Below are positions 1-64,000 of a stretch of 64,000 nt of DNA, piece after piece; positions within the stretch are counted from its first letter, which is position 1, and every line of letters begins with the position of its first letter. The notes beneath the pieces are model-generated. The model saw nothing but the letters and a program-made list of their open reading frames with translations, had not been told where the DNA came from and did no database searches. Origin of the DNA: Bacteriovorax sp. BSW11_IV (GTDB taxonomy: Bacteria > Bdellovibrionota > Bacteriovoracia > Bacteriovoracales > Bacteriovoracaceae); assembly GCF_000447755.1 (NCBI RefSeq), contig NZ_AUNE01000050.1, positions 62,001 to 126,000 of the forward strand, given 5' to 3'. The position numbers were made by a program, and so were the translations under genes.

Positions 1-1581
1 GCTGCTACCTACGAGCAGTATATGCACAAAGAGCTGCAATTTAACTCAGTTACCCATTTACAGCGCTCATTTGATCAAACTGTTAGTGAACTCAATAGTG
101 TTAGGCAGAATAAAGATTCAAATGCTTTAAAAATCCGTGATTACAGAGCTGAACTAGGCCGATTGGAAGAAGAACTTTCTTCTTTACAGTTGGGTGAAAA
201 CAAAGACTTTTCTGATTTGCTGGAGTTGGAAAAACGCCTCTATCAAGGGTTGGATGTTTCCTTAGATAGCTTAAAATTAAAACGTGCTGATCATGGTATC
301 AGAAGTACCCGCGGCTTAAATGAATTTACTAAAAAAACTGAAATTTTAGAGTATTCACTCCATTTGTCTGATATTAGTGATGAGGAAATTATCTCTAAAA
401 CCCAGTTGTCTTCTGAAAAGACGGTATCATATTTGAATCGTTGGTTTACTATTTTGAGTGAAAAGGCCCAGTCCCAATCAAATACTGCCATTAGTTTTTA
501 TAATGAAATTAATCGCATGATTTTTATCCGTGCCTTAATGAGCTCAACATCTTTTCAATTAGTGAAGTCCGAGCACTCTGAGACTTTGGTTGTAACTATT
601 TCTGGTCAAGAATTTCTCTTAGGTGAGGATGGTTATCCAGTAAGTTTAGAAAGTGATAACCCCCTTGATTTCGAATTAATCACAACTGGAAGTGCAAGGG
701 CCAGTGCAATTGCCTTCATTGAAAAGTTAAAAGAGAAATTTCCTGATTTGACAAAAGAAGATCTGGAAAGAAATCACGACCTAGCGATTGTAATAAGCTT
801 ACTTAAAGAAGTGGATCAGTTCAATGATTCACAAAAAATGCTCCAGTATTTAGAAATTGCAGAAGTTATGATTGCTCCCATCGCCCTTGTTACACCAGCG
901 GGTGTTGGGTTGAAAGTCATTCCTGCTATTTTTGGTCTTTCAAAATGTGCAGCCGAGGCCATAATTTATTTCAGAACAGGCATGTATAGAACGGATTCGA
1001 GTAAATTTTTATGGTCATTAACTTGTTTCGTAAACGCGCTGCTATCGACTTCACTTAAAGCTGATAAGATTTATCATGTTTTTGATGAGTTCGTTGCAAA
1101 TATTATACCTAGTAAATTGTTTATTAAGCTTTTAAAAATTTTTATCAAAGACGATATTTCTAATTTAAAGAATACTAAGTCTTTATTTCTTTTTATCGAG
1201 ACTTTATTTAATGCTAAAATCACTGAATTTGATAATTATATTTTTAGAGATAATAGGAATAAAATTGAAGCAAAAATTAGTAGCTTTATAATCAGTGTTA
1301 ATAATCTTGTCAGTTCAGAAGAAACAACGGTGAAATTATACAATACTGATATTGTTGCGAGAGGGTTTAAAGTTGTAAAACCATTTTCATTCAATTCATT
1401 CAAGTATCGTGATACAATATTTATGAATGTATGTGATTTATCAAAAGATGAGTTACAAAATCTTCTTGCAGTTAAGTTTGGTTTTGAAGAATCTATTATC
1501 GATATAAATTCATTTAATTATGATATGGGTGATTCGCTCTATAAAGTGAATGGTGAAAAATGTCTTATTCTAAAAGAATAA
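1..1581 (+). CDS. Unknown coiled-coil protein, 5' end outside the window
   Basis: I do not recognise this protein. The frame is open from the first base of the window, so the gene very probably begins upstream; the first ATG inside is at 22 but has no ribosome binding site in view. Residues 1-120 (counted from that ATG) are charged and heptad-like, so a coiled coil is likely. A hydrophobic stretch near residues 280-315, rich in Ile, Ala, Pro and Gly, could be a membrane hairpin. The C-terminal half is Lys/Ile/Asn-rich with no motif I know. It overlaps the next small membrane protein by 22 bases, which suggests translational coupling and a shared role. Confidence 0.7.
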   Translation, partial: AATYEQYMHKELQFNSVTHLQRSFDQTVSELNSVRQNKDSNALKIRDYRAELGRLEEELSSLQLGENKDFSDLLELEKRLYQGLDVSLDSLKLKRADHGIRSTRGLNEFTKKTEILEYSLHLSDISDEEIISKTQLSSEKTVSYLNRWFTILSEKAQSQSNTAISFYNEINRMIFIRALMSSTSFQLVKSEHSETLVVTISGQEFLLGEDGYPVSLESDNPLDFELITTGSARASAIAFIEKLKEKFPDLTKEDLERNHDLAIVISLLKEVDQFNDSQKMLQYLEIAEVMIAPIALVTPAGVGLKVIPAIFGLSKCAAEAIIYFRTGMYRTDSSKFLWSLTCFVNALLSTSLKADKIYHVFDEFVANIIPSKLFIKLLKIFIKDDISNLKNTKSLFLFIETLFNAKITEFDNYIFRDNRNKIEAKISSFIISVNNLVSSEETTVKLYNTDIVARGFKVVKPFSFNSFKYRDTIFMNVCDLSKDELQNLLAVKFGFEESIIDINSFNYDMGDSLYKVNGEKCLILKE

Positions 1582-1847
1582 TTAAATTCATAGAAGTTTC
1601 TATTTATATAATTTTATTCACTAATCTTATTTTTATGGAAAGATTTTTAGGCCAAGATAATATGGTGTACTATGGTTTGACCACAATTCCTCTAGTTGGT
1701 TTTATAAACTGGAAATTCAAGCATATCTCTTATATTCAGGTCTATACGGCGATTGTTTTTTATTTTCTTCCAGTCATTAAGTATTTTATAGAAGTACCAA
1801 GTACTGATAACGTCTATATTAACTTTGTGAAATTTCAGTTTCTTTGA
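1560..1847 (+). CDS. Small membrane protein, unknown function
   Basis: A 95-residue protein with about three hydrophobic segments (near residues 12-26, 37-50 and 58-76) and little else, so an inner-membrane protein is likely. Its ATG lies inside the end of the preceding coiled-coil gene in another frame, the usual sign of coupled translation. No family recognised. It may be a membrane anchor or partner for the upstream protein (inference). Confidence 0.6.
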   Translation: MSYSKRIIKFIEVSIYIILFTNLIFMERFLGQDNMVYYGLTTIPLVGFINWKFKHISYIQVYTAIVFYFLPVIKYFIEVPSTDNVYINFVKFQFL

Positions 1848-1967
1848 TCATCTCGTCCATCGTAGTGTGGCAACCATGCCTTACAATCTCTTCATGAATT
1901 AAGCTTTATATTTTTCATTCGATGTGCTTCGCAGTAAGAGTAGGCGAGCTCATAATAGGAGAGGGGC

Positions 1968-2429
1968 ATGAAGGGACTATTTATTTTATTTTCACTTTTA
2001 TCAACTTCGATGGCATTTTCGCATGAATTGAAAGTACGTTGTAATAATATCCTTCCTGATCAAATCCGAATTGAAAATGGCTCGATCGTAACTGATTTTT
2101 TTGTTCTTTCTGAAAGACTTGGATATTTTGATGAGCAAAGAACACAGTATGGGCTTATTCAGTCTGTGGAACTTCTCAATGCACAAGGTGATCTTGTTGA
2201 AAGTTTAAACGTTGTAGGCCAGTTTTATCCTGGCACTGAATGTGGGCCATCAAAAATTGTGGCAGATAATAATTTTTCTGACGAACCTGGTGAAAAGGGC
2301 ACAGTGAAAATTACTATAGAAATTGAAAATACGTGTGATGCTAAAAATCTAAGTTCTTATACTCTTGAAAGAGAGGGCAAGGCGCCCGTTGTGAAAGCGT
2401 TTACGGAATGTTCTTACGTGAGAAAATAA
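1968..2429 (+). CDS. Secreted protein, unknown function
   Basis: Begins with a clear signal peptide (MKGLFILFSLLSTSMAFS) after a strong AGGAGAGG ribosome binding site, so the 153-residue product is exported. The mature part looks beta-rich and holds four cysteines (in VRCNN, TECGP, NTCDA and TECSY) that could form disulfides in the periplasm. No family recognised. The gene ends at a 12-bp terminator hairpin shared with the convergent gene downstream. Confidence 0.7.
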   Translation: MKGLFILFSLLSTSMAFSHELKVRCNNILPDQIRIENGSIVTDFFVLSERLGYFDEQRTQYGLIQSVELLNAQGDLVESLNVVGQFYPGTECGPSKIVADNNFSDEPGEKGTVKITIEIENTCDAKNLSSYTLEREGKAPVVKAFTECSYVRK

Positions 2430-2434
2430 CAAAA

Positions 2435-2462
2435 AAAAAGGAGTACATAAGTACTCCTTTTT
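2435..2462. terminator. Bidirectional intrinsic terminator
   Basis: A perfect 12-bp stem, AAAAAGGAGTAC and GTACTCCTTTTT, around the loop ATAA lies between two convergent genes. The A-tract and T-tract make it work as a Rho-independent terminator from either side. Confidence 0.9.
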
Positions 2463-2468
2463 AATTTC

Positions 2469-2840
2469 TTAGATATTTTCTTCGACTTTAACTGTCTTTG
2501 TACAAGAATAACCAAGTGTATATGTTTTTGGAATTGGTAAGTAAATCCATGTCCCCATATTATCTATAGATGTTTTTCTTAAAAAATCTGTTCTAGTTAC
2601 TTTTTTAATTTTAGCTTTTGACTCTGAAACAATCATACAATGCTGTTCAGGAATGGCCCTTTCCGCACATTCTTTGATGGCCTGTTTTTTTACAAGAGCA
2701 TCGATATCATGTGTAAAGCATGCCTGTGCTTTCTCTTCTGTTCTCGGTCCTTCAAATTTGAATTTGAATGAAATCGCCCCCGAACCAGCAAAAGACGAAA
2801 GAGTCGTAAGAGTTGCCAGTGTTAGCAGAATTGCTTTCAT
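2469..2840 (-). CDS. Small secreted protein, unknown function
   Basis: A 123-residue protein with a signal peptide (MKAILLTLATLTTLSSFA), so periplasmic or outside. The ribosome binding site AAGGAG sits seven bases before the ATG. The mature part has five cysteines (in QACFT, IKECA, QHCMI, YSCTK and the spacing between) and many lysines. No family recognised. A 6-bp inverted repeat (TTGTTG, loop TTTT, CAACAA at 2851-2866) lies just upstream of the ribosome binding site. Confidence 0.7.
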   Translation of the reverse strand: MKAILLTLATLTTLSSFAGSGAISFKFKFEGPRTEEKAQACFTHDIDALVKKQAIKECAERAIPEQHCMIVSESKAKIKKVTRTDFLRKTSIDNMGTWIYLPIPKTYTLGYSCTKTVKVEENI

Positions 2841-3055
2841 ATTATTCTCCTTGTTGTTTTCAACAAATATTATGTGATTTTTGAAAATAATTAAGCACCC
2901 TCATAGAACTTACAGGCCGTGATTAATTTTTAAACACTTTCACATGATTTTTTAAACGTATTTTCAGTTACATGGCCAATTCTGTTTTTTGGTTAGTCTA
3001 TGAAAGAAATTCATGGTTTAAGACCCAAGCCCTTGAATTTGTTAAAACTGTATTT

Positions 3056-5134
3056 ATGAAATCCTTTTATCTTCTGTGTGCTCTTGGCGCATTTTTTTAT
3101 AATTCTGTCATCTATGCTGCTTCTTTGAAAACTGATGGCGCTTGTTTTGATCTTGTCCAAAAAATTGAATCTTTAAAGTCTAGACAACGTATGACTTGGG
3201 ATGACGATATTATTAAGGCCTCTTTCTCATACCTCTATAGTCATCATGAAAATAGTGAAGTGCTTACGAGGGATGTCTTGATTAAAAATAGTGATGAGAA
3301 GGCCAACGAGCTACTTTCAAGTTTTCTAGGTCGTGACATTAAAACTCAGGCCCTCCTAAAAGCTGCCCAAAGATCAACAGGTCTTAGTAAGTGGGAAGAT
3401 ATTGAAAAATTTTATGATATTAAAGTCGTTGCAAGGCCAAAGCTTGTATGGAACAAAGACAAACTCAAAAAGGCCTTTGAGTACCTTTTAGAGCACCATT
3501 CAAACCCTCAGTCTGTTACGATGTCTACTCTCAAACGTAATCAAGATAAAGAAGCAAGTGATCTTATTTCACAATACTTTGGTTATCCGATGACTTCTAC
3601 CGTTCTAGCAAATGGTGCTAGAAAAGTCTTAGGGACAGAAAATTGGGAAGAAGTGAAGAAGGCCCTGTATATCGCTCGATTTAATTCTGGTGTTATGAGA
3701 TGGAATGAACAGAATCTGCAAGAGGCCATGCAATATCTTTTGAAATTTCACTCAGCTCCTGAAACTCTTGTTCAGGATTCTTTCAGATTTAATCTTGATA
3801 ATGAAGCTACTGAATTACTGAGAAAATTTACCAAAAGAGAAGTGACTACAAATAGTTTCCTTTATGGGGCCAAACGACATTTAGCTGATTTTCAATTTGA
3901 TCAATTTAAGTCTGAAGTGATGGGCACTTTGGCAAAGAGATATAACATATCCGAGCAAAAAGAATTTGCGAGAAGATTGAAAGTCAGTATGTTTCAAGGT
4001 CTCTCTGTCAATGAAAGGGACGATAAACTCAAGGATATGGCGTTTAAGTATTTTGAGGAAATCATTGAAAAAGAGCGTCTTCGTGGTTGGATTAAAAAAT
4101 TCAATTATAATTTTTATAATAACATTTATGATGTCCCAAGTGACATTTCTAAAAAGAATCTCTTTATTAAAGAGCTTAAAAAATTAAGACCATTAGAGGG
4201 AACACCTTCTGAGAATATTGCAAAAGCAAGAGAGATTCTTCTTAAGTATTATAAAAATGACATTTCGATTAGTCTATTTAGGAATTATATAAAAGAGGCC
4301 TTTCCATTAGATTATGAAAAATTTTATTTAAAACGCGCTACAGAGAAAGATTTCGAGAGAATTAAATTAATTCTAGATTCTCGTGGTTATCCGAAAAAAA
4401 CAAATATTTTGAATAATCATATCTTTTTGGCAGAAGTCTTTCGCGAAGTCGTTGGAAAAGATATGAGCAAAGACGCTCGTATTAGATTTATTACCCGCTA
4501 CTATCCAGAAGACCATCATCTATTTTTTAGAATGGTTTACAATGTTCGTGATCTTGGAGTTCTCGTTCGTGAAGAATACGAGAAAATTAATGATGCCAAT
4601 TTTGCTGCAAATACAGTGAAAGAAAATTCCACAGCTCTTTTGCAGGCCATGCATACTATCCTAGGGGATTCCTATAATCCTTCTAAATTACACATGGCCT
4701 ACTGGGCCCTTCGTATGGACTTGAATCTGTATGATTTCGACTTATCTGAATCTGTTCGCAATTCAGCGCAACTCTTTTATGACGTTACTGTTGCGAGAAA
4801 GGTCGGAGCATCTGAAGATAGAACGGCCATTGTTTTCAAGGATGATAATGGACAAATAAACTATGAAATCGAAGACCTTTCTTCTGATGTTTTTGAAGAA
4901 GTCGCGGCCCAAGAGGAGCTAAAAAGAGCAACTGATTGGATAGAGTACTACGGAGTTGAAAATCCTATTGTTCAGTTTATTTTGAAATCCATAATCGATG
5001 CCAATGTCACGAATATGTCACTAATCGTAAAAGTTTTAGCAAAAGTATATACCGAGGACGAAATTCAAGAGGGTTTAAAAGTCTTGTCAAATGATAAGAT
5101 CCTTTCATTAGCTCTTCTTGATTGGGCCTCTTAA
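3056..5134 (+). CDS. Secreted protein with three tandem ~75-residue repeats
   Basis: I place the start at the internal ATG at 3056, because a signal peptide (MKSFYLLCALGAFFYNSVIYA) follows it directly; the upstream ATG at 2972 would add 28 residues and bury the signal. Neither has a good ribosome binding site. After export about 670 residues remain. Residues 37-260 hold three clear repeats, each starting W-[DN]-x-D/E and containing A-x-x-Y-L-x-x-H-H/S, then N-x-D-x-E-A, then a hydrophobic run and W-E-x-[VI]. The spacing resembles small helix-turn-helix-like repeats, but I assign no function. The rest is helical and Lys/Arg-rich. Only six bases separate it from the protease that follows, so the two are probably co-transcribed. 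Confidence 0.75.
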   Translation: MKSFYLLCALGAFFYNSVIYAASLKTDGACFDLVQKIESLKSRQRMTWDDDIIKASFSYLYSHHENSEVLTRDVLIKNSDEKANELLSSFLGRDIKTQALLKAAQRSTGLSKWEDIEKFYDIKVVARPKLVWNKDKLKKAFEYLLEHHSNPQSVTMSTLKRNQDKEASDLISQYFGYPMTSTVLANGARKVLGTENWEEVKKALYIARFNSGVMRWNEQNLQEAMQYLLKFHSAPETLVQDSFRFNLDNEATELLRKFTKREVTTNSFLYGAKRHLADFQFDQFKSEVMGTLAKRYNISEQKEFARRLKVSMFQGLSVNERDDKLKDMAFKYFEEIIEKERLRGWIKKFNYNFYNNIYDVPSDISKKNLFIKELKKLRPLEGTPSENIAKAREILLKYYKNDISISLFRNYIKEAFPLDYEKFYLKRATEKDFERIKLILDSRGYPKKTNILNNHIFLAEVFREVVGKDMSKDARIRFITRYYPEDHHLFFRMVYNVRDLGVLVREEYEKINDANFAANTVKENSTALLQAMHTILGDSYNPSKLHMAYWALRMDLNLYDFDLSESVRNSAQLFYDVTVARKVGASEDRTAIVFKDDNGQINYEIEDLSSDVFEEVAAQEELKRATDWIEYYGVENPIVQFILKSIIDANVTNMSLIVKVLAKVYTEDEIQEGLKVLSNDKILSLALLDWAS

Positions 5135-5155
5135 TGCATTATGAAAAGGATTATA

Positions 5156-6790
5156 ATGAACATTAGAAAATATGGATATTTTATCGCTCTGATTATGAGC
5201 TCCTTAAATGTTTCGCTAACATTTGCGGCCCAATGCCCATCACCGAATACAGTTGTTTCAGGAAAATGGAAAACTGTTTATGAATGCGTTAATAATGAGC
5301 TGATTAGTTCAACTGAATACTTTATTCAATCCAATGTTCCCACCCAAAGAAAATTCTATGACAGTTTGGGCAGAGCAATTGAAGAGAAAAATTGGAGTGT
5401 CGATGGTAACTTTACTTATCACTCAAAAATTTTCTATCTAGAAAACAACCATTACACAATCGAAAGTTATAAGACTTCAAAGGAAAGCTACGGTAAGCTT
5501 GAGTCTAGAGAAGAGCGCCTAGGTGATCTTGAAGACTATGTAACGCTTAAGCAATGGGTGATAACTTCCAGTGGTAAACTACAGGCGATTAGACATTTTC
5601 TTATTGATGAACTGAAGCCTTATCGTATTGATGTTCTCGATTCGAATGGTGAAGTTGTTAAATATTACGAAGTCATTTACAATGATGCTGCTCCACTGGC
5701 GAATCTTGTCACAGAATTTAATCTGTTTGATCTATATGAAAATCTCATCGGTCACTATAACGAAAGTTCACCTTTTGATGTAGTAGAACATTTAAAGACA
5801 TTTAATCTCTCTGAAATAGAATATCAAAGACGAGTTGACATTTATAACGATAAAACTCGTGAGCCCATTGTCATAATTGATACTGGTTTTGATATCATGC
5901 ACGAGTCTTTAACTCATAAATTATACAATTCTCCCTATGATATTGTTGGTGATGGCATCGACAATGATAATAACGGTAGAGTAGATGATTCATGGGGATG
6001 GCAAAGGCAAGACGATGAGGGGCTCTCTCTTCTTCGCGACGATAATAATATTCGTGAAACACACTCTCTAATTCATACACCATATCCTGTTTCCCATGGA
6101 ACCCATGTCGCTTCATTGGCGCTTAAAGATCTTGAAAATTTTGGATTGGTTGGCTTTGCTGGTGATGTGGCCATTTCAGATCACTTACAAGCTGCCGCGA
6201 ACTACATTAAAGAAAAGAAGATCAAATTTGTTAACATGAGCTTTGCCATTGGGTTTCCAGGTGCGCCGATGTCAGCACCAAGAGATTCATTCTATTTTCT
6301 TGAGCAAATGATTGCCCAAAACCCAGAAACCCTTTTTATTGTTGCAGCGGGCAATGGACGAGATGGACTTGATCTCGATGAACCGGGCAGTGACAATTTT
6401 CCTGCAAGTTACAAATATCCTAATATGATTAAAGTTGGTGCTCTAAATACCTCTGAAATTATTAATAGTGAAAGAGACAACTATAAACGCGCATCATTTT
6501 CCAAATATGGGAAAACAAAAGTTCAAATTTTTGCTCCTGGGCAAGGAGTTGTATCGGCACAATCTGGTGGAGGGACAATAGCCCTTAATGGGACTTCAAT
6601 GGCCGCACCCTATGTGTTCAACATTATTTTAAAGGCACATAATATCAATCCCATGTTAAGTCCTATGCAACTTAAGAGCATTATGATGAAAAGTGCATAT
6701 GTACCTAAAAATGGACCCCTTGATTGTGAGAGTGGAGGAATGATTTGGCCTGAAAAATTCTTTGAAAATATTCGTAAAACTCTAAAATAA
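5156..6790 (+). CDS. Subtilisin-like (S8) serine protease, secreted
   Basis: An exported serine protease with an N-terminal region of about 230 residues before the S8 domain. The triad is visible: Asp in VIIDTGFD (residue 242), His in VSHGTHVAS (314) and Ser in NGTSMAAP (481), with the oxyanion Asn in VAAGNG. An acidic insert, DGIDNDNNGRVDD, sits between Asp and His as in many bacterial S8 enzymes and probably binds calcium. I prefer the ATG at 5156 because AAAGGA is seven bases upstream and a signal peptide follows; an ATG at 5141 is in frame. It follows the repeat protein closely and ends at a strong terminator. Confidence 0.9.
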   Translation: MNIRKYGYFIALIMSSLNVSLTFAAQCPSPNTVVSGKWKTVYECVNNELISSTEYFIQSNVPTQRKFYDSLGRAIEEKNWSVDGNFTYHSKIFYLENNHYTIESYKTSKESYGKLESREERLGDLEDYVTLKQWVITSSGKLQAIRHFLIDELKPYRIDVLDSNGEVVKYYEVIYNDAAPLANLVTEFNLFDLYENLIGHYNESSPFDVVEHLKTFNLSEIEYQRRVDIYNDKTREPIVIIDTGFDIMHESLTHKLYNSPYDIVGDGIDNDNNGRVDDSWGWQRQDDEGLSLLRDDNNIRETHSLIHTPYPVSHGTHVASLALKDLENFGLVGFAGDVAISDHLQAAANYIKEKKIKFVNMSFAIGFPGAPMSAPRDSFYFLEQMIAQNPETLFIVAAGNGRDGLDLDEPGSDNFPASYKYPNMIKVGALNTSEIINSERDNYKRASFSKYGKTKVQIFAPGQGVVSAQSGGGTIALNGTSMAAPYVFNIILKAHNINPMLSPMQLKSIMMKSAYVPKNGPLDCESGGMIWPEKFFENIRKTLK

Positions 6791-6801
6791 TCGATCTATA
6801 G

Positions 6802-6827
6802 AAGGAGGTATTAACCTCCTTTTTTTA
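6802..6827 (+). terminator. Intrinsic terminator after the S8 protease gene
   Basis: An 8-bp stem (AAGGAGGT and ACCTCCTT, loop ATTA) is followed by a run of seven Ts, twelve bases after the stop codon. Confidence 0.85.
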
Positions 6828-6937
6828 TTCTCATTTTCAAAGGTCTAGCTAAAGTTAATCTTTATTTTATGAGTTTTATTTGTAATGTCGCTTTCTCGCT
6901 ATATAATTTTAATACTGTTATTTAGCTATGGATTATT

Positions 6938-9343
6938 ATGAAAAAAGCGCCAATTCCACCAAATGAAAAACAGCGATTAGCGAAGCTGAAATCATATAAT
7001 ATTCTTGATACTGCATCAGAAAAAATCTTTGATGAAATTACCAAAACGGCATCGGCCATTTGTGATGCAAAAATATCACTTATAAGCTTAGTTGACGATC
7101 ATAGACAATGGTTCAAGTCTAAGCATGGCCTTGGGGCCAATGAAACTCCTAGAGAAATATCTTTTTGTGGTCACGCTATTATGGGCGACGATATTTTTAT
7201 CGTAGAAGACTCCAATCTCGATGAACGTTTTTGCGATAATCCACTCTCGCTTGGAGAACCCCATGTTCGTTTCTATGCTGGTGCACCGCTTGTTACACCA
7301 GATGGTTTTAGAGTTGGAACTTTATGTGTCATAGATTCTGAAAAAAAAGTTTTAGATGAAAATCAAAAGCTTGCATTGAAATCTCTTTCTAAACTAGTTG
7401 TAAGTTATTTTGAGCTTAATCGACTTCATAAAGATATTGATTTGAAAAATGATCAATTTTCTCAAATTTTAAACAATATGATGGACGGTATTGTTGTACA
7501 AAATAGCGAAGGGAAGATTGTTGAATTTAATAAAATGGCGCTCGAAATTTTGGGACTTAGTGAAGGTCAGCTACTAGGGCGTGATTCTTTTGATTCAAGA
7601 TGGAAATCAATAAAAGAGAATGGTGAATCTTACAGTGGTGAAGATCACCCTGCTATGAAAGTTTTGGCCACAGGTGAGGCACAATGTGGCGAGGTCATGG
7701 GAATTATTTCTGGAAAGGGGGAGCTGCGCTGGCTTCTTATTAATGCCATTCCAATTAATGCCGAGGATGGTTTGCGAGTTGTTTCAACATTTTCAGATAT
7801 TACTATTCAAAAAGAGTATGAAAGAGAGCTTTCAAAATACGCAGAACGTTTAGACCTTGCTCTTGATGGTGCCGGACTAGGTATATGGGACTGGGATCTC
7901 ACTACAAATAGCGTAACCTTTGATCGCCGTTGGGCAGAAATGCTCGGACTTGATGTCAAAGAAATTCCAATGGAGCTTTCTACATGGGAGAGTCGTGTAC
8001 ACAAAGACGATTTGGATGAATGTTACAAATGTATCAAAGACTATATGGATGGGCGTACGGGACGTTACGAAAATATTCATCGTATGAAGCATGCTGATGG
8101 GCGATGGATTTATATTTTGGATCGCGGTCGTTTCTCTGAGAGAGATGAAAGCGGTAAACCCATTCGATTCACAGGTACTCATTTTGACATAACCGAATTA
8201 AAAGAGGCCCAAGAAAAGGCTAAAACTGCAGACAATGCAAAATCGACTTTCTTGGCCAATATGTCCCATGAAATTAGAACGCCCATGAATGGGATTATTG
8301 GGATGATTTCTCTACTCACGCGTACAAAGCTGAGCCATGAACAAGAGGATATGTTAGAAACGATCAAATCCTGTGGTGATAGTTTGATGACGATTCTCAA
8401 TGATATTCTAGACTATTCCAAAATTGAGGCCGATAAACTGACTTTTGAAGAATTGAATTTTGATCTTCATACTACACTTGAAGAAGTAAAGCGTTTGTTG
8501 ACAAATTTGTCTGCCGATAGAGGTATTCGGATTCAACTCAATATCGATGAGAAGGTTCCAAAATTTGTTATCTCAGATGTTGTGAGAATAAGACAAATTC
8601 TAACGAACCTTTTAAGTAATGCAGTTAAATTTTCAAATGAGAATGACGTTGTTGTCATAAATGTTGAATCTCTTTTTAATGAAGGGAAAAAGCACACTTT
8701 AAAATTTAGTGTTATTGATAACGGAATTGGGATGGAGCAAGAAGTTATCGATAGGCTTTTTAAAGAATTCACCCAGGCCGATTCCTCTATTACAAGAAAG
8801 TATGGCGGTACAGGACTAGGCCTTTCCATTTCTATGCGTCTTGCGAAGTTAATGGGGGGAAATATTGAAGTTCAAAGTAAAAAAGGGGAAGGAACTACTT
8901 TCTCATTAATGATTACTTTAATGGAAGGACATGAAAGCAAAGCAGGTCACAGTGTAGTAGATGAAAATTTGGCTAAAAAGTATCCTCATCAAATTCTTGT
9001 TGTCGAGGACAATAAGATCAATCAAAAGCTCACCAAAAAAATGCTTGAGAAGATGGGGTATGATTGTGTTATTGTCGATAACGGTCAGGCCGCGGTAGAT
9101 GAGTGTAAAAAGAATCATTACTCACTTATCTTAATGGATATGCAAATGCCGACAATGGATGGGATTACAGCTTCACGTATTATTTCTAAAGACTATCAAG
9201 GTTGCACCATTGTCGCGATGACAGCTAATGTCTTTAATGAAGATCGTATTAAGTGCTTTGAGGCCGGAATGAAGGACTTTATAGGTAAGCCTGTTCGTTT
9301 TGAAGATTTAGAGCGAGTTTTAAGACATTTCAAGGCCCAATAG
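6938..9343 (+). CDS. Hybrid histidine kinase: GAF-PAS-PAS-HisKA-HATPase-REC
   Basis: A cytoplasmic sensor kinase with no membrane segment. Domains in order: GAF (about 20-165, with the NILDT and SFCGH signatures of GAF sensors), PAS (about 170-290), PAS with a PAC end (about 300-425, HADGRWIYI), HisKA with phospho-accepting His444 in MSHEIRTP, HATPase_c (about 555-665, GTGLGLSI), and a receiver with Asp734 in LMDMQMP. There is no Hpt domain, so phosphate must pass to a separate Hpt protein. No output domain or partner regulator is next to it. The start lies after a weak GGAT site. Signals are likely sensed inside the cell by the GAF and PAS domains (inference). Confidence 0.93.
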   Translation: MKKAPIPPNEKQRLAKLKSYNILDTASEKIFDEITKTASAICDAKISLISLVDDHRQWFKSKHGLGANETPREISFCGHAIMGDDIFIVEDSNLDERFCDNPLSLGEPHVRFYAGAPLVTPDGFRVGTLCVIDSEKKVLDENQKLALKSLSKLVVSYFELNRLHKDIDLKNDQFSQILNNMMDGIVVQNSEGKIVEFNKMALEILGLSEGQLLGRDSFDSRWKSIKENGESYSGEDHPAMKVLATGEAQCGEVMGIISGKGELRWLLINAIPINAEDGLRVVSTFSDITIQKEYERELSKYAERLDLALDGAGLGIWDWDLTTNSVTFDRRWAEMLGLDVKEIPMELSTWESRVHKDDLDECYKCIKDYMDGRTGRYENIHRMKHADGRWIYILDRGRFSERDESGKPIRFTGTHFDITELKEAQEKAKTADNAKSTFLANMSHEIRTPMNGIIGMISLLTRTKLSHEQEDMLETIKSCGDSLMTILNDILDYSKIEADKLTFEELNFDLHTTLEEVKRLLTNLSADRGIRIQLNIDEKVPKFVISDVVRIRQILTNLLSNAVKFSNENDVVVINVESLFNEGKKHTLKFSVIDNGIGMEQEVIDRLFKEFTQADSSITRKYGGTGLGLSISMRLAKLMGGNIEVQSKKGEGTTFSLMITLMEGHESKAGHSVVDENLAKKYPHQILVVEDNKINQKLTKKMLEKMGYDCVIVDNGQAAVDECKKNHYSLILMDMQMPTMDGITASRIISKDYQGCTIVAMTANVFNEDRIKCFEAGMKDFIGKPVRFEDLERVLRHFKAQ

Positions 9344-9656
9344 TAGCCGTGCCCATTTTTTTTATCGAATATTTGACATGATTTTTCTCATCTTAATTCT
9401 CATTAAGAAATTTTATGATCTCATAGATTTCTACTTGTACTTACCAGTCATTAGGTAGATGGTTAATATGCTAACCATTGATTTCAACGAGATTGATTTG
9501 CTAGCTATAGGTCTAACTGACTCAGAGACAATAAAAAGTGCCTATTTAAACCTCGATTTATATTAGACGGTTAATGTAACAAACTAAAGAAAACTTAAGG
9601 TAGCTCCGAACTGACTTATCATCGTTTTGAACCCATGATTTTTAGGAGAAATCAAA
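9344..9656. other. 313-bp gap before the chemoreceptor
   Basis: No convincing gene. It holds a 7-bp inverted repeat (ATGGTTA, six-base spacer, TAACCAT at 9459-9478), a possible 32-codon reading frame from the ATG at 9468 to the stop at 9566 with a poor ribosome binding site, and a sigma-28-like promoter at 9585-9612. The leader of the chemoreceptor gene probably occupies the last 45 bases. Confidence 0.5.
9585..9612 (+). promoter_or_regulatory. Possible sigma-28 (FliA-type) promoter
   Basis: TAAAGAAA, twelve bases, then TCCGAACT. The TAAAG and CCGA cores match the flagellar/chemotaxis sigma-28 pattern, but the end of the -10 box does not. It sits 45 bases before a chemoreceptor gene, the kind of gene this sigma factor controls. 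Confidence 0.35.
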
Positions 9657-11240
9657 ATGAGAAGATTTAGTTTGAGAGTGAAGATTTTGGCCTTATCGGT
9701 ATTTCTATCCAGTGTGAGCGTCATCATCGGAGGCATTTCATACACTGGATTTAGTAAAGTTAATAAGGCCAATGATGTTGTTGTAGACAATGTTATTCCT
9801 AGAGTTGAAGTCATCAATTCTATGGCCCTTAGCTACAGAAAAATCCGTATTGAAGTTAGAACTCTTGGACTTATAGCTTTAAATGAAGATCAAAAAAATG
9901 CAGCAATTGCAGGAACACTAAAGGCAATCGGGACATATGAAGCTCTTCATAAAAAATTAGTTGCACTCAATTTAAAAGGTGAGGAAGAAAAATTATTAAA
10001 TGAGCTTGATAAAAGATGGATTCATTTTAAAAAAATTGGTGAAAGAGCGATTGCTCTTGCTAAGGATGAGAGGGCCGAAGCTAAGTCCGAGCTCGTTAAT
10101 ATCTTTTTAGTAGATTGTCCGCTTGCAGCACAGAGCTATCAAGAAGTAATGAGTAAGTTTTTGGCCTTCTATGAGAGTAATCTAGAAAAAACTAAGAAAG
10201 AATCTAATATCATCGCAGATCAAACTGATACTCTTATTTTAAGTGTCCTAGGAATTGGCGTGATCTTTGGTTTAGGAATAGCGGTTTTCTTCTCTCGTAA
10301 AATTTCTCAATCAATTGAAGAAGTTATTAGAAAACTAGACCATAGTGCTAATGAGTTTGATCGTAGTGCTAGATCTGTGTCGACTTCAGCTGAATCTTTG
10401 TCTTGCTCATCATCGCAACAAGTGTCATCACTACAACAAACTTCTGCGGCCGTTGAACAAATAAGTTCAATGATTGATTTGACTGCTTCAAACTCAACTA
10501 GTTCGGCCGACCTTGCTCGCAATTCTGTGCAGAGTGCTCAAAGAGGTCAGCATGCAGTTGAAGAAATGATTGTCTCTATGGATGCGATTGATAGAAGTAA
10601 TGATGAAATAGTTCAACAAATTGAAAATAATAATAAGCAGATGATTGAAATTGTAAATTTAATCTCTGAAATTAAAGATAAGACAAATGTAATTAATGAC
10701 ATCGTCTTCCAAACAAAACTTCTTTCATTCAATGCTTCTGTTGAGGCGGCCAGAGCAGGGGAAGCTGGTAAAGGCTTTGCGGTAGTTGCAGAGGAAGTGG
10801 GAAATCTTGCTCAAATGAGTGGTAATGCTGCTCATGAAATTACATCTATGGTTGAAAATAGTACAAAGAAAGTCTTATCTATTGCTAAGAGTACAGAACA
10901 AGAGATGTTAATTCTTGTTGATAAAGCAAGAGGTTCAGTAAAACAGGGAAGCAAAACGAGCTTTCAGTGTAAGGCCATTCTTGAAGAAATTTCATCTTCG
11001 ATTTCAATGGTTACTGAATCAGTTGAAGAAATTTCAACTGCAACTTTTCAGCAGTCTAAGGGACTTGTTGAAGTTAAAGAGGCCATCATTGAGCTAGATA
11101 AAGTAACAAAAGACAATTTTAATGGCGCAAGATCTTCAGCAACACTTTCTGATAATTTAAAAGAGCAATCAAATGAACTCCAAGATCTTATTGCGGGACT
11201 TAGTCAAATCATGCAAGGAGAAGGGAGAAAAGTGGCCTAA
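9657..11240 (+). CDS. Methyl-accepting chemotaxis protein
   Basis: A transmembrane chemoreceptor. TM1 covers about residues 9-29, a four-helix-bundle sensor of about 155 residues follows in the periplasm, and TM2 lies near 193-212. A HAMP-like linker is short and poorly conserved. The signalling tip is unmistakable: [20 protein letters not shown] then [14 protein letters not shown], the region that contacts CheA and CheW; Lys and Ser replace the more usual Asn and Ala in FQTNILALNA. The ribosome binding site TTAGGAG is well placed. It stands alone with no che genes nearby, as is common for scattered receptors in motile bacteria. Confidence 0.95.
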
Positions 11241-11325
11241 TGACCAATATTTTTTTATAAATATGATTAAGATCAATAGTGTGATTTCTAAAAGTATTTA
11301 TTATATTGGGTAAGTAGGAGTTTAT

Positions 11326-11928
11326 ATGAACCATTTTACTGAAGCAGCTAAAACTTGGGATACAGATGAAAAGGCCATTCGTAATAAGGCCCTCGCCGAT
11401 GCCATTAAGAAACATCTCAATCTTGTTCAGGGTTCCTATATTGATTTTGGATGTGGCACGGGATTATTATCAGAACATTTTGTAGAGAAGGCCAATTATC
11501 TACTAGGTGTTGATACTACAAAGGAAATGCTCGATGCTTTCGATAAGAAATTTGAAAAATTTGATCAAGTAGAGTCTTGTGATAAGAATCTCGAAACACA
11601 AGACTTCTCTCGACTTATGGATCATATCGATGCGATTTTCTCCGCCATGGCCTTCCACCATTTGGAGCGTCCTGAAAAAGTTTTGGACAAGCTTAGTAAA
11701 GTTCTAAATGAAAGTGGTAAGATTTTTGTAATAGATCTTCTTAAAGAAGATGGTAGCTTTCATCCTGATAATGCGAAAATGGGTGTAAAGCATTTTGGCT
11801 TTGATAAAGACGACTTGATCTCATGGACTGATGGCCTTGAACTCAAACTTTCTGGTTTTGAAATCATCTTTAATATTCATAAAAATGGCCGAGATTATCC
11901 TCTTTTTATGGGGATATTTGAAAAGTAA
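11326..11928 (+). CDS. Class I SAM-dependent methyltransferase
   Basis: A 200-residue cytoplasmic protein with the SAM-binding glycine motif DFGCGTGLLSEHF near residue 42 and acidic motif II in LLGVDTTKEM. AFHHLERPEKVL and ESGKIFVIDLL are the later beta strands of the Methyltransf_11/25 type. The substrate cannot be read from the sequence. A TAGGAG site precedes the ATG. It stands alone between the chemoreceptor and the cyclase. Confidence 0.85.
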   Translation: MNHFTEAAKTWDTDEKAIRNKALADAIKKHLNLVQGSYIDFGCGTGLLSEHFVEKANYLLGVDTTKEMLDAFDKKFEKFDQVESCDKNLETQDFSRLMDHIDAIFSAMAFHHLERPEKVLDKLSKVLNESGKIFVIDLLKEDGSFHPDNAKMGVKHFGFDKDDLISWTDGLELKLSGFEIIFNIHKNGRDYPLFMGIFEK

Positions 11929-11998
11929 AATACTTAGGGTCCTTGTTTGGAGAGCTACGTCTCTTTTCTATATCTATTCTCAATAGTGATTTAATAAT

Positions 11999-12049
11999 AG
12001 CTTAAGACCATTAATCGTTTAGATTTCGAACGTATAATGGTCTTTAGCT
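11999..12049 (+). promoter_or_regulatory. Large interrupted palindrome touching the cyclase start codon
   Basis: Two 21-base arms (11999-12019 and 12029-12049) pair at 18 positions around a 9-base loop; the core AAGACCATTA / TAATGGTCTT is perfect. The right arm contains TATAAT (12033-12038) and ends one base before the ATG at 12051, which has no ribosome binding site. It could be a double operator over a -10 box that yields a nearly leaderless mRNA, or an RNA hairpin that limits translation. Confidence 0.6.
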
Positions 12050-12050
12050 T

Positions 12051-14414
12051 ATGAAAAAGAAAATTTGGCCCTATCAAATTCCAATAATTATTGCCCTGTC
12101 ATTATTAATGATTGTCTTTAAACTTGGTGAAAATGGTCTCATTCAATCCAGCTTCATTCGAGATGGTGTTTATCCATTAACGCAAATTATTTCTAGAAAT
12201 TTCACTGATATGAAATTTAAAATACGCCCCCAAAGACAATTGGATAAGAAAATTATAATCGTAGGTATAGATAGTCATTCTCTGGAGGCCATAGGACGCT
12301 GGCCTTGGGCCAGAAATTATATGGCCTATCTGACAGAGACAATCATGCAATATGATCCTAAAGTTTTGGGCCTTGATATAGTTTTTTCCGAGAGGGATCA
12401 AAGGGTTCCAGATGAACTCGTTGAATTTTTAATTCGCAACAAGCTTGGTGATATTGTCAATGATTTTGAAACTGATTATGTCTTTCAACAAACACTTCAA
12501 AAGTACAAAGAGAAAATTGTATTAGGAATGGTGACTGAGACAAATTGTAGACCTGCTTTTGATCGGGCCTGTGCTAAGTATGTTGTTGATCCAGAGTATA
12601 TCGAGATGCATCCAGAGAATTATGAGCGTTTTGCAATTGAAAAAGATTTAATCACTGGTGAGTTTAATCAAAGTAAAACACCATTGATGTCAATTATTAC
12701 TCCCATCGTAAATATTGATCTTTTTCGTGACGTTATTGAGCACACAGCACTGTTGAATATTACTCCCGATTCAGACGGAATTGTCAGAAGAGCAGATTTA
12801 AATTTTTTCATGGATGGAAGGGCCTACCCCATTTTACCTTTGAAAATGGCCCTCGTTGGTCAAAATGAAAAACTTTTGATTCAACTAGATGATAAGTCAC
12901 TTTATTCGAAGTTAGAATTTTTAAACCAGAAAAAGGTAATTGAAGTAAATAAACTAGGGGCAATGGAAATTAATTTTCTCGGTGATAAATTTTCAATTCC
13001 CTATATCTCGGCCATTGATCTTATGGGCGAAGGTAATGAGATAAAACTCATGGATGGTAGTTCAAAGGTTTATTCTAAAAAAGAATTGCTAAAAGACGCT
13101 TATGTTCTTATCGGTCTTACGGCAGTTGCGGCCTTCGATACTCGAAGTTTTCCAACTGGAGAGAATATTCCAGGTGTTGAGGGGCATGCTACAATTTTAG
13201 AGAATTTACTGAATCATAATAATTTGAAAAAGGCGCCCCTTGTTCAAGAGATTTTTTTCAATCTAGCGATTATGGTTCTTGGTGGTGTCATTTTTAATGT
13301 CCTATGTTTAAAGGTGAGTGCGCTCAAAAGCTTTTTGTCCTATATTCTTATCATGGGGATCATTGGTTATATCGATCTTTATATTTTATTCAAAAATAAC
13401 TTTAATTGGGAAAATGCATTCGTCTTTATCGAGTTTAATATCATCTACTTTTCTACGGTGCTTATAAAATATTTTCTGGAAGAGCGTGATAAGAAATTTT
13501 TTAGAGAGGCCTTCAGTAACTATATTTCTCCCGAACTTGTTGGACAGATGTATGAATCTGGAAATATGCCACAGCTTGGCGGGGCCACCCGTCACTTGAC
13601 TGCTTACTTTACTGATATTCAAAACTTTTCAACGTTCTCTGAAAAACTCTCTCCAGATCGTCTTGTTGAGCTTCTTAATGAATATCTAACTGTTATGACT
13701 GATACATTAGTAAACGAGGGGGGGACGCTCGATAAGTACGAAGGGGATGCAATTATTGCTTTTTTTGGTGCACCCTTAGAGTTTTCTGATCATGCTAAAC
13801 GGGCCTGTGTCGTTGCTCTTAAGATGCAATATGAATTATCCAAACTTCGTAGTAAGTGGAAAAGTGAAGGGGAAAAGCATCCAAGCTACGTTCAAGATAT
13901 GAGAATGAGAATTGGTATTAATACGGGGATGATTCTTTCAGGGAATATGGGCTCACGAAATCGTATGAATTATACGATGATGGGCGATGATGTAAATCTT
14001 GCGGCCAGGCTCGAATCATCGGCCAAACAGTATGGGGTTTTTGTTCACGTCGCTGATCATACATATGAGATCGTTAAAGAAGATTTTCTCTTTAGGGAAC
14101 TTGATACTATTAGAGTTGTTGGGCGCAGCAGTGCCACTAAGACCTATGAGCTTCTTGATATGAAGGTTCCCACTGATCCGCGCAAAATTGATCTCGTAGA
14201 GTCCTTCCAACGGGGTTTAGAGTTCTATAAAGTAAGAGAGTGGGATAAGGCCATAGATGAGTTCACTAAGGCCTCTGAACTAGAATTTGTGCGCTATCCA
14301 GATATCATTGTTAAGAATAACCCATCATTAGTCTATATTGAGCGTTGTGAGTTCTTTAAGGTGAATCCGCCACCATCTGACTGGGATGGTGTTTATACCT
14401 TAAACGAGAAGTAA
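12051..14414 (+). CDS. CHASE2-domain membrane adenylate cyclase (class III)
   Basis: A membrane-bound cyclase likely to make cAMP. A first TM near residues 9-24 leads to a periplasmic CHASE2 sensor (about 45-380, with the VVGIDSHSLE-like opening IIIVGIDSHSLE). Three TMs lie between about 400 and 490, and the class III catalytic domain spans about 510-700. Metal-binding Asp522 (YFTDIQNFS) and Asp566 (EGDAIIAFFG) are present, as are Asn649 and Arg653 (VNLAARLE). Lys562 and Thr642 are the pair expected for adenine rather than guanine. A short TPR-like tail follows. It lies upstream of a FecR protein with a shared sequence motif before both genes, and near a LysM protein, a grouping known in other Proteobacteria. 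Confidence 0.92.
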   Translation: MKKKIWPYQIPIIIALSLLMIVFKLGENGLIQSSFIRDGVYPLTQIISRNFTDMKFKIRPQRQLDKKIIIVGIDSHSLEAIGRWPWARNYMAYLTETIMQYDPKVLGLDIVFSERDQRVPDELVEFLIRNKLGDIVNDFETDYVFQQTLQKYKEKIVLGMVTETNCRPAFDRACAKYVVDPEYIEMHPENYERFAIEKDLITGEFNQSKTPLMSIITPIVNIDLFRDVIEHTALLNITPDSDGIVRRADLNFFMDGRAYPILPLKMALVGQNEKLLIQLDDKSLYSKLEFLNQKKVIEVNKLGAMEINFLGDKFSIPYISAIDLMGEGNEIKLMDGSSKVYSKKELLKDAYVLIGLTAVAAFDTRSFPTGENIPGVEGHATILENLLNHNNLKKAPLVQEIFFNLAIMVLGGVIFNVLCLKVSALKSFLSYILIMGIIGYIDLYILFKNNFNWENAFVFIEFNIIYFSTVLIKYFLEERDKKFFREAFSNYISPELVGQMYESGNMPQLGGATRHLTAYFTDIQNFSTFSEKLSPDRLVELLNEYLTVMTDTLVNEGGTLDKYEGDAIIAFFGAPLEFSDHAKRACVVALKMQYELSKLRSKWKSEGEKHPSYVQDMRMRIGINTGMILSGNMGSRNRMNYTMMGDDVNLAARLESSAKQYGVFVHVADHTYEIVKEDFLFRELDTIRVVGRSSATKTYELLDMKVPTDPRKIDLVESFQRGLEFYKVREWDKAIDEFTKASELEFVRYPDIIVKNNPSLVYIERCEFFKVNPPPSDWDGVYTLNEK

Positions 14415-14505
14415 GGTTCTAATTTTTTTTCATTTTGAATGAATATTCATTATTAATTCCTAAAATTTACTTTTTATTCAGGACCTTTATTTTTAAGGGA
14501 AAAGG

Positions 14506-14533
14506 TATAATTGGTTTAGACCATTAATTAGGT
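14506..14533 (+). promoter_or_regulatory. TATAAT box and half-palindrome shared with the cyclase promoter
   Basis: TATAAT at 14506-14511 is followed by an imperfect inverted repeat, TAATTGGT / ACCATTA. The string AGACCATTAAT also occurs in the palindrome before the cyclase gene (12006-12016), in the same orientation. This suggests one regulator for both genes (inference). Confidence 0.4.
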
Positions 14534-14539
14534 GATTTT

Positions 14540-15751
14540 ATGAATTCAATAAATTTATTATTTAAAATCATTTTGGCCGCGACCATTCTTATGTGCGATT
14601 ATGCCATTGCACAAGGCCAGAGTGTTGAAGTTGGTAAGGCCGTGGATGTCAGAGGCGAGGCCTTTGTCACTAGAGAAAAGAAAATCCTTCCTTTAAACAT
14701 CAATTCAGTTGTTGAAGAAAAAGATACAGTGAAAACAAATCGTAAGAGTTTTGTTCAAGTACTGATGAAGGACGATACAATTGTTAAACTTTCTCAAAAT
14801 ACAACTCTCGCTTTCGATGAATTCAAAATGAGAAATCCTGAAGATCGAGAAGCAACATATAATTTAGAATTAGGTAAAATTCGCGCCCTTGTAAGTAAGA
14901 AACTTGGTAAAGGGCATATTAAATTGAAAACTCGTGCTCTTACATTGGGGGTGCGTGGTACAGAGTTTCTTGTAAACTCCTATGTTGGAAAATCGAAATA
15001 TGAAGCTGACATTGCCGTCATAGAAGGAGTTGTTGAAATTAATGTTCTCAATGCTGATGGCACTTATGATGAGACGATGACAATTGTTTTAAACCCTGGG
15101 CAGTATCTGAATTCAGAAACTGCAAAGAAGGTTGGTATAACAAGAGCTGTCCAAGAAATACCTTTTGAAGTTTTACAAAGACTGAAAGAAAATTCTTATG
15201 CCTTTCTTGAAAATAATTCAATGAAAGTCATTGAAGAAAAGATTGATGATTCATCATCTTATGTTCCTCAAAAAGAAAAAGATGAAGACAGCACTCAAAA
15301 TAATTCTTCAAATCCTTTAGACGAATCCAATGAGATAAATGGGGTCGTTGAAGAGAACTACGAAACGGTTGAAGATGGTTTAAATGGACTCAATGATGAC
15401 TTTGTAGAACAGACAATTATCACGGCCGAAGAAGAGCTTAATGACATTCTTGATAGAACAGATGAAATTATAGACATTACAATAAACGAGCCAAATACAT
15501 CAAGCTCTGGAAGCGGTGGAACGTCTTCTGGTGGAGGTGCTACAACAACACCAGATACTACAAAAGCTATACGCCAAGCTGAGCGTGAAGCTGCAAAGGC
15601 CGAACGTGAGGCCTCTCGTGTCGCCAAGGCCGCTGAAAGAGAGGTTGAAAGAGCCGAAAAAGCAGCTGAAAGAGAGCAAGATAAAATTGATCGTGAACTT
15701 GAAAGAGAATTAAAGCAGAACACACCAAAAGGGAATGGAAAGAATAAATAA
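14540..15751 (+). CDS. Secreted FecR-domain protein
   Basis: A signal peptide (about residues 1-24, ending IAQG) is followed by a FecR domain at about 30-160 with the typical DTVKTNRKSFVQVLM, LGKIRALV and TRALTLGVRGTEF segments. An acidic region and a Ser/Gly/Thr linker lead to a C-terminal helix of repeated Ala-Glu-Arg-Glu units (from about residue 348). Such periplasmic FecR proteins often accompany CHASE2 cyclases and LysM proteins. The product probably acts in the envelope, perhaps as a structural or signal partner of the upstream cyclase. The ribosome binding site is TTAGGTGA. Its stop codon abuts that of the convergent LysM gene with no gap. Confidence 0.88.
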   Translation: MNSINLLFKIILAATILMCDYAIAQGQSVEVGKAVDVRGEAFVTREKKILPLNINSVVEEKDTVKTNRKSFVQVLMKDDTIVKLSQNTTLAFDEFKMRNPEDREATYNLELGKIRALVSKKLGKGHIKLKTRALTLGVRGTEFLVNSYVGKSKYEADIAVIEGVVEINVLNADGTYDETMTIVLNPGQYLNSETAKKVGITRAVQEIPFEVLQRLKENSYAFLENNSMKVIEEKIDDSSSYVPQKEKDEDSTQNNSSNPLDESNEINGVVEENYETVEDGLNGLNDDFVEQTIITAEEELNDILDRTDEIIDITINEPNTSSSGSGGTSSGGGATTTPDTTKAIRQAEREAAKAEREASRVAKAAEREVERAEKAAEREQDKIDRELERELKQNTPKGNGKNK

Positions 15752-17704
15752 TTAAAAAAAGAATGTCAGTCCGGCCTCGTATGATTTCTTATCAATATTT
15801 TCAATGATATCTGACTGACGTTTTTCTTTATCGAATTCTATTGAGATTTTCAAGTACAGTTTTTTGGAGATAAATCCAAGTTTCGTATTGCTGCCAAGAG
15901 AGTATTTAAGTGTCGTTTCTTTACTGGCATCTCTTGTCAGGTTTTCATATTCAATTCCCATATTAAGAGATGTAAATTTTAGGTCCATATAGTTTGTTAT
16001 ACCAACTAAGATGGTTGATTGGTCTTCTGTATTGTTTGTTGAATAATTTTCATTTCCATATTCAAGATCAAAGGATGGGGCCAGCCATTTATTATAATCC
16101 CATAAACGAAATGAGAGGTTCAGATTAATAGAGAGCGAGTCATTTCCACTATTGTTGACTTCTCTATGAATTCCAATTGGTAGCTCTAAAACGAGTCTAC
16201 CATAGCGAAGTGCGGTCTCTACACTTGCCCCAAGTGTATGGGTGTATGAGTAGTCTTTTAGATGATAACCGCCACTATAAGGAGAGTTGAGTATTAATCT
16301 AGAATGACCCATGAAAAGTTTAGGAAGAAGGCCTTTATAATAGGATTTATATATTTCACCGTTAACACTGAAATAGGCGTTCGTTAGATTTTCATAGCGA
16401 GTGAGGTCTTGTCTATTATAGAGCGCTAGAAATCTAAAATTTGTTTTAAATTCTTTTATATGTATTGATTGGGCATTAAACCCTGTACTCATTTGAGTGT
16501 AGCCTGCGTCGTCAGCACCTTGTGTTGTATCAGATAATTCATCGGGGAGTGCTGATACATTTGTTCCAATCCCTCTTGTTATGGCAAAATGACCAGAGAA
16601 GCGCTTCTTATCGAGTGTATCAATGATTTTTTGAGAACTATTTCCTAAGTGATCACTTTCATCAGTATTTGCAATTTTTTTTAAGTTCACAAGGGCCAAG
16701 TTTGGCGCACCAGAAGAAATTTTATTAACTGCAATATGAAATTCTGTGGCCTTTTTTAAATCTTCATTTGAAATTAGCTCTGGATTTTTTTGTAGTTCAT
16801 AGAGCTCTTTCAGTGCATTGAAATACATCCCTAAATCACTATACATATAGCTTAAATTAAGTCGACTCTTACCAATCTGATTTTTTTGCTTGATAAGACT
16901 TTTATAATAAATTTCCGCGCGCTTAAATGCTTTATATCTAATATCGAAGTCAATATTTTCATCTTTAAACACAGTTAAAAACTTACTTGCACTTATAAAT
17001 ACATACGAAAGGGCCTGAGGATTGAGCTTCCCAAAAGGGGCTTCTTCAATATCATCGTAGTCTCTAAGCTCTGAGTAAATAAGTTCGGAGTAAATGTCTG
17101 CAGACTCATATTTTAGGCCATTTTTTTCTAAAAGAAGCGACCAATAAAAAATTACTTTGGTATCTACAGGAGTTAGATTAAGTATTTCAACCATTAAAGT
17201 ATAGGCCTCTGCATACCTATTTTCTTTTATTGCTAGTTTCAGTTTAAGATTTAATAATTCCAGTTTTTGTTTTTTTCGATAGTCGTCTTTATCAACTTTG
17301 AATTCGTACTTTTCAAGGGGCTCATTCTTTAATAAAAACTTTCGCCAAAAATCTATGACAAGCTTAACTCCATCTTCTGGACTTAATACAGGAGCTTTTT
17401 TTAATTTGAGTACCCTACCAGTCTCTAAAGAGTAGGGTGGTTTTAGATCGTTCCACTTTGCAATTTGTTTCCACATATTTGCATCTGCATATAAGCGTAA
17501 GGCAATAATATGTAGAAAATCCCCGTACTCAATTTTGTACGTATAGATATATCTCGTCGCATCTTTTGCAATTTCTTTGATCCTTCGGATTTGTTCGCTA
17601 GAGCTTCGATCGAATTTATCAAAACTCTTTTGCACCTGCTTATCCTCATTGGCCGCAAAAGCTGAGCTTATTAGTAAGATAAAAAATAAAAACATAATTC
17701 TCAT
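15752..17704 (-). CDS. LysM-TPR protein with a barrel-like C-terminus
   Basis: A signal peptide (residues 1-17, SAFA) is followed by a LysM peptidoglycan-binding domain at about 55-105 (YGDFLHIIALRLYADANMWK, then WNDLK and GRVLKL). A helical TPR-like region spans about 140-360. The last 270 residues alternate hydrophobic and polar positions with many aromatics and end in FFF, as outer-membrane beta-barrels do. It may link peptidoglycan to the outer membrane. It converges on the FecR gene with no intergenic base and no terminator, so transcription from both sides must collide here. Confidence 0.85.
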   Translation of the reverse strand: MRIMFLFFILLISSAFAANEDKQVQKSFDKFDRSSSEQIRRIKEIAKDATRYIYTYKIEYGDFLHIIALRLYADANMWKQIAKWNDLKPPYSLETGRVLKLKKAPVLSPEDGVKLVIDFWRKFLLKNEPLEKYEFKVDKDDYRKKQKLELLNLKLKLAIKENRYAEAYTLMVEILNLTPVDTKVIFYWSLLLEKNGLKYESADIYSELIYSELRDYDDIEEAPFGKLNPQALSYVFISASKFLTVFKDENIDFDIRYKAFKRAEIYYKSLIKQKNQIGKSRLNLSYMYSDLGMYFNALKELYELQKNPELISNEDLKKATEFHIAVNKISSGAPNLALVNLKKIANTDESDHLGNSSQKIIDTLDKKRFSGHFAITRGIGTNVSALPDELSDTTQGADDAGYTQMSTGFNAQSIHIKEFKTNFRFLALYNRQDLTRYENLTNAYFSVNGEIYKSYYKGLLPKLFMGHSRLILNSPYSGGYHLKDYSYTHTLGASVETALRYGRLVLELPIGIHREVNNSGNDSLSINLNLSFRLWDYNKWLAPSFDLEYGNENYSTNNTEDQSTILVGITNYMDLKFTSLNMGIEYENLTRDASKETTLKYSLGSNTKLGFISKKLYLKISIEFDKEKRQSDIIENIDKKSYEAGLTFFF

Positions 17705-17789
17705 CGTACAAATAAGATAACACGGTGAAGAATTTGCTTCTAGAAGGTTTTTTATTTACAGTACTTAGCAGCTTTCACTAAATCTCTGA

Positions 17790-19184
17790 CTATTTCGATA
17801 GAGAAATGATAAATGTCGTATTTGTTGAATTTGGAATGAGAAATAAATCCATTCCACTTTTTTGAATGAGTTGCTTGGAAATGGTCAGTCCAAGACCACT
17901 TCCACCTTTTGTTTTTTTAGTTGAGTAGCTCACTTCAAAGATCTTACTGGCAATATGAGAAGGGATTCCTTTACCTGAATCGATGATCTCAAGTTGATGA
18001 TTACTCTGATTATAGTTGATGTGTATCCACGGATTTTCTTTTGCAGAAATTTCTTCAATTGCATTTCCAATAAGATTAACTAGGCAAAGAGTAAGGGCAA
18101 TTGCATTGCAATTGGCAAAGAGGTTGTCTGGAATATTAAGTTTAATATCAATTTTTGCCTTTTGGATGCGATCGATATTCAATTCAATAGCATCGTTTAC
18201 AATTTGGAGAACATTTTGTTTCGTTACCTTTAAGTGGTCATTCTGTTTAAAAAGATTGGAATAGATTTTTGTGATTTCAGAAATTTGATCTATATATTTT
18301 TGAGCTTTAAGAATATTATCATCATCGGCATATTTTTTGTTTAATCTGTTAAATTGACCTTTTAAGATCATTAAATGATTTTTTATATCATGTGAGATAT
18401 TGGCCGCGGCATAACTAAATTGTGCAACACTCGCTAGCTTATTAACTTCACCTTCTAATTTATTAATTTTTTCATAGGCAAGGGTTTGGTAGTGGAGGTT
18501 AAGTCGAATGGCCTCAAATGCGTTTCCAAGATAGTAAAGAGGGATGAGGGCACCTGAGATCTCAAGACCTAGGATCGAATCGTTTAATACACATAGAACT
18601 GAGACAATGATACCCACTTGAAGCATTCTTTCGTCGCTGCCTGTTCTTTTTAGTTCACCCCAAATAATATAACTCGTGTAAAAAACCACAAGAGCACCAA
18701 AGCCCCCCAAAGAAAGAGAAAATAAATTTGGCGAAACTGTGAAATGCATAGTTCTTGCAAAAAGAGTCTGTTGATTCAAATTTTCTACGAATAAGAAATT
18801 ATGTTTGAAAAAGATAATTGAAAGAGTGTTGATAAAGTGAGTGGATACTAGAAAGAGGCAATAGAGTTTGGAAAATTTTAGGGGCTTAATATCCCTATTG
18901 AAATAGGCCTCAATGGCCTTGATATAGCAATAATATGAAATATAGGCCAAGATCCAAAAAACGGTGAGCAATGAGTCTGAGAGATTTTGATTAAAGAAGT
19001 GAGTGTTAAAAGCGAAGACAAAACAATAGAGGGCGGTTGTTAAACACATGAGTGAGTGCCATAGAGATGACTTGATGTTGTGTTTTGAAAAATTGAACAC
19101 ACTTGTAATAAACTGATAAGTGAAAAACGAAAAGATAAAACAAGTGAAATATCTCGTAATAGTTGTATATGACTCTACTGTCAT
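17790..19184 (-). CDS. Membrane sensor histidine kinase
   Basis: I start the gene at the ATG at 19184 (464 residues), because GAAGGG lies six bases upstream and the first membrane segment follows; the open frame extends further but looks non-coding. About seven hydrophobic segments fill residues 1-220, then a short coiled coil leads to HisKA with its His in ISHDIKNH and an HATPase_c domain with GGSGLGLTIS near the end. It has no receiver domain and no response regulator next to it. The multi-TM input domain resembles 7TM sensor modules that detect small or membrane-soluble signals (inference). Confidence 0.88.
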   Translation of the reverse strand: MTVESYTTITRYFTCFIFSFFTYQFITSVFNFSKHNIKSSLWHSLMCLTTALYCFVFAFNTHFFNQNLSDSLLTVFWILAYISYYCYIKAIEAYFNRDIKPLKFSKLYCLFLVSTHFINTLSIIFFKHNFLFVENLNQQTLFARTMHFTVSPNLFSLSLGGFGALVVFYTSYIIWGELKRTGSDERMLQVGIIVSVLCVLNDSILGLEISGALIPLYYLGNAFEAIRLNLHYQTLAYEKINKLEGEVNKLASVAQFSYAAANISHDIKNHLMILKGQFNRLNKKYADDDNILKAQKYIDQISEITKIYSNLFKQNDHLKVTKQNVLQIVNDAIELNIDRIQKAKIDIKLNIPDNLFANCNAIALTLCLVNLIGNAIEEISAKENPWIHINYNQSNHQLEIIDSGKGIPSHIASKIFEVSYSTKKTKGGSGLGLTISKQLIQKSGMDLFLIPNSTNTTFIISLSK

Positions 19185-19570
19185 GAATTGACCCTTCTTT
19201 GAATTACCAGTATCAAGGATAACAAAAGTTAGGACAAGATTTTTTTTGCATAGGTAAGAGGATTTACTGAAAAAAGAGATTGTCTTTAGATTAGTTCTTC
19301 TACCTTTTTGATACAAGAACTAATCATTAATGACTTCAGTGTCTAGTTAAGCAGCTATTGACTGTGTGATTTCATAAATTCCTTGTTCTTGTTCACTTAT
19401 GACCTCTTATTCAAAAGCTGGCCGAAGATATAAGTGAAAAAATTGATGCCTGGAAAAATTGCTTTATATTCTCTAAGACTATTAAAAGGGGAGATCGTTG
19501 AGGAAGTGTCGGAAATTGGATGTATTTTTAAACTTACCCCCATGGGGAGAGGGTAAGTTTTTTGTAATTA
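19185..19570. other. 386-bp gap between tpx and the histidine kinase gene
   Basis: No gene found. It should hold the promoter of the histidine kinase gene, though I see no clear boxes. Its one firm element is the hairpin at 19530-19560. The T-tract follows that hairpin on the plus strand, while both flanking genes lie on the minus strand. Confidence 0.5.
19530..19566. terminator. Terminator hairpin downstream of tpx
   Basis: A perfect 10-bp stem (AAACTTACCC and GGGTAAGTTT) encloses an 11-base loop. On the plus strand six Ts follow; on the minus strand, where tpx ends ten bases earlier, only three Ts follow. It can end tpx transcription, but it is better built for a plus-strand transcript. 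Confidence 0.75.
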
Positions 19571-20068
19571 CTATGCTTTTAGGTGAGAGATGGCCGACTT
19601 ATAATTTGGCTCATCGGCGATATCTCCAACCTGTTCAGTATATAAAACCACATCGTTTTCATCTAGAACGATAACCACTCGTGAGCATAATCCTGCAAGT
19701 GGCCCATCGATAATTTCTAGTCCTAAGTCTTTAGCAAATGAGTTTCTAAATGTAGATAATGAGTGAGCATTTGTGATTCCCTCTGCCCCACAAAATCTTT
19801 TTAAAGCAAAGGGAAGGTCCGCTGCGATATTAAGAACGACAGTGTTTCCTAAATCAGTTGCTTCTTTATTAAAAGTGCGAACGCTTGTTGCACAAGTTGG
19901 AGTATCAACACTTGGGAAAATATTTAATACTTTTTTCTTACCAGCAAAGTCAGCTAAAGTTACTTCGCGAAGGTCAAGATCAGTAAGTTTGATTGATAAT
20001 TTTTCTCCAACATTAGGAAGTTCTCCTGACGTCTTAACGGGATTTCCTCTTAGTGTAATTGTTGCCAT
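19571..20068 (-). CDS. tpx: Thiol peroxidase
   Basis: A 165-residue peroxiredoxin of the Tpx type, full length for the family. The peroxidatic Cys59 lies in SVDTPTCATS and the resolving Cys93 in RFCGAEG, the spacing typical of atypical 2-Cys Tpx enzymes. It reduces hydrogen peroxide and alkyl peroxides with electrons from thioredoxin, in the cytoplasm or periplasm; no signal peptide is seen. The ribosome binding site is TAGGAGC. The gene is monocistronic, with a terminator hairpin after it. Confidence 0.97.
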   Translation of the reverse strand: MATITLRGNPVKTSGELPNVGEKLSIKLTDLDLREVTLADFAGKKKVLNIFPSVDTPTCATSVRTFNKEATDLGNTVVLNIAADLPFALKRFCGAEGITNAHSLSTFRNSFAKDLGLEIIDGPLAGLCSRVVIVLDENDVVLYTEQVGDIADEPNYKSAISHLKA

Positions 20069-20127
20069 TTATATGCTCCTATTTTTGTTTTAACTATTTT
20101 AACGCCACCTCGAACTTGTGGGCAAAT

Positions 20128-20583
20128 CTATTTATTCTTTAGTTTTTCGTTATCTTCTTTTAACTGTTGGATTTCATTTTTTAGATCATCATAGTCACTT
20201 GATAAGTCATCGACTCTTTGAGTGAGATAGATGTTTAGTCCAGTGGTATAGTTTTTAATAAACTCTGATTCCAATTCTTTTGGGCAAGTCTTTTTATAGA
20301 TTTTGCCATTCTTTCCAAATTCCAAAGCATTTTCAGGTGCGCAAAACTCATTAGCTCCTTTTTCAAACCCTTTTGAGAATGCTTCGAAGTCAGGAGTTAC
20401 GTTATAAGGCCTTGTGCATTGGCCATAGACTCTCGATAGAGCGTCGTCTTTTGTCAATCCATCTAGGGCGAGTTCATGGGCCCTATTATTCCAATTAATT
20501 TGTTCACAATCTTTTTTTGAGTAGCTCGCACATCCCGATAAAATCAGCATTGCACTCATTGCTGCGATTAGGCCATTACCCAT
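20128..20583 (-). CDS. DUF2799-like lipoprotein
   Basis: A lipoprotein with a lipobox LSGC at Cys18, so it is anchored in the envelope. The mature part matches the general pattern of DUF2799 proteins: Cys-x-x-x-x-W near the start, two short GxxxG/A-rich repeats, a CPKE segment and Y-x-x-GL, then a C-terminal coiled coil (about 115-150). Function unknown. A strong GGAGGATAT site precedes the ATG. Confidence 0.75.
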   Translation of the reverse strand: MGNGLIAAMSAMLILSGCASYSKKDCEQINWNNRAHELALDGLTKDDALSRVYGQCTRPYNVTPDFEAFSKGFEKGANEFCAPENALEFGKNGKIYKKTCPKELESEFIKNYTTGLNIYLTQRVDDLSSDYDDLKNEIQQLKEDNEKLKNK

Positions 20584-20650
20584 ATATCCTCCAAATTGAT
20601 CAATACTTAATGATGAACGATTTATTTATTTACAGTCAATGGATTAGAGC

Positions 20651-20678
20651 TTGAATGACAATAAATTGACTCTAATAT
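20651..20678 (+). promoter_or_regulatory. Likely promoter for the six-cysteine protein gene
   Basis: TTGAAT and TAATAT are spaced by 16 bases, close to the housekeeping consensus. A start near 20685 would give a leader of about 107 bases containing the hairpin at 20696-20723. Confidence 0.45.
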
Positions 20679-20695
20679 GACAATTGCACCTCTGC

Positions 20696-20723
20696 CTTTT
20701 AGTTACCAAACATTAACTAAAAG
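20696..20723 (+). promoter_or_regulatory. Leader hairpin followed by a T-run
   Basis: A 9-bp perfect inverted repeat (CTTTTAGTT and AACTAAAAG, 10-base loop) is followed by AATCTTTTTGTTT. It looks like a weak terminator inside the presumed leader of the gene at 20792, so attenuation is possible. Confidence 0.45.
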
Positions 20724-20791
20724 AATCTTTTTGTTTAGTGACGGCCGTTTTACTTTCATTGCAACGAAAGAAAGAGCAAAAGGAGGAAATC

Positions 20792-21031
20792 ATGAAAAGA
20801 GCTATTTTAATCGGTTTAATTTGTATTGTTGGTGTGTTCAGTGCCCATAATAGTTATGGTGCGCAGAGTGAAGAGATTGAAATTAAAAAATTTACTGTAA
20901 TTCAGCTTGAGGATAATACGTGTGGCCCTGTAACCAGATGTGTTGATGGGGCGATGATTTACTGTGAGGATAGCTGTAATCAAGGGACATGTTCAAGACC
21001 TATGAGTTTTTGTATGCCTATTGAAGAGTAA
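20792..21031 (+). CDS. Small secreted six-cysteine protein
   Basis: The start at 20792 is set by AAAGGAGGAAAT just upstream; a longer open frame from 20738 would bury the signal peptide. The 79-residue product has a signal peptide (about 1-24, ending SYGA) and a mature part of about 55 residues with six cysteines in the last 35. That density suggests a small disulfide-knotted secreted domain. No family recognised. It ends at its own terminator. Confidence 0.7.
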   Translation: MKRAILIGLICIVGVFSAHNSYGAQSEEIEIKKFTVIQLEDNTCGPVTRCVDGAMIYCEDSCNQGTCSRPMSFCMPIEE

Positions 21032-21062
21032 ATAAATTGATGTCTATAGTAATTTATTCAAC

Positions 21063-21102
21063 GGCCATGCACTTAGTCTTTACCGATGAATCATGGCCTT
21101 TT
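21063..21102 (+). terminator. Terminator after the six-cysteine gene
   Basis: A 7-bp stem (GGCCATG and CATGGCC) with a 22-base loop is followed by TTTT. The right arm covers the ATG at 21093, which argues that the next gene starts at 21114. Confidence 0.6.
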
Positions 21103-21113
21103 ATTACAAGGAA

Positions 21114-21836
21114 ATGAAATTTTTAATCGCTATTCTATTCTGTTTGGCCGCGAGTCATATTCTTGCCTTTGATCAATCTCTTTATGACAATTTTGAAAAA
21201 GTCGGAGGTAATCCTATATCTCTAGACCAGCTCAATTGTTTTCTTGAAAATAATCAAGATAAAACTTTTCGATCGGGATTAAAGATTAAAAAAGAGCGTT
21301 ACGTAACTATTCACGATCTCACCAAAAAAGGTAATGAGTATCGCTTTTTTATTATCGATCTTGAGACACAGGTTGTTCGTGCTTATCCTTCGGCCCATGG
21401 TAGTGGGCGTGGCAAAGTTAAAAATAACAAAATTAAGGCCCTTTTCTTTTCAAATAAATTGGGAACAGATTTAACGCCAACAGGATTTTTCATTACTGGA
21501 CCTGTTTATAAAAATTGGAAAAAGAAATGGCGCTATGGCATCAAGCTCTTTGGCCTTCAAGAAGGTGAGAATGAAAATGCTTACGATAGGGGTATTGTTA
21601 TTCATGCTGCCAAAAATAGAAAAGGAAGTTATGTTGAAAATGATATGATCTCTAGTGAAGATAAAATATTAGAGATTGAAAAATTGTCTATGCTCTCAGG
21701 AATGTCAGACGGGTGTAGTGCTGTTCCTCCCTTATATTGGGAATCAATACGAGACATGATCAAAGAGGGGACTTTATTTTTCGTTTTTAATGATGATTAT
21801 TTGAATAAAGGTAGTTCATACTGTGTGAAATTATAA
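21114..21836 (+). CDS. YkuD_2-type murein L,D-transpeptidase-like protein, secreted
   Basis: A signal peptide (MKFLIAILFCLAASHILA) follows the ATG at 21114, which has AAGGA close upstream. The 240-residue protein resembles the YkuD_2 (PF13645) family: IIDLETQVVRAYPSAHGSG, TPTGFF, GIVIHAA and finally SDGCSAVPP, where His and Cys are the catalytic pair of L,D-transpeptidase folds. It should act on peptidoglycan in the periplasm. The donor and acceptor specificity cannot be read from the sequence. It ends at a strong terminator shared with the convergent YcaO gene. Confidence 0.82.
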   Translation: MKFLIAILFCLAASHILAFDQSLYDNFEKVGGNPISLDQLNCFLENNQDKTFRSGLKIKKERYVTIHDLTKKGNEYRFFIIDLETQVVRAYPSAHGSGRGKVKNNKIKALFFSNKLGTDLTPTGFFITGPVYKNWKKKWRYGIKLFGLQEGENENAYDRGIVIHAAKNRKGSYVENDMISSEDKILEIEKLSMLSGMSDGCSAVPPLYWESIRDMIKEGTLFFVFNDDYLNKGSSYCVKL

Positions 21837-21862
21837 AAAAGGGAGCGTTTGCTCCCTTTTTT
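21835..21862. terminator. Bidirectional intrinsic terminator
   Basis: A 12-bp stem (AAAAAAGGGAGC and GCTCCCTTTTTT, loop GTTT) lies exactly between two convergent stop codons. Confidence 0.92.
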
Positions 21863-24044
21863 ATTTGTAAAATGCTTGTCTTGCTTTTTGAAGTTTTTGG
21901 TAGCTTTCAATGAGCTTTAGATGCTTGTCCAATCCTTCTAGCTTTAAACTTGTTGGCGTCAATCCGTAGAATTTAATATCTCCGTTAACAGTTCCTACAA
22001 CATCATTCATAAGCTCTTCGCCATACATCCTTGAAAGATTTAGCAAGTAATCTTCAATCTCTAACTCATCAGAAAGAGCAATGTCTAAGGCAATATTTAA
22101 GGCCTGATAGAATCTTTTTCTCTCGGCCGAGTTATCGTTGAAAGTCATAATAGATTCAACATATTCTTTGGCCTCATCTAATTGATTGAGAGCAAGATAG
22201 CATAGGGCCTTCAACTCACCGATGACAAGTTGTCCCCAAGCAGAGTTTTCATCAAATGAAATTCCAATGAGCTCTGATACAGGCATATAATTATCAATTT
22301 CACTATCTTCAAGATTTTTGACAAGTTTTTTAAGGGCCTTCTTATCAAGAGAGTGAATACTCAAAATATCTTCACGAAACTTTAGAGCTTGGTTGTGATT
22401 ATCCCAGATAAGATCTTCAGCAAGATAAATTTCAGAATAATCTGGAACTAGGATACGACATGCTTTTGCTCCTAATTCTTCATAATCAGCGATATAGACT
22501 TCTTTACCAAGTTCTTCGAGAATATTCATTAGGTAGTGGTATTCTTCTTCTGTTGAACCTGAGAAATCCCATTCAGAGAATTCAAAATCACTTTTCTCAC
22601 TGAAAAACTTCCAAGAGATAACACCTGTTGAGTCGATGAAGTGATCGATAATATTATTATGTTCTTTAATGGCAAATTCATTAAATGTTGGTGGAAGAAC
22701 ATCGTTCATCCCTTCAAAGCTTCTTCCTTGTAGAAGTTCGGTTAAGCTTCTTTCAAGGGCCACTTCAAATTTCGGGTGTGCACCAAATGATGCAAATACA
22801 CCACCATTTCTCGGATTCATTAAAGTTACACACATTACCGGAAACTGCCCGCCTAACGAAGCGTCTTTCACTAGAATAGGAAACCCTTCGGACTCGAGCT
22901 TATTAATACCTTCAACAATTTTAGGATATTTTGCTAAAACTTCTTTTGGAACATCTGGTAGAGTGATCTCTTCAGTAATGATTTGATTTTTTACTGCTCT
23001 TTCAAATATTTCAGAAAGCGATTGGACGCGCGCCTCATATGCCGTATTCCCAGCACTCATACCATTACTAACGAAAAGATTTCCTATGAGATTCACTGGA
23101 ATATAAACACTTTGTCCATCAGATTGACGCGTAAAAGGTAGTGCGCAAATTCCTCTTTGAGTATTACCTGAATTAGTATCTATGAGATGTGATGCTTTTA
23201 AATCTCCATCGTTACCATATACTTCTAAAAGAAGTTCATCCATTAGGCCTTGTGGCAATGAATCTTTAGGACCTGGTTTAAACCATTTTTCATTTGGATA
23301 GTGAACAAATTCACTATTGGCAATTTCCTCTCCGAGATAGAAGTCATTATAGAAGTAGTTATTGCTAATTCTTTCTAGGTATTCGCCTAAGGCCGAACAT
23401 AAAGCGGCATCTTTTGTTGCACCTTTTCCATTTGTATAACACATCGGAGAGTCAGCATCACGAATATGAACAGACCATACATGAGGGACTTGATTTCTCC
23501 ATGAGGCCACTTCGATTTTAATTCCAAGATCATCTAAGAGTGCCGTCATATTGGCAATCGTCTCTTCAAGGGAGCAATCTTTCCCTAGAATCATTGTCTT
23601 TGATTCACCATCAGTTTTCTTTTCAAACATCAAGTTGGAATCAACTCCTAAAACATCTTTTGCTTCAATCTGAAATTGTGGAGAAGTTTGAATAACTTTC
23701 TTTACAGTACAACGATCCATTGCGCGAAGAATTCCTTCACGATCGTGTTCTGAAATACTCTCAGGAAGTTCAATTTGAATATTGAAAATTTGGTTGTATC
23801 TATTTTCAGGATCAACAATATTATTCTGGCTAACTTTGATATCGTCAGTAGGAATATTGCGGGCCTTGCAATAGACTTTTACAAAGTACGCTGCACATAG
23901 AGCTGACGAGGCCAAGAAATAGTCAAAGGGACTAGGGGCCGTGCCGTCGCCCTTGTAGCGAACAGGTTGATCGGTTGTTATTGTGAAGTCATCAAAGCTG
24001 GCTTCTAGTTTTAAATTATCTAAAAATCTTACGTTTACTTGCAT
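21861..24044 (-). CDS. OsmC-YcaO fusion protein with a helical tail
   Basis: A 727-residue cytoplasmic protein. Residues 1-135 form an OsmC-like domain (opening VRFLDNLKLEASFDDF, then SPFDYFLASSALCAAYFV), the YcaO domain spans about 155-590, and a TPR-like helical tail ends the protein. This matches the TIGR03549 family of OsmC/YcaO proteins. YcaO domains activate backbone amides with ATP; E. coli YcaO is linked to beta-methylthiolation of ribosomal protein S12. No precursor peptide, dehydrogenase or maturation gene lies nearby, so a RiPP pathway is unlikely. A LysR-type gene lies directly upstream in the same direction and may control it. Confidence 0.9.
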   Translation of the reverse strand: MQVNVRFLDNLKLEASFDDFTITTDQPVRYKGDGTAPSPFDYFLASSALCAAYFVKVYCKARNIPTDDIKVSQNNIVDPENRYNQIFNIQIELPESISEHDREGILRAMDRCTVKKVIQTSPQFQIEAKDVLGVDSNLMFEKKTDGESKTMILGKDCSLEETIANMTALLDDLGIKIEVASWRNQVPHVWSVHIRDADSPMCYTNGKGATKDAALCSALGEYLERISNNYFYNDFYLGEEIANSEFVHYPNEKWFKPGPKDSLPQGLMDELLLEVYGNDGDLKASHLIDTNSGNTQRGICALPFTRQSDGQSVYIPVNLIGNLFVSNGMSAGNTAYEARVQSLSEIFERAVKNQIITEEITLPDVPKEVLAKYPKIVEGINKLESEGFPILVKDASLGGQFPVMCVTLMNPRNGGVFASFGAHPKFEVALERSLTELLQGRSFEGMNDVLPPTFNEFAIKEHNNIIDHFIDSTGVISWKFFSEKSDFEFSEWDFSGSTEEEYHYLMNILEELGKEVYIADYEELGAKACRILVPDYSEIYLAEDLIWDNHNQALKFREDILSIHSLDKKALKKLVKNLEDSEIDNYMPVSELIGISFDENSAWGQLVIGELKALCYLALNQLDEAKEYVESIMTFNDNSAERKRFYQALNIALDIALSDELEIEDYLLNLSRMYGEELMNDVVGTVNGDIKFYGLTPTSLKLEGLDKHLKLIESYQKLQKARQAFYK

Positions 24045-24130
24045 AGGGTCAAATTACCATTGATTAGAATTGTAAGATAGCGATTTATCATTAAATAGGT
24101 AAGAGTTACAAGACCTTAAGTGCTTAAAAA

Positions 24131-25003
24131 CTAAGATAATGAACGCAGTAATTTCCCCAATTTTTTCATGAGAATATCTTCTTTAGAGTTTTTTCTCTTA
24201 ATCAAGAAAATCTCTTGGGAATTATGAATTCCTTTGGGCATAGGAATTTCAATGAGCTTAAATTTACTATGAACAACTTCATTGTGCCTTTGCACGACAA
24301 AATTTGGAAAATAGCCAACGGCCAGTCCTTTTCTGACAAGGGCCAGTGCTGTTTCCATGAGGTTAACACTGTACTTAACAAGTCGAGGAATCTTTCCATC
24401 TGGCCAGCCATCTAGGCCATCGGCCTTGGTGGGAGTTCCACTAACACTGGCCATGGGAATAACAAAAGGGAGTTCGCTAATTTTGTGATTTTCAAATTTT
24501 GTCTTACCAAAAATTCCCATTTTTATTGTCGCAACTTTTAAGTGATCAAGCTCAGGATGGGGGATGGGAATATAGGTTATGGCCAGATCAATATTTCCTG
24601 CCACGAGTTCTTGTTCCATTCGTCCAGGGATCATTTCGTGAAAGCTTAATTTGATATCTTCATCAAAAATTTCGGCAATAAAAGGACTTAGATAGGTTGA
24701 GAACACCTCAAAGGTTCCAATGCGACAAGTTTTTTGAAGTGAGATATTTTCATTGTGGGAAACTTTTTTAAGTGTCTCCACTTGTTGAAGAATGGTATCA
24801 ATTTCTTTTTCTAAGCGAAGTCCAGCTTCTGTGATACGGATACCGCGTCCATCTTTAGTAATTAGCTCAACACCTAGTTCATCTTCGAGGGAGCGAATAG
24901 ATTTAGAAAGTCCTGGGTGAGAAATTTTCAATAGATCAGCGGCCTCTCTTAAATTTTGAGTTTGAATGACGGCCTTGAAATGTCTTAATTTATTGGTATC
25001 CAT
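24131..25003 (-). CDS. LysR-type transcriptional regulator
   Basis: I choose the ATG at 25003 over the TTG at 25024. The first 60 residues form the LysR winged helix-turn-helix (LRHFKAVIQTQNLREAADLL, SKSIRSLEDELG), and residues 90-290 form the substrate-binding effector domain. The effector is unknown. It is transcribed toward the OsmC-YcaO gene 86 bases downstream and divergently from the leader-peptide/ThrRS unit, so either could be its target. Confidence 0.9.
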   Translation of the reverse strand: MDTNKLRHFKAVIQTQNLREAADLLKISHPGLSKSIRSLEDELGVELITKDGRGIRITEAGLRLEKEIDTILQQVETLKKVSHNENISLQKTCRIGTFEVFSTYLSPFIAEIFDEDIKLSFHEMIPGRMEQELVAGNIDLAITYIPIPHPELDHLKVATIKMGIFGKTKFENHKISELPFVIPMASVSGTPTKADGLDGWPDGKIPRLVKYSVNLMETALALVRKGLAVGYFPNFVVQRHNEVVHSKFKLIEIPMPKGIHNSQEIFLIKRKNSKEDILMKKLGKLLRSLS

Positions 25004-25110
25004 AAGTAACCAATGAGTTATCAAAATAACCTTTTAGTTTCAAGTAAGTTTATTCTATTGTGGAAAAAAATTGCCTTGAATTAAATTTTAAATACAGGTA
25101 GGATGACGTT

Positions 25111-25164
25111 ATGTTGAATATTAATATCATTCACCTATTCTCAACGACCATCACCACCCCTTAG
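25111..25164 (+). CDS. Threonine/isoleucine attenuator leader peptide
   Basis: A 17-codon frame, MLNINIIHLFSTTITTP, with AGGA seven bases before its ATG. It holds four Thr codons in its last six positions (Thr-Thr-Ile-Thr-Thr) and four Ile codons overall, much like the thrL peptide of E. coli. A hairpin overlaps its stop codon, and two terminator-like hairpins follow before the ThrRS gene. Ribosome stalling at Thr codons when charged tRNA-Thr is short would alter folding and favour read-through. The mechanism is inference; the codon run and hairpins are seen directly. Confidence 0.75.
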   Translation: MLNINIIHLFSTTITTP

Positions 25165-25168
25165 GGGT
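25156..25168 (+). promoter_or_regulatory. Leader hairpin over the peptide stop codon
   Basis: ACCCC, loop TTA, GGGGT. It covers the last Thr codon, the Pro codon and the stop, so a translating ribosome must melt it. Confidence 0.5.
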
Positions 25169-25185
25169 AATTTACATTCTTTTAT

Positions 25186-25216
25186 GTATGCTCATTGATA
25201 TTGAGTATACGTTTTT
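25186..25216 (+). terminator. Candidate attenuator terminator
   Basis: A 9-bp stem with one G-U pair (GTATGCTCA pairing with TGAGTATAC) is followed by GTTTTT. Leader bases 25121-25129 can pair with 25196-25204 in its loop and right arm (nine positions, one G-U), which offers an alternative fold. Confidence 0.55.
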
Positions 25217-25247
25217 AAGACACCACTACATTTATATTTACGGTAAC

Positions 25248-25266
25248 AGGATTTAGAATCCTTTTT
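25248..25266 (+). terminator. Second terminator-like hairpin before ThrRS
   Basis: AGGATT, loop TAG, AATCCT, then TTTT. The stem is short, but it stands right before the ribosome binding site TTGAGG of the ThrRS gene. Confidence 0.4.
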
Positions 25267-25284
25267 AATACATTTGAGGTTTAT

Positions 25285-26418
25285 ATGTATTTACCTGAAG
25301 ATCATCGCTCACTGGGAGCGAAGTACGACTTATTTTCTTTTTTTGAAGAGGCCCCAGGCTTTCCTGTTTGGCATGAAAATGGCCTAAGAATAAAAAATTC
25401 TCTTATTCAATATTGGCGTCAAATACATCGCGATAATGGTTACTTAGAAATGGAAAGCCCCATGATGCTCGATAAAGAGCTGTGGAAAAAATCTGGTCAC
25501 TGTGATTACTTTGAAGAAAATATGTTCTTTTCTTCAGTTGATAAGCGTGATTATGCCATTAAACCTATGAGCTGCCCTGGAGCTATTTTGGCATTTAATA
25601 GTAAAAGACGCTCGCACGCAGAACTACCTTTAAGATTTTGTGAACTAGGTCATGTTCATCGTAATGAGCAGTCAGGTGCCCTTCATGGACTTTTACGAGT
25701 TCGCTCGTTTGTTCAAGATGATGCCCATATTTTTTGTGCAGGAGAAGATTTATTGAATGAAGTTTCTAATATCATCTCCTTGATTCAAATGATTATGCAA
25801 AAGTGCGGATTACCAGATTATCATTTTGAGCTTTCTGTGCGCGATAAAAGAAAGAAACAATATATGGGTGAAGATCAAGATTGGAAGTATTGTGAGGATA
25901 TCTTAGAGAAAGCTCTTATTCGCTCGAAACTTGATGTTCATAAAAAAGAGGGGGAGGCCAAATTTTATGGGCCTTCATTAGATCTTCACGTTAAAGACCG
26001 TCATGGGAGATCATGGCAATGCTCAACAATCCAATTGGACTTTAATTTACCGAATCGTTTTGGACTTCATTATTACGATAAAGAAGGCAATAAGAGAGTT
26101 CCTTATATGCTCCATAGGGCCATTTTTGGTTCGATTGAGCGATTTATTGGAATGCTACTTGAACACTATGGCAAGAAGCTTCCTTTTTGGTTGCACCCTA
26201 ATCAGTATCGAATCTTGAATGTTTCACAAAATTCTTTAAATTATGCCAACTCACTTCTCATTGAATTAAGGGCAAAAGGACATTTTGTGGAAATAGATCA
26301 AAGTAGCGATCCATTAAAAGAAAAAGTTAAAAAAGCTCGTGAAGATATGGTTTATTCGATTATTGTTATTGGTGATAAAGAAGTCGAAGAGCAGAAGTAT
26401 GTGGTACAGGTCCTTTAG
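25285..26418 (+). CDS. Short threonyl-tRNA synthetase without TGS and editing domains
   Basis: A 377-residue class II synthetase that aligns with the catalytic core and anticodon-binding domain of bacterial ThrRS (about 640 residues). It starts at the DHRxLG segment, so both the TGS and the editing domain are absent, and it ends about 35 residues early. The zinc ligands are kept (Cys97 in SCPG, His148 in DDAHIF, His278 in MLHRAI), as are motif 2 (HRNEQSGALHGL) and motif 3 (GSIERFIG). The family's FYGPK motif reads FYGPS (Ser231). It is not next to infC-rpmI-rplT, so it is probably a second ThrRS. The leader peptide upstream points to control by charged tRNA-Thr. Editing-free ThrRS types are known in archaea and cyanobacteria. 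Confidence 0.88.
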   Translation: MYLPEDHRSLGAKYDLFSFFEEAPGFPVWHENGLRIKNSLIQYWRQIHRDNGYLEMESPMMLDKELWKKSGHCDYFEENMFFSSVDKRDYAIKPMSCPGAILAFNSKRRSHAELPLRFCELGHVHRNEQSGALHGLLRVRSFVQDDAHIFCAGEDLLNEVSNIISLIQMIMQKCGLPDYHFELSVRDKRKKQYMGEDQDWKYCEDILEKALIRSKLDVHKKEGEAKFYGPSLDLHVKDRHGRSWQCSTIQLDFNLPNRFGLHYYDKEGNKRVPYMLHRAIFGSIERFIGMLLEHYGKKLPFWLHPNQYRILNVSQNSLNYANSLLIELRAKGHFVEIDQSSDPLKEKVKKAREDMVYSIIVIGDKEVEEQKYVVQVL

Positions 26419-26430
26419 GACCTGTACTTT
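26404..26430 (+). terminator. Hairpin overlapping the ThrRS stop codon
   Basis: A 10-bp perfect stem (GTACAGGTCC and GGACCTGTAC, loop TTTA) includes the last codons and the stop of the ThrRS gene. The tail is CTTTAAAAA on the outside of the stem, so the T-run is weak. Confidence 0.6.
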
Positions 26431-26435
26431 AAAAA

Positions 26436-26882
26436 CTATTGTTTTTTACATTGAAGAACGAAATCAAATTGAATATTTTCTGTCGAAGAAAGATACTTCA
26501 TGCGAAATGTTTCTGTATAACGTAATTGATTTTTACTCCCATCAAATTCAACGCTTTCTTTTTCAAGACAAGGATAACCAGGATCTCCACAAACAAAGGG
26601 ATTACTTCTCATGACTTTTTCCATGTAGTAATTGCTTCCATTCTTATCAATTTTCTCTCCATGGTAGAATCGATCTAACATCAATTCGTAATCATCTCCC
26701 TGCGCAGTATATGTTCCGTCTAATGAGATACCATCTAAACTAATATCGGCCATGATATTTGCCTTTACGATATTGATTCTTGCATTGGGATGCGAAGAAA
26801 CGACTTCATTACAATTATATGTCCAAGCAAATGTGTTTTGTATAAAGGCAAGCCCAATTAACGGTAGGATCAATTTCATCAT
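26436..26882 (-). CDS. Small secreted protein, unknown function
   Basis: The start is one of two adjacent ATGs (26882 or 26879) after GGAGAG. A signal peptide of about 18 residues (ending TFAW) is followed by some 130 residues with four cysteines (YNCNE, FVCGD, YPCLE, LQCKK), probably two disulfides. It looks beta-rich. No family recognised. An inverted repeat at 26890-26907 with a 3-base loop lies just upstream and overlaps part of the ribosome binding site. Confidence 0.7.
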   Translation of the reverse strand: MMKLILPLIGLAFIQNTFAWTYNCNEVVSSHPNARINIVKANIMADISLDGISLDGTYTAQGDDYELMLDRFYHGEKIDKNGSNYYMEKVMRSNPFVCGDPGYPCLEKESVEFDGSKNQLRYTETFRMKYLSSTENIQFDFVLQCKKQ

Positions 26883-27062
26883 ATTCTCTCCAATGAATGT
26901 CATTTGGCGCATTATGAGGGAATCATAGAAAATAAGGTAGGGTTGTTGTAAATTTTTTCCTTTTTTATAGGAGTTACATCCAATTTTGATAGGGGATATC
27001 TTATTGACATTGATCTTCCTCTGAGGGGAAAATACATAAAAATCTTTTAATTTGGAATATTT

Positions 27063-29897
27063 ATGATCAAAAAACTTGGTCTTATGGCCCAGCTTCTTGT
27101 TGCACTAATCACTTGTTCGGCCAGTGTAAACGCTCAATCTTTTAGCTTCTCTCAAAGTTCCCCATCATTTGATTGGAAAAGTATAGAAAACGAAAATGTT
27201 TTTGTGATCTATCCTGAATTTATGAGTGCTCAATCTGTCTACTTCGCTAATCTCGTTAAGCACTATGGACCTTTGGTTGGGCAAACCTATGGGATCACTA
27301 ATCCTGAAAAATTCACTCTCATCATTCGGCCAGAAATGGCCTCACCAAATGGCTTTGTCACAATAATGCCAAAGAGAAGTGAATGGTTCACTTCAGCGAA
27401 TTTTATGCCATTTGTTGGAGCGAGTGAGTGGTATCAAACTCTCTCCATCCACGAGTATCGCCATCTTGTTCAATTTGATTATTTCAGCGGTAGTACTGTT
27501 AAATTTTTTAATCTCGCCTTCGGGGATATGGGAAAGGCCGTTGCTATATTTATGGGACTTCGTCCTTGGTTTATGGAAGGAGATGCTGTTTGGGCCGAAA
27601 CAAAGTACACTGATGCGGGAAGAGGACGCTCGCCACGTTTTATGGAGCGTTTCAAGGCCCTTGTTCTAAGTAATAAGATTCCAACGTTTAATCAATTTGT
27701 TAATGGGACGTACAAGAACTCTCTTCCTAATCATTACGTATTTGGCTACGCCCTTGTTTCTTATGGAACTAAAAAATATGGGGAGAGCTTTTGGCCAAAA
27801 GTTGTAAAAGAAGTATCAGATCTTCCTCATATGTGGCGTTTGTACTCGGCCATCGAAAGTGTTTCAGGGATTTCTTTTTCAACTTTCTACAATGATGCCA
27901 TCGCAGATTTTAAACAACAGTGGCAAAACGACATAATTGCTGAAAATGAAATTAAAGATTTTAGAGAAGAGTATGCTCCTCAATTTGATAATGGAGCTCT
28001 CTATTATTTGAAATATAATCTGGATAGTCATTGGACCATTGTTAAAAAAGATCAAGATAAAGAAGTAGACATCTTGGAAATTCCCTTTCGTAAAGAGTCT
28101 GTGCAGTTCAGTGTGGCCAAGTCAAAGGCAATTTATAACCAGTACCTTCCTGATTTAAGATATAGCTACAGAAATTTTTCCGATCTCGTTTTAGTGGATC
28201 TTGAGAGGGGAGTTCAAGAAAAAATAACTAATAACAAAAGATTCTTTAATCCTAGACTTCATTATAGTGGCACTAAAGTCGTGGCCATTGAATTTAAAGA
28301 AGATCAAAAATGGTATATTACAGAACTTTCAATAGAGGGCAAAACCCTAAACTCATTTGATCTTGGTGACAATAAACCAAGCGAAGTTCACTATACTAGA
28401 GGTGAAGAGGCCATTGCTATTGTAAGCTCTAAAACAGGTCATAAGAGTATTGTGCGCATATCTTTAAGGGATAAAAAGATTATAGAAGAGCTTCTTCCTG
28501 CCTCTCGCAATAATCTTTTTAATCTATTTATTGATGATGAAAATAGAATCTTTTTTGAGGCCCAATACCTAGGTTATAATGAAATTTTTTCTCTTTCAAA
28601 AAAGGTCATCTCTCAGTGTACTTTTTCTAAAATTGCTACTCATACACCTGCTGTTTATAAAGGAAAAATCTACGTAAGTGAGATTGATACAAATGGATCA
28701 ACAATCAAATCCTATGACTTAGATAAGTGTCGTGCTTTAAAAATTAATGCTCTCATTGACTTTAATTATCTAAGTGATAATGCTTCCGATGATTATAATA
28801 AATTCCCCCTAAAATCATTTGATGATCAAGTGCAAATGTATGAGAAAGATCATCAGCATTATGACGAAAAAGATTACTCCCATGTGGATAAACGTCTTTT
28901 TATTCCTCATAGCTGGAGCTTTATTGGGACGAGGGGTTATCAAGTAAATGTTGAGACTGCAAATTATTTGAATACATTGTCGATGTCTGCGACAGTAGGA
29001 GAGGACAGTGAGGAGAAGACTACATTTGCAAACTTTTCATTAAATATACTTAAGTATTACCCTGTCTTTTCATTACAAGCGAGCAAAAGAGAGAGAGCAG
29101 TTAATTATTTTGGAACAGATTATGAATTATCATGGCAAGAAACGTCTGCAGGGATTAAGGCCCTCGTTCCTTTTGTTTTTGCGAAGAATTTATATTCATA
29201 TACATTAGAGCTTTCTGGGTCTGTTAATTATCTTAAAACTGAAGACTATAAATTTGTTGGACGTGATTCAATCATTCAAGATCGAAACTTTTTACATACA
29301 AGTGGAGAGTTTTATTTTGTTATGGAAAAAGATAAGGCATCGAGATCAATAATCTCACCTTGGAGCTTTAGTCAGACTTTTGTTTATGAAAATGCACGAA
29401 ATAAAAAAAGCTCTTTAGATTCATCCTATCGTTTGTTGCATAAGACTGGGATTACTATTCCAGGTTTTTTTGCTAATAATGGTTTCCGTTTTACTTTATC
29501 AGGTGAAAAAACAAGGGCCTATCAATATTCATATAAATTTACACCAATGCTACTTCCTGGCCTTTATTATGTTTTCTCTAGAGGATATGATTATGAGAAT
29601 GTCCCGGAATATCAAAAAGTGACAGGCGATTATTATTTTCCACTATTTTATCCTGACTTAGAATTTGGGAATTGGTTCTATTTGAAACGCATTTACGCCT
29701 CATTATTTTTTGACTCGACAAGAGTTACTGAGATCAACAAGAATAATACAACACTCAATAGCTACGGATTAGAATTAAATACGAATACGATTTTGTGGCA
29801 GATTTTCCCATTAAATTTAGGAGGGGCATATATTGCTAAATCTAAGGGGAAGCGCGAGCAGTATGATTTTTTTATTCGCTTTAATTTAGACCTATAA
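27063..29897 (+). CDS. Secreted gluzincin-like metallopeptidase with propeller and barrel-like regions
   Basis: A signal peptide (about 1-24, VNAQ) is followed by a zinc-peptidase-like domain: HEYRH is an HExxH motif with His130, Glu131 and His134, and WFMEGDAVWAE supplies a downstream glutamate (Glu172) as in the MA clan. Residues about 300-560 contain repeated beta segments like a TolB-type propeller. The last 330 residues alternate hydrophobic and polar positions with many aromatics and end in FIRFNLDL, which suggests an outer-membrane barrel. It is probably a large outer-membrane or secreted protease, fitting a predatory or degradative life style. The substrate is unknown. It ends at a strong terminator. 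Confidence 0.78.
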   Translation: MIKKLGLMAQLLVALITCSASVNAQSFSFSQSSPSFDWKSIENENVFVIYPEFMSAQSVYFANLVKHYGPLVGQTYGITNPEKFTLIIRPEMASPNGFVTIMPKRSEWFTSANFMPFVGASEWYQTLSIHEYRHLVQFDYFSGSTVKFFNLAFGDMGKAVAIFMGLRPWFMEGDAVWAETKYTDAGRGRSPRFMERFKALVLSNKIPTFNQFVNGTYKNSLPNHYVFGYALVSYGTKKYGESFWPKVVKEVSDLPHMWRLYSAIESVSGISFSTFYNDAIADFKQQWQNDIIAENEIKDFREEYAPQFDNGALYYLKYNLDSHWTIVKKDQDKEVDILEIPFRKESVQFSVAKSKAIYNQYLPDLRYSYRNFSDLVLVDLERGVQEKITNNKRFFNPRLHYSGTKVVAIEFKEDQKWYITELSIEGKTLNSFDLGDNKPSEVHYTRGEEAIAIVSSKTGHKSIVRISLRDKKIIEELLPASRNNLFNLFIDDENRIFFEAQYLGYNEIFSLSKKVISQCTFSKIATHTPAVYKGKIYVSEIDTNGSTIKSYDLDKCRALKINALIDFNYLSDNASDDYNKFPLKSFDDQVQMYEKDHQHYDEKDYSHVDKRLFIPHSWSFIGTRGYQVNVETANYLNTLSMSATVGEDSEEKTTFANFSLNILKYYPVFSLQASKRERAVNYFGTDYELSWQETSAGIKALVPFVFAKNLYSYTLELSGSVNYLKTEDYKFVGRDSIIQDRNFLHTSGEFYFVMEKDKASRSIISPWSFSQTFVYENARNKKSSLDSSYRLLHKTGITIPGFFANNGFRFTLSGEKTRAYQYSYKFTPMLLPGLYYVFSRGYDYENVPEYQKVTGDYYFPLFYPDLEFGNWFYLKRIYASLFFDSTRVTEINKNNTTLNSYGLELNTNTILWQIFPLNLGGAYIAKSKGKREQYDFFIRFNLDL

Positions 29898-29899
29898 AA

Positions 29900-29925
29900 A
29901 AGCTCCCTTTCGGGAGCTTCTTATT
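29900..29925. terminator. Intrinsic terminator between convergent genes
   Basis: An 8-bp stem (AAGCTCCC and GGGAGCTT, loop TTTC) with an A-rich left flank and TTCTTATTT on the right. Confidence 0.85.
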
Positions 29926-29927
29926 TA

Positions 29928-30659
29928 TTATCTTTGATAAAAGTAATTTCCATATTTTCCATTCACACAATAGGGAACCGAAGTGTGCATATGGTGTTGG
30001 TGGTTTTTATCCTCCCAACCGATTGATCCCGTTCTATGAGGAGTTCCTGCATAAATTGGACAATCATTATTCTCACTAATGACGTGTCCCCAACAAGTTC
30101 TAAATTTTAAGAAAAAATCTCTATTCTTTTTATCTTCATACACATATTTTTTCTTCACACCCTCAGTTGTCGTCACATCAAAGATACGAATATCGATGGC
30201 ACGATTTTCTGCATGTAAACTTCTTGGAGAATGGCGTTTGTCACCCAGAATTCCATCGTGAACAATGTGGAGCTTTTCAATAGTTCCCCCATCAACAGAA
30301 TCGAGGGCCTCTTGAACACAACCGGTAACATGCTTTTGAAGATAATCATTTAGAATAGATGAGATTTGTCTACGAGATGCACATTTATAATTTAGAAAAT
30401 TTCCAGTGACTTCATCTTCGCACTCAAACCAATGCTCTTGTGGGAACTTGAAGTTTAGAATATCAAAATCACCTTTTTGTTGGGCCTCAAGGTAGTAGCG
30501 CTCTTCTTCTTCAGGATTTAAAACATATTCATGTTCATTTGCTTGAGAAGCATCTTCAAACTGATTTGTTCCTTCTTCAAAGGTTACAACTGGTTCAGCA
30601 AGGGCATTGGCACCTAGACCCAATAGGGCAAGTACCATTATAATTTTGGTCACTTTCAT
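29928..30659 (-). CDS. Secreted LAS-type (M15/M74-like) peptidase
   Basis: A signal peptide (MKVTKIIMVLALLGLGANALA) is followed by an acidic segment and a domain with the LAS zinc pattern: His149-x6-Asp156 in SLHAENRAID, then a His-rich segment NHQHHMH (His220-225) near the C-terminus. LAS enzymes cut peptidoglycan cross-links or D-Ala peptides. Six cysteines suggest disulfides. A periplasmic or prey-directed cell-wall peptidase is likely. Its ribosome binding site lies in the right arm of an inverted repeat (30666-30698), so translation may be controlled. Confidence 0.75.
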   Translation of the reverse strand: MKVTKIIMVLALLGLGANALAEPVVTFEEGTNQFEDASQANEHEYVLNPEEEERYYLEAQQKGDFDILNFKFPQEHWFECEDEVTGNFLNYKCASRRQISSILNDYLQKHVTGCVQEALDSVDGGTIEKLHIVHDGILGDKRHSPRSLHAENRAIDIRIFDVTTTEGVKKKYVYEDKKNRDFFLKFRTCWGHVISENNDCPIYAGTPHRTGSIGWEDKNHQHHMHTSVPYCVNGKYGNYFYQR

Positions 30660-30665
30660 TTAGTC

Positions 30666-30698
30666 TCTCCGTATTGATTGATATGAACTTTACGGAGA
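30666..30698 (-). promoter_or_regulatory. Inverted repeat covering the ribosome binding site of the LAS peptidase gene
   Basis: TCTCCGTA and TACGGAGA are perfect 8-base arms 17 bases apart. On the mRNA, the second arm contains the GGAGA of the ribosome binding site, seven bases before the ATG. No T-run follows, so it is not a terminator. Confidence 0.55.
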
Positions 30699-30760
30699 AT
30701 TTTATTTTTTCTTGATTTTTGAGGTTCTTTACTGAGTAAAGAGGTCGGACAAAGGTGCTT

Positions 30761-32038
30761 TTATCGTGAAAAGTGGTGACCCATTTTTGTATAACAGCTT
30801 GAATTCTTTTCGATCCAATTCTTAGCATAATTTGTAACAAAGGGATGCTTGATAAGAATTTCGTAATCAGCAGCTGATAGGATATTCTGGTTATCGGTTA
30901 TGAGTTTTTGAATTCTCATTGTAAGCTCCCAATTAATATTCATTATTCGAACTTTTTTTAATGAAAGTAATTCTGCCAACTCATGAATAGTCATTTCTTT
31001 TTGTGTAAGTTCTGTGACTAGACGAAGATAATCCTGATTGTCAGAGATAAGATAGAATGGAATTTTCTCGAGTATTTTTAGACGATCAAATCGAGACTGT
31101 TCAATTACAATATCAAGTATTGTTTCCACATAATGACGTGAAAACCTTGGCGCCGGTGATGTTATAAGGTCTATAAATTCTTCTACAGATTTTGCACTTT
31201 CTATTTTTTGTAACTTTTCTGTTAGAAACTCATTTTCAGTTTCTAGAATAATTTTTCTTTCTTCCGTTATAATCTTTTTTAAATTGTTTAATAAACGATT
31301 TGCATCATCAGGCATGTCATGATTTTTTAAATCAAGAGACTCTGAGTCTGAGTTCATTGCTTGGGCAAGTTCTTCATATTTTTGCTCAACAGTTCTCTTT
31401 TCTAAGGCCACTGAATCCTCTATATCGGTGAACAGTTCGTGCGAGTCCATCCAGTCGAGAAGATACCATTTATCTTCCTCTAATGAGTAACGTGCCTGTT
31501 TTAAATGAAAGTCTTTAATTAAAGAAAAAGGCGCAAGCTCACGCGCAAAATCATCGAGTCTGGCAACGGCCCTAACATAGATATTTTCATCAAGTGTCTC
31601 TTTTTTTAGAAATAATGTTTCTAAGTCTGGACCAGAGTTAATAGAAAGTTTTTCGACAATGATATATTTATCTTTTTCATAGTGAAATATTTTAGGAACT
31701 GATACCCCTTGCATCTCAAGAATCATTTGACCTTGATAGTAATTTTCTAAAAAATCGACATAGGCGGAGTAGGTGTTGAATTGTCCATTTGATTTTGGAA
31801 GTCTTAGAGCGACTCGTTTATTTTTAAAAGTTGCATCTAAAACATTGGTTGTATTTCCTGCTCCTAATAAGGAATGAAGCTCAATGAGTAATTCACCATC
31901 CTTGTAGGGAATAAGAAGCTTATCGTGATCTTCAATTTTTACAGTGGACTTTAGAAAATCAGCGTATCTAAATTCATTGGCCCAACTTTGACCAACAAAT
32001 AGAAAAATGAAATGAAAGACAATAATAAGATTCATCAT
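30761..32038 (-). CDS. Secreted protein with a kinase-like fold
   Basis: A signal peptide (residues 1-20, SWA) is followed by what looks like a protein-kinase-like fold: a glycine loop LLGAGNTTNV (58-66), a VALRLPK strand where the usual AxK lysine reads Arg79, a catalytic-loop-like KDFHLKQARY with Asp176, and LLDW with Asp195 in place of DFG. The second half is helical with no known motif. A kinase fold behind a signal peptide is unusual; the enzyme might be inactive, act on small molecules, or work in the periplasm or in prey. It lies upstream of the LAS peptidase gene in the same direction, 101 bases apart. Confidence 0.65.
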   Translation of the reverse strand: MMNLIIVFHFIFLFVGQSWANEFRYADFLKSTVKIEDHDKLLIPYKDGELLIELHSLLGAGNTTNVLDATFKNKRVALRLPKSNGQFNTYSAYVDFLENYYQGQMILEMQGVSVPKIFHYEKDKYIIVEKLSINSGPDLETLFLKKETLDENIYVRAVARLDDFARELAPFSLIKDFHLKQARYSLEEDKWYLLDWMDSHELFTDIEDSVALEKRTVEQKYEELAQAMNSDSESLDLKNHDMPDDANRLLNNLKKIITEERKIILETENEFLTEKLQKIESAKSVEEFIDLITSPAPRFSRHYVETILDIVIEQSRFDRLKILEKIPFYLISDNQDYLRLVTELTQKEMTIHELAELLSLKKVRIMNINWELTMRIQKLITDNQNILSAADYEILIKHPFVTNYAKNWIEKNSSCYTKMGHHFSR

Positions 32039-32128
32039 AGAGTTATTTAATAAGCAGAAAGTATGCCAACTTTCTTATTATTAATTTATATAAATTCAAA
32101 TGGTTAGGTGTTTTGATTGTCTTATTAT

Positions 32129-32157
32129 TTGACACTGAATTCTATTTACTATGCTAT
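32129..32157 (+). promoter_or_regulatory. Possible promoter of the AHSA1-like gene
   Basis: A perfect TTGACA with a poor -10 box (TGCTAT) 17 bases later, 27 bases before the start codon at 32184. Confidence 0.4.
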
Positions 32158-32183
32158 TGTTATTAAAAACAAGGGAGTGTTCT

Positions 32184-32645
32184 ATGAATGATAAATTGGA
32201 TCTCGTTCTCGAGAGAGTCGTTGATGTTTCTCCAGAGTTGATTTTTAAGGCCTGGACTGATGCAAAAGGAATAAAGAATTGGTTTTGCCCAAGCCCCTGG
32301 AGTGTCTGTGAATGTCGTATTGATTTGCGTCCAGGAGGGGAGTTTTTTACTAAAATGAAATCACCTGACGGTGAGGAGTTTCCAAACTCAGGTTGTTATT
32401 TAGAAATTGTTCCAAATAGAAAAATAGTTTGGACTGATTGTCTCGATTCTGATTTCAGACCACGCGAAAATGGTTTCTTCACGGCAAAGTTAGAACTTAC
32501 TCCAGAAGGAAGTGGCACTCGCTATAGAGCAACTGCACTTCATAAGGATGAGCAAACAAGACAGAAACACGCTGAGATGGGCTTTGAGACCGGTTGGGGG
32601 ATTGTACTCGATCAAATGCTTGCTTATATAAAATCAAATTACTAA
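32184..32645 (+). CDS. SRPBCC/AHSA1-family protein
   Basis: The start at 32184 has GGGAG seven bases upstream; an upstream in-frame ATG at 32151 does not. The 153-residue product matches the AHSA1-like START-fold family: LERVVDVSPELIFKAWTD, FCPSPW, DLRPGGEFFTKM, VWTDCL, and a C-terminal GWGIVLDQMLAY helix. These small proteins have a hydrophobic pocket; most have no known ligand. Cytoplasmic. Confidence 0.88.
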   Translation: MNDKLDLVLERVVDVSPELIFKAWTDAKGIKNWFCPSPWSVCECRIDLRPGGEFFTKMKSPDGEEFPNSGCYLEIVPNRKIVWTDCLDSDFRPRENGFFTAKLELTPEGSGTRYRATALHKDEQTRQKHAEMGFETGWGIVLDQMLAYIKSNY

Positions 32646-32652
32646 ATAATTT

Positions 32653-32682
32653 GGCCTCTTTCTAATTTATTAAAGAGAGGCC
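32653..32682. terminator. Terminator between convergent genes
   Basis: GGCCTCT and AGAGGCC form a 7-bp stem whose right arm overlaps the stop of the minus-strand gene; ATTTCTTT follows on the plus strand. Confidence 0.6.
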
Positions 32683-33134
32683 ATTTCTTTGAAATATTCA
32701 ATTATTGAATCTACAGTAATAATAATTCTTGAAAAGTATTCCACTCCAGTAAGATTACCATGATAAATTTTGTCACAATTCACAATATACTTATCTGCAC
32801 ATTGTTTGATGATAAGTGAACTTTGGTGACGATAGGCCTCTAATAGTGAAATCGTTCTATTGTAGTAGGCGATAACTTCTTCTTCAGTTTCAAGATTAGA
32901 ATTTCTCACAAAATCAGAAAAGTAATTTTGATCTAAGTCACATTCGTAAATTGTTTCGTTGAGGTCTTCATAACAAACAATTGCTATACCTACATTTAAA
33001 AGCTCTTTTCTTGTATTGGCCATTGTTGAAAAGGTTAAATCTGGATTGTTTTCCAACGGGTCTTGTTCTTCTTTTTTTCCACATGAGACAACTAATAGGG
33101 CGATAAATAGCATTGAAAGTAATTTCGTTTTCAT
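32670..33134 (-). CDS. Lipoprotein, unknown function
   Basis: A lipobox VVSC at Cys18 marks a lipoprotein. The mature 137 residues are mostly helical, acidic, with four more cysteines (IVCYED, YECDL, KQCAD, VNCDK). No family recognised. It follows the HExxH protein gene in the same direction after a hairpin at 33212-33233. Confidence 0.7.
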   Translation of the reverse strand: MKTKLLSMLFIALLVVSCGKKEEQDPLENNPDLTFSTMANTRKELLNVGIAIVCYEDLNETIYECDLDQNYFSDFVRNSNLETEEEVIAYYNRTISLLEAYRHQSSLIIKQCADKYIVNCDKIYHGNLTGVEYFSRIIITVDSIIEYFKEMASL

Positions 33135-33211
33135 ATTCTTTTCTCTCTAAAAATGATGAAATTGGAAATTACAATATCTTCGTGAGGAGTCAATTCGGCC
33201 TGAATGATTAG

Positions 33212-33233
33212 CGCTCTTTTAAAAAAAAGAGCG
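33212..33233 (-). terminator. Terminator-like hairpin after the HExxH gene
   Basis: A 9-bp stem (CGCTCTTTT and AAAAGAGCG, loop AAAA). No clear T-run follows on the minus strand, so termination may be partial. Confidence 0.45.
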
Positions 33234-33245
33234 TCTGATTTTGTA

Positions 33246-34193
33246 TTATTTATCGTTAGGATTGAGATTAAGGTATAGCAAGCCTCTGTATTCACTCACT
33301 GTTCCAGAAATACTGCTTCCTGATAGGTATTTGCACTCGCCAATAACTTGAATTCCGCTGGCAAAGATAAAGTTCTCTTGTAAAGGAGAGATATAACTAG
33401 GAGAGAAGAAGTCCAATGACTTAATCTTAACAAGGCATCCCAAGTCAGTTGGGATGACTTCTTTTACTACTCCTGAAATTAGGGCCTCTTCATAGTCATA
33501 ATTTACAATATACTCCCAAGGCTTAATCTCTTGTTCTTCATTAAACCAGCAGCGTGGTCTTTCATCTCCAAGTATGGCCCTGGCGATTGTGTCTACACGA
33601 CATTGAGCAGAAGGATAGTCGTTCATATTTGTGTATGTCACAACTTTTGTATCTTCTTTTAGTAATGAAGCCTCTTCTGCGTAAATAACAAGTTCGCGCT
33701 CTAGGGCCGACATGGCCCATTGGCAGTATTCACTTTGACATTTGGACGCCAGTTTTTGTGAAAGTGTTGCTTTTTTAAAAGTTGGATTTTTTAATGTCTT
33801 ATAATAGCGAGGTAAACACTCTGATGCCGCAAAATAGTCAGACTGGGCCTCTGATGAATACTTTTTTGAAGGATAGACTCTAGGTTCTCCACCAAGGACG
33901 TGTCCAATTTCATGGCACACTGTAATGGCAAAGGCAGGGGCATTCAATTGGTGTTTTCTTACAAATTCACCATCAAAGTAAACTCTTAATTGACCATCTT
34001 TTCTTGAAACACTGGCATTTGGAGTTTTACCATCCCAGTTAACATTCATTGAAATTGAGGAAAAACGTTCATCAAGTTCATTTTTATAGAGGTTAAAAAT
34101 AGTTGAAATTGTATTTTCAAATTCCTGTTTATTCATTGACCATGAATTGAATGAATAGAAAGAAAGGAGCATAAGAATTAATGATTTTTTCAT
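33246..34193 (-). CDS. Secreted HExxH metallopeptidase-like protein
   Basis: I start at the ATG at 34193, where a signal peptide (MKKSLILMLLSFYSFNSWS) begins; the open frame from 34217 adds eight residues before it. The zinc motif is CHEIGHVLGG (His94, Glu95, His98), and SSEAQSDYFAA (Glu115, Asp119) likely supplies the third ligand, as in families with an EAxxDYFA segment. The C-terminal region has paired cysteines and a beta-rich look. It probably acts as a secreted zinc protease; no activity is proven. A weak 6-bp repeat brackets the ribosome binding site. Confidence 0.75.
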   Translation of the reverse strand: MKKSLILMLLSFYSFNSWSMNKQEFENTISTIFNLYKNELDERFSSISMNVNWDGKTPNASVSRKDGQLRVYFDGEFVRKHQLNAPAFAITVCHEIGHVLGGEPRVYPSKKYSSEAQSDYFAASECLPRYYKTLKNPTFKKATLSQKLASKCQSEYCQWAMSALERELVIYAEEASLLKEDTKVVTYTNMNDYPSAQCRVDTIARAILGDERPRCWFNEEQEIKPWEYIVNYDYEEALISGVVKEVIPTDLGCLVKIKSLDFFSPSYISPLQENFIFASGIQVIGECKYLSGSSISGTVSEYRGLLYLNLNPNDK

Positions 34194-34281
34194 GCTCTTT
34201 CTATAGCGAATTCTCATCTAAAATAAAGAGTGTCGGTAAAAAACACTCATTTAATAAAAGGCCAAGTTATTGATAAATCAC

Positions 34282-34911
34282 TTAAATTGATACTCCGATA
34301 CTCAAATACATTCCCGAAGTATCAATTTTTGAATATGAAGAACTTGGTAAGTCTGCTGTTGAACTTCCCCCAATTTTTCCCTTTTTATAGACGAATTTGC
34401 GATAAGTGGCCTGAAAGTAAAACCCTAGCATTTTATAACCAATACCCACACCGTACCCATCTCCTTTAATTTCGTCTTTCTCTGAAAAAGGGTTTTCACC
34501 TTTTGGTTTTGCATATGTGAAAGTGTCTTGTACATGAATAAAGTATTCTCCAACTAGCCTAAGATTAAAAAATGGGAGAGTTGCCATGGCCGTTGGCCCA
34601 AAGGCAATTCTTCTTCTTGTATTAGAATAGGTTGTTGATGAGAAGAGCGTTTTATTGTCGGGTTGGTATCTCGTGAGAGAACTTTCCCAGTCGATAAGAC
34701 CAATGGCCCCAAGAGTAACAATTGGAAATTCAAAACCAAATCTGCCTTCAAAACCAATACCAGGTGAAAAAGAACCAGAGTGCTTACCTGGAGTTGCAGA
34801 AGTTTCTGTGAAATCAGTTGAAGTAAATGAGGTCATTAAACCAAGTTCACCTACAAGAAGGGCATGAGCTAATGAAGGAATTAAGAGTAGCATGAAGATT
34901 ATCGTTTTCAT
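34282..34911 (-). CDS. Outer-membrane beta-barrel protein
   Basis: A signal peptide (MKTIIFMLLLIPSLAHA) is followed by about 190 residues of alternating hydrophobic and polar strands with many Gly, Phe and Tyr, ending LSIGVSI. An 8- to 10-strand outer-membrane barrel is likely. No exact family. The start codon lies in the right arm of a 15-bp perfect inverted repeat while the ribosome binding site is in its loop. It follows the SulP gene in the same direction, 84 bases apart. Confidence 0.75.
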   Translation of the reverse strand: MKTIIFMLLLIPSLAHALLVGELGLMTSFTSTDFTETSATPGKHSGSFSPGIGFEGRFGFEFPIVTLGAIGLIDWESSLTRYQPDNKTLFSSTTYSNTRRRIAFGPTAMATLPFFNLRLVGEYFIHVQDTFTYAKPKGENPFSEKDEIKGDGYGVGIGYKMLGFYFQATYRKFVYKKGKIGGSSTADLPSSSYSKIDTSGMYLSIGVSI

Positions 34912-34942
34912 AAGGTCTCCTGAGTGTCCTTATGAAAACGAT
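34901..34942 (-). promoter_or_regulatory. 15-bp perfect inverted repeat over the OMP start codon
   Basis: ATCGTTTTCATAAGG and CCTTATGAAAACGAT are perfect arms with a 12-base loop. On the mRNA the loop carries CAGGAGA and the second arm carries the ATG. No T-run follows, so it is not a terminator for the SulP gene upstream. A translation-control hairpin fits best. Confidence 0.7.
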
Positions 34943-34995
34943 AGCATTATTTTAATTCTAGATTTTGAGGGTGAAAAAATATCCTATATCAGAGC

Positions 34996-36645
34996 TTATG
35001 AGTCAAGCTCATCATCGGCTATATGCCAATCAACATTTTTAATTACATTGAGTTCTACAATATTTTTTGCCTTCTTTAGCAGCAGTTCACAGTCACCACT
35101 TAGATTAAGGAGGTGAAGCTTTTTATTATACTGATCATATTTGTCCGCTACATTTTGTAGGGCCTCAAGTCCTGAGTGATCCCAGATTCTTGAGTTTTTA
35201 AAATCGATGACAATATGTTCAAGATCTTCTTTGTAATTGAACAGATCCTTAAATGAAGTGATTGAACCAAAAAAGAGCGGCCCATCTAATTCATAAACAG
35301 TCATATTATTTTGAACAGATTTATTTGCTCTCATGACTTTTCCATGCTCCCATGCAAAGACAAGCGCAGAGACGATAATTCCAACAAATACAGCAATGGC
35401 AAGATCTGCAAAAACAGTTACGACAGAAACTAAAATAATAACGAACATATCGCTCTTTGGAATTTTGTTAAATAGTCTGAGACTTGACCATTCAAATGTT
35501 CCAATAACAACCATGAACATAACACCAACTAATGCTGCTAACGGTATTTTTTCAATAAATGAAGCTCCAAATAAAACAAAGAACAGAAGGATGATCGCGG
35601 CAGATATCCCAGAAGTTCTTCCTCTTCCTCCTCCACGAATATTGATCATACTTTGCCCAATCATGGCACAACCACCCATGCCGCCAAAGAACCCATTAAC
35701 AACGTTCGCAAGTCCTTGTCCGATACATTCCTTATTTCCTTTTCCTCTTGTCTCGGTAAGTTCGTCAACCAAAGTTAAAGTCATAAGAGATTCAATTAAA
35801 CCAACGGCTGCAGCAATGGCCGCAAAAGGAAAAATCATCTTTAGTGCTTCTAATGAAAAAGGCATTGATGGAATGCCAAATTGTGGAAGTCCTGCTGCAA
35901 TCGTTTGAATATTTGGATCGCGATCTTGAACAAAATCTAAAACTGTTCTTACAAGTCCCGGGTACATTTGATTGATAAAGTGACCTATTACAGAAACAAC
36001 AATAATCCCAACAAGAGTTGCAGGTACAGACTTAGTGAGCTTTGGTAAAAAGATACTGATTGCCATTGTTAGTGCAATAAGAGCAATCATTAAGAGTAGA
36101 GGGGCCATTTCTAGAAGGTGACCGCCCACTGTGAATTGAGGAAATTGAGCTTTGAAAATAATAATAGCAAGACCGTTAACAAAGCCTAGCATTACAGGGT
36201 GTGGAACAAGGCGAATAAATTTCCCAAATTTTAAAAGTCCGAATGCAATTTGTAGGAGCCCCATCATGATAACGGCCGCAAAGAGATAGCCAAGAGCATT
36301 GTTCATGGCCGCTTCAAATCCAACACCTGTGGCCATTGTATCGTTAACAACTTTTGCAACTAATGGTGCAAAGATAACGGCCACTGCACCAGTTGCTCCA
36401 GAGATCATACCTGGTCTTCCTCCGAAGATCGCAGTAATAAGTCCCATCATAAATGCAGCATAGAGTCCGACTTTTGGATTTACACCCGCAACAAAAGCAA
36501 ATGCGATGGCCTCAGGTACTAAGGCGAGAGCAACTGTAGTTCCCGATAAAATATCGTTTTTAAAGTTGCGAGGCTTTTTGATAATAAGGTCAATAAACTT
36601 ATTTTTTGACTCAGAAGAGCGAGTCAAATTTTCATTTGATGGCAC
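34996..36645 (-). CDS. SulP-family anion transporter with STAS domain
   Basis: An inner-membrane transporter with ten or more hydrophobic segments (about residues 35-420) and a cytoplasmic STAS domain at the C-terminus. Typical SulP signatures appear: ALVPEAIAFAFVAGVNPKVG near the start, GGRPGMISGATGAVAV, and the STAS strand LEHIVIDFKNSRIWDHSGLEAL. Substrates in the family are sulfate, bicarbonate and other anions; this one is not set. The start is uncertain: I choose GTG at 36645 because AAAGGA is six bases upstream; a GTG at 36678 is also in frame. Confidence 0.9.
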   Translation of the reverse strand: MPSNENLTRSSESKNKFIDLIIKKPRNFKNDILSGTTVALALVPEAIAFAFVAGVNPKVGLYAAFMMGLITAIFGGRPGMISGATGAVAVIFAPLVAKVVNDTMATGVGFEAAMNNALGYLFAAVIMMGLLQIAFGLLKFGKFIRLVPHPVMLGFVNGLAIIIFKAQFPQFTVGGHLLEMAPLLLMIALIALTMAISIFLPKLTKSVPATLVGIIVVSVIGHFINQMYPGLVRTVLDFVQDRDPNIQTIAAGLPQFGIPSMPFSLEALKMIFPFAAIAAAVGLIESLMTLTLVDELTETRGKGNKECIGQGLANVVNGFFGGMGGCAMIGQSMINIRGGGRGRTSGISAAIILLFFVLFGASFIEKIPLAALVGVMFMVVIGTFEWSSLRLFNKIPKSDMFVIILVSVVTVFADLAIAVFVGIIVSALVFAWEHGKVMRANKSVQNNMTVYELDGPLFFGSITSFKDLFNYKEDLEHIVIDFKNSRIWDHSGLEALQNVADKYDQYNKKLHLLNLSGDCELLLKKAKNIVELNVIKNVDWHIADDELDS

Positions 36646-36744
36646 TGTATTTCCTTTATTGGGGTTTAAGCTTTTCACTATAAAAAACTATGACGCATTT
36701 GTCAGCAAAAAGTCCCAAATACTCTTGTGGAAATATAATTTATT

Positions 36745-37197
36745 TTATAGTGCCAGTGATTTCTTTATTTCTGGAGGCCATGCTTCAAAGTTATTCACCC
36801 AAAATCTACGGCCCCATAAGTCTTGAACATAATTGCAACCAATTTCCATCTTAAGGACTTTTAGACCTTCGTTGTGGGCAAGCTCATGAGTAAGGCCATT
36901 ATCAGATGGGCATTTGGGTGAAGAGGCGCCTTTGATCACCATGCATTGCATGCTTTCATCGACCAGAGAATGATAGATCCAACCAATGGCACCGTGAGTT
37001 TTTACTTTGAGCCACTCATTGTCTCTTTGTTCAATAATCAATGGGGTATAGCGTGGCAGTGTGCGAATTATTGATGATTTTGTTCCCTTGGCGGCCCTGA
37101 GGTAACTTTTCATTTTTGTCGTGCAAGCCGCAAAGACTGATGTTGAAAAAGTTGTTATAAATATTGTTGTAACAAAAATTGCTTTCGTTTTTTTCAT
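36745..37197 (-). CDS. Secreted bacterial SH3-domain protein
   Basis: A signal peptide (about 1-23, SVFA) is followed by an SH3b-like domain at about 30-80 (SYLRAAKGTKSSIIRTLPRY then WLKVKTHGAIGWIYHSLV). Such domains often bind cell-wall peptides. The C-terminal 60 residues carry four cysteines and no known motif. It should act in the envelope. A 9-bp inverted repeat lies directly before the ATG, and no ribosome binding site is evident. Confidence 0.78.
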   Translation of the reverse strand: MKKTKAIFVTTIFITTFSTSVFAACTTKMKSYLRAAKGTKSSIIRTLPRYTPLIIEQRDNEWLKVKTHGAIGWIYHSLVDESMQCMVIKGASSPKCPSDNGLTHELAHNEGLKVLKMEIGCNYVQDLWGRRFWVNNFEAWPPEIKKSLAL

Positions 37198-37198
37198 A

Positions 37199-37219
37199 AA
37201 TTGAATTCTAAATTCAATT
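37199..37219 (-). promoter_or_regulatory. 9-bp inverted repeat directly before the SH3 gene start
   Basis: AATTGAATT and AATTCAATT with a 3-base spacer end one base before the ATG. It may be an operator or a weak mRNA hairpin. Confidence 0.4.
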
Positions 37220-37295
37220 ATAATTTGAGGCCCGTTAAGAGTTTGTTAGAACGGGAAAAACGAATGCCTCTAGTAATCAATAAAAAAGGGTTTGT

Positions 37296-38066
37296 ATGAA
37301 AATTGCATCATGGAACGTGGCAGGACTTAGGGCCTGTGAAAAAAAAGGTTATCTTGATTGGGTGAGTGACAATAAATTTGATGTTATCTGCTTACAAGAA
37401 ACAAAAGCACTTCCAGAACAATTATCTGATTCACTTGTTAATCCAGATGATTATGAAGTTCTCTATGCTCCCGCTCAAAAGAAAGGTTATTCAGGAGTTT
37501 CTACTTGGATAAAAAAAGGAATTACTTTTAAGAATAAGATTGGGCTGGGAAAAGAAGAATTTGATAGTGAAGGAAGAACGATTATCACTGAATTTGATAA
37601 TTTTATTCTTTTCAATTGCTACTTTCCAAATGGTCAACGCGATCACGGAAGAGTTCCCTATAAATTATCTTTTAGTGATGAAGTTGCAAATCAAGCTCTC
37701 GCTCTAAAAGAGAAAACGGGAAAAGAAGTTGTTATCACAGGTGACTTCAATACTGCACACCATGAAATCGATCTTGCCAATCCAAAAACGAATACAAAGA
37801 CTACGGGATTTCTTCCTATAGAAAGAGAGTGGATGGATAAATTTAAAAAGAAAGGCTTTATCGACGCTTTCAGAGAGTTTACACCTAATGAAAATGGTCA
37901 CTATACATGGTGGACTTTTAGAGGTGATTGTCGTGCCAGAAATGTTGGGTGGCGGATTGATTATTTTTGGACAACTGATGGATTTAAAAAGCGTATTCAA
38001 AATTGTTTCCATCAACCTGAGGTTCAAGGTAGTGACCACTGCCCAATTGTTCTCGATATGATATAA
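37296..38066 (+). CDS. xthA: Exodeoxyribonuclease III (AP endonuclease)
   Basis: A 256-residue EEP-family nuclease of the usual length. Key motifs are present: MKIASWNVAGLRA with Asn7, CLQETK with Glu35, GDFNTAH, and the final GSDHCPIVLDM with the catalytic Asp-His. It cuts DNA at abasic sites and trims 3' ends in base excision repair, in the cytoplasm. The next gene (DUF1232) starts 20 bases later, so they may share a transcript. Confidence 0.95.
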   Translation: MKIASWNVAGLRACEKKGYLDWVSDNKFDVICLQETKALPEQLSDSLVNPDDYEVLYAPAQKKGYSGVSTWIKKGITFKNKIGLGKEEFDSEGRTIITEFDNFILFNCYFPNGQRDHGRVPYKLSFSDEVANQALALKEKTGKEVVITGDFNTAHHEIDLANPKTNTKTTGFLPIEREWMDKFKKKGFIDAFREFTPNENGHYTWWTFRGDCRARNVGWRIDYFWTTDGFKKRIQNCFHQPEVQGSDHCPIVLDMI

Positions 38067-38085
38067 TAGGGGAATTGGAGGGCCT

Positions 38086-38424
38086 ATGAGCTTTAGTGAA
38101 GAGAAACTTTGGCAAAAATTTTTAAAGCATTTTAAAGTCATTGGAAAAGATCTGATCTACAAGGCCCTACTTCTTTTTTATGTTCTCCAAAGAAAAGATG
38201 TTCCCTTGTGGGTGAAAAGTGCAGTAACTTCGGCCCTTGTTTATTTTATTTCACCTTTGGATGCTATCGTTGATTTAACTCCACTTATTGGCTATAGCGA
38301 TGATTTGGCCGTGATCGTCGCTGCCTTGTCCATTGTTTCATTCTATGTGAATGACGATGTTAAAAATAAAGCAAAAGAGAAATACCGCCAGCTATTTAAG
38401 GAAGAATTAGATGAACAGTTATGA
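38086..38424 (+). CDS. YkvA-family (DUF1232) membrane protein
   Basis: A 112-residue protein with the DUF1232 core VPLWVKSAVTSALVYFISPL followed by DAIVDLTPLIGYSDDLAV and a second hydrophobic helix. The family is found widely; its role is unknown. A GGAGGG site precedes the ATG. It overlaps the pentapeptide-repeat gene by 14 bases. Confidence 0.88.
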   Translation: MSFSEEKLWQKFLKHFKVIGKDLIYKALLLFYVLQRKDVPLWVKSAVTSALVYFISPLDAIVDLTPLIGYSDDLAVIVAALSIVSFYVNDDVKNKAKEKYRQLFKEELDEQL

Positions 38425-38995
38425 AGATGAAACTTTTAATTCTGATGCCTCCTCATTGAACGGAGAGTTAAATAGTTTGAGAAGTAGTGAGTTTTATAAC
38501 TGTCATTTTGAAAACTTCAATTTTGTGGGTAAGGATTGTCAGTTCTCGAAATTTCTTGAGTGTACTTTTAAAAATGTGAATTTCTCAAATGCACTAATCT
38601 CTGGTAGTACATTTCGTGATTGTAAATTTAATCATTCAAAATTAACCGGTATCAATTGGAGTGATTGCAGTTCGCTGTCGGCCGTTGAGTTTGATGAGTG
38701 TATTCTTGATCTTTCAATTTTTAGTGGGATGAATCTTAAAAAAATGAATTTTAAGAATTCTAAAATTCATCAAGCAGATTTTTCTGAAAGTAATTTAGAA
38801 GAGGCGGTGTTTTGCGGTAGTGATCTTAGGGAAACGACTTTTGCTGGTGCGAACCTAATGAAGGCCGACCTTAGATCGGCCACGAATTACTCCATCGATT
38901 TGGCCTATACGAAAATACGCAAGGCCAAATTTAGTTTTCCTGAAGTGATTGCTCTTTTAGAGTCACAGGATATCGAGATTGAGGGTTATAGATAG
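38411..38995 (+). CDS. Pentapeptide-repeat protein
   Basis: A 194-residue cytoplasmic protein built of A(D/N)LXX-type five-residue repeats (for example CHFENFNF, CTFKNVNFSNALISG, CKFNHSKLTG, NLKKMNFKNSKIHQADF, SDLRETTFAGANLMKADL), which fold as a right-handed quadrilateral helix. Some relatives mimic DNA and protect gyrase from quinolones, but most have no known role. It is coupled to the DUF1232 gene and overlaps the convergent protease gene by 10 bases at the 3' end. Confidence 0.88.
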   Translation: MNSYEDETFNSDASSLNGELNSLRSSEFYNCHFENFNFVGKDCQFSKFLECTFKNVNFSNALISGSTFRDCKFNHSKLTGINWSDCSSLSAVEFDECILDLSIFSGMNLKKMNFKNSKIHQADFSESNLEEAVFCGSDLRETTFAGANLMKADLRSATNYSIDLAYTKIRKAKFSFPEVIALLESQDIEIEGYR

Positions 38996-39867
38996 TTCTG
39001 AAGTCCTACGTGCTCAATTTTAAGAATATCTTCACCATAGTTGCACTCAGGCAAAGGTGATTGCTCTGGGCAGATATTGTAATGAGGAACACCTTGTTCA
39101 TCTTCAACAAAGTCTTCGCTACCACGAACAAGAATTCCCTCTACTTCACCAGTTGTTTCATTAAATACTGGTGAACCAGAATTTCCTTGGAAAGCGTCAA
39201 GGTTGGCCTGAAGCGTCCATTTATCTGTGCTATCAAAAACGTAAGCATCGGCAGTAAATTTCATTGGTAATCCCATTGGGTGACCAATCATAACTACGGG
39301 CTCATCTTTGGCAATTGTTCCTGTTGTTCTAAACTTTAGACCCTTTCTTTGAGTTGATCTATCGAGTTTAATGATTGCGTAATCAATGTATTTTCCTTCT
39401 TCAGTGCTTTCTAGCTCTTGCTTAATAATTTCTTTGCACTTGAAGATTTGTTCTTGTTTTAGAATTCTCTTACTTGTTTTTTCTTCTACGAAATCGAATA
39501 CCCATACATTTTTATCACATTCTTCTTGTGACATCATACAATGTCCAGCCGTTACAAGAATGTCTTCAGATACAAGAAACCCTGTACAGTCGGGAAGAAG
39601 AGATTGACGTGAAAAATTTCCACCACTGATACCAATGCCATCTAGTGACATGTATTCATAGTGAAAAGTTTTGTTATCGATGGACCAAAGTACTTCTGTA
39701 CTCACACGACCTGCGATTGATTTTGATTGTTCAATAAATTTATGGGCCCTGAAATCTCTCATCTCATAACGGTTGTCTTCACCGTAGATCATTTTGTCAG
39801 GATTTTTTGCAATAGCGATATTAGAGAAAACGAGCGCAATTAAGGCGCAGGCATAAATGTTTTTCAT
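38986..39867 (-). CDS. Secreted trypsin-like (S1) serine protease
   Basis: The start is set at 39867: AGGAA lies seven bases upstream and a signal peptide (MKNIYACALIALVFSNIAIA) follows; the longer frame from 39978 has neither. The catalytic triad is His109 in TAGHC, Asp162 in DYAIIKL and Ser230 in GNSGSP. The overall form resembles V8/glutamyl-endopeptidase-like enzymes. It is probably exported to act outside the cell. Cysteines near the active site may form the family's disulfide. Confidence 0.92.
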   Translation of the reverse strand: MKNIYACALIALVFSNIAIAKNPDKMIYGEDNRYEMRDFRAHKFIEQSKSIAGRVSTEVLWSIDNKTFHYEYMSLDGIGISGGNFSRQSLLPDCTGFLVSEDILVTAGHCMMSQEECDKNVWVFDFVEEKTSKRILKQEQIFKCKEIIKQELESTEEGKYIDYAIIKLDRSTQRKGLKFRTTGTIAKDEPVVMIGHPMGLPMKFTADAYVFDSTDKWTLQANLDAFQGNSGSPVFNETTGEVEGILVRGSEDFVEDEQGVPHYNICPEQSPLPECNYGEDILKIEHVGLQNYL

Positions 39868-40028
39868 TGGTGTTCCTAGTGTGTGATTTGGGCAGAAATT
39901 AGGCCCAAAGTGACCAATCGTCAACAAAACAAATGGCCGTTTAAAGCTCAGACACTTTTTAGGGGTTAAAGAGGCCATTTCTTGGCATCTATTTTGCTTA
40001 AATTATTGAAAAACAAGAGGAATTTTAA

Positions 40029-41147
40029 ATGTTTATAAGAATCATATTAGTATTGTGTTTGCTCAATTTTCCAGCTCAAGCGAGTGAGAAAGTCGATAGA
40101 ATGTTGAGGCAAATGGGCCTGGACGAAAAAATTGGTCAGCTCATTCTTATTGGCTTTCGCGGGCAAACAATTAATGAATCAGAGAGTATTCTTTTTGATA
40201 TTTTAAAAGTTAAAGTGGGTTCAGTTATTCTATTTGATTACGATGCCGAATTGAAAAAAAGGCAAAGAAATATCAAGAACCCTGCTCAGTTAAAAAAGTT
40301 ATCAAATGATCTTCAGGCCATTAGTGATATTCCGTTATTCATTAGTATTGATGAAGAGGGCGGCCTTGTATCGAGATTAAAAAGCCGCTATGGGTTCAGC
40401 ACCAAAAAAAGTGCAGAAGAATTAGGTAAAGGAAAAGCGAAGAAAACATATCAACAAGCGCGTAAACTAGCTAAAGAGCTCTATGACCACGGCATTAATC
40501 TAAACTTCGCCCCTGTTGTTGATGTTAATGTGAATCCAACGAATCCTGTTATTGGTGGAGTTAGAAGAAGTTTTTCTGATGATGAGCATATCGTCACTCT
40601 TCATGCCTCTGCTTTTATTAAAGGTCAAAGAGATGAAAATGTTCTTTCTGTTTTAAAGCACTTCCCAGGTCATGGCAGTTCTGATGCGGATTCGCATCTT
40701 GGCATGGTTGATGTCACAAGAAGTTGGGAAGAGAGAGAACTTACTCCTTACTCAAGACTGATCAGAAGCGGAGAAGTTGATTTTATTATGAGTGCTCACG
40801 TCTATCAAAGAGATCTTGACCCTGATTATCCAGCGACCTTAAGTCAGAAGATCTTGACGGGAATTTTACGCAATAAGATGAACTTTAAAGGTGTTATTAT
40901 TAGCGATGATATGAATATGGGTGCCATTAAAGATCATTTTGGCCAAGAAGAGGCGATAGAATTGGCCTTAAAAGCAGGAGTTGATGTCCTATTGTTTGGT
41001 AATAACATCCATTATGATAAAATGACTGCCTTAAAAGTTAAAAATACAATTTTAGACTTAATTAAAAAGAAAAAAATTAGCGTTGAACAAATCCATGAAA
41101 AAGCAAAACGCGTTTTAGAACTTAAAGAAAAAGAAGGCCTTTTTTAA
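40029..41147 (+). CDS. nagZ: Beta-N-acetylhexosaminidase (GH3), secreted
   Basis: A GH3 enzyme of 372 residues with ISIDEEGGLVSRL, KHFPGHGSSDADSHLGM and IISDDMNMGAI. The last holds the nucleophile Asp, and KHFPGHG with the following SDSH-like loop holds the catalytic His-Asp pair. It removes GlcNAc from cell-wall fragments. A signal peptide (about 1-19, PAQAS) sends it to the periplasm, whereas E. coli NagZ is cytoplasmic; this suggests work on external or prey-derived peptidoglycan. The ribosome binding site is AAGAGGA. Confidence 0.93.
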   Translation: MFIRIILVLCLLNFPAQASEKVDRMLRQMGLDEKIGQLILIGFRGQTINESESILFDILKVKVGSVILFDYDAELKKRQRNIKNPAQLKKLSNDLQAISDIPLFISIDEEGGLVSRLKSRYGFSTKKSAEELGKGKAKKTYQQARKLAKELYDHGINLNFAPVVDVNVNPTNPVIGGVRRSFSDDEHIVTLHASAFIKGQRDENVLSVLKHFPGHGSSDADSHLGMVDVTRSWEERELTPYSRLIRSGEVDFIMSAHVYQRDLDPDYPATLSQKILTGILRNKMNFKGVIISDDMNMGAIKDHFGQEEAIELALKAGVDVLLFGNNIHYDKMTALKVKNTILDLIKKKKISVEQIHEKAKRVLELKEKEGLF

Positions 41148-41155
41148 TAAGGCCT
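41135..41155. terminator. Terminator-like hairpin between convergent genes
   Basis: AGGCCTT and AAGGCCT with a 7-base loop, overlapping the nagZ stop. On the minus strand CTTCTTTTT follows, so it serves the minus-strand gene better. Confidence 0.55.
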
Positions 41156-41164
41156 CCAATTTGA

Positions 41165-41821
41165 TTAGTGACGATAAAAATACTGTTTTAGAAAACCTTT
41201 TCTTACGGCCACATTTGAATTCAAAGACTTCTCATAGGCCTCAAAAGTTGCATCTATTGGTGCAATAGAGAAATGTTCCGTCGTCACATTCTCTTTTTGA
41301 ATTAAAAAGTTATCTGCCAAATAAATAGCACTGTGTGATGGAGCAGGAGGTAGCTGAGTATAGCTCATTCTCTTGCCACCATTATTAAAGAAATTATTGT
41401 CACGCATTTTTACATGCTCTTCAAAGTAAATTAAGTCACCTTTTTTCAATTCATCTCTTGCGATGGGAGAGAGTTGTTCGATGATGTCATGCACGAGCCA
41501 ACCTTCCTGATATTTTGGCGCACTATAATTTTGTGGGTCCAAATTATAAAGGGCAAACCAATGGCAATTAGGTAGAGAGCCAGGGGTGTGAAGACCATCG
41601 TGAATTTCATTTTGGGTTAGGGCAATTTCTGAGAGGATCTCATCACTCACATGATTATCAACAAGGTCTATACATGTTTTTTGATCAATAACATTTGAGC
41701 AGCATGAGATACCTTTATAGATAAAGTTATCTTTATCCTCACAAAAAAGAGATCGTGCTTGTGAAGGTGTCAATGTCAAAAGTGTTGAAAGCAAAGCTAA
41801 TGCAATAGTCGATTTTTTCAT
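41165..41821 (-). CDS. Secreted protein with NlpC/P60-like features
   Basis: A signal peptide (about 1-22, SQARS) precedes a 196-residue mature part. A Cys in PNCHWFAL (Cys86), a strand LKKGDLIYF and a His in PSHSAIYLAD (His163) match the order of the Cys-His cell-wall hydrolases of the NlpC/P60 or CHAP type, but the sequence is divergent. Four other cysteines lie in the first 30 mature residues. A peptidoglycan or amide hydrolase is likely but unproven. There is no clear ribosome binding site. Confidence 0.6.
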   Translation of the reverse strand: MKKSTIALALLSTLLTLTPSQARSLFCEDKDNFIYKGISCCSNVIDQKTCIDLVDNHVSDEILSEIALTQNEIHDGLHTPGSLPNCHWFALYNLDPQNYSAPKYQEGWLVHDIIEQLSPIARDELKKGDLIYFEEHVKMRDNNFFNNGGKRMSYTQLPPAPSHSAIYLADNFLIQKENVTTEHFSIAPIDATFEAYEKSLNSNVAVRKGFLKQYFYRH

Positions 41822-41979
41822 GAAAGCACTATAGAGGAAAAATTGTGTAAAGTATGAAGGGAGTGAAGAATTTATTGAGCTGACTAAGTATTAAACACTA
41901 TTTGTAAGTATTACTTCCCTTAATGATAGAAGCAGCATAACCCCTTATACTTACGGCAAATATTGTTCTAGGAATTGTT

Positions 41980-43128
41980 ATGAAATACCTCTCACTATTG
42001 ATCATTCTTCTTAACTTCGCTTCTTGTAAAATTGATGATTCTCATTCAAGAGCACAGGCAAAATTAGGAAATATTATCATAGGATCTGATGATCGTTTAG
42101 GGTCATTTAAATATGAAAAATCAGAGCGCAAATATGCTCAATATTTAGAAGTGTATTTTGCAAGTCAGCAAGATCAGAAATTCACTTGTAGTGGTACATA
42201 TATTGGTGATCGCTATATTGTAACTGCGGCCCATTGTGTTTATGACGGTGAGACAAAAGAGTTTGTTCATAAAATCTACGCAAGCGTTGGCCAGGAAAGT
42301 ATTAGTGGTGAAGATAAATTAAAGACAACTCGAACTTTAATGAATGTTGAAAAGATATATCTTCATAAAGAATATCTGAAATATCCTGTTGCAGATTATG
42401 ATATAGCTCTTTTAAAACTCAGTGACGATGGTTCAGATAATATTGATTCCCTTCAAAAGGCCATTCCCATTGTAAGCGTTAAAGGTGATGTTGACGATTC
42501 GATGCTTTATATTTCTGGATTTCCAGTTGATAAAGCAAAGTATTCACTTTGGACAAGCTTTTGTACGTATTCCACATATGTTGGAGATAATTACTTGGCC
42601 TACGAATGTGATACAACAGGCGGTATGAGTGGTTCTGGCCTTATTGGTAAAGACAAGTTCCAAAATAATATTCTAATCGGTGTTCATAGTGGTGGGATTG
42701 GCGATCTTTATAATCGTGGTTATAAATTCACTGAAAAAATTATTGCTGAAATAAATGATATAAAAGAAAAGCTACCAGAAGAAACGTCCTCATTTATGAG
42801 TTTTAATCCAGCTGTGGTTAAAGTTGAAAGAGTGAGTGTTGTAAATTTTTGCAACGAAACCTTAAACATTGCCGTTCGTTATACCAATCAAGATGGAGAG
42901 TGGATTAGGCCAAGTTATTTTACAGTAGCACCGTTCGAGTCTTTGGAGTATACACTAAAACCAAAAACACCTTATTACGTAAATGCAATGACACTTGAAA
43001 ATAAATACAAGCTTCATGGTAATAGTCGTTTGTACGTAGAGGGTGCAGATAAATATGAGAATTTCGCGAAGATGTTTACTACAGGTAAAACAGGGCGAAT
43101 GTTCTATCTTGGTATTTGTAGAATTTAG
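41980..43128 (+). CDS. Trypsin-like lipoprotein protease with a DUF1036-like tail
   Basis: A lipobox FASC (Cys16) anchors the protein in a membrane. The S1 domain (about 35-265) has His85 in VTAAHC, Asp141 in DYDIALLKL and Ser217 in GGMSGSG. The last 95 residues open with VVNFCNETLNIAVRY and GEWIRPSYFTVAPFE and end in FYLGICRI, the pattern of DUF1036, a small disulfide-linked domain. An S1 plus DUF1036 pairing is unusual. The TAGGAA site fits the ATG. Confidence 0.88.
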   Translation: MKYLSLLIILLNFASCKIDDSHSRAQAKLGNIIIGSDDRLGSFKYEKSERKYAQYLEVYFASQQDQKFTCSGTYIGDRYIVTAAHCVYDGETKEFVHKIYASVGQESISGEDKLKTTRTLMNVEKIYLHKEYLKYPVADYDIALLKLSDDGSDNIDSLQKAIPIVSVKGDVDDSMLYISGFPVDKAKYSLWTSFCTYSTYVGDNYLAYECDTTGGMSGSGLIGKDKFQNNILIGVHSGGIGDLYNRGYKFTEKIIAEINDIKEKLPEETSSFMSFNPAVVKVERVSVVNFCNETLNIAVRYTNQDGEWIRPSYFTVAPFESLEYTLKPKTPYYVNAMTLENKYKLHGNSRLYVEGADKYENFAKMFTTGKTGRMFYLGICRI

Positions 43129-43150
43129 CATCTAAAAGTTAAGTTATTAT

Positions 43151-43184
43151 ATTTGCCTTGAGGTAATCTTGAGGCAAATTCTTT
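43151..43184 (+). terminator. Terminator-like hairpin
   Basis: ATTTGCCT and AGGCAAAT form an 8-bp stem with a 13-base loop, followed by TCTTT. It stands between the S1 protease gene and the binding-protein gene. Confidence 0.5.
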
Positions 43185-43257
43185 AAAGTAATCTTCGGCC
43201 CCAAACTCAGCTTCTATGTTAAAATTAAAGAGTATTTAATTCTAATGTAGAGGATTC

Positions 43258-44007
43258 ATGAGAAAACTTCTTCTTCTATATTCTTTTATTTTTGCGCAAT
43301 CTATTTTTGCTGAGACGATTGTTTTGCGCTCTGATGAATGGTGCCCTTATAATTGCTCTCCTAAAAGTCGTAATGAAGGATACATATTGGACGTTGTGAG
43401 AGAGAGCTTCGCCAAAGAAGGGATTACTATCGAATATCAAATCTGGCCGTGGGCGAAATCTGTAAAATCGGCCCAAATGGGATTTGTTGCAGGAGTTATA
43501 GGGGCCCTAAAAGAAGAGGTTCCAGATTTCATTTATCCTGACGAAGAACAGGGGATTTCGCTTTCCTGCTTTTATGCTTTCAAAGAATCAAAAGTTAAAT
43601 ATAGAAATCTTAAGGATTTGGAGGGACAAACGATTGGCGCTATCAAATATTATTCATATGGGGAGAAAATAGACGGTTATTTCCGTCATAATAGTACAAA
43701 AGTTCAATTAGTTTCCGATACGGATTCAGCCCATATGAATGTGAGAAAACTTCTTAATAAAAATATTGATTTAATCGTTGAGGATAGAAACGTTATGGAT
43801 CGACTTCTTAATCGTATGAAGTTGAGCGATGAAGTAGTGAATGTAGGTTGTGAGGGGAAGGGAGAAAAAGTCTACATTGCTTTTTCACCAAAGAACCCGA
43901 AAAGCGGAAAATACGCAGAGATTGTAGATCGTGCTTTTAAAAATGCTCGAGAAAATGGAAGCTTAGAAAGTATATTAAAGAAATACGGTTTGAAAGATTG
44001 GAAATGA
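43258..44007 (+). CDS. Periplasmic family 3 solute-binding protein
   Basis: A signal peptide (about 1-18, IFAE) is followed by an SBP_bac_3 fold: WCPYNCSPKSRNEGYILDVV, then a central DLEGQTIGAIKYYSYG and a late VYIAFSPKNPKSG. Such proteins bind amino acids or other small polar molecules. No ABC transporter genes are next to it; the hybrid kinase begins one base after its stop. It is therefore more likely a sensor subunit than a transport component (inference). Confidence 0.87.
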   Translation: MRKLLLLYSFIFAQSIFAETIVLRSDEWCPYNCSPKSRNEGYILDVVRESFAKEGITIEYQIWPWAKSVKSAQMGFVAGVIGALKEEVPDFIYPDEEQGISLSCFYAFKESKVKYRNLKDLEGQTIGAIKYYSYGEKIDGYFRHNSTKVQLVSDTDSAHMNVRKLLNKNIDLIVEDRNVMDRLLNRMKLSDEVVNVGCEGKGEKVYIAFSPKNPKSGKYAEIVDRAFKNARENGSLESILKKYGLKDWK

Positions 44008-44008
44008 T

Positions 44009-46093
44009 TTGGAAAAGAAATTTCTCATAATGAAATTTGCTCTCGCTAATCTAATTGTGTTGCTTATTGGTGTGACGGGTTATTTCTTTGTTCGTGAACG
44101 CCTTGTTGGTGACTTGTATAAAAGACAAAGAGTTGAATTAAATCAATTGGCCCAGATTGTTCGTTCAACCTTCTTCTACAATCATGCCTATTCCTTAGCA
44201 AAAAATATTGCAAGACTTGATGAAGATTTAAAGCTCTCTTTGAAAAAGAATCAAATGCATCCTAAGCTTGCAAATAAGTTACAACTTCTAAGAGAAGATA
44301 TTGGTGCCTCTATTGTATATGTCATTAATAGGGGTGGTAAAACGATCGCTAGTACTCGCTATGATGAAGATAAAAGTCTCATTGGTGAAAACTATGGTTT
44401 TCGCCCCTATTTTATAGAGGCCATGAAGGGGAGACCCTATGTATATGCCGCTCTTGGTGTTACCACTAAACTAAGGGGGATTTATTATTCTGCCCCTGTA
44501 TACTCTGATAAAAATGAAATTTTAGGTGTTTTTGTCATAAAGATGAATGCCGAGAGTTTTGATTTTATTTTGAATAGTTCAACAGATATTTATAGTCTGG
44601 TGACAGAAGCAGGAGTTGTTTTTTCATCAAGCCGTAAAGATTGGCTGTTTTACAATATGCCTCACTTTAAAGACCCCAATTTAAAAATTGATATTTATCA
44701 ATTCGGAAACAGATCTGAAGATACTATTTCAGATTTAAGATATTCAGATGGCGATAAAATTGCGAAATATAAAAACAAAGATTACATATCAGATTATGTG
44801 AAAATTAATATTTATGGTGAAGTTTGGACTTTACTAAGCTTGAGTGAATATGACTCTCGCATGCACTTTTTTGTGTTTTCAATCTATGGTCTTTCTTGTG
44901 TTATTGTTTTCTTCCTCGCTAATGCTCTTGTTTATTCGTTTGAAAGATTGAGAGAATCTTTAAAAGATGCGAAACAGGCCAACGAAGCAAAGAGTATATT
45001 TCTTGCCAACACATCCCATGAAGTGAGAACACCAATTGCCGGTATTATTGGTTTAATAGGTATTTTAGAAGAAGAAGAAAATCTCTCTGAAAATGTCTTA
45101 GATAAATTGCGTCTGATAAATGGTTTGTCGAATAATTTATCTCAAATTATAAATGACATTCTTGATTATTCAAAAATAGAGGCCGGGAAATTAGATATTG
45201 ATTATATCGATTTTAATTTAAGAGATGTTATCGATACTCAGCTCACACCATTTTTATTCATTGCAGGTAAAAAGAATATTCAAACAGAACTATACTATTC
45301 GGAACATTTACCTGGTTTAGTGAATAGTGACCCTCATCGAATCGGACAAATCTTAACGAATGTCTTGAGTAATGCTGTGAAGTTCACTAATGTTGGTAAG
45401 GTTGAGCTTGCTGTTGATACCATTGAAATAGAGAATGTGAAATATATTGAATTCATTTGTCGTGACTCCGGAATTGGAGTTTCTAAGAAAGAAATTCAAA
45501 AACTATTCCAATCTTTTAGTCAGGCCGATTCCTCAACTTCACGCCGCTTTGGTGGGACAGGTTTGGGACTGGTTATTACAAAAGAGCTCATACGCCTATT
45601 GAATGGACATTATAAATTTGAAAGTGAAGAAGGTGTTGGTACGACATTCACGATTAGAATTCCTTTGCTCGCTCCTCAAGGTATGGTCCGTATTGTAGAA
45701 GAGCAGCGAATACAATTTGATCCTAGTAAATATAGTGTTCTCATCGCAGAGGATAATCCAATTAATATGACTGTCGCTAAAAAGCTTTTAGAAAAGATGG
45801 GCTTTACTCTCATCGAAATGGCCAATAATGGTGCAGAGGCCTATGATAAATTCTTACGCGGAGATTTTGATATCATTTTTATGGATTGTCAGATGCCTGT
45901 TATGAGTGGTTACACGGCCACGCAAAAAATTAGAGAACATGAGAAAGGAAAAAAAGCAATTATTATTGCTCTAACTGCAAATGCTATGGTTGGTGAGAGA
46001 GAAAAATGTGTTGCTTTTGGTATGAATGATTATGTGAGTAAGCCTATTAATCGCAATAAGCTCACGGCCTTATTGAATGAATTCTTTTCTTAA
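44009..46093 (+). CDS. Membrane hybrid histidine kinase with periplasmic Cache-like sensor
   Basis: TTG at 44009 is the likely start, with GGA six bases upstream; an ATG at 44030 is the alternative. TM1 (about 11-29) and TM2 (about 288-312) enclose a 250-residue Cache-like domain (GASIVYVINRGGKTIASTRY, GIYYSAPVY). HisKA carries its His in NTSHEVRTP, HATPase_c has GTGLGLVITKELI, and a receiver ends the protein with its Asp in FMDCQMPVMSG. No Hpt or DNA-binding domain is present. It is in one operon with the binding protein upstream, which may present the ligand. Confidence 0.92.
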   Translation: MEKKFLIMKFALANLIVLLIGVTGYFFVRERLVGDLYKRQRVELNQLAQIVRSTFFYNHAYSLAKNIARLDEDLKLSLKKNQMHPKLANKLQLLREDIGASIVYVINRGGKTIASTRYDEDKSLIGENYGFRPYFIEAMKGRPYVYAALGVTTKLRGIYYSAPVYSDKNEILGVFVIKMNAESFDFILNSSTDIYSLVTEAGVVFSSSRKDWLFYNMPHFKDPNLKIDIYQFGNRSEDTISDLRYSDGDKIAKYKNKDYISDYVKINIYGEVWTLLSLSEYDSRMHFFVFSIYGLSCVIVFFLANALVYSFERLRESLKDAKQANEAKSIFLANTSHEVRTPIAGIIGLIGILEEEENLSENVLDKLRLINGLSNNLSQIINDILDYSKIEAGKLDIDYIDFNLRDVIDTQLTPFLFIAGKKNIQTELYYSEHLPGLVNSDPHRIGQILTNVLSNAVKFTNVGKVELAVDTIEIENVKYIEFICRDSGIGVSKKEIQKLFQSFSQADSSTSRRFGGTGLGLVITKELIRLLNGHYKFESEEGVGTTFTIRIPLLAPQGMVRIVEEQRIQFDPSKYSVLIAEDNPINMTVAKKLLEKMGFTLIEMANNGAEAYDKFLRGDFDIIFMDCQMPVMSGYTATQKIREHEKGKKAIIIALTANAMVGEREKCVAFGMNDYVSKPINRNKLTALLNEFFS

Positions 46094-46774
46094 TCAGAAG
46101 CCTAGATCAATGGCCAATGAAAAATCAATAAGTCCATCAATGGTCATTTCAGATTTTGGAACTTTATCAATAATTAATTCAACGGAAATTATAAAATCTC
46201 TATATTGAGAGAGGATTTCTTTCCAATTACTTTTTACGACTTCCATTCGTATGCACTTACCATTGCAGTTATCAGTGCTCGTTTCTCTATCAAATTCGAG
46301 AATACGTACTTTCATTTCTCCTTCAATGTCATCAAATACTGTAAGATGAATTTTCATTTTTTTAATAAAATCAATATTCTTCTTTTTTTCTTTTACATCA
46401 TTGATCTTCAAGACGACATTATCGAGATTAATGAATTTGATGATATCAAAATCTACATCATCTAGTTCTGGAAATGAAAAGTGGGTCGGTTCAATATCTA
46501 CAACAGTTCCTTTGGCCTTAATCGTGATATCAGCAAAGACCTCTGTAAACTTTCTCAAAATTCCACCAATCAGTGGGACTCTTCTTATTGTTCCGCCAAT
46601 TCTATCCACGCCCATATTTACAATTGGGTAGCTCATCTTAATTGGAGCATCATTTCTTTGTTCGACGATTGTCTGTGCTGGTGCAATTGGTGTGATACTC
46701 TCTTTCTGACAAGAAAGAGATAAAGTCAGACCTATAAGGAGCAAAAAATTTGTTACTTTTGAGTATTTTGTCAT
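46094..46774 (-). CDS. Lipoprotein, unknown function
   Basis: A lipobox LSLSC at Cys22. The mature 200 residues are beta-rich with repeated hydrophobic strands (SYPIVNMGVDRIGG, DNVVLKINDV, FIISVELIIDKV) and one CNGKC pair. No family recognised. It converges on the hybrid kinase with no intergenic base and no terminator. The ATG has no clear ribosome binding site. Confidence 0.68.
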   Translation of the reverse strand: MTKYSKVTNFLLLIGLTLSLSCQKESITPIAPAQTIVEQRNDAPIKMSYPIVNMGVDRIGGTIRRVPLIGGILRKFTEVFADITIKAKGTVVDIEPTHFSFPELDDVDFDIIKFINLDNVVLKINDVKEKKKNIDFIKKMKIHLTVFDDIEGEMKVRILEFDRETSTDNCNGKCIRMEVVKSNWKEILSQYRDFIISVELIIDKVPKSEMTIDGLIDFSLAIDLGF

Positions 46775-46911
46775 GGTGCGTAAATATCATCGCTTTAGAT
46801 CCTGAAAAAGGGGGATTGAAAGAATTACAATTGTAATTTCAGCTACATAACGAACAATGTAATTTTTATTTACGACGATGCTGCGATGCGTTTTTGTGGT
46901 AAAAATAGGCC

Positions 46912-48138
46912 ATGAAAATGAGATTTCTTATCTTAAATCTATTCATTATGAATGTGAGCTATGGCGCTTATTACGACACTTTACCTAAGGGTGTTCGCCT
47001 TGCTGCTTTTAGATATGTTAAAACTGGCGAAGTGAATTCGTCCTATGGAAGTAATCGCCAAGAGTCTTCATATTTTCTAAAACAAAATTTTGATGCCAAA
47101 ACATTACACAGCTTAAATAGTGCGACTGAAGTTTACTTTGATGAATTAAAGCGCATTAGTGAGAAGGCCTATAATGATTTTACCTTCGGAGAATATGAAG
47201 GATCAGGTTCGGCAAATGTTCAAGTTAATGGATATGGATTAGGCTATGGACTAACGAATAGAGTTACCTTGTATGCTTCTGTTCCTTATTACAAGGCCGA
47301 TGTAAAATTTAATCTCATTAGAAACAAAGGGAATAATCATTCATCTGTGGCCAAAGAAATTTATGAAAGTGAAGCTTCAGAAGTTTCAAATCTACTTTCC
47401 CAATTAACAAAAGAATTACCAGACGCTAAGGAGAGTTTACTTCAATCAATAGCAGTTAATTACTATGGTTATAAACCAATTGGTGATTGGAAGGGTGAAG
47501 GATTTGGAGATGCCGAAGTTGGAATGATTTATCGACTTACAAATTGGCAAACTGCAGGTCTAGCTGCAACATTAGGGGCCATTTTACCAACTGGGCGTAT
47601 TGATGATCCTGATATTTTACAAGATATAGCATTTGGAGATGGGCAAACTGACCTGTTCTTTGAGTTTGGTGGTGGTGTTAAAATCTTCAACGAAAAGGCC
47701 GATCTATCTCTAAGCGGTAGATACACTCATCAATTTGAAAGTACAAAAGAGCTGCGAATCCCTGAGGACGATGAATATCCGCTATCTGATAAAAAAGGTA
47801 TTTTTAAAGAAAAACTTGGAAACAAAATAGATATCACAGGACATTTTGCTATAGAGCTTTTTAGTTGGTTGAGTCCATATTCAAGTTACACTTACTCTCA
47901 AAAAGAAAAATCGAAATATACTTCTCAATACGAACTTGCCAATGAATATCTTGCCAAAAACTCGGATACAGAAACTCATACTTTGAAATTTGGATTAAAT
48001 ATATCTACTGTAAAATTGTACCAAACTGGAAAATTCATGGCACCAGTCATGCTTGATTTAAGTATGCAAAGTGTTGTCGAAGGACAAAACACTCCAAAGT
48101 ATGATAGAGTTGATTTAGAATTAAGACTGTTTTTCTAA
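46912..48138 (+). CDS. Outer-membrane protein, transporter-like barrel
   Basis: A signal peptide (about 1-18, VSYG) is followed by beta-barrel-like sequence ending LELRLFF. Segments such as GYGLTNRVTLYASVPYY, GFGDAEVGMIYRL and LGAILPTGRIDDP resemble the phenol MetA-pathway outer-membrane family (PF13557), in which GxGD and LPTG recur. Substrate unknown. The gene stands alone between a convergent-side lipoprotein and gloA. Confidence 0.75.
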   Translation: MKMRFLILNLFIMNVSYGAYYDTLPKGVRLAAFRYVKTGEVNSSYGSNRQESSYFLKQNFDAKTLHSLNSATEVYFDELKRISEKAYNDFTFGEYEGSGSANVQVNGYGLGYGLTNRVTLYASVPYYKADVKFNLIRNKGNNHSSVAKEIYESEASEVSNLLSQLTKELPDAKESLLQSIAVNYYGYKPIGDWKGEGFGDAEVGMIYRLTNWQTAGLAATLGAILPTGRIDDPDILQDIAFGDGQTDLFFEFGGGVKIFNEKADLSLSGRYTHQFESTKELRIPEDDEYPLSDKKGIFKEKLGNKIDITGHFAIELFSWLSPYSSYTYSQKEKSKYTSQYELANEYLAKNSDTETHTLKFGLNISTVKLYQTGKFMAPVMLDLSMQSVVEGQNTPKYDRVDLELRLFF

Positions 48139-48167
48139 TTCAATCAATAAGAATACTTGGAGGATAT

Positions 48168-48587
48168 ATGGAATTTCTGCATACAATGGTTCGTGTTAAA
48201 GATCTCGATGCATCAATGAACTTTTTTGAAAAAGGACTTGGACTAAAAGAGCTAAGAAGAAAAGAATATGAGGCCGGTCGCTTTACTCTTGTTTATCTTG
48301 GTGATGGAATCACTTCTCACGAGGTTGAATTAACATATAATTGGGATCAAAAAGAAGCCTATTCTGGCGGTCGAAACTTTGGTCATATGGCCTTTCGTGT
48401 TGATGATATCTATGCAACTTGTGCTCATTTACAAAGTATGGGAGTGACAATCCTTAGACCTCCTAGAGATGGATATATGGCCTTTGTTCGCTCACCTGAT
48501 CAAATCTCAATTGAGCTCTTACAAAAAGGTGAACCACTGGCACCAGCTAGTCCATGGGCCGAGATGCAGAACACTGGAGAATGGTAA
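48168..48587 (+). CDS. gloA: Lactoylglutathione lyase (glyoxalase I)
   Basis: A 139-residue VOC-fold enzyme of typical length. Metal ligands can be read: His5 in EFLHTMVRV, Glu in HEVELTYN, His in NFGHMAFRV and Glu in SIELLQ. It turns the hemithioacetal of methylglyoxal and glutathione into lactoylglutathione, in the cytoplasm. The ribosome binding site is TTGGAGGAT. A hairpin with a T-run follows 80 bases downstream. Confidence 0.93.
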   Translation: MEFLHTMVRVKDLDASMNFFEKGLGLKELRRKEYEAGRFTLVYLGDGITSHEVELTYNWDQKEAYSGGRNFGHMAFRVDDIYATCAHLQSMGVTILRPPRDGYMAFVRSPDQISIELLQKGEPLAPASPWAEMQNTGEW

Positions 48588-48667
48588 TTTCCCATTGAAT
48601 TCAGCATGTTGTGCGTTCTGTCACTTTCTGACAACACAGTAAAAAAATTTCATAGAGAACCTTAAAT

Positions 48668-48711
48668 CCTCGCTTTTATGATAAAAATGCCAGTCATAAG
48701 CGAGGTTTTTT
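48668..48711 (+). promoter_or_regulatory. Hairpin plus T-run ending at the next start codon
   Basis: Left arm 48668-48681 and right arm 48694-48705 pair over 12 bp with a 2-base bulge; six Ts follow, and the GTG start is at 48712. The only ribosome binding site (GCGAGG) is in the right arm. It works as a terminator for gloA, as an attenuator or as a translational block. Confidence 0.7.
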
Positions 48712-50583
48712 GTGTCAAAATTATTTATCTTATTGACCATTCTATTTGGACAACAAGCGTTTGCAGACGTTGTGATTTCAAATGCTAATTCAACACAAAA
48801 AAAACTTATTGAATATTCTCTTTCTTATCTTCCTGCAAAAATAGCTAATTCGATAAAGTCTTCTGCTATTAAATTCCAAGTAAAATCACTTAACAAAAAT
48901 GCACTGAACACTCCTTGTGATCAACTTCCTTATATCTATGGAGAATATCAAAATGGTGTGGTGTCTCTAGACAAGGCCTTACTTGAAAGAGCATTGGTTA
49001 GTGAATTGGATCGTGAGGATTACTCTTGTAAGCATAAAAGTTATAAAAAACTATTTGTGAGTACTGTTATTCACGAGGCCTTTCATGCTTATGATTTAAC
49101 AAAGAATAAAAAAGACAGAGTTGAAAACGATGAGCTATTTAAAAGTTTAGGGTTTTTCGATTTAGACAGAAAGAAAAAAAACTTTAATTCTTTTCCAATG
49201 AGATCACCAAATAAATATGAGTACACAAATACACGTGAATTTGTGGCCGTTAATTTTGAATATTTCATTTTAGATTCTCAATTTAAATGTCGTCGACCAA
49301 ATTTGTATAAGGCATTTGAATCACTACTTAGCGTTACGCCTTATCCTGAACAAAAGTGTTTAGAACAAAATAGAATGATTTCACTTTCAGACACCCAGAT
49401 TAATAAAATTGTGAATATGGACATGGAACGTGTTCGTGAAATTCATTACCTTTTTGCATCTAAAGGTCAAGCGATCATGAGTCGATTTGGGCACTCAATG
49501 TTTAAGTTTGTTCTTTGTGATAAGCAGTTAAGTTTAAAAGATTGCAGAATTCGTGGTGAAAATGTTGTTATTGGATTTCTTGCTCAAAATGGGGATGAAA
49601 ACCTCAATATGCTCAAAGGTATATTTGGTAAATATAACGCTGATATTGTTGTTTCAGATATTGATTCAATGAAAAGACAATACAATCGCGCTGAATTTAG
49701 AGACCTGGAAAGTTATCCATTAAAACTTACTCCAAATCAAAAAGAGAGATTCGTAAACCATTTCTTAAATCTTTATTGGGAATATTCTGGAAGATATTAT
49801 TTTTTCACTAATAATTGTGCCGATGAGGCCTTTAGATTACTGCAAGTCGCGTATGATGAAAGTTATATCTATGATAAAGAAGTCGCAACACCAATTGGAA
49901 TTAAGAAATTTTTAAAAAAGAAAGGTCTAATTGATGAAAGTATCTTAGCTGATAGAAAGAGTGCTGTTTCTCAAGGGCTATTATATGAGAGCTTTTTTGA
50001 TAAATTGGACGAGGGCTTTCAATTCGTTTACAAGCAGTACCCGAGATATTTTAAGGCCAAGAAAATGGTACGCAATCATAGCGGCGATAGACACGATGAA
50101 GAGCGTGAAGTTACATATCGTGTAAAGGATATTGAAAAGTACTCAGATCTAGACGTATTTAAGCGTCGTGAGATCATTCAGAAAGTATTAGAGGCCAAAC
50201 CAACTCGCAAAACAGTTCTTGGTCTATATGTGGCCGAAACACATGCTCATTTTGTTACGTCGAATAAGATTTTAAACTTTGTTCAAGAAAATGTGTCGAT
50301 TGATAAATTATCTGGAGATTCATTGAATATCTTCAAGAGAATTGTTGAATTAAAAAATATGATCGTTTTTGGGCAAAATATTGAAGGGACGGGATATGGA
50401 ATCCCTCAAGGAAATGAGGTCGAAAGTGTTATTACTGATGAAATGGTAAAAGCACAAGAAGAGTTGAATGATCTCACAAGTATTTTAAGAGAAATTTTCA
50501 CTGAACTTTTTGATTATGAATATAAATTGATTGAAGAATCAGAATTCAACAAGAATTTGATAAAAAACTACTTGCGCTCTTAG
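48712..50583 (+). CDS. Fusion of an HExxH metallopeptidase-like domain and an Lnb/DUF4105-like domain
   Basis: GTG start with a signal peptide (about 1-18, QQAFA). The N-terminal domain has VIHEAFHAYD (His121, Glu122, His125) and a later Glu in TREFVAVNFEYF (Glu176), a zinc-peptidase pattern. Residues about 245-380 resemble the Lnb N-terminal periplasmic domain (DUF4105): SRFGHSMFKF (His261), a middle strand block, and YYFFTNNCADEAF (Cys369). In Lnb this Cys and a His are linked to lipoprotein acyl transfer. The C-terminus is helical with no motif. No Lnb transmembrane part is present. The fusion is unusual. Confidence 0.72.
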   Translation: MSKLFILLTILFGQQAFADVVISNANSTQKKLIEYSLSYLPAKIANSIKSSAIKFQVKSLNKNALNTPCDQLPYIYGEYQNGVVSLDKALLERALVSELDREDYSCKHKSYKKLFVSTVIHEAFHAYDLTKNKKDRVENDELFKSLGFFDLDRKKKNFNSFPMRSPNKYEYTNTREFVAVNFEYFILDSQFKCRRPNLYKAFESLLSVTPYPEQKCLEQNRMISLSDTQINKIVNMDMERVREIHYLFASKGQAIMSRFGHSMFKFVLCDKQLSLKDCRIRGENVVIGFLAQNGDENLNMLKGIFGKYNADIVVSDIDSMKRQYNRAEFRDLESYPLKLTPNQKERFVNHFLNLYWEYSGRYYFFTNNCADEAFRLLQVAYDESYIYDKEVATPIGIKKFLKKKGLIDESILADRKSAVSQGLLYESFFDKLDEGFQFVYKQYPRYFKAKKMVRNHSGDRHDEEREVTYRVKDIEKYSDLDVFKRREIIQKVLEAKPTRKTVLGLYVAETHAHFVTSNKILNFVQENVSIDKLSGDSLNIFKRIVELKNMIVFGQNIEGTGYGIPQGNEVESVITDEMVKAQEELNDLTSILREIFTELFDYEYKLIEESEFNKNLIKNYLRS

Positions 50584-50604
50584 GGCGTATTAATGGAGGG
50601 AAAA

Positions 50605-51012
50605 ATGAAAAAATTAGTTGCAGGTTTACTCGTAGGACTTATGACAACAAGTGCTTTTGCTCACGTAGAGAGAAGCTGTAGAACAAGAACAAATCGTTAC
50701 GGTGAAAGAGTGACTGTTTGTAGAGATACACCTCATACTCACTCTGGTTCAGACTATGGAGATGGATTCTTTGACGGTCTAGTTGCTTCAACAATGATGC
50801 TTCTTACTTCAGACATTCTAACAAATGGTAGAAACCAAGATATGATCGAAAGTGAAATCACTTTTGCTCTTATGGCGGAATCAGAGGGGATGGATATTGA
50901 ACTATCTCCAGAGCTTCAAAGACTTGCTTCTGATCTTAGAGCTGCAAATCCAGAAAGTGCCGCTTCTGATTTAGATCTTCTTGAAGCCGTTCTTCTTTTT
51001 GACGCTGAATAA
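50605..51012 (+). CDS. Small secreted protein, unknown function
   Basis: GGAGGG four bases upstream sets the ATG at 50605. A signal peptide (MKKLVAGLLVGLMTTSAFA) precedes a 116-residue mature part with one CRTRTNRYGERVTVC loop, an HTH-rich stretch, a Gly/Asp segment and an acidic helical C-terminus. No family recognised. It lies 21 bases after the fusion gene and ends at a strong terminator. Confidence 0.72.
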   Translation: MKKLVAGLLVGLMTTSAFAHVERSCRTRTNRYGERVTVCRDTPHTHSGSDYGDGFFDGLVASTMMLLTSDILTNGRNQDMIESEITFALMAESEGMDIELSPELQRLASDLRAANPESAASDLDLLEAVLLFDAE

Positions 51013-51021
51013 TTAATTCGG

Positions 51022-51052
51022 TGAGGGTCTTTAGAGACCCTCATTTTTTTTT
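51022..51052 (+). terminator. Intrinsic terminator
   Basis: A 9-bp stem (TGAGGGTCT and AGACCCTCA, loop TTAG) followed by nine Ts. GAGG, the ribosome binding site of the next gene, comes right after it. Confidence 0.88.
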
Positions 51053-51060
51053 GAGGTTTT

Positions 51061-52098
51061 ATGATTCGTAATTTTATTTTATCAACACTTATTTTAGTTT
51101 CTCAAGTTACACATTCATGTGAAGAGCTTCCTTGGTTGCCAAAAATCGAAGAGCTAAACAAGGATATAACGGAGAGAATTAATTTTGATGAAATAAAAGC
51201 GATTTCACAAAGTGCTCGTGAAGAAATTATTGTGGCCGTAATTGGTGATGGAGTTAATCCTAAAGACTTTCCTGGTGCATTAGCACTCAATAAAAAAGAA
51301 ATTCCTGACAATGGCATTGATGATGACAATAATGGCATTGTTGATGATTATTACGGTGTAAACTTCTCAACAGGACATGGAACAGATTTCTCTGAAATTG
51401 GTTTTCATGAAATGTTTGTAAGCTCTCTTGTGACTACAATCTCGGGTTCTCGCTGTGAGAATGATTACAGAGTTAAAGTCCTTCCTTTAAAAATTACAAC
51501 TGGAGACAATCACTTTGATGATCTCTATGTAAAAAAACTGGCCGATGCTATTGATTACGCTGTTCTTAGAGGAGCAAGAGTAATCAATATGAGTCTTGGT
51601 GTTAGTCGTGACTATAAGAGCTTTTTTCGCTTCGTGGATAACGATGTTCAAAAATCTCTAAAGTACTTAACAGATGCTATTGATAGGGCCTATCAAAAAA
51701 ATGTCGTCCTAATGGGCGCTTCTAGTAATAACAATAATAGGGATCAAACGCTTGACCCGAACTATCCCGCAGACTTGAAACATGTTATTTCCGTGACGAG
51801 TGTAAATCTAAACCATGAAATCAAAAGGGCCTATGGACGCATCATTATGACTGCTTTTTATGGTGAAGAAATTTTTGGTCTAGCTGGTGATGGCAATATT
51901 ATTAGATCAACGGGCACTAGCTTTGCAACTCCCATGATTGCTGCCACAATTGCACTGGCCCTTTCTATTAGGCCTTGGCTAACTGTGGATGAGATTAGAG
52001 ACATGGTTATTAAGGCCTCGACTCAAAAGATTAATGGGCGCAGACAAATTAGAAATGGAGTTTTCTCTCCCTTAAAATTCTTACAGATGCTTAATTAA
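51061..52098 (+). CDS. Second subtilisin-like (S8) protease, altered His motif
   Basis: A signal peptide (about 1-19, VTHS) precedes an S8 domain. Asp63 (VAVIGDGVN) and Ser287 (GTSFATP) are clear, and SSNNNN holds the oxyanion Asn. The His region reads GFHEMFVSS (His116) where the family has HGTHVAG; the flanking strand VLPLKI aligns. The acidic insert DNGIDDDNNGIVDD resembles that of the S8 enzyme at 5156. It is 345 residues with no long prodomain. The protease is probably active but the changed His motif leaves some doubt. Confidence 0.85.
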   Translation: MIRNFILSTLILVSQVTHSCEELPWLPKIEELNKDITERINFDEIKAISQSAREEIIVAVIGDGVNPKDFPGALALNKKEIPDNGIDDDNNGIVDDYYGVNFSTGHGTDFSEIGFHEMFVSSLVTTISGSRCENDYRVKVLPLKITTGDNHFDDLYVKKLADAIDYAVLRGARVINMSLGVSRDYKSFFRFVDNDVQKSLKYLTDAIDRAYQKNVVLMGASSNNNNRDQTLDPNYPADLKHVISVTSVNLNHEIKRAYGRIIMTAFYGEEIFGLAGDGNIIRSTGTSFATPMIAATIALALSIRPWLTVDEIRDMVIKASTQKINGRRQIRNGVFSPLKFLQMLN

Positions 52099-52195
52099 GT
52101 TGCCGTAATTACGTATTAGTTAAAGAATATTATTTAATATATTTAGCTCATTTGTCGAATCGAATTACAAGATTATTTGTAAAGCGGAGAGCACT

Positions 52196-52633
52196 ATGGA
52201 TCGCGAGACCATAACGTTTTTTGTCGATGAGATAAAAGAGATTCGCCATCTCATGACGACGGCCATTTCTAATATTATTAAATCCAAAATGGAAAATGCA
52301 CGCTACTTTGAAGAATGTGGTCAACTTGTTGATAGAATTTACGGTACTGCGGCGACACTAGGGTTTAAAGAAATAGGTGAGTATACGAAATCTGTAAAAG
52401 AAGTCAGTTATATGGCCAGTGCCAGTTCGAATTTTAATGGTAAGAAAAAGGCCGTTAAGTTTCTTATTAAATATATTGAGATGAGTGATGCGATTTGTGA
52501 TTCTATCTTTGATAAAGAGGGCATAAAAAAAATCAATCATCTTCTCAATATCGAAAAATCTCGTGCTGATTTATTAAACAGAAAAGAGTTCTATAGCGTC
52601 GATAAAAAAAGCTGTGATAAAGAAAGAGATTAA
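52196..52633 (+). CDS. Hpt-like helical protein without the phospho-His
   Basis: A 145-residue helical protein. QLVDRIYGTAATLGFKEIGE (43-62) matches the Hpt core (V-H-x-L-K-G-x-A-x-x-L-G), but the phospho-accepting His is Asp46 and the Lys is Tyr49. It cannot carry phosphate as an Hpt. It may bind a receiver or kinase as an inhibitor or adaptor (inference). Two hybrid kinases in the window lack an Hpt domain. AGCGGAGAG sets the start. The RluA-RluE gene follows 27 bases later. Confidence 0.55.
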   Translation: MDRETITFFVDEIKEIRHLMTTAISNIIKSKMENARYFEECGQLVDRIYGTAATLGFKEIGEYTKSVKEVSYMASASSNFNGKKKAVKFLIKYIEMSDAICDSIFDKEGIKKINHLLNIEKSRADLLNRKEFYSVDKKSCDKERD

Positions 52634-52660
52634 CTAACATTTTTAATATATAATGAATCC

Positions 52661-53923
52661 ATGAAAATCAGGATTTCATTCTCAGACATTTTATTCGAAG
52701 ACAATAATTATATTGCTGTTCATAAGAAAAGTGGATGGCCTGTTCATCAAACACTAGATCCCAATAGACCAAATCTTTTCAGTGCTTTGAAATCATTTAT
52801 TAAACAACGTGATAAGTTAGATTCTGAACCCTATATCGCTCTTCACCATAGGCTAGATGCTCAAACATCAGGAATTGTACTTTTTGCAAAATCAAAGGCC
52901 GCAAATCCTGTACTCGCAAGTGTTTTTTCAGACAGAAAGGCCGTAAAAATTTATCAGGCCATCTGTGTTGGTAGACCTCAAGTAGATGAGGGGGTTCTTG
53001 AAGATTTTTTAAAAAAAGAAAAAGTGGGTCGTATTGAAAAAATGGTTCCCGTAAAATCAGGCGGGGAGAAAACAATCACTAAATACCGTTTTTTAAAATC
53101 GAGCAATGATCTTTCTTTAATCGAATTTGAATTAGTCACGGGCAGAATGCATCAAATTAGAGTTCAAAGTGCTCTGAGAAATTTTCCTATTCTAGGCGAT
53201 GAACTCTATGGCCAAAATAATGTAAATCAGCAGTATAAAGTTGATGGACAATTATTGCATGCCAGTTTTTTCAAATTTCATGATCCTATTGAGGATAAAG
53301 AAATTGTTATTCATTGTAATCCTGAGTTTTCATTAGAGAATTTCAGCGTAAAAAAATCACAGTCAAAGACCTATATTCTCTTCAATAAGCCTTTTAACGT
53401 TCTTTGTCAGTTTACGAAGTCCAGTGAAGATGAAATGGCACTATGTGATTTTGATCTTCCAAAGGATGTCTATGCTGCTGGACGTTTGGATAAAGATAGT
53501 GAAGGTCTTTTACTTCTCACTGATGATGGGGATCTGATAAATAAGATCGCTTCGCCCAAGTTTAAAAAAGAAAAAACCTATTGGGTCCAAGTTGAAAGGA
53601 TTCCTAGTGAAGAAAGTATGAAGGAGTTACAAAAAGGCGTGACTATTAAAGGTGGTTATAAAACTCTTCCTTGTAAGGCCCGTATCATTGATATGCCTAA
53701 TATTTGGGATCGAAATCCTCCTATTAGAGAGAGAAAAAATGTACCTACGAGTTGGTTAGAGATAACTATTGTCGAGGGGAAAAACCGCCAGGTTCGCAGT
53801 ATGACTGCGGCGATTGGTCACCCGACACTACGTCTTGTTAGGGCAGGTATTGGTAAAATGAGATTAGGGGATCTCGCAATTGGTCAGTTTAAAAAAGTTG
53901 AAGCTTCCCAATTAATATTTTAG
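52661..53923 (+). CDS. RluA-RluE pseudouridine synthase fusion
   Basis: Two pseudouridine synthase domains in one chain. Residues 5-225 belong to the RluA family (HHRLDAQTSG with Asp66; TGRMHQIRVQ). Residues 236-420 align over most of their length with E. coli RluE (YILFNKPFNVL, AAGRLDKDSEG with Asp277, NPPIRERKNVPTSW, GKNRQVRSMTA). RluE modifies 23S rRNA at position 2457; the target of the RluA half is unknown. Both catalytic Asp residues are kept. The 3' end overlaps the convergent gene by 12 bases. Confidence 0.93.
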   Translation: MKIRISFSDILFEDNNYIAVHKKSGWPVHQTLDPNRPNLFSALKSFIKQRDKLDSEPYIALHHRLDAQTSGIVLFAKSKAANPVLASVFSDRKAVKIYQAICVGRPQVDEGVLEDFLKKEKVGRIEKMVPVKSGGEKTITKYRFLKSSNDLSLIEFELVTGRMHQIRVQSALRNFPILGDELYGQNNVNQQYKVDGQLLHASFFKFHDPIEDKEIVIHCNPEFSLENFSVKKSQSKTYILFNKPFNVLCQFTKSSEDEMALCDFDLPKDVYAAGRLDKDSEGLLLLTDDGDLINKIASPKFKKEKTYWVQVERIPSEESMKELQKGVTIKGGYKTLPCKARIIDMPNIWDRNPPIRERKNVPTSWLEITIVEGKNRQVRSMTAAIGHPTLRLVRAGIGKMRLGDLAIGQFKKVEASQLIF

Positions 53924-54748
53924 TTTTTGTTCATCGTATGTTGGAAAGACGTCAGAACATTTAATTTCATTACACATCTTCTCTAGTTGCTCATGTCCAA
54001 GTCCATGACCCATATGAATAAGACCTGCTCTTTTTGGTTTTGTTCTTTCGATATAGTCTCGTGCCTTTTCAAATGTAAGATGAGTGTTATGTGTTCCTGA
54101 TTTAACACAATCTATAATAAGAAGATCAACCTTCAATCCTTCTAATTTTGCTAAAACTTCTTCCGGAATACTCTCGCAGTCAATGATGTAGGCAAAACCT
54201 TGATGGTAGAAGCCTAGTGAATTTGTATGACCGTGGGGGAGAGAGAAGAAGATAAAGTCTTCTTCGAGAATTTTTTCTTCTTGATTTATTTTCACTTCAT
54301 GGAGGTCAAGTTTTGGTATTCCTCCACCAAGGATAGGTCTACCTTTTGAAAAATAAGATTCTCTTTTAAATATATAGGGAAACTTCTCTTCTAAATGTTC
54401 TTTAATATTCTTTTCTACAAATACAGGAATATTTCTTGGAGGCGGCCCAAAACAAAGAGGGCGAAGATCATCGATGCCATGAACATGATCTGCATGGTCA
54501 TGTGTGATGATAGCACCGTCAACGTGGTCAATTTTTGCACGCAATGCTTGAGTTCTGAAGTCGGGTGTTGTGTCGACAAGAATTGTTTTATTCGACTTTG
54601 TCTCAATGAGAATGCTTGTTCTAAGCCTTTTGTCTTTAGGATTTTCAGACAAACAAACGGAACATTTACAGCCAATAATTGGGATACCAGTACTTGTTCC
54701 TGATCCTAGTATTGTAACTGTATTTGATTTATCATTATAAGTGCTCAT
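53912..54748 (-). CDS. PhnP-like metallo-beta-lactamase-fold hydrolase
   Basis: A 278-residue MBL-fold enzyme with GSGTSTGIPIIGCKC and VC, a Cys-rich zinc site typical of the PhnP group, then the main THDHADHVHG motif and later HTH and HMGHG segments. PhnP cleaves cyclic ribosyl phosphates; related proteins act on other phosphodiesters. No phn genes are nearby, so the substrate is open. A direct repeat of ACAAGTTT lies just before the ATG, and no ribosome binding site is evident. Confidence 0.87.
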   Translation of the reverse strand: MSTYNDKSNTVTILGSGTSTGIPIIGCKCSVCLSENPKDKRLRTSILIETKSNKTILVDTTPDFRTQALRAKIDHVDGAIITHDHADHVHGIDDLRPLCFGPPPRNIPVFVEKNIKEHLEEKFPYIFKRESYFSKGRPILGGGIPKLDLHEVKINQEEKILEEDFIFFSLPHGHTNSLGFYHQGFAYIIDCESIPEEVLAKLEGLKVDLLIIDCVKSGTHNTHLTFEKARDYIERTKPKRAGLIHMGHGLGHEQLEKMCNEIKCSDVFPTYDEQKLKY

Positions 54749-54818
54749 AAACTTGTCAAAACTTGTGCATGTTTTTATTCTATTTATACTTTCTTATATT
54801 TTAATGGAGAAGTAGAGA

Positions 54819-56198
54819 ATGTTACAAAGAAAATTTCAAATCTTTTCTTTGCTTGTTGCTTTAGTATTTACTGCAAGTTGCTCGCATAATCAGCAGCAAT
54901 CTCATACAAGTGAAGTTGATCTAGACCTGGATGTTAAAAAGTTTACCTTAGACAATGGCCTTAGGCTGCTTGTGTATGAAAACAATCGTCTACCTATTGT
55001 CTCTTATTATACTTTCTTTGATGTTGGGGGAAGGTATGAAGAAAATGGTACCACTGGTGCCACACATTTCTTAGAGCACATGATGTTTAAAGGCGCCAAA
55101 AAATATGGCCCGCGTGAATTTGATACCTATATCGAACGTAATGGTGGCTCTACAAATGCTTATACAACGTTTGATAACACTGTTTACTATGAATCATTCC
55201 CAAAAGCATCACTAGATAAAATCATTGATATGGAATCTGATCGTCTTCAGCATCTTCTTCTAGAAGAGAAGTCTTTTGAAAAAGAGAGACAAGTTGTCCT
55301 AGAAGAAAGAAAGATGCGTTATGAAAATAGTGACAAGGGTAAACTATATCTTGCGATGATGAAAGATGTCTTCAAAGGAACTCCTTATGGCGGTTCTGTA
55401 ATTGGGGATAAAAAAGATGTAGAAAATCTAAATCGCGATCAGATGATGGACTTCTTCAAAAGATTCTATACTCCAGACAATGCCATAATCGTTATTTCTG
55501 GAGATGTTGATGCCAGTGATGTTTATAGCAAAATTAAAAGTGCTTTTGGATCTATCAAAAAGAGTGAGAATTTAGCTCAGTACAAACGAGAAAAAGATGC
55601 TCCTAAGCACTATCAATTTAAAAAGAAGTTTGAAAATGAGATTCGTCTTCATGGACAGAGTGAAAACCCGATTTTTATGATTGCTTACAAAGGCGAGCCT
55701 GTTGGATCGGATAAGTCATACCAATTAGATATTCTTTCTTCTATCTTGGGACAAAGTGAGAGTAGTTATTTGAATCAATTGTGGACAAAAGGCAAGCATC
55801 CAAAGCTAGGTGCTACCTATGTTGCCAATTATACAATGAAAAATAATGGTGTTTTCTATATTTATGGAGAACTTCTTCATAAAGTTAGCCTTAGCTCATT
55901 TAAAAATTCTTATGAAAAAATGACTCGTAATATCTGTGATGAGGCCATTAGTGAAAGAACTCTACAGAAAACAAAAAATCAATTTCTTGTTCAATACTAC
56001 GGCTCTCTTGAAACAAATGCAGAAGTTGCAAGATTCCTAGGTAATAATGAGTTCTTTGCAGGTAGTTATGATTTTTATAAAAAAGAAATTGATATCATTA
56101 ATGCCATTACTGTTTCGCAAGTGATGAAGGTCTGTAAAGAAGTCTTCAATGACGAAAAGATTTTTGTATCAATTTGGAATAAGCACCCTAACAAGTAA
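54819..56198 (+). CDS. M16 zinc peptidase, lipoprotein
   Basis: A lipobox TASC at Cys21 anchors the enzyme. The inverted zinc motif HFLEH (His83, Glu86, His87) and Glu163 in VVLEERKMR are complete, so this half is catalytic. The second half (about 240-459) is the paired M16 domain. It degrades peptides in the periplasm. The non-catalytic partner follows 9 bases downstream, the usual arrangement for two-subunit M16 enzymes. Confidence 0.94.
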   Translation: MLQRKFQIFSLLVALVFTASCSHNQQQSHTSEVDLDLDVKKFTLDNGLRLLVYENNRLPIVSYYTFFDVGGRYEENGTTGATHFLEHMMFKGAKKYGPREFDTYIERNGGSTNAYTTFDNTVYYESFPKASLDKIIDMESDRLQHLLLEEKSFEKERQVVLEERKMRYENSDKGKLYLAMMKDVFKGTPYGGSVIGDKKDVENLNRDQMMDFFKRFYTPDNAIIVISGDVDASDVYSKIKSAFGSIKKSENLAQYKREKDAPKHYQFKKKFENEIRLHGQSENPIFMIAYKGEPVGSDKSYQLDILSSILGQSESSYLNQLWTKGKHPKLGATYVANYTMKNNGVFYIYGELLHKVSLSSFKNSYEKMTRNICDEAISERTLQKTKNQFLVQYYGSLETNAEVARFLGNNEFFAGSYDFYKKEIDIINAITVSQVMKVCKEVFNDEKIFVSIWNKHPNK

Positions 56199-56207
56199 GG
56201 AATCGTG

Positions 56208-57563
56208 ATGAAAAAAATAGTTAATTCTCTTTTATGTCTAGCGGCCATTACAAGTGCAAATGCTATGGACACAGATGTTGAGAAGTTTAATTGGAATGGT
56301 ATTGAGGTTGTTTGGTTAAAAGATAACCGCTATCCAACATATAATATCAATATCTATTTTGCTGATGGAGCATTGAGTGACCAGTCTCACAAAGGTGAAA
56401 CTCGTTTTATGTTCTCATTAATTGACGCAGGAACAAGACGTTTTTCTCAGAAAGATATTGCTGAGAATCTCGATTTCTACGGTGTGAGTTATGGTGGTGA
56501 TGTCAATCACGAATACTCTACATTTAAAATTTCTGGGCTCGTTAAAGATATTGATCCAACAATGAGAAAGATTTGTCATCTCTTTGCAGATGCTACTTTT
56601 CCTAAGGTTGAGTTAGATAATCTTGTTAAGAAAAGTAAAAACGAAGCAAGAAACCTTTCTTCAAATCACTCGGCGCTTGCATCAAATGCATTTAGAGAAA
56701 TCTCTCTAGATGGTAGCCCATACTCATACCCTGTAGATGGTAAATTGAAGGATTGGGATAGGCTAAATTCGAAGGCCCTTAAGGACAAACTAAATTATTT
56801 CAACAAAGACGTTCTGAAGAGGATTTATCTCTCAGGTCCAAAAGATGTTCTTTCAATCAAGCGAATCATCAATGAAGATTGCGGTTGGACAGGTGAAGCT
56901 AAGAAAGTTAGAGAAATTACTTATAAGCCAGTTCAAAGCAGTGGGATTGAAGTTACTCTAGTTACAGTTCCAAATGCTAACCAAGCTCAAATACGTATGG
57001 GACGCTTTCTAAATAAAGGAGAGTTTGAAAAAAGAGCATCACTTGCTCTTTCTGGCCACTACCTTGGTGGAGGTTTTACTTCTCGTTTAATGAGAGAGCT
57101 TAGAACAAATAGAGGATTGGTTTATAGTGTGGCCGCTTATTCTGGTGGACAGAAAGATTATGGTCGTTCAGTGATTTCCACTTTCACAAAAAATGAAAAT
57201 GTGATGGAGCTTTTAAATGTTGTTGAAACAACACTTAAAGATGTAAAGACAACAATGGATAATGAAAGCTTTGATTTCGTACAAAATAGTTTAGCGGGAA
57301 GTGATCCTTTTAGATTTGAGAAAACATCTTCATATTTAAATGAATTAATGTTCATGGATCACTTGGGAAGACCGTATAGCGATGTTTATAATCTTCAATC
57401 TCAAATTCTTAAAACTTCAAAAGAAGAAGTTGCAAATACAACTGAACAAATCTTTAATTGGAATGAGCAGAGTATTGTTATTGTTGGTGATAAGTCACTA
57501 GCAAAAGATCTGAAGAAGAAATTTAAAAACGTAAAAGTCGTTTCATTCAAAAACTTCTTATAA
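56208..57563 (+). CDS. M16-family subunit without the zinc motif
   Basis: The ATG at 56208 follows AAGG seven bases upstream. A signal peptide (about 1-17, ANAM) is followed by two M16 domains. Where HxxEH should be, the sequence reads GETRFMFSLIDAG, so no zinc is bound. The R/Y pair in RTNRGLVYSVAAYSGG, used for substrate binding in this family, is kept. It likely forms a heterodimer with the upstream lipoprotein, as PqqL-like and mitochondrial processing peptidases do. Confidence 0.92.
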   Translation: MKKIVNSLLCLAAITSANAMDTDVEKFNWNGIEVVWLKDNRYPTYNINIYFADGALSDQSHKGETRFMFSLIDAGTRRFSQKDIAENLDFYGVSYGGDVNHEYSTFKISGLVKDIDPTMRKICHLFADATFPKVELDNLVKKSKNEARNLSSNHSALASNAFREISLDGSPYSYPVDGKLKDWDRLNSKALKDKLNYFNKDVLKRIYLSGPKDVLSIKRIINEDCGWTGEAKKVREITYKPVQSSGIEVTLVTVPNANQAQIRMGRFLNKGEFEKRASLALSGHYLGGGFTSRLMRELRTNRGLVYSVAAYSGGQKDYGRSVISTFTKNENVMELLNVVETTLKDVKTTMDNESFDFVQNSLAGSDPFRFEKTSSYLNELMFMDHLGRPYSDVYNLQSQILKTSKEEVANTTEQIFNWNEQSIVIVGDKSLAKDLKKKFKNVKVVSFKNFL

Positions 57564-57587
57564 AAAAAGGGCCGTAAGGCCCTTTTT
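57564..57587. terminator. Intrinsic terminator between convergent genes
   Basis: A 10-bp stem (AAAAAGGGCC and GGCCCTTTTT, loop GTAA) with A- and T-tracts on either side. Confidence 0.92.
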
Positions 57588-57936
57588 ATTTTTCTAATGT
57601 ATGTCCATTGATATTTACGCTTGCGCCAGGCCCGATATTAATTGAGCGGGCGATGAGTTCACCTTTTACAAAAGCGGAAGGAAAGATAGTAACCTTTCCT
57701 GTTGCGTTTATTTTTCCAGAGAATCGACCGTGAATTTCAACATTATGGCAATTGATAGTCCCAAGAAATTGACCTTCAGTTTCAATAGTTAAATCACTTG
57801 AGTCAGTCATAGTTAATTCACCTTCTACAGAGCTAGAAAGTCTTGTCGTACCACGCAAATTGAATTTACCTGTGATAGAGCTTCCTTTACCAAAGAAAGA
57901 GAATTCCTGTTGTTTTATTTCAATATATTCGGCCAT
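57586..57936 (-). CDS. Bactofilin
   Basis: A 116-residue polymer-forming protein. The central region is a beta-helix pattern of short hydrophobic repeats (SSSVEGELTMTDSSDLTI, GQFLGTINCHNVEIHGRF, GKINATGKVTIF), with short ends, typical of DUF583 bactofilins. These form cytoskeletal filaments at the membrane and often localise cell-wall enzymes. It is the last gene of an operon with a coiled-coil membrane protein and an L,D-transpeptidase; 14 bases separate it from the former. Confidence 0.92.
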   Translation of the reverse strand: MAEYIEIKQQEFSFFGKGSSITGKFNLRGTTRLSSSVEGELTMTDSSDLTIETEGQFLGTINCHNVEIHGRFSGKINATGKVTIFPSAFVKGELIARSINIGPGASVNINGHTLEK

Positions 57937-57950
57937 ATTAGTCTCAGCTT

Positions 57951-58685
57951 TTAAATTTCTTTTGAGATAGTTTGTCTGTGTAAAAGGTCACCAGTTCTTG
58001 AGAAGATGAGAACTTGAAATACAACCTTTCCTCTTGCTCCAAGATTTGTAAATGTGGCCTCAACTGGTCTAAAGCGTGAAGTCGCAAAAGATTCACCACT
58101 ATTAAAGTCAATTGCAAAATCATCAGTTGTTGTTACTAGCGGCGGGTAACGGTGGTAGGCACCATTAACCTTTGCAAGTACGTGCAAGTAACCCGATACA
58201 CGACCACCATTTTCAGTTACATTTCTAAGATTGAATTTGAAAACGATATTTGTCTTGTCTGATAAAATTTCTGCATCATCAATTGAAAATTGTGGTGGAT
58301 TTGTTTTATCAAGCTGTCCAAGTGTCGTTTTAAATAATGAAAGCTTACTAAGACCTGTTCCAGAAGAGGCAGATGTTGAAGACGTTAGCTTTGACTCAAA
58401 TTCTTTATTTAATAGGGCCACTTGTTCGAGCTTTTGCTCAAGCTCTAAGTTTCTCTCTTTGAGCTCCTTAATAACTCCTGGCTCTTTTCTTAGAGCTGAG
58501 TTTCTTAGTTCCTTAAAGTAGATAACCATAGCAACAGTCACAATTAATGAAGCGACAGTTATGAATGGTAGACCGAAAAAAAGAAAGCGGATGGCCGCTT
58601 TCTTAATCTCAAAATATCTTGGGGTATTTTCTCCCTCATAGACGATGAAGGAGAATTTATCTTTTGCGAGTGCTTTTTGTTCCAT
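57951..58685 (-). CDS. Single-TM coiled-coil protein of the bactofilin operon
   Basis: A cytoplasmic N-terminus of about 30 residues (FSFIVYEGENTPRYFEIKKA) precedes one TM (about 34-55), a periplasmic coiled coil (about 66-102) and a beta-rich domain of about 130 residues. The N-terminal region resembles that of membrane M23 peptidases found next to bactofilins, but no peptidase motif is present. It may couple the cytoplasmic bactofilin to the periplasmic L,D-transpeptidase (inference). Only two bases lie between it and the latter gene. Confidence 0.72.
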   Translation of the reverse strand: MEQKALAKDKFSFIVYEGENTPRYFEIKKAAIRFLFFGLPFITVASLIVTVAMVIYFKELRNSALRKEPGVIKELKERNLELEQKLEQVALLNKEFESKLTSSTSASSGTGLSKLSLFKTTLGQLDKTNPPQFSIDDAEILSDKTNIVFKFNLRNVTENGGRVSGYLHVLAKVNGAYHRYPPLVTTTDDFAIDFNSGESFATSRFRPVEATFTNLGARGKVVFQVLIFSRTGDLLHRQTISKEI

Positions 58686-58687
58686 TT

Positions 58688-59740
58688 CTAATTATTCTCA
58701 GTTGTTTTGTGCTCAACGAAACCTTCTCCTAAAATTTGTGAAGGATTTGTTGTTGTGAAAAATCTCATTTTTGGTTGGAAGGCGACTTGAGTTTCTTCCT
58801 CTTCTTCGATTCCTTGTTTTGTCCAAATTTCAGCTACAATTTTCCATTTGTAGTACTGATCTTTTTTCATATAAAGAATTTTTTTACCAATGTCTTTAAT
58901 TGTTGCTGATTCATAGTTTTGCTTAAATGTTACAACCGCATAATCTTCTGCACTCATTACTGAAACGTTTTCTAGGGAAATCTTCGGTGTTCCCGGAGCT
59001 TGAAAAACGGCCTTCTTGTAATTGCGGTAGGCCTGGTAACTACCTTTTGACTTATCCTTGAATTCTTCTTTTGAATAATGAGAGATATAGCGATCAAAGT
59101 CTTCAGTCGTCCAAGCATCAACCCAATCATTCACTGTTGCAAGCATATCTGCTTTATTCGTTTCCCATGTCTTTGTTGGGAGAAATTTCAGATTGTGAAC
59201 AACGATTACATTTGTACGGTTAAGTTCGATATACTGAGAGATATTTATAAGATTACCGTTGTGAGCAACGATACAGCCTCTAGAATCTAGGCCCTTTTCA
59301 ATTCTTGTCTCATCATTTGTTGAGTGGAGCCAAATTCCACCACCAGTTTTGCCATCTCTTTCATCAATGGGATTAGGGTAGTTCATAACAAACGCACCAA
59401 CTCCATAGATTTCACCGGCCTTACCGTGGCGCTTTAATAGCTCTTCGTGAGGTAAGAATTCTGTGAAGTGATAAATTCCCTCAGGTGTTCTGTGATCACC
59501 TTGGAAAATTTTATCTCCGGCCTTTTTACCTGTGGCCATTTGAAATGTTTTTACAAGTTTTGGTAATCCATTTTCGTTTGCGAAAAGGTGGAGTGAGTGT
59601 GTTGACTTCTCGGCAACAAGAAGATGGTGAGTAAAATAGTCATCCATCTGTAAAATGTTTTCTGGCATAAATCCATCTTGGGCCAATCCATTGGTTCCAA
59701 AGAATAGGGCCATCAAAATAACAAGGTTCTTTTTCATCAT
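58688..59740 (-). CDS. L,D-transpeptidase with NTF2-like C-terminal domain
   Basis: A signal peptide (about 1-20, GLAQ) precedes a YkuD domain (about 35-190) with IWLHSTNDE and GLDSRGCIVAHN, where His and Cys form the active site. The last 150 residues (NDWVDAWTTEDFDRYISHYS, then YKWKIVAEIWT) have an NTF2/SnoaL-like fold. The enzyme should form 3-3 cross-links or attach proteins to peptidoglycan. The start may be either of two adjacent ATGs (59740 or 59737). It is the first gene of the bactofilin operon, so the cytoskeleton may direct where it works. Confidence 0.9.
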   Translation of the reverse strand: MMKKNLVILMALFFGTNGLAQDGFMPENILQMDDYFTHHLLVAEKSTHSLHLFANENGLPKLVKTFQMATGKKAGDKIFQGDHRTPEGIYHFTEFLPHEELLKRHGKAGEIYGVGAFVMNYPNPIDERDGKTGGGIWLHSTNDETRIEKGLDSRGCIVAHNGNLINISQYIELNRTNVIVVHNLKFLPTKTWETNKADMLATVNDWVDAWTTEDFDRYISHYSKEEFKDKSKGSYQAYRNYKKAVFQAPGTPKISLENVSVMSAEDYAVVTFKQNYESATIKDIGKKILYMKKDQYYKWKIVAEIWTKQGIEEEEETQVAFQPKMRFFTTTNPSQILGEGFVEHKTTENN

Positions 59741-59873
59741 GCTGCTTCCGTAGTTGACGATTTTTATTGGGTATTGGTTCTTTTATAATAGTAAAATAAT
59801 TACCTCAATTTTAGTTCATAAAATGACGATATATCAATATGAAAACCCTTTATTTTTTGAGAGTTTAATCTCT

Positions 59874-59902
59874 TTGAGTTGGGCGAGGTCTTGAGTTATC
59901 AT
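59874..59902 (+). promoter_or_regulatory. Housekeeping-type promoter
   Basis: TTGAGT and TATCAT are spaced by exactly 17 bases. Transcription would begin near 59909, too close for the ATG at 59919 to have a leader, which favours the ATG at 59946. Confidence 0.6.
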
Positions 59903-59945
59903 AGAGTTACGCCTTTGAATGAGGTCTGAGGGAGTCTTGAAGCCT

Positions 59946-62153
59946 ATGGCATTGTATTATTTAGGGAGTACGGAAATTTATAAAGAGCTTCAAAGCTGTT
60001 GTGACAGCGAGGTTTCCTTATTAACTCCCGACACATTGCCAACAAATATATCAGAACATGGGGTCTTATTTCTAGATGGGGAGCAAGATTTCCCAATTCT
60101 GGATGCTGCTTTGCAAGCTGTAGAAGGCAAGAGTGCTATAAAAGTTGTTGTATTATGTGCAGGAGAGCCTGCCCTAAATTTCGACCACACTCTATACCTC
60201 CCATTGAAAAAAGATATTGTGAACACTTTGGTTAACGAACTTGAGTCATCAACGTTCAATATCAATGTGAACGATGCCCCTGATATTAAAACAGGCCAGG
60301 CGCTTGAGAGAGTGAATGAAATCATCAATGCAGTGTTTGGTGATGAGAGCACTTCAAACGATTTTGAAGATGATTACCAGAGTTTTCATAAAGCAGAGGA
60401 AAGTAATATGTCTGAGAATGACAAAGATGAACAACAAGGATTGGAATTTAACATCCCTGATGGAGATGCAACTGGTCACAGTGTAGAGCTCAGTAGTGTT
60501 GTGGAAAATGACAATGATCTTGAAATGGATGTCTCGGACGGCGGTCTTACTCTGAGTGAAGATAATAGTGAAAATGAAAGTTTCACAGTTGAGGCCGACA
60601 GCAGTAATGACCTTAATTTTGAAATGTCTGAAGGATCATCTCCTGGCATCGCACTTGGTGGGGCCGATGATAATTTTCAATATAATGCTGATATGCCACA
60701 AGATAACTCTGACATTGACTTCAATAGAAAAAAAGAAGCAACACCTTCTCCTGTAGAAGAGGAAATAGAAGCACAAGCGTCTGAAGAACTAGAGGAAATG
60801 AAGGAAATAGAAGAAGATTTTCTTTCAGAAGAATCAGAGCTAGACGATGCAATGGCCATGGATGCAGACGGGCTAGATGGCCTTGATGCCAGTATGGATG
60901 ATGATTTATCAAATGATCTTGATGGAGGATTTTCTGATGATCTAGGGGATGACCTTTCTGATGATTTAGATGAATTATCGGCCAGCGATGACTTAATTGA
61001 TGGTTCAGATGATTTCAATGATGATCTGGGTGATAACCTTGGAGAAATCGAGGAAATTGAATTTGGCGCCTCTGAGCAGATAAATGCTGAGGAATCCATC
61101 TCAGATGAGTTTTCTGATGTGGATTTACTCTTTGCTGGTCAAGATGAAGACGAAGAAGATTTGGCCAAAACAAAAGTCGTTTCGACTGGATCACATCAAA
61201 TTGATGAAGATGAATTGGATAAGACTTTAAATACAATGTTATTTGCGGATAACGGTGATAACGACTCATCATTGGCCGATATGGTTTCTGATCTAGGTAA
61301 AGATCTAGATGGGGTTGAAGAACTTGATTTTTCAAGTGTTGAAGAAATCAATGAGCCGACTAAGAGTATTACATCTACTGATGCTGTCTTAGAAAGTGAA
61401 ATTGAACAAGAAAGAGATGAAGACACAATTCTAGAGTTTTCTGAGATAAAGACAGAAATAGCTGCGCCACCAGTCGCTAATTCTCAAACACAAACTGCTT
61501 TTGCGACACCTCAAGTCGCGAGGGAAGAAATTGTAAGTGTTTCTCAATATGCGGAGGATGAACTCCTAAGACTACAGGGAACGATTCGCCAGTTGAGAGA
61601 AGAAAGAGAAGAATTTCTAAAAGAAATAGACTCTTTAAAAAGTGAACTGAAACTCAAAGACCAAGATAAAACGACTACTGATGCCGAACTTGATGAATTG
61701 AAAATTGAACTCTCAATTTTGAAAAAGCGCCATCTTTCCGAAATGGAAGAGTTGCGTTATCAGTGGCGATTGAGTGAAGAAAAGAAGGATATGTACGAGC
61801 AGAGGGCCAAGAATGCTCAAAAAGAGATTGATAGGCTCGCAAGCAAAATTCATATTGATATAAATAAAGTAAAACAAAGAGAAAAAGAACTCGAAAGCCA
61901 ACTGGAACTCGTCACAATGGATTCTGAATCTAAAGTGAAGAGTAGAGACATGAAGATCTTAGAGCTAAAACGTAAGATTGATGCTCTCGAATTCAATATG
62001 GAAAATGTCGCAATCAGAGAGCAGAAGCTTAAAGATGACAAGGTTAAGATTGAAGAAAGATTAGATAAAATTATGAAAACTCTTCGCGGTTCGATCAAAC
62101 TTCTTGAAGATGATGTTGAATACACAGGTGAAGAGAAAGAACATAAAGAATAG
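59946..62153 (+). CDS. Receiver-like, acidic, coiled-coil protein
   Basis: The start at 59946 is preferred: it gives a leader of about 37 bases with AGGGAG upstream; an ATG at 59919 and a TTG at 59937 are alternatives. Residues 1-95 alternate strands and helices like a receiver domain (ALYYLGS, HGVLFLDG, IKVVVLCAG, LYLPLKKD), but no phospho-Asp site is clear. Then come about 400 very acidic residues with Asp-Asp-Leu repeats, and a coiled coil from about 535 to 725. The plan recalls the gliding and polarity proteins AglZ/FrzS of Myxococcus, but homology is unproven. It heads an operon with a diguanylate cyclase. Confidence 0.7.
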   Translation: MALYYLGSTEIYKELQSCCDSEVSLLTPDTLPTNISEHGVLFLDGEQDFPILDAALQAVEGKSAIKVVVLCAGEPALNFDHTLYLPLKKDIVNTLVNELESSTFNINVNDAPDIKTGQALERVNEIINAVFGDESTSNDFEDDYQSFHKAEESNMSENDKDEQQGLEFNIPDGDATGHSVELSSVVENDNDLEMDVSDGGLTLSEDNSENESFTVEADSSNDLNFEMSEGSSPGIALGGADDNFQYNADMPQDNSDIDFNRKKEATPSPVEEEIEAQASEELEEMKEIEEDFLSEESELDDAMAMDADGLDGLDASMDDDLSNDLDGGFSDDLGDDLSDDLDELSASDDLIDGSDDFNDDLGDNLGEIEEIEFGASEQINAEESISDEFSDVDLLFAGQDEDEEDLAKTKVVSTGSHQIDEDELDKTLNTMLFADNGDNDSSLADMVSDLGKDLDGVEELDFSSVEEINEPTKSITSTDAVLESEIEQERDEDTILEFSEIKTEIAAPPVANSQTQTAFATPQVAREEIVSVSQYAEDELLRLQGTIRQLREEREEFLKEIDSLKSELKLKDQDKTTTDAELDELKIELSILKKRHLSEMEELRYQWRLSEEKKDMYEQRAKNAQKEIDRLASKIHIDINKVKQREKELESQLELVTMDSESKVKSRDMKILELKRKIDALEFNMENVAIREQKLKDDKVKIEERLDKIMKTLRGSIKLLEDDVEYTGEEKEHKE

Positions 62154-62161
62154 GTATTAAA

Positions 62162-63178
62162 TTGAGTATTGAAGAACTAAGTAAGGACTATAAAAAGCTC
62201 TTAGATTTCGTCTGTACTTCAGATGATGTCGACACAGTTAAGAAGTTGTTTGAGCTCTTCGATGGCTTTTTTCAAACAGAATATTTCTGTTCTCCTATGC
62301 TCGTTTATTCTGTGAGTATCGAGAGGAAGGTCAGACCCAAAGATTTAAAAAAACATTTCAGAAGTTTTTGGAATAAAGAAAAAGAGGCCATCTTTTATGA
62401 TTCAGCTGAAATTCAACCCTTGCTTGAAAAGGTGTGGGACTCTTATGATAAGAAGTGGTTCGTAGATCAAAATAACGATCTACAGTACTATGTGATTAAA
62501 TGCGGAAATACTGAAAAACAAGAATATTTCGGAATTTTTAAATCGAGTAAAAGTATTAATCCCATTGTTTTGGATTATTTATCACAATATCTTGAAACAA
62601 CTTTTGTAAAACTAAATCGCTATAGCGAAGTTTCTGAATTAAAAAATCTTGTTCATATTGATGATGTGACTGGTCTTTATAATCAGAGGAAATTTTCACT
62701 TGATATTGATGAGAGTATCAAACGATATGAAGATGTGAATGAATCTTTCTCAGTTGTATTCATTGATATTGATCATTTCAAAGATGTTAATGATGGTCAC
62801 GGCCACTTGGTTGGAACCTCTTTATTGCAAGAGGTTGCCAAAATTATTAAGGATTGTACGCGAGATGAGGACCTTTGCTATCGATATGGTGGAGATGAGT
62901 TCGTTCTCATTATTCCAAACTCGACACTGACAATATCTCGCATTGTAGGGGAGCGTATCCTCGGGGCCATTGCCAATAAAGAATTTAAAGTTAATGAAGA
63001 AGGTCATAAGGGTGAAGGAACATTTCGTCTCACTGTATCTGTAGGGATCGCTAATTTTCCAGAAAATGCAAACTCTCGCACTCAAATTATAAGTATTGCT
63101 GACCGTATGATGTATGCGGCCAAGAAATCTGGTCGTGGCAAAGTCTGTGCGGCCAATGATCTTGTAAGTGAGGAGTAA
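62162..63178 (+). CDS. Diguanylate cyclase (GGDEF)
   Basis: TTG start eight bases after the previous stop. Residues 1-165 are a poorly defined, GAF-like sensor region; the GGDEF domain spans about 170-335. The active site reads YGGDEF, and the inhibitory I-site RDED sits five residues before it, so the enzyme should make cyclic di-GMP and be feedback-controlled. DDVTGLYNQRKF and IDIDHFKDVND are the other hallmarks. It is cytoplasmic and co-transcribed with the acidic coiled-coil protein, perhaps as its partner at a cell site. Confidence 0.94.
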   Translation: MSIEELSKDYKKLLDFVCTSDDVDTVKKLFELFDGFFQTEYFCSPMLVYSVSIERKVRPKDLKKHFRSFWNKEKEAIFYDSAEIQPLLEKVWDSYDKKWFVDQNNDLQYYVIKCGNTEKQEYFGIFKSSKSINPIVLDYLSQYLETTFVKLNRYSEVSELKNLVHIDDVTGLYNQRKFSLDIDESIKRYEDVNESFSVVFIDIDHFKDVNDGHGHLVGTSLLQEVAKIIKDCTRDEDLCYRYGGDEFVLIIPNSTLTISRIVGERILGAIANKEFKVNEEGHKGEGTFRLTVSVGIANFPENANSRTQIISIADRMMYAAKKSGRGKVCAANDLVSEE

Positions 63179-64000
63179 TGCTCTATCTTGTTGTTTCAGA
63201 TCTTCATTTAGGGAAAGGGCGCTACCTCAGAAATGGTCAGCTTAATATCCTAGAAGACTTTTTTGAAGATGATCGTTTTTATGAGTTTTGCGAGTATTAT
63301 TCAAGCGGACTCAATTACTTATCTTCTATTCATTTGGTATTAAATGGCGATATTCTAAATCTCATTCAAATTGATCATGAAGGTATATTTACACATATCA
63401 TCGATGCTGAAGTCACAAGTGATTCCCTTAAGAGTATAGGAAAGGGGCATCCAAAGTTTTTTGCGGCATTAAAAGAATTCTTATCAACTCCAAATAAGAA
63501 AGTAACATATGTAATCGGTAACCACGATGCAGGAATGGCGTTTCCAGAGGCACAGAAAGTTTTTTGTGATCTTGTGGGACATCATGTAGATTTTACTGAA
63601 ACATTTGTCAAAGATGGAATTCACATCGAACATGGCCATCGCTTTGAGGCCATTAATACAGTTCCTCCTAAGGACTTTTTTGTGAAAGGTCCAAATGGTA
63701 AATCTATTTTAAATTTACCGTGGGGAAGTTTATTTTGTATTTCAGTATTACCAGTGTTGAAAAAAGAACGCCCCTATATAGATAAGGTTCGTCCAATGAG
63801 CTCTTATGTGAAGTGGTGCTTATTGCATGATTTTACTTTTTTTTGGAAGTTGGTGATCACTGTTCTTCGCTACTTAATCTCCACTAGTTTTGATAGCTAT
63901 ACAAAGCAAAACAGAAACTTCAAAACGACTTTGCGAGTCTTGAAGCAAATTACTATATATCCTCGTTATGAGAAACAAGCGAAGAGGATTTTTAAGCGCA
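63178..64000 (+). CDS. Calcineurin-like metallophosphoesterase, 3' end outside the window
   Basis: The ATG overlaps the stop of the diguanylate cyclase (TAATG), so translation is coupled. At least 274 residues are visible with no stop before the window ends. Metal-binding motifs are complete: DLH (Asp8, His10), NGD (Asp58), GNHD (115-117) and EHGHRFE. The substrate is unknown; relatives include UDP-2,3-diacylglucosamine hydrolase LpxH and nucleotide phosphatases. Two hydrophobic stretches follow the core, so membrane contact is possible. Confidence 0.9.
   Translation, partial: MLYLVVSDLHLGKGRYLRNGQLNILEDFFEDDRFYEFCEYYSSGLNYLSSIHLVLNGDILNLIQIDHEGIFTHIIDAEVTSDSLKSIGKGHPKFFAALKEFLSTPNKKVTYVIGNHDAGMAFPEAQKVFCDLVGHHVDFTETFVKDGIHIEHGHRFEAINTVPPKDFFVKGPNGKSILNLPWGSLFCISVLPVLKKERPYIDKVRPMSSYVKWCLLHDFTFFWKLVITVLRYLISTSFDSYTKQNRNFKTTLRVLKQITIYPRYEKQAKRIFKR

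Follow-up and report, generated by a model that had tools for sequence, protein, structure and literature searches.

The short threonyl-tRNA synthetase (ThrRS) gene of Bacteriovorax sp. BSW11_IV is very probably controlled by a ribosome-mediated threonine sensor. The gene, thrS, is located in the window, i.e. the whole stretch of 64,000 nucleotides that was analysed, and encodes a spare ThrRS without an editing domain. The sensor part, deduced from sequence comparison, is well supported; termination or translation are the candidate outputs. The following features were assigned in the window:

25076-25104 (+): probable promoter with the -35 box TTGAAT (25076-25081), a 17-nt spacer and the -10 box TAGGAT (25099-25104), followed after 6 nt by the leader ATG; read from the sequence, position backed by relatives
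25111-25164 (+): leader peptide gene of 17 codons, MLNINIIHLFSTTITTP, from ATG at 25111 to TAG at 25162-25164; read from the sequence, with the same kind of ORF at 38 of 38 short-thrS loci
25156-25168 (+): hairpin 1 (hp1), ACCCC-TTA-GGGGT, reaching from the last Thr codon, where its 5' arm starts, over the stop codon (25162-25164), which lies in loop and 3' arm; fold, combined z of -7.8 over 38 loci
25169-25183 (+): hp1-hp2 spacer, rich in U and poor in G, 10-17 nt long in relatives; base profile
25184-25212 (+): hairpin 2 (hp2), an 11-bp stem with TTTT behind it (25213-25216), resembling a terminator in the window; fold, combined z of -13.1, covariation
25248-25266 (+): hairpin 3 (hp3), AGGATTTAGAATCCT (stem 25248-25262) followed by TTTT, terminator-like; fold, combined z of -6.0 for the corresponding region adjoining the thrS start
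25276-25284 (+): Shine-Dalgarno (SD) sequence GAGG (25276-25279) and U-rich TTTAT directly before the thrS start; comparison with other genes
25285-26418 (+): short ThrRS, 377 aa, class II core and anticodon-binding domain; TIGR00418, Pfam, alignment

The short ThrRS scores 442 bits against TIGR00418 (cut-off 384). The match begins only at profile position 171 and Pfam reports PF00587 and PF03129 only, which means that the TGS and the editing (N2) domains are absent. Residues C97, D146, H148 and H277, which we take to be the Thr/Zn-site residues after E. coli ThrRS, are invariant in the alignment, and the best solved relatives are ThrRSs. Since a full-length ThrRS is encoded on another contig of the same genome, the window enzyme is a second, spare copy. 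At its end, it is about 15-35 residues shorter than its relatives (390-412 aa), so that the anticodon-binding domain is clipped. A perfect 10-bp palindrome, GTACAGGTCC-TTTA-GGACCTGTAC, followed by TTTAAAA spans the thrS stop codon (26404-26427) and looks like a terminator, possibly a bidirectional one. Divergent to the leader-thrS unit, a gene for a LysR-type regulator (24131-25003, minus strand) was found, which adjoins a gene for an OsmC-YcaO fusion protein (21861-24044, minus strand; TIGR03549, 1266 bits).

The element, composed of the short Thr peptide, hp1 and hp2, is present at each of the 38 short-thrS loci across the Bdellovibrionota whose upstream DNA could be read, whereas none of 40 upstream regions of full-length thrS genes that were examined carries a hairpin leader. 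Twelve loci, with spacer and loop lengths evened out for the alignment, served to build an RNA covariance model. It recovers the remaining leaders and yields only one weak, misplaced match (L027) among the full-length thrS loci. In 369 Bdellovibrionota genomes, all its matches with E < 2.2e-4 precede a short thrS, eight of them at new loci; weaker matches are a mixture of known leaders and probable chance matches. In the window's genome, the model detected no Thr leader besides the window element. A DNA pattern for the leader matched in nine genomes, in eight of them at short-thrS leaders (the ninth genome is G057), and the pattern ACCACCCCNTANGGGG, which has one base too many, gave four sites including an unrelated one (L051). 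Short ThrRSs are patchily distributed: they are clear in 14 of the 129 genomes of the window's family, and at least three further families of the phylum contain them as well. The reading frame of one short thrS (L122) is broken in the draft genome. A candidate for a short ThrRS without leader (G352) proved to be a broken full-length gene. No conserved neighbour genes were seen around the short-thrS loci. In G039, the short thrS (L048, G039:C4 3287-9375) comes after putative MetRS and SerRS genes, as judged by their sequence starts, and would belong to a small synthetase cluster. A plasmid search returned only ThrRSs with less than 60% identity. The Rfam Thr_leader covariance model did not match the element, even with E values of up to 10 allowed, and the T-box covariance model gave no match at the gathering score or at E up to 10.

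The 17-codon ORF at 25111-25164, which ends 120 nt upstream of the ThrRS gene, contains four Thr and four Ile codons, as the earlier note had described; the Thr codons run ACG ACC. ACC ACC. Across the loci, the peptides are variable nearly throughout, with ends such as ...STTITTP, ...ASTTTTP, ...SLFTTP, ...FKTTRKG or ...YLTTLRG. The constant feature are Thr codons that abut hp1 near the end of the peptide. They are found at every locus, a point on which the leader hypothesis had been staked beforehand, while the Ile codons are not conserved. Of the Thr/Ile-rich frame expected upstream of the orthologs, the Thr half is thus present at 38 of 38 loci and the Ile half varies. This does not support the joint Thr/Ile sensor that had been suggested and makes the leader look like a sensor for Thr. 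Among the Thr codons of 31 leaders counted, 78 of 92 (85%) are ACC, the rarest Thr codon of the window ORFs (76 of 823). This bias is in part forced by the hairpin sequence. One leader (L133) apparently starts with GTG. A TnaC-like arrest at Pro and stop codon was considered and rejected, as Pro is not conserved in L040, L041, L084, L086 and L087. Hairpin 1 is retained where the last codon does not specify Pro (L040, L041) and also where the stop codon lies behind it (L084, L085, L087, L088). Therefore, selection acts on the structure and not on a Pro-stop combination.

The position of the promoter suggests how the leader may be transcribed and translated. In 14 of 30 loci, the -10 box of the best sigma70-like promoter within 210 nt ends 5-9 nt before the leader AUG, compared to 3.2% in shuffled sequences. 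This places +1 on the A of the AUG or directly beside it. Binding to the anti-SD sequence before the leader AUG averages -1.1 kcal/mol (random: -1.4 kcal/mol) and amounts to -6.6 kcal/mol before the thrS start (30 loci each). The leader peptide is probably translated from a leaderless mRNA. Unlike the family mean, the window leader does show SD complementarity (-6.5 kcal/mol). The window sequence AGGTAGGA had been regarded as a good ribosome binding site; it overlaps the hexamer TAGGAT, is not conserved among relatives and probably represents the -10 box. As the top-scoring site of the promoter scan in the window differs from TTGAAT-17-TAGGAT, the assignment of the window -10 box leans on the relatives. 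The case for a -10 box placed at the leader AUG is strong for the family and moderate for the window.

The hairpins are conserved, too. Compared with dinucleotide shuffles, the combined z-scores over 38 loci are -7.8 for hp1, -13.1 for hp2 and -6.0 for the stretch adjoining the thrS start. At hp2, two-sided changes affect all six modelled pairs, with 70 cells compared to 22 in shuffles, in a fitted alignment that leans toward the structure and contains a few chance rows; the z-scores are independent of this alignment. The hairpin reported over the leader stop codon corresponds to hp1, and the two terminator-like hairpins proposed at 25186-25216 and 25248-25266 were recovered as hp2 and hp3 with their TTTT tracts. 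Hairpins expected upstream of orthologs are present at all 38 short-thrS loci and are more stable than shuffles. In the window, both hp2 and hp3 are directly followed by a U-tract. Behind hp2, such an adjacent tract is confined to the window; most relatives have a U-rich stretch about 10 nt later, after a G-poor C/A-rich stretch. A larger terminator formed by the U-rich and A-rich flanks of hp2, as suggested by the base profile, was inconsistent among the loci. Immediately before the AUG, 66% of the short-thrS loci have a U-rich run (at least four of five bases U), compared to 11.5% of other genes, and the thrS SD sequence is less often unpaired than that of other genes (0.24 vs 0.41, p = 1e-4). 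Both features point to an expression platform near the thrS start, which may be either a sequestering hairpin or a terminator that overlaps with the ribosome binding site.

The following mechanism is proposed. The transcript would begin at or beside the AUG of the short gene for the Thr peptide, in which the Thr codons would lie against hp1 and the stop codon inside hp1 or shortly behind it; hp2, often hp3 and then thrS would follow. When Thr-tRNA(Thr) is plentiful, the ribosome would reach the stop codon and depart, so that hp1 and hp2 could fold; early termination, occlusion of the ribosome binding site or both would keep thrS expression low. Once uncharged tRNA(Thr) accumulates, be it by threonine shortage or because the main ThrRS fails or is inhibited, the ribosome would halt on the ACC codons and hold hp1 open, and thrS would be expressed. 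Because the last Thr codon contributes the first bases of the hp1 5' arm, a ribosome at this position must open hp1 for geometric reasons. This was also seen in folds of 26 leaders in which a ribosome occupied one Thr codon after the other: A ribosome covering the 5' arm removes hp1. In about 20 of the 26 loci, including the window, hp2 persists in the presence of the stalled ribosome (probability 0.96-0.97 in the window), and the route from the stall to thrS output is thus not explained by the folds. Control is probably exerted mainly on transcription elongation or termination; control of thrS translation appears considerably less probable.

Several alternatives have to be weighed against this background. 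That the short ORF and the hairpins arose by chance in AT-rich upstream DNA has a negligible probability. Taken alone, the window fold would allow it (z = -2.0; 5 of 200 shuffles equally stable), but conservation at 38 of 38 loci, hairpins beyond those of shuffles and their absence from all 40 control regions argue against it. If the leader worked as a classical four-segment attenuator of the thrL/hisL type, hp1 would be 1:2 and hp2 the 3:4 terminator, and upon stalling the GGGG arm of hp1 would pair with the C-rich 5' arm of hp2 (2:3). The 5' arm of hp2 indeed contains more C than G in 17 loci, as many in 4 and fewer in 5, the swap is seen at some ribosome positions in folds of L006, L033, L034, L007, L039 and L082, and in the window TTTT follows hp2. 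Nevertheless, hp2 is mostly not displaced and an adjacent U-tract is the exception among the loci, so that we regard this design, which the earlier note had assumed, as unlikely; as a general rule, the 2:3 switch is ruled out by the stalled-ribosome folds. The antiterminator that had been proposed between 25121-25129 and 25196-25204 fared similarly: The complementarity exists (nine pairs, one of them G-U), but a displacement of hp2 is absent from these folds.

Alternatively, the output might be translational, with a hairpin that includes the thrS SD sequence closing thrS until stalling in the leader rearranges the RNA. The pairing of the SD sequence fits this alternative, and in L034, L033, L007 and L042 the SD sequence lies within hp3. 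Moreover, a ribosome on the leader increases SD accessibility from 0.32 to 0.38 (p = 0.002). This gain is, however, small and may be accounted for by the masking of upstream bases alone, and no conserved partner joining hp1 to hp3 was found; translational attenuation can be considered a possibility of lower rank. Rho-dependent attenuation would do without an intrinsic terminator: After departure of the ribosome, Rho would load downstream of hp2, where the RNA is rich in C and A and poor in G, and end transcription, and a ribosome held on the leader would alter loading. It would suit the majority of loci without a U-tract adjacent to hp2 and the 99 C versus 24 G in the first 15 nt behind hp2 (26 loci), and has also been raised for terminator-lacking mycobacterial cys leaders (PMC1262725). 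Yet base composition is weak evidence, the whole stretch from hp2 to the SD sequence is less skewed (264 C vs 181 G), and a ribosome on the leader would shield little of the RNA behind hp2, which makes Rho rather improbable.

The same kind of leader serves two lineages of short ThrRSs. In a tree of 82 ThrRS cores, short type A, to which the window enzyme belongs (ten loci), is located beside ordinary full-length ThrRSs. A long branch with full support separates them from short type B (21 loci), which groups with an atypical full-length ThrRS. This atypical enzyme (L102, L103, L100, L101) is found in G039, G040, G043 and G306 and does not group with the ordinary ThrRS of the phylum. Its short relatives contain an MNCPHHH-type motif. 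Types A and B are not sisters and both have the leader, which might be due to a gene exchange behind a standing leader, to a transfer of the leader or to a double origin. The latter is least likely, because the elements are closely alike.

A threonine synthase above the TIGR00260 cut-off is encoded in 5 of 18 genomes with the element, compared to 14 of 14 control genomes; it is absent in the window's genome (G000) and in 12 of the 17 others. Weaker matches exist in genomes below the cut-off, where a divergent enzyme is possible. A dependence of the genomes with the element on external threonine is possible. Since the window's genome has no thrC above the cut-off, tRNA(Thr) charging would be a natural point of control if threonine comes from outside, e.g. 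from prey. This suggests that proofreading-free ThrRS copies may be emergency enzymes, which are made only when tRNA(Thr) charging fails, an idea that ties starvation, mistranslation and predatory life together. We tentatively propose a leaderless, phylum-wide Thr attenuator of a new layout, with a ribosome-sensitive hp1 that encloses the stop codon, an undisplaced hp2 and two non-sister ThrRS lineages, as an emergency tRNA-charging system in predators mostly without a recognizable threonine synthase.

To our knowledge, no leader peptide is known for any ThrRS and no attenuator in Bdellovibrionota. In the openly licensed papers searched, no description of either was found; the Thr leader peptide before an editing-free ThrRS, as first noted in the window, has been borne out and is conserved across the phylum. 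The best-known relative in design is thrL of enterobacteria, a short Thr-rich peptide gene followed by hairpins before the thrABC operon, which senses Thr and Ile and has an SD sequence and a U-tract terminator. Both systems share a short Thr-rich peptide and hairpins between peptide and controlled gene. By contrast, the element described here precedes a ThrRS gene instead of biosynthetic genes, only its Thr codons are conserved, it is probably leaderless and it has no match to Rfam Thr_leader. In Bacillus subtilis, the second ThrRS gene thrZ is under T-box control. Its product is an inducible spare ThrRS that answers uncharged tRNA(Thr), as is proposed here for the short ThrRS. However, a T-box binds the tRNA directly, whereas here no T-box was found and the sensor would be a translated ORF. 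Leader-peptide attenuators before synthetase genes are also present at pheST of gamma-proteobacteria.

Other examples are trpS2 and leuS of Streptomyces (PMC1262725) and hisS* of bacilli (PMC2965389). In all of them, including pheST, a synthetase gene is preceded by a leader peptide in which the cognate amino acid is abundant, so that the amino acid sensed matches the gene served; at trpS2 and hisS*, the leader precedes a paralogous synthetase copy, as here. They differ from the element in amino acid, in phylum and in their classical terminator hairpins, and the 38 loci provide a comparative set on attenuation without the textbook antiterminator. Two ThrRSs, the conditional one with impaired editing, are encoded in Anabaena (T1 and T2; PMC4787780). 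T2 is controlled by Zur and zinc without a leader peptide, whereas in the short ThrRSs the entire N-terminal editing part is missing. Leaderless attenuator ORFs are represented by trpL of Sinorhizobium meliloti (PMC7298713) and by mycobacterial polycysteine ORFs before cys genes (Canestrari 2020, cited in PMC13236596). With the Thr leader, if it is leaderless, they would have in common that the attenuator peptide is made from an mRNA beginning at AUG. They concern other amino acids and genes, and their leaderless state was shown experimentally, while that of the Thr leader is deduced from promoter position. The Thr leader is likely to add a case of leaderless attenuator peptides beyond rhizobia and mycobacteria.
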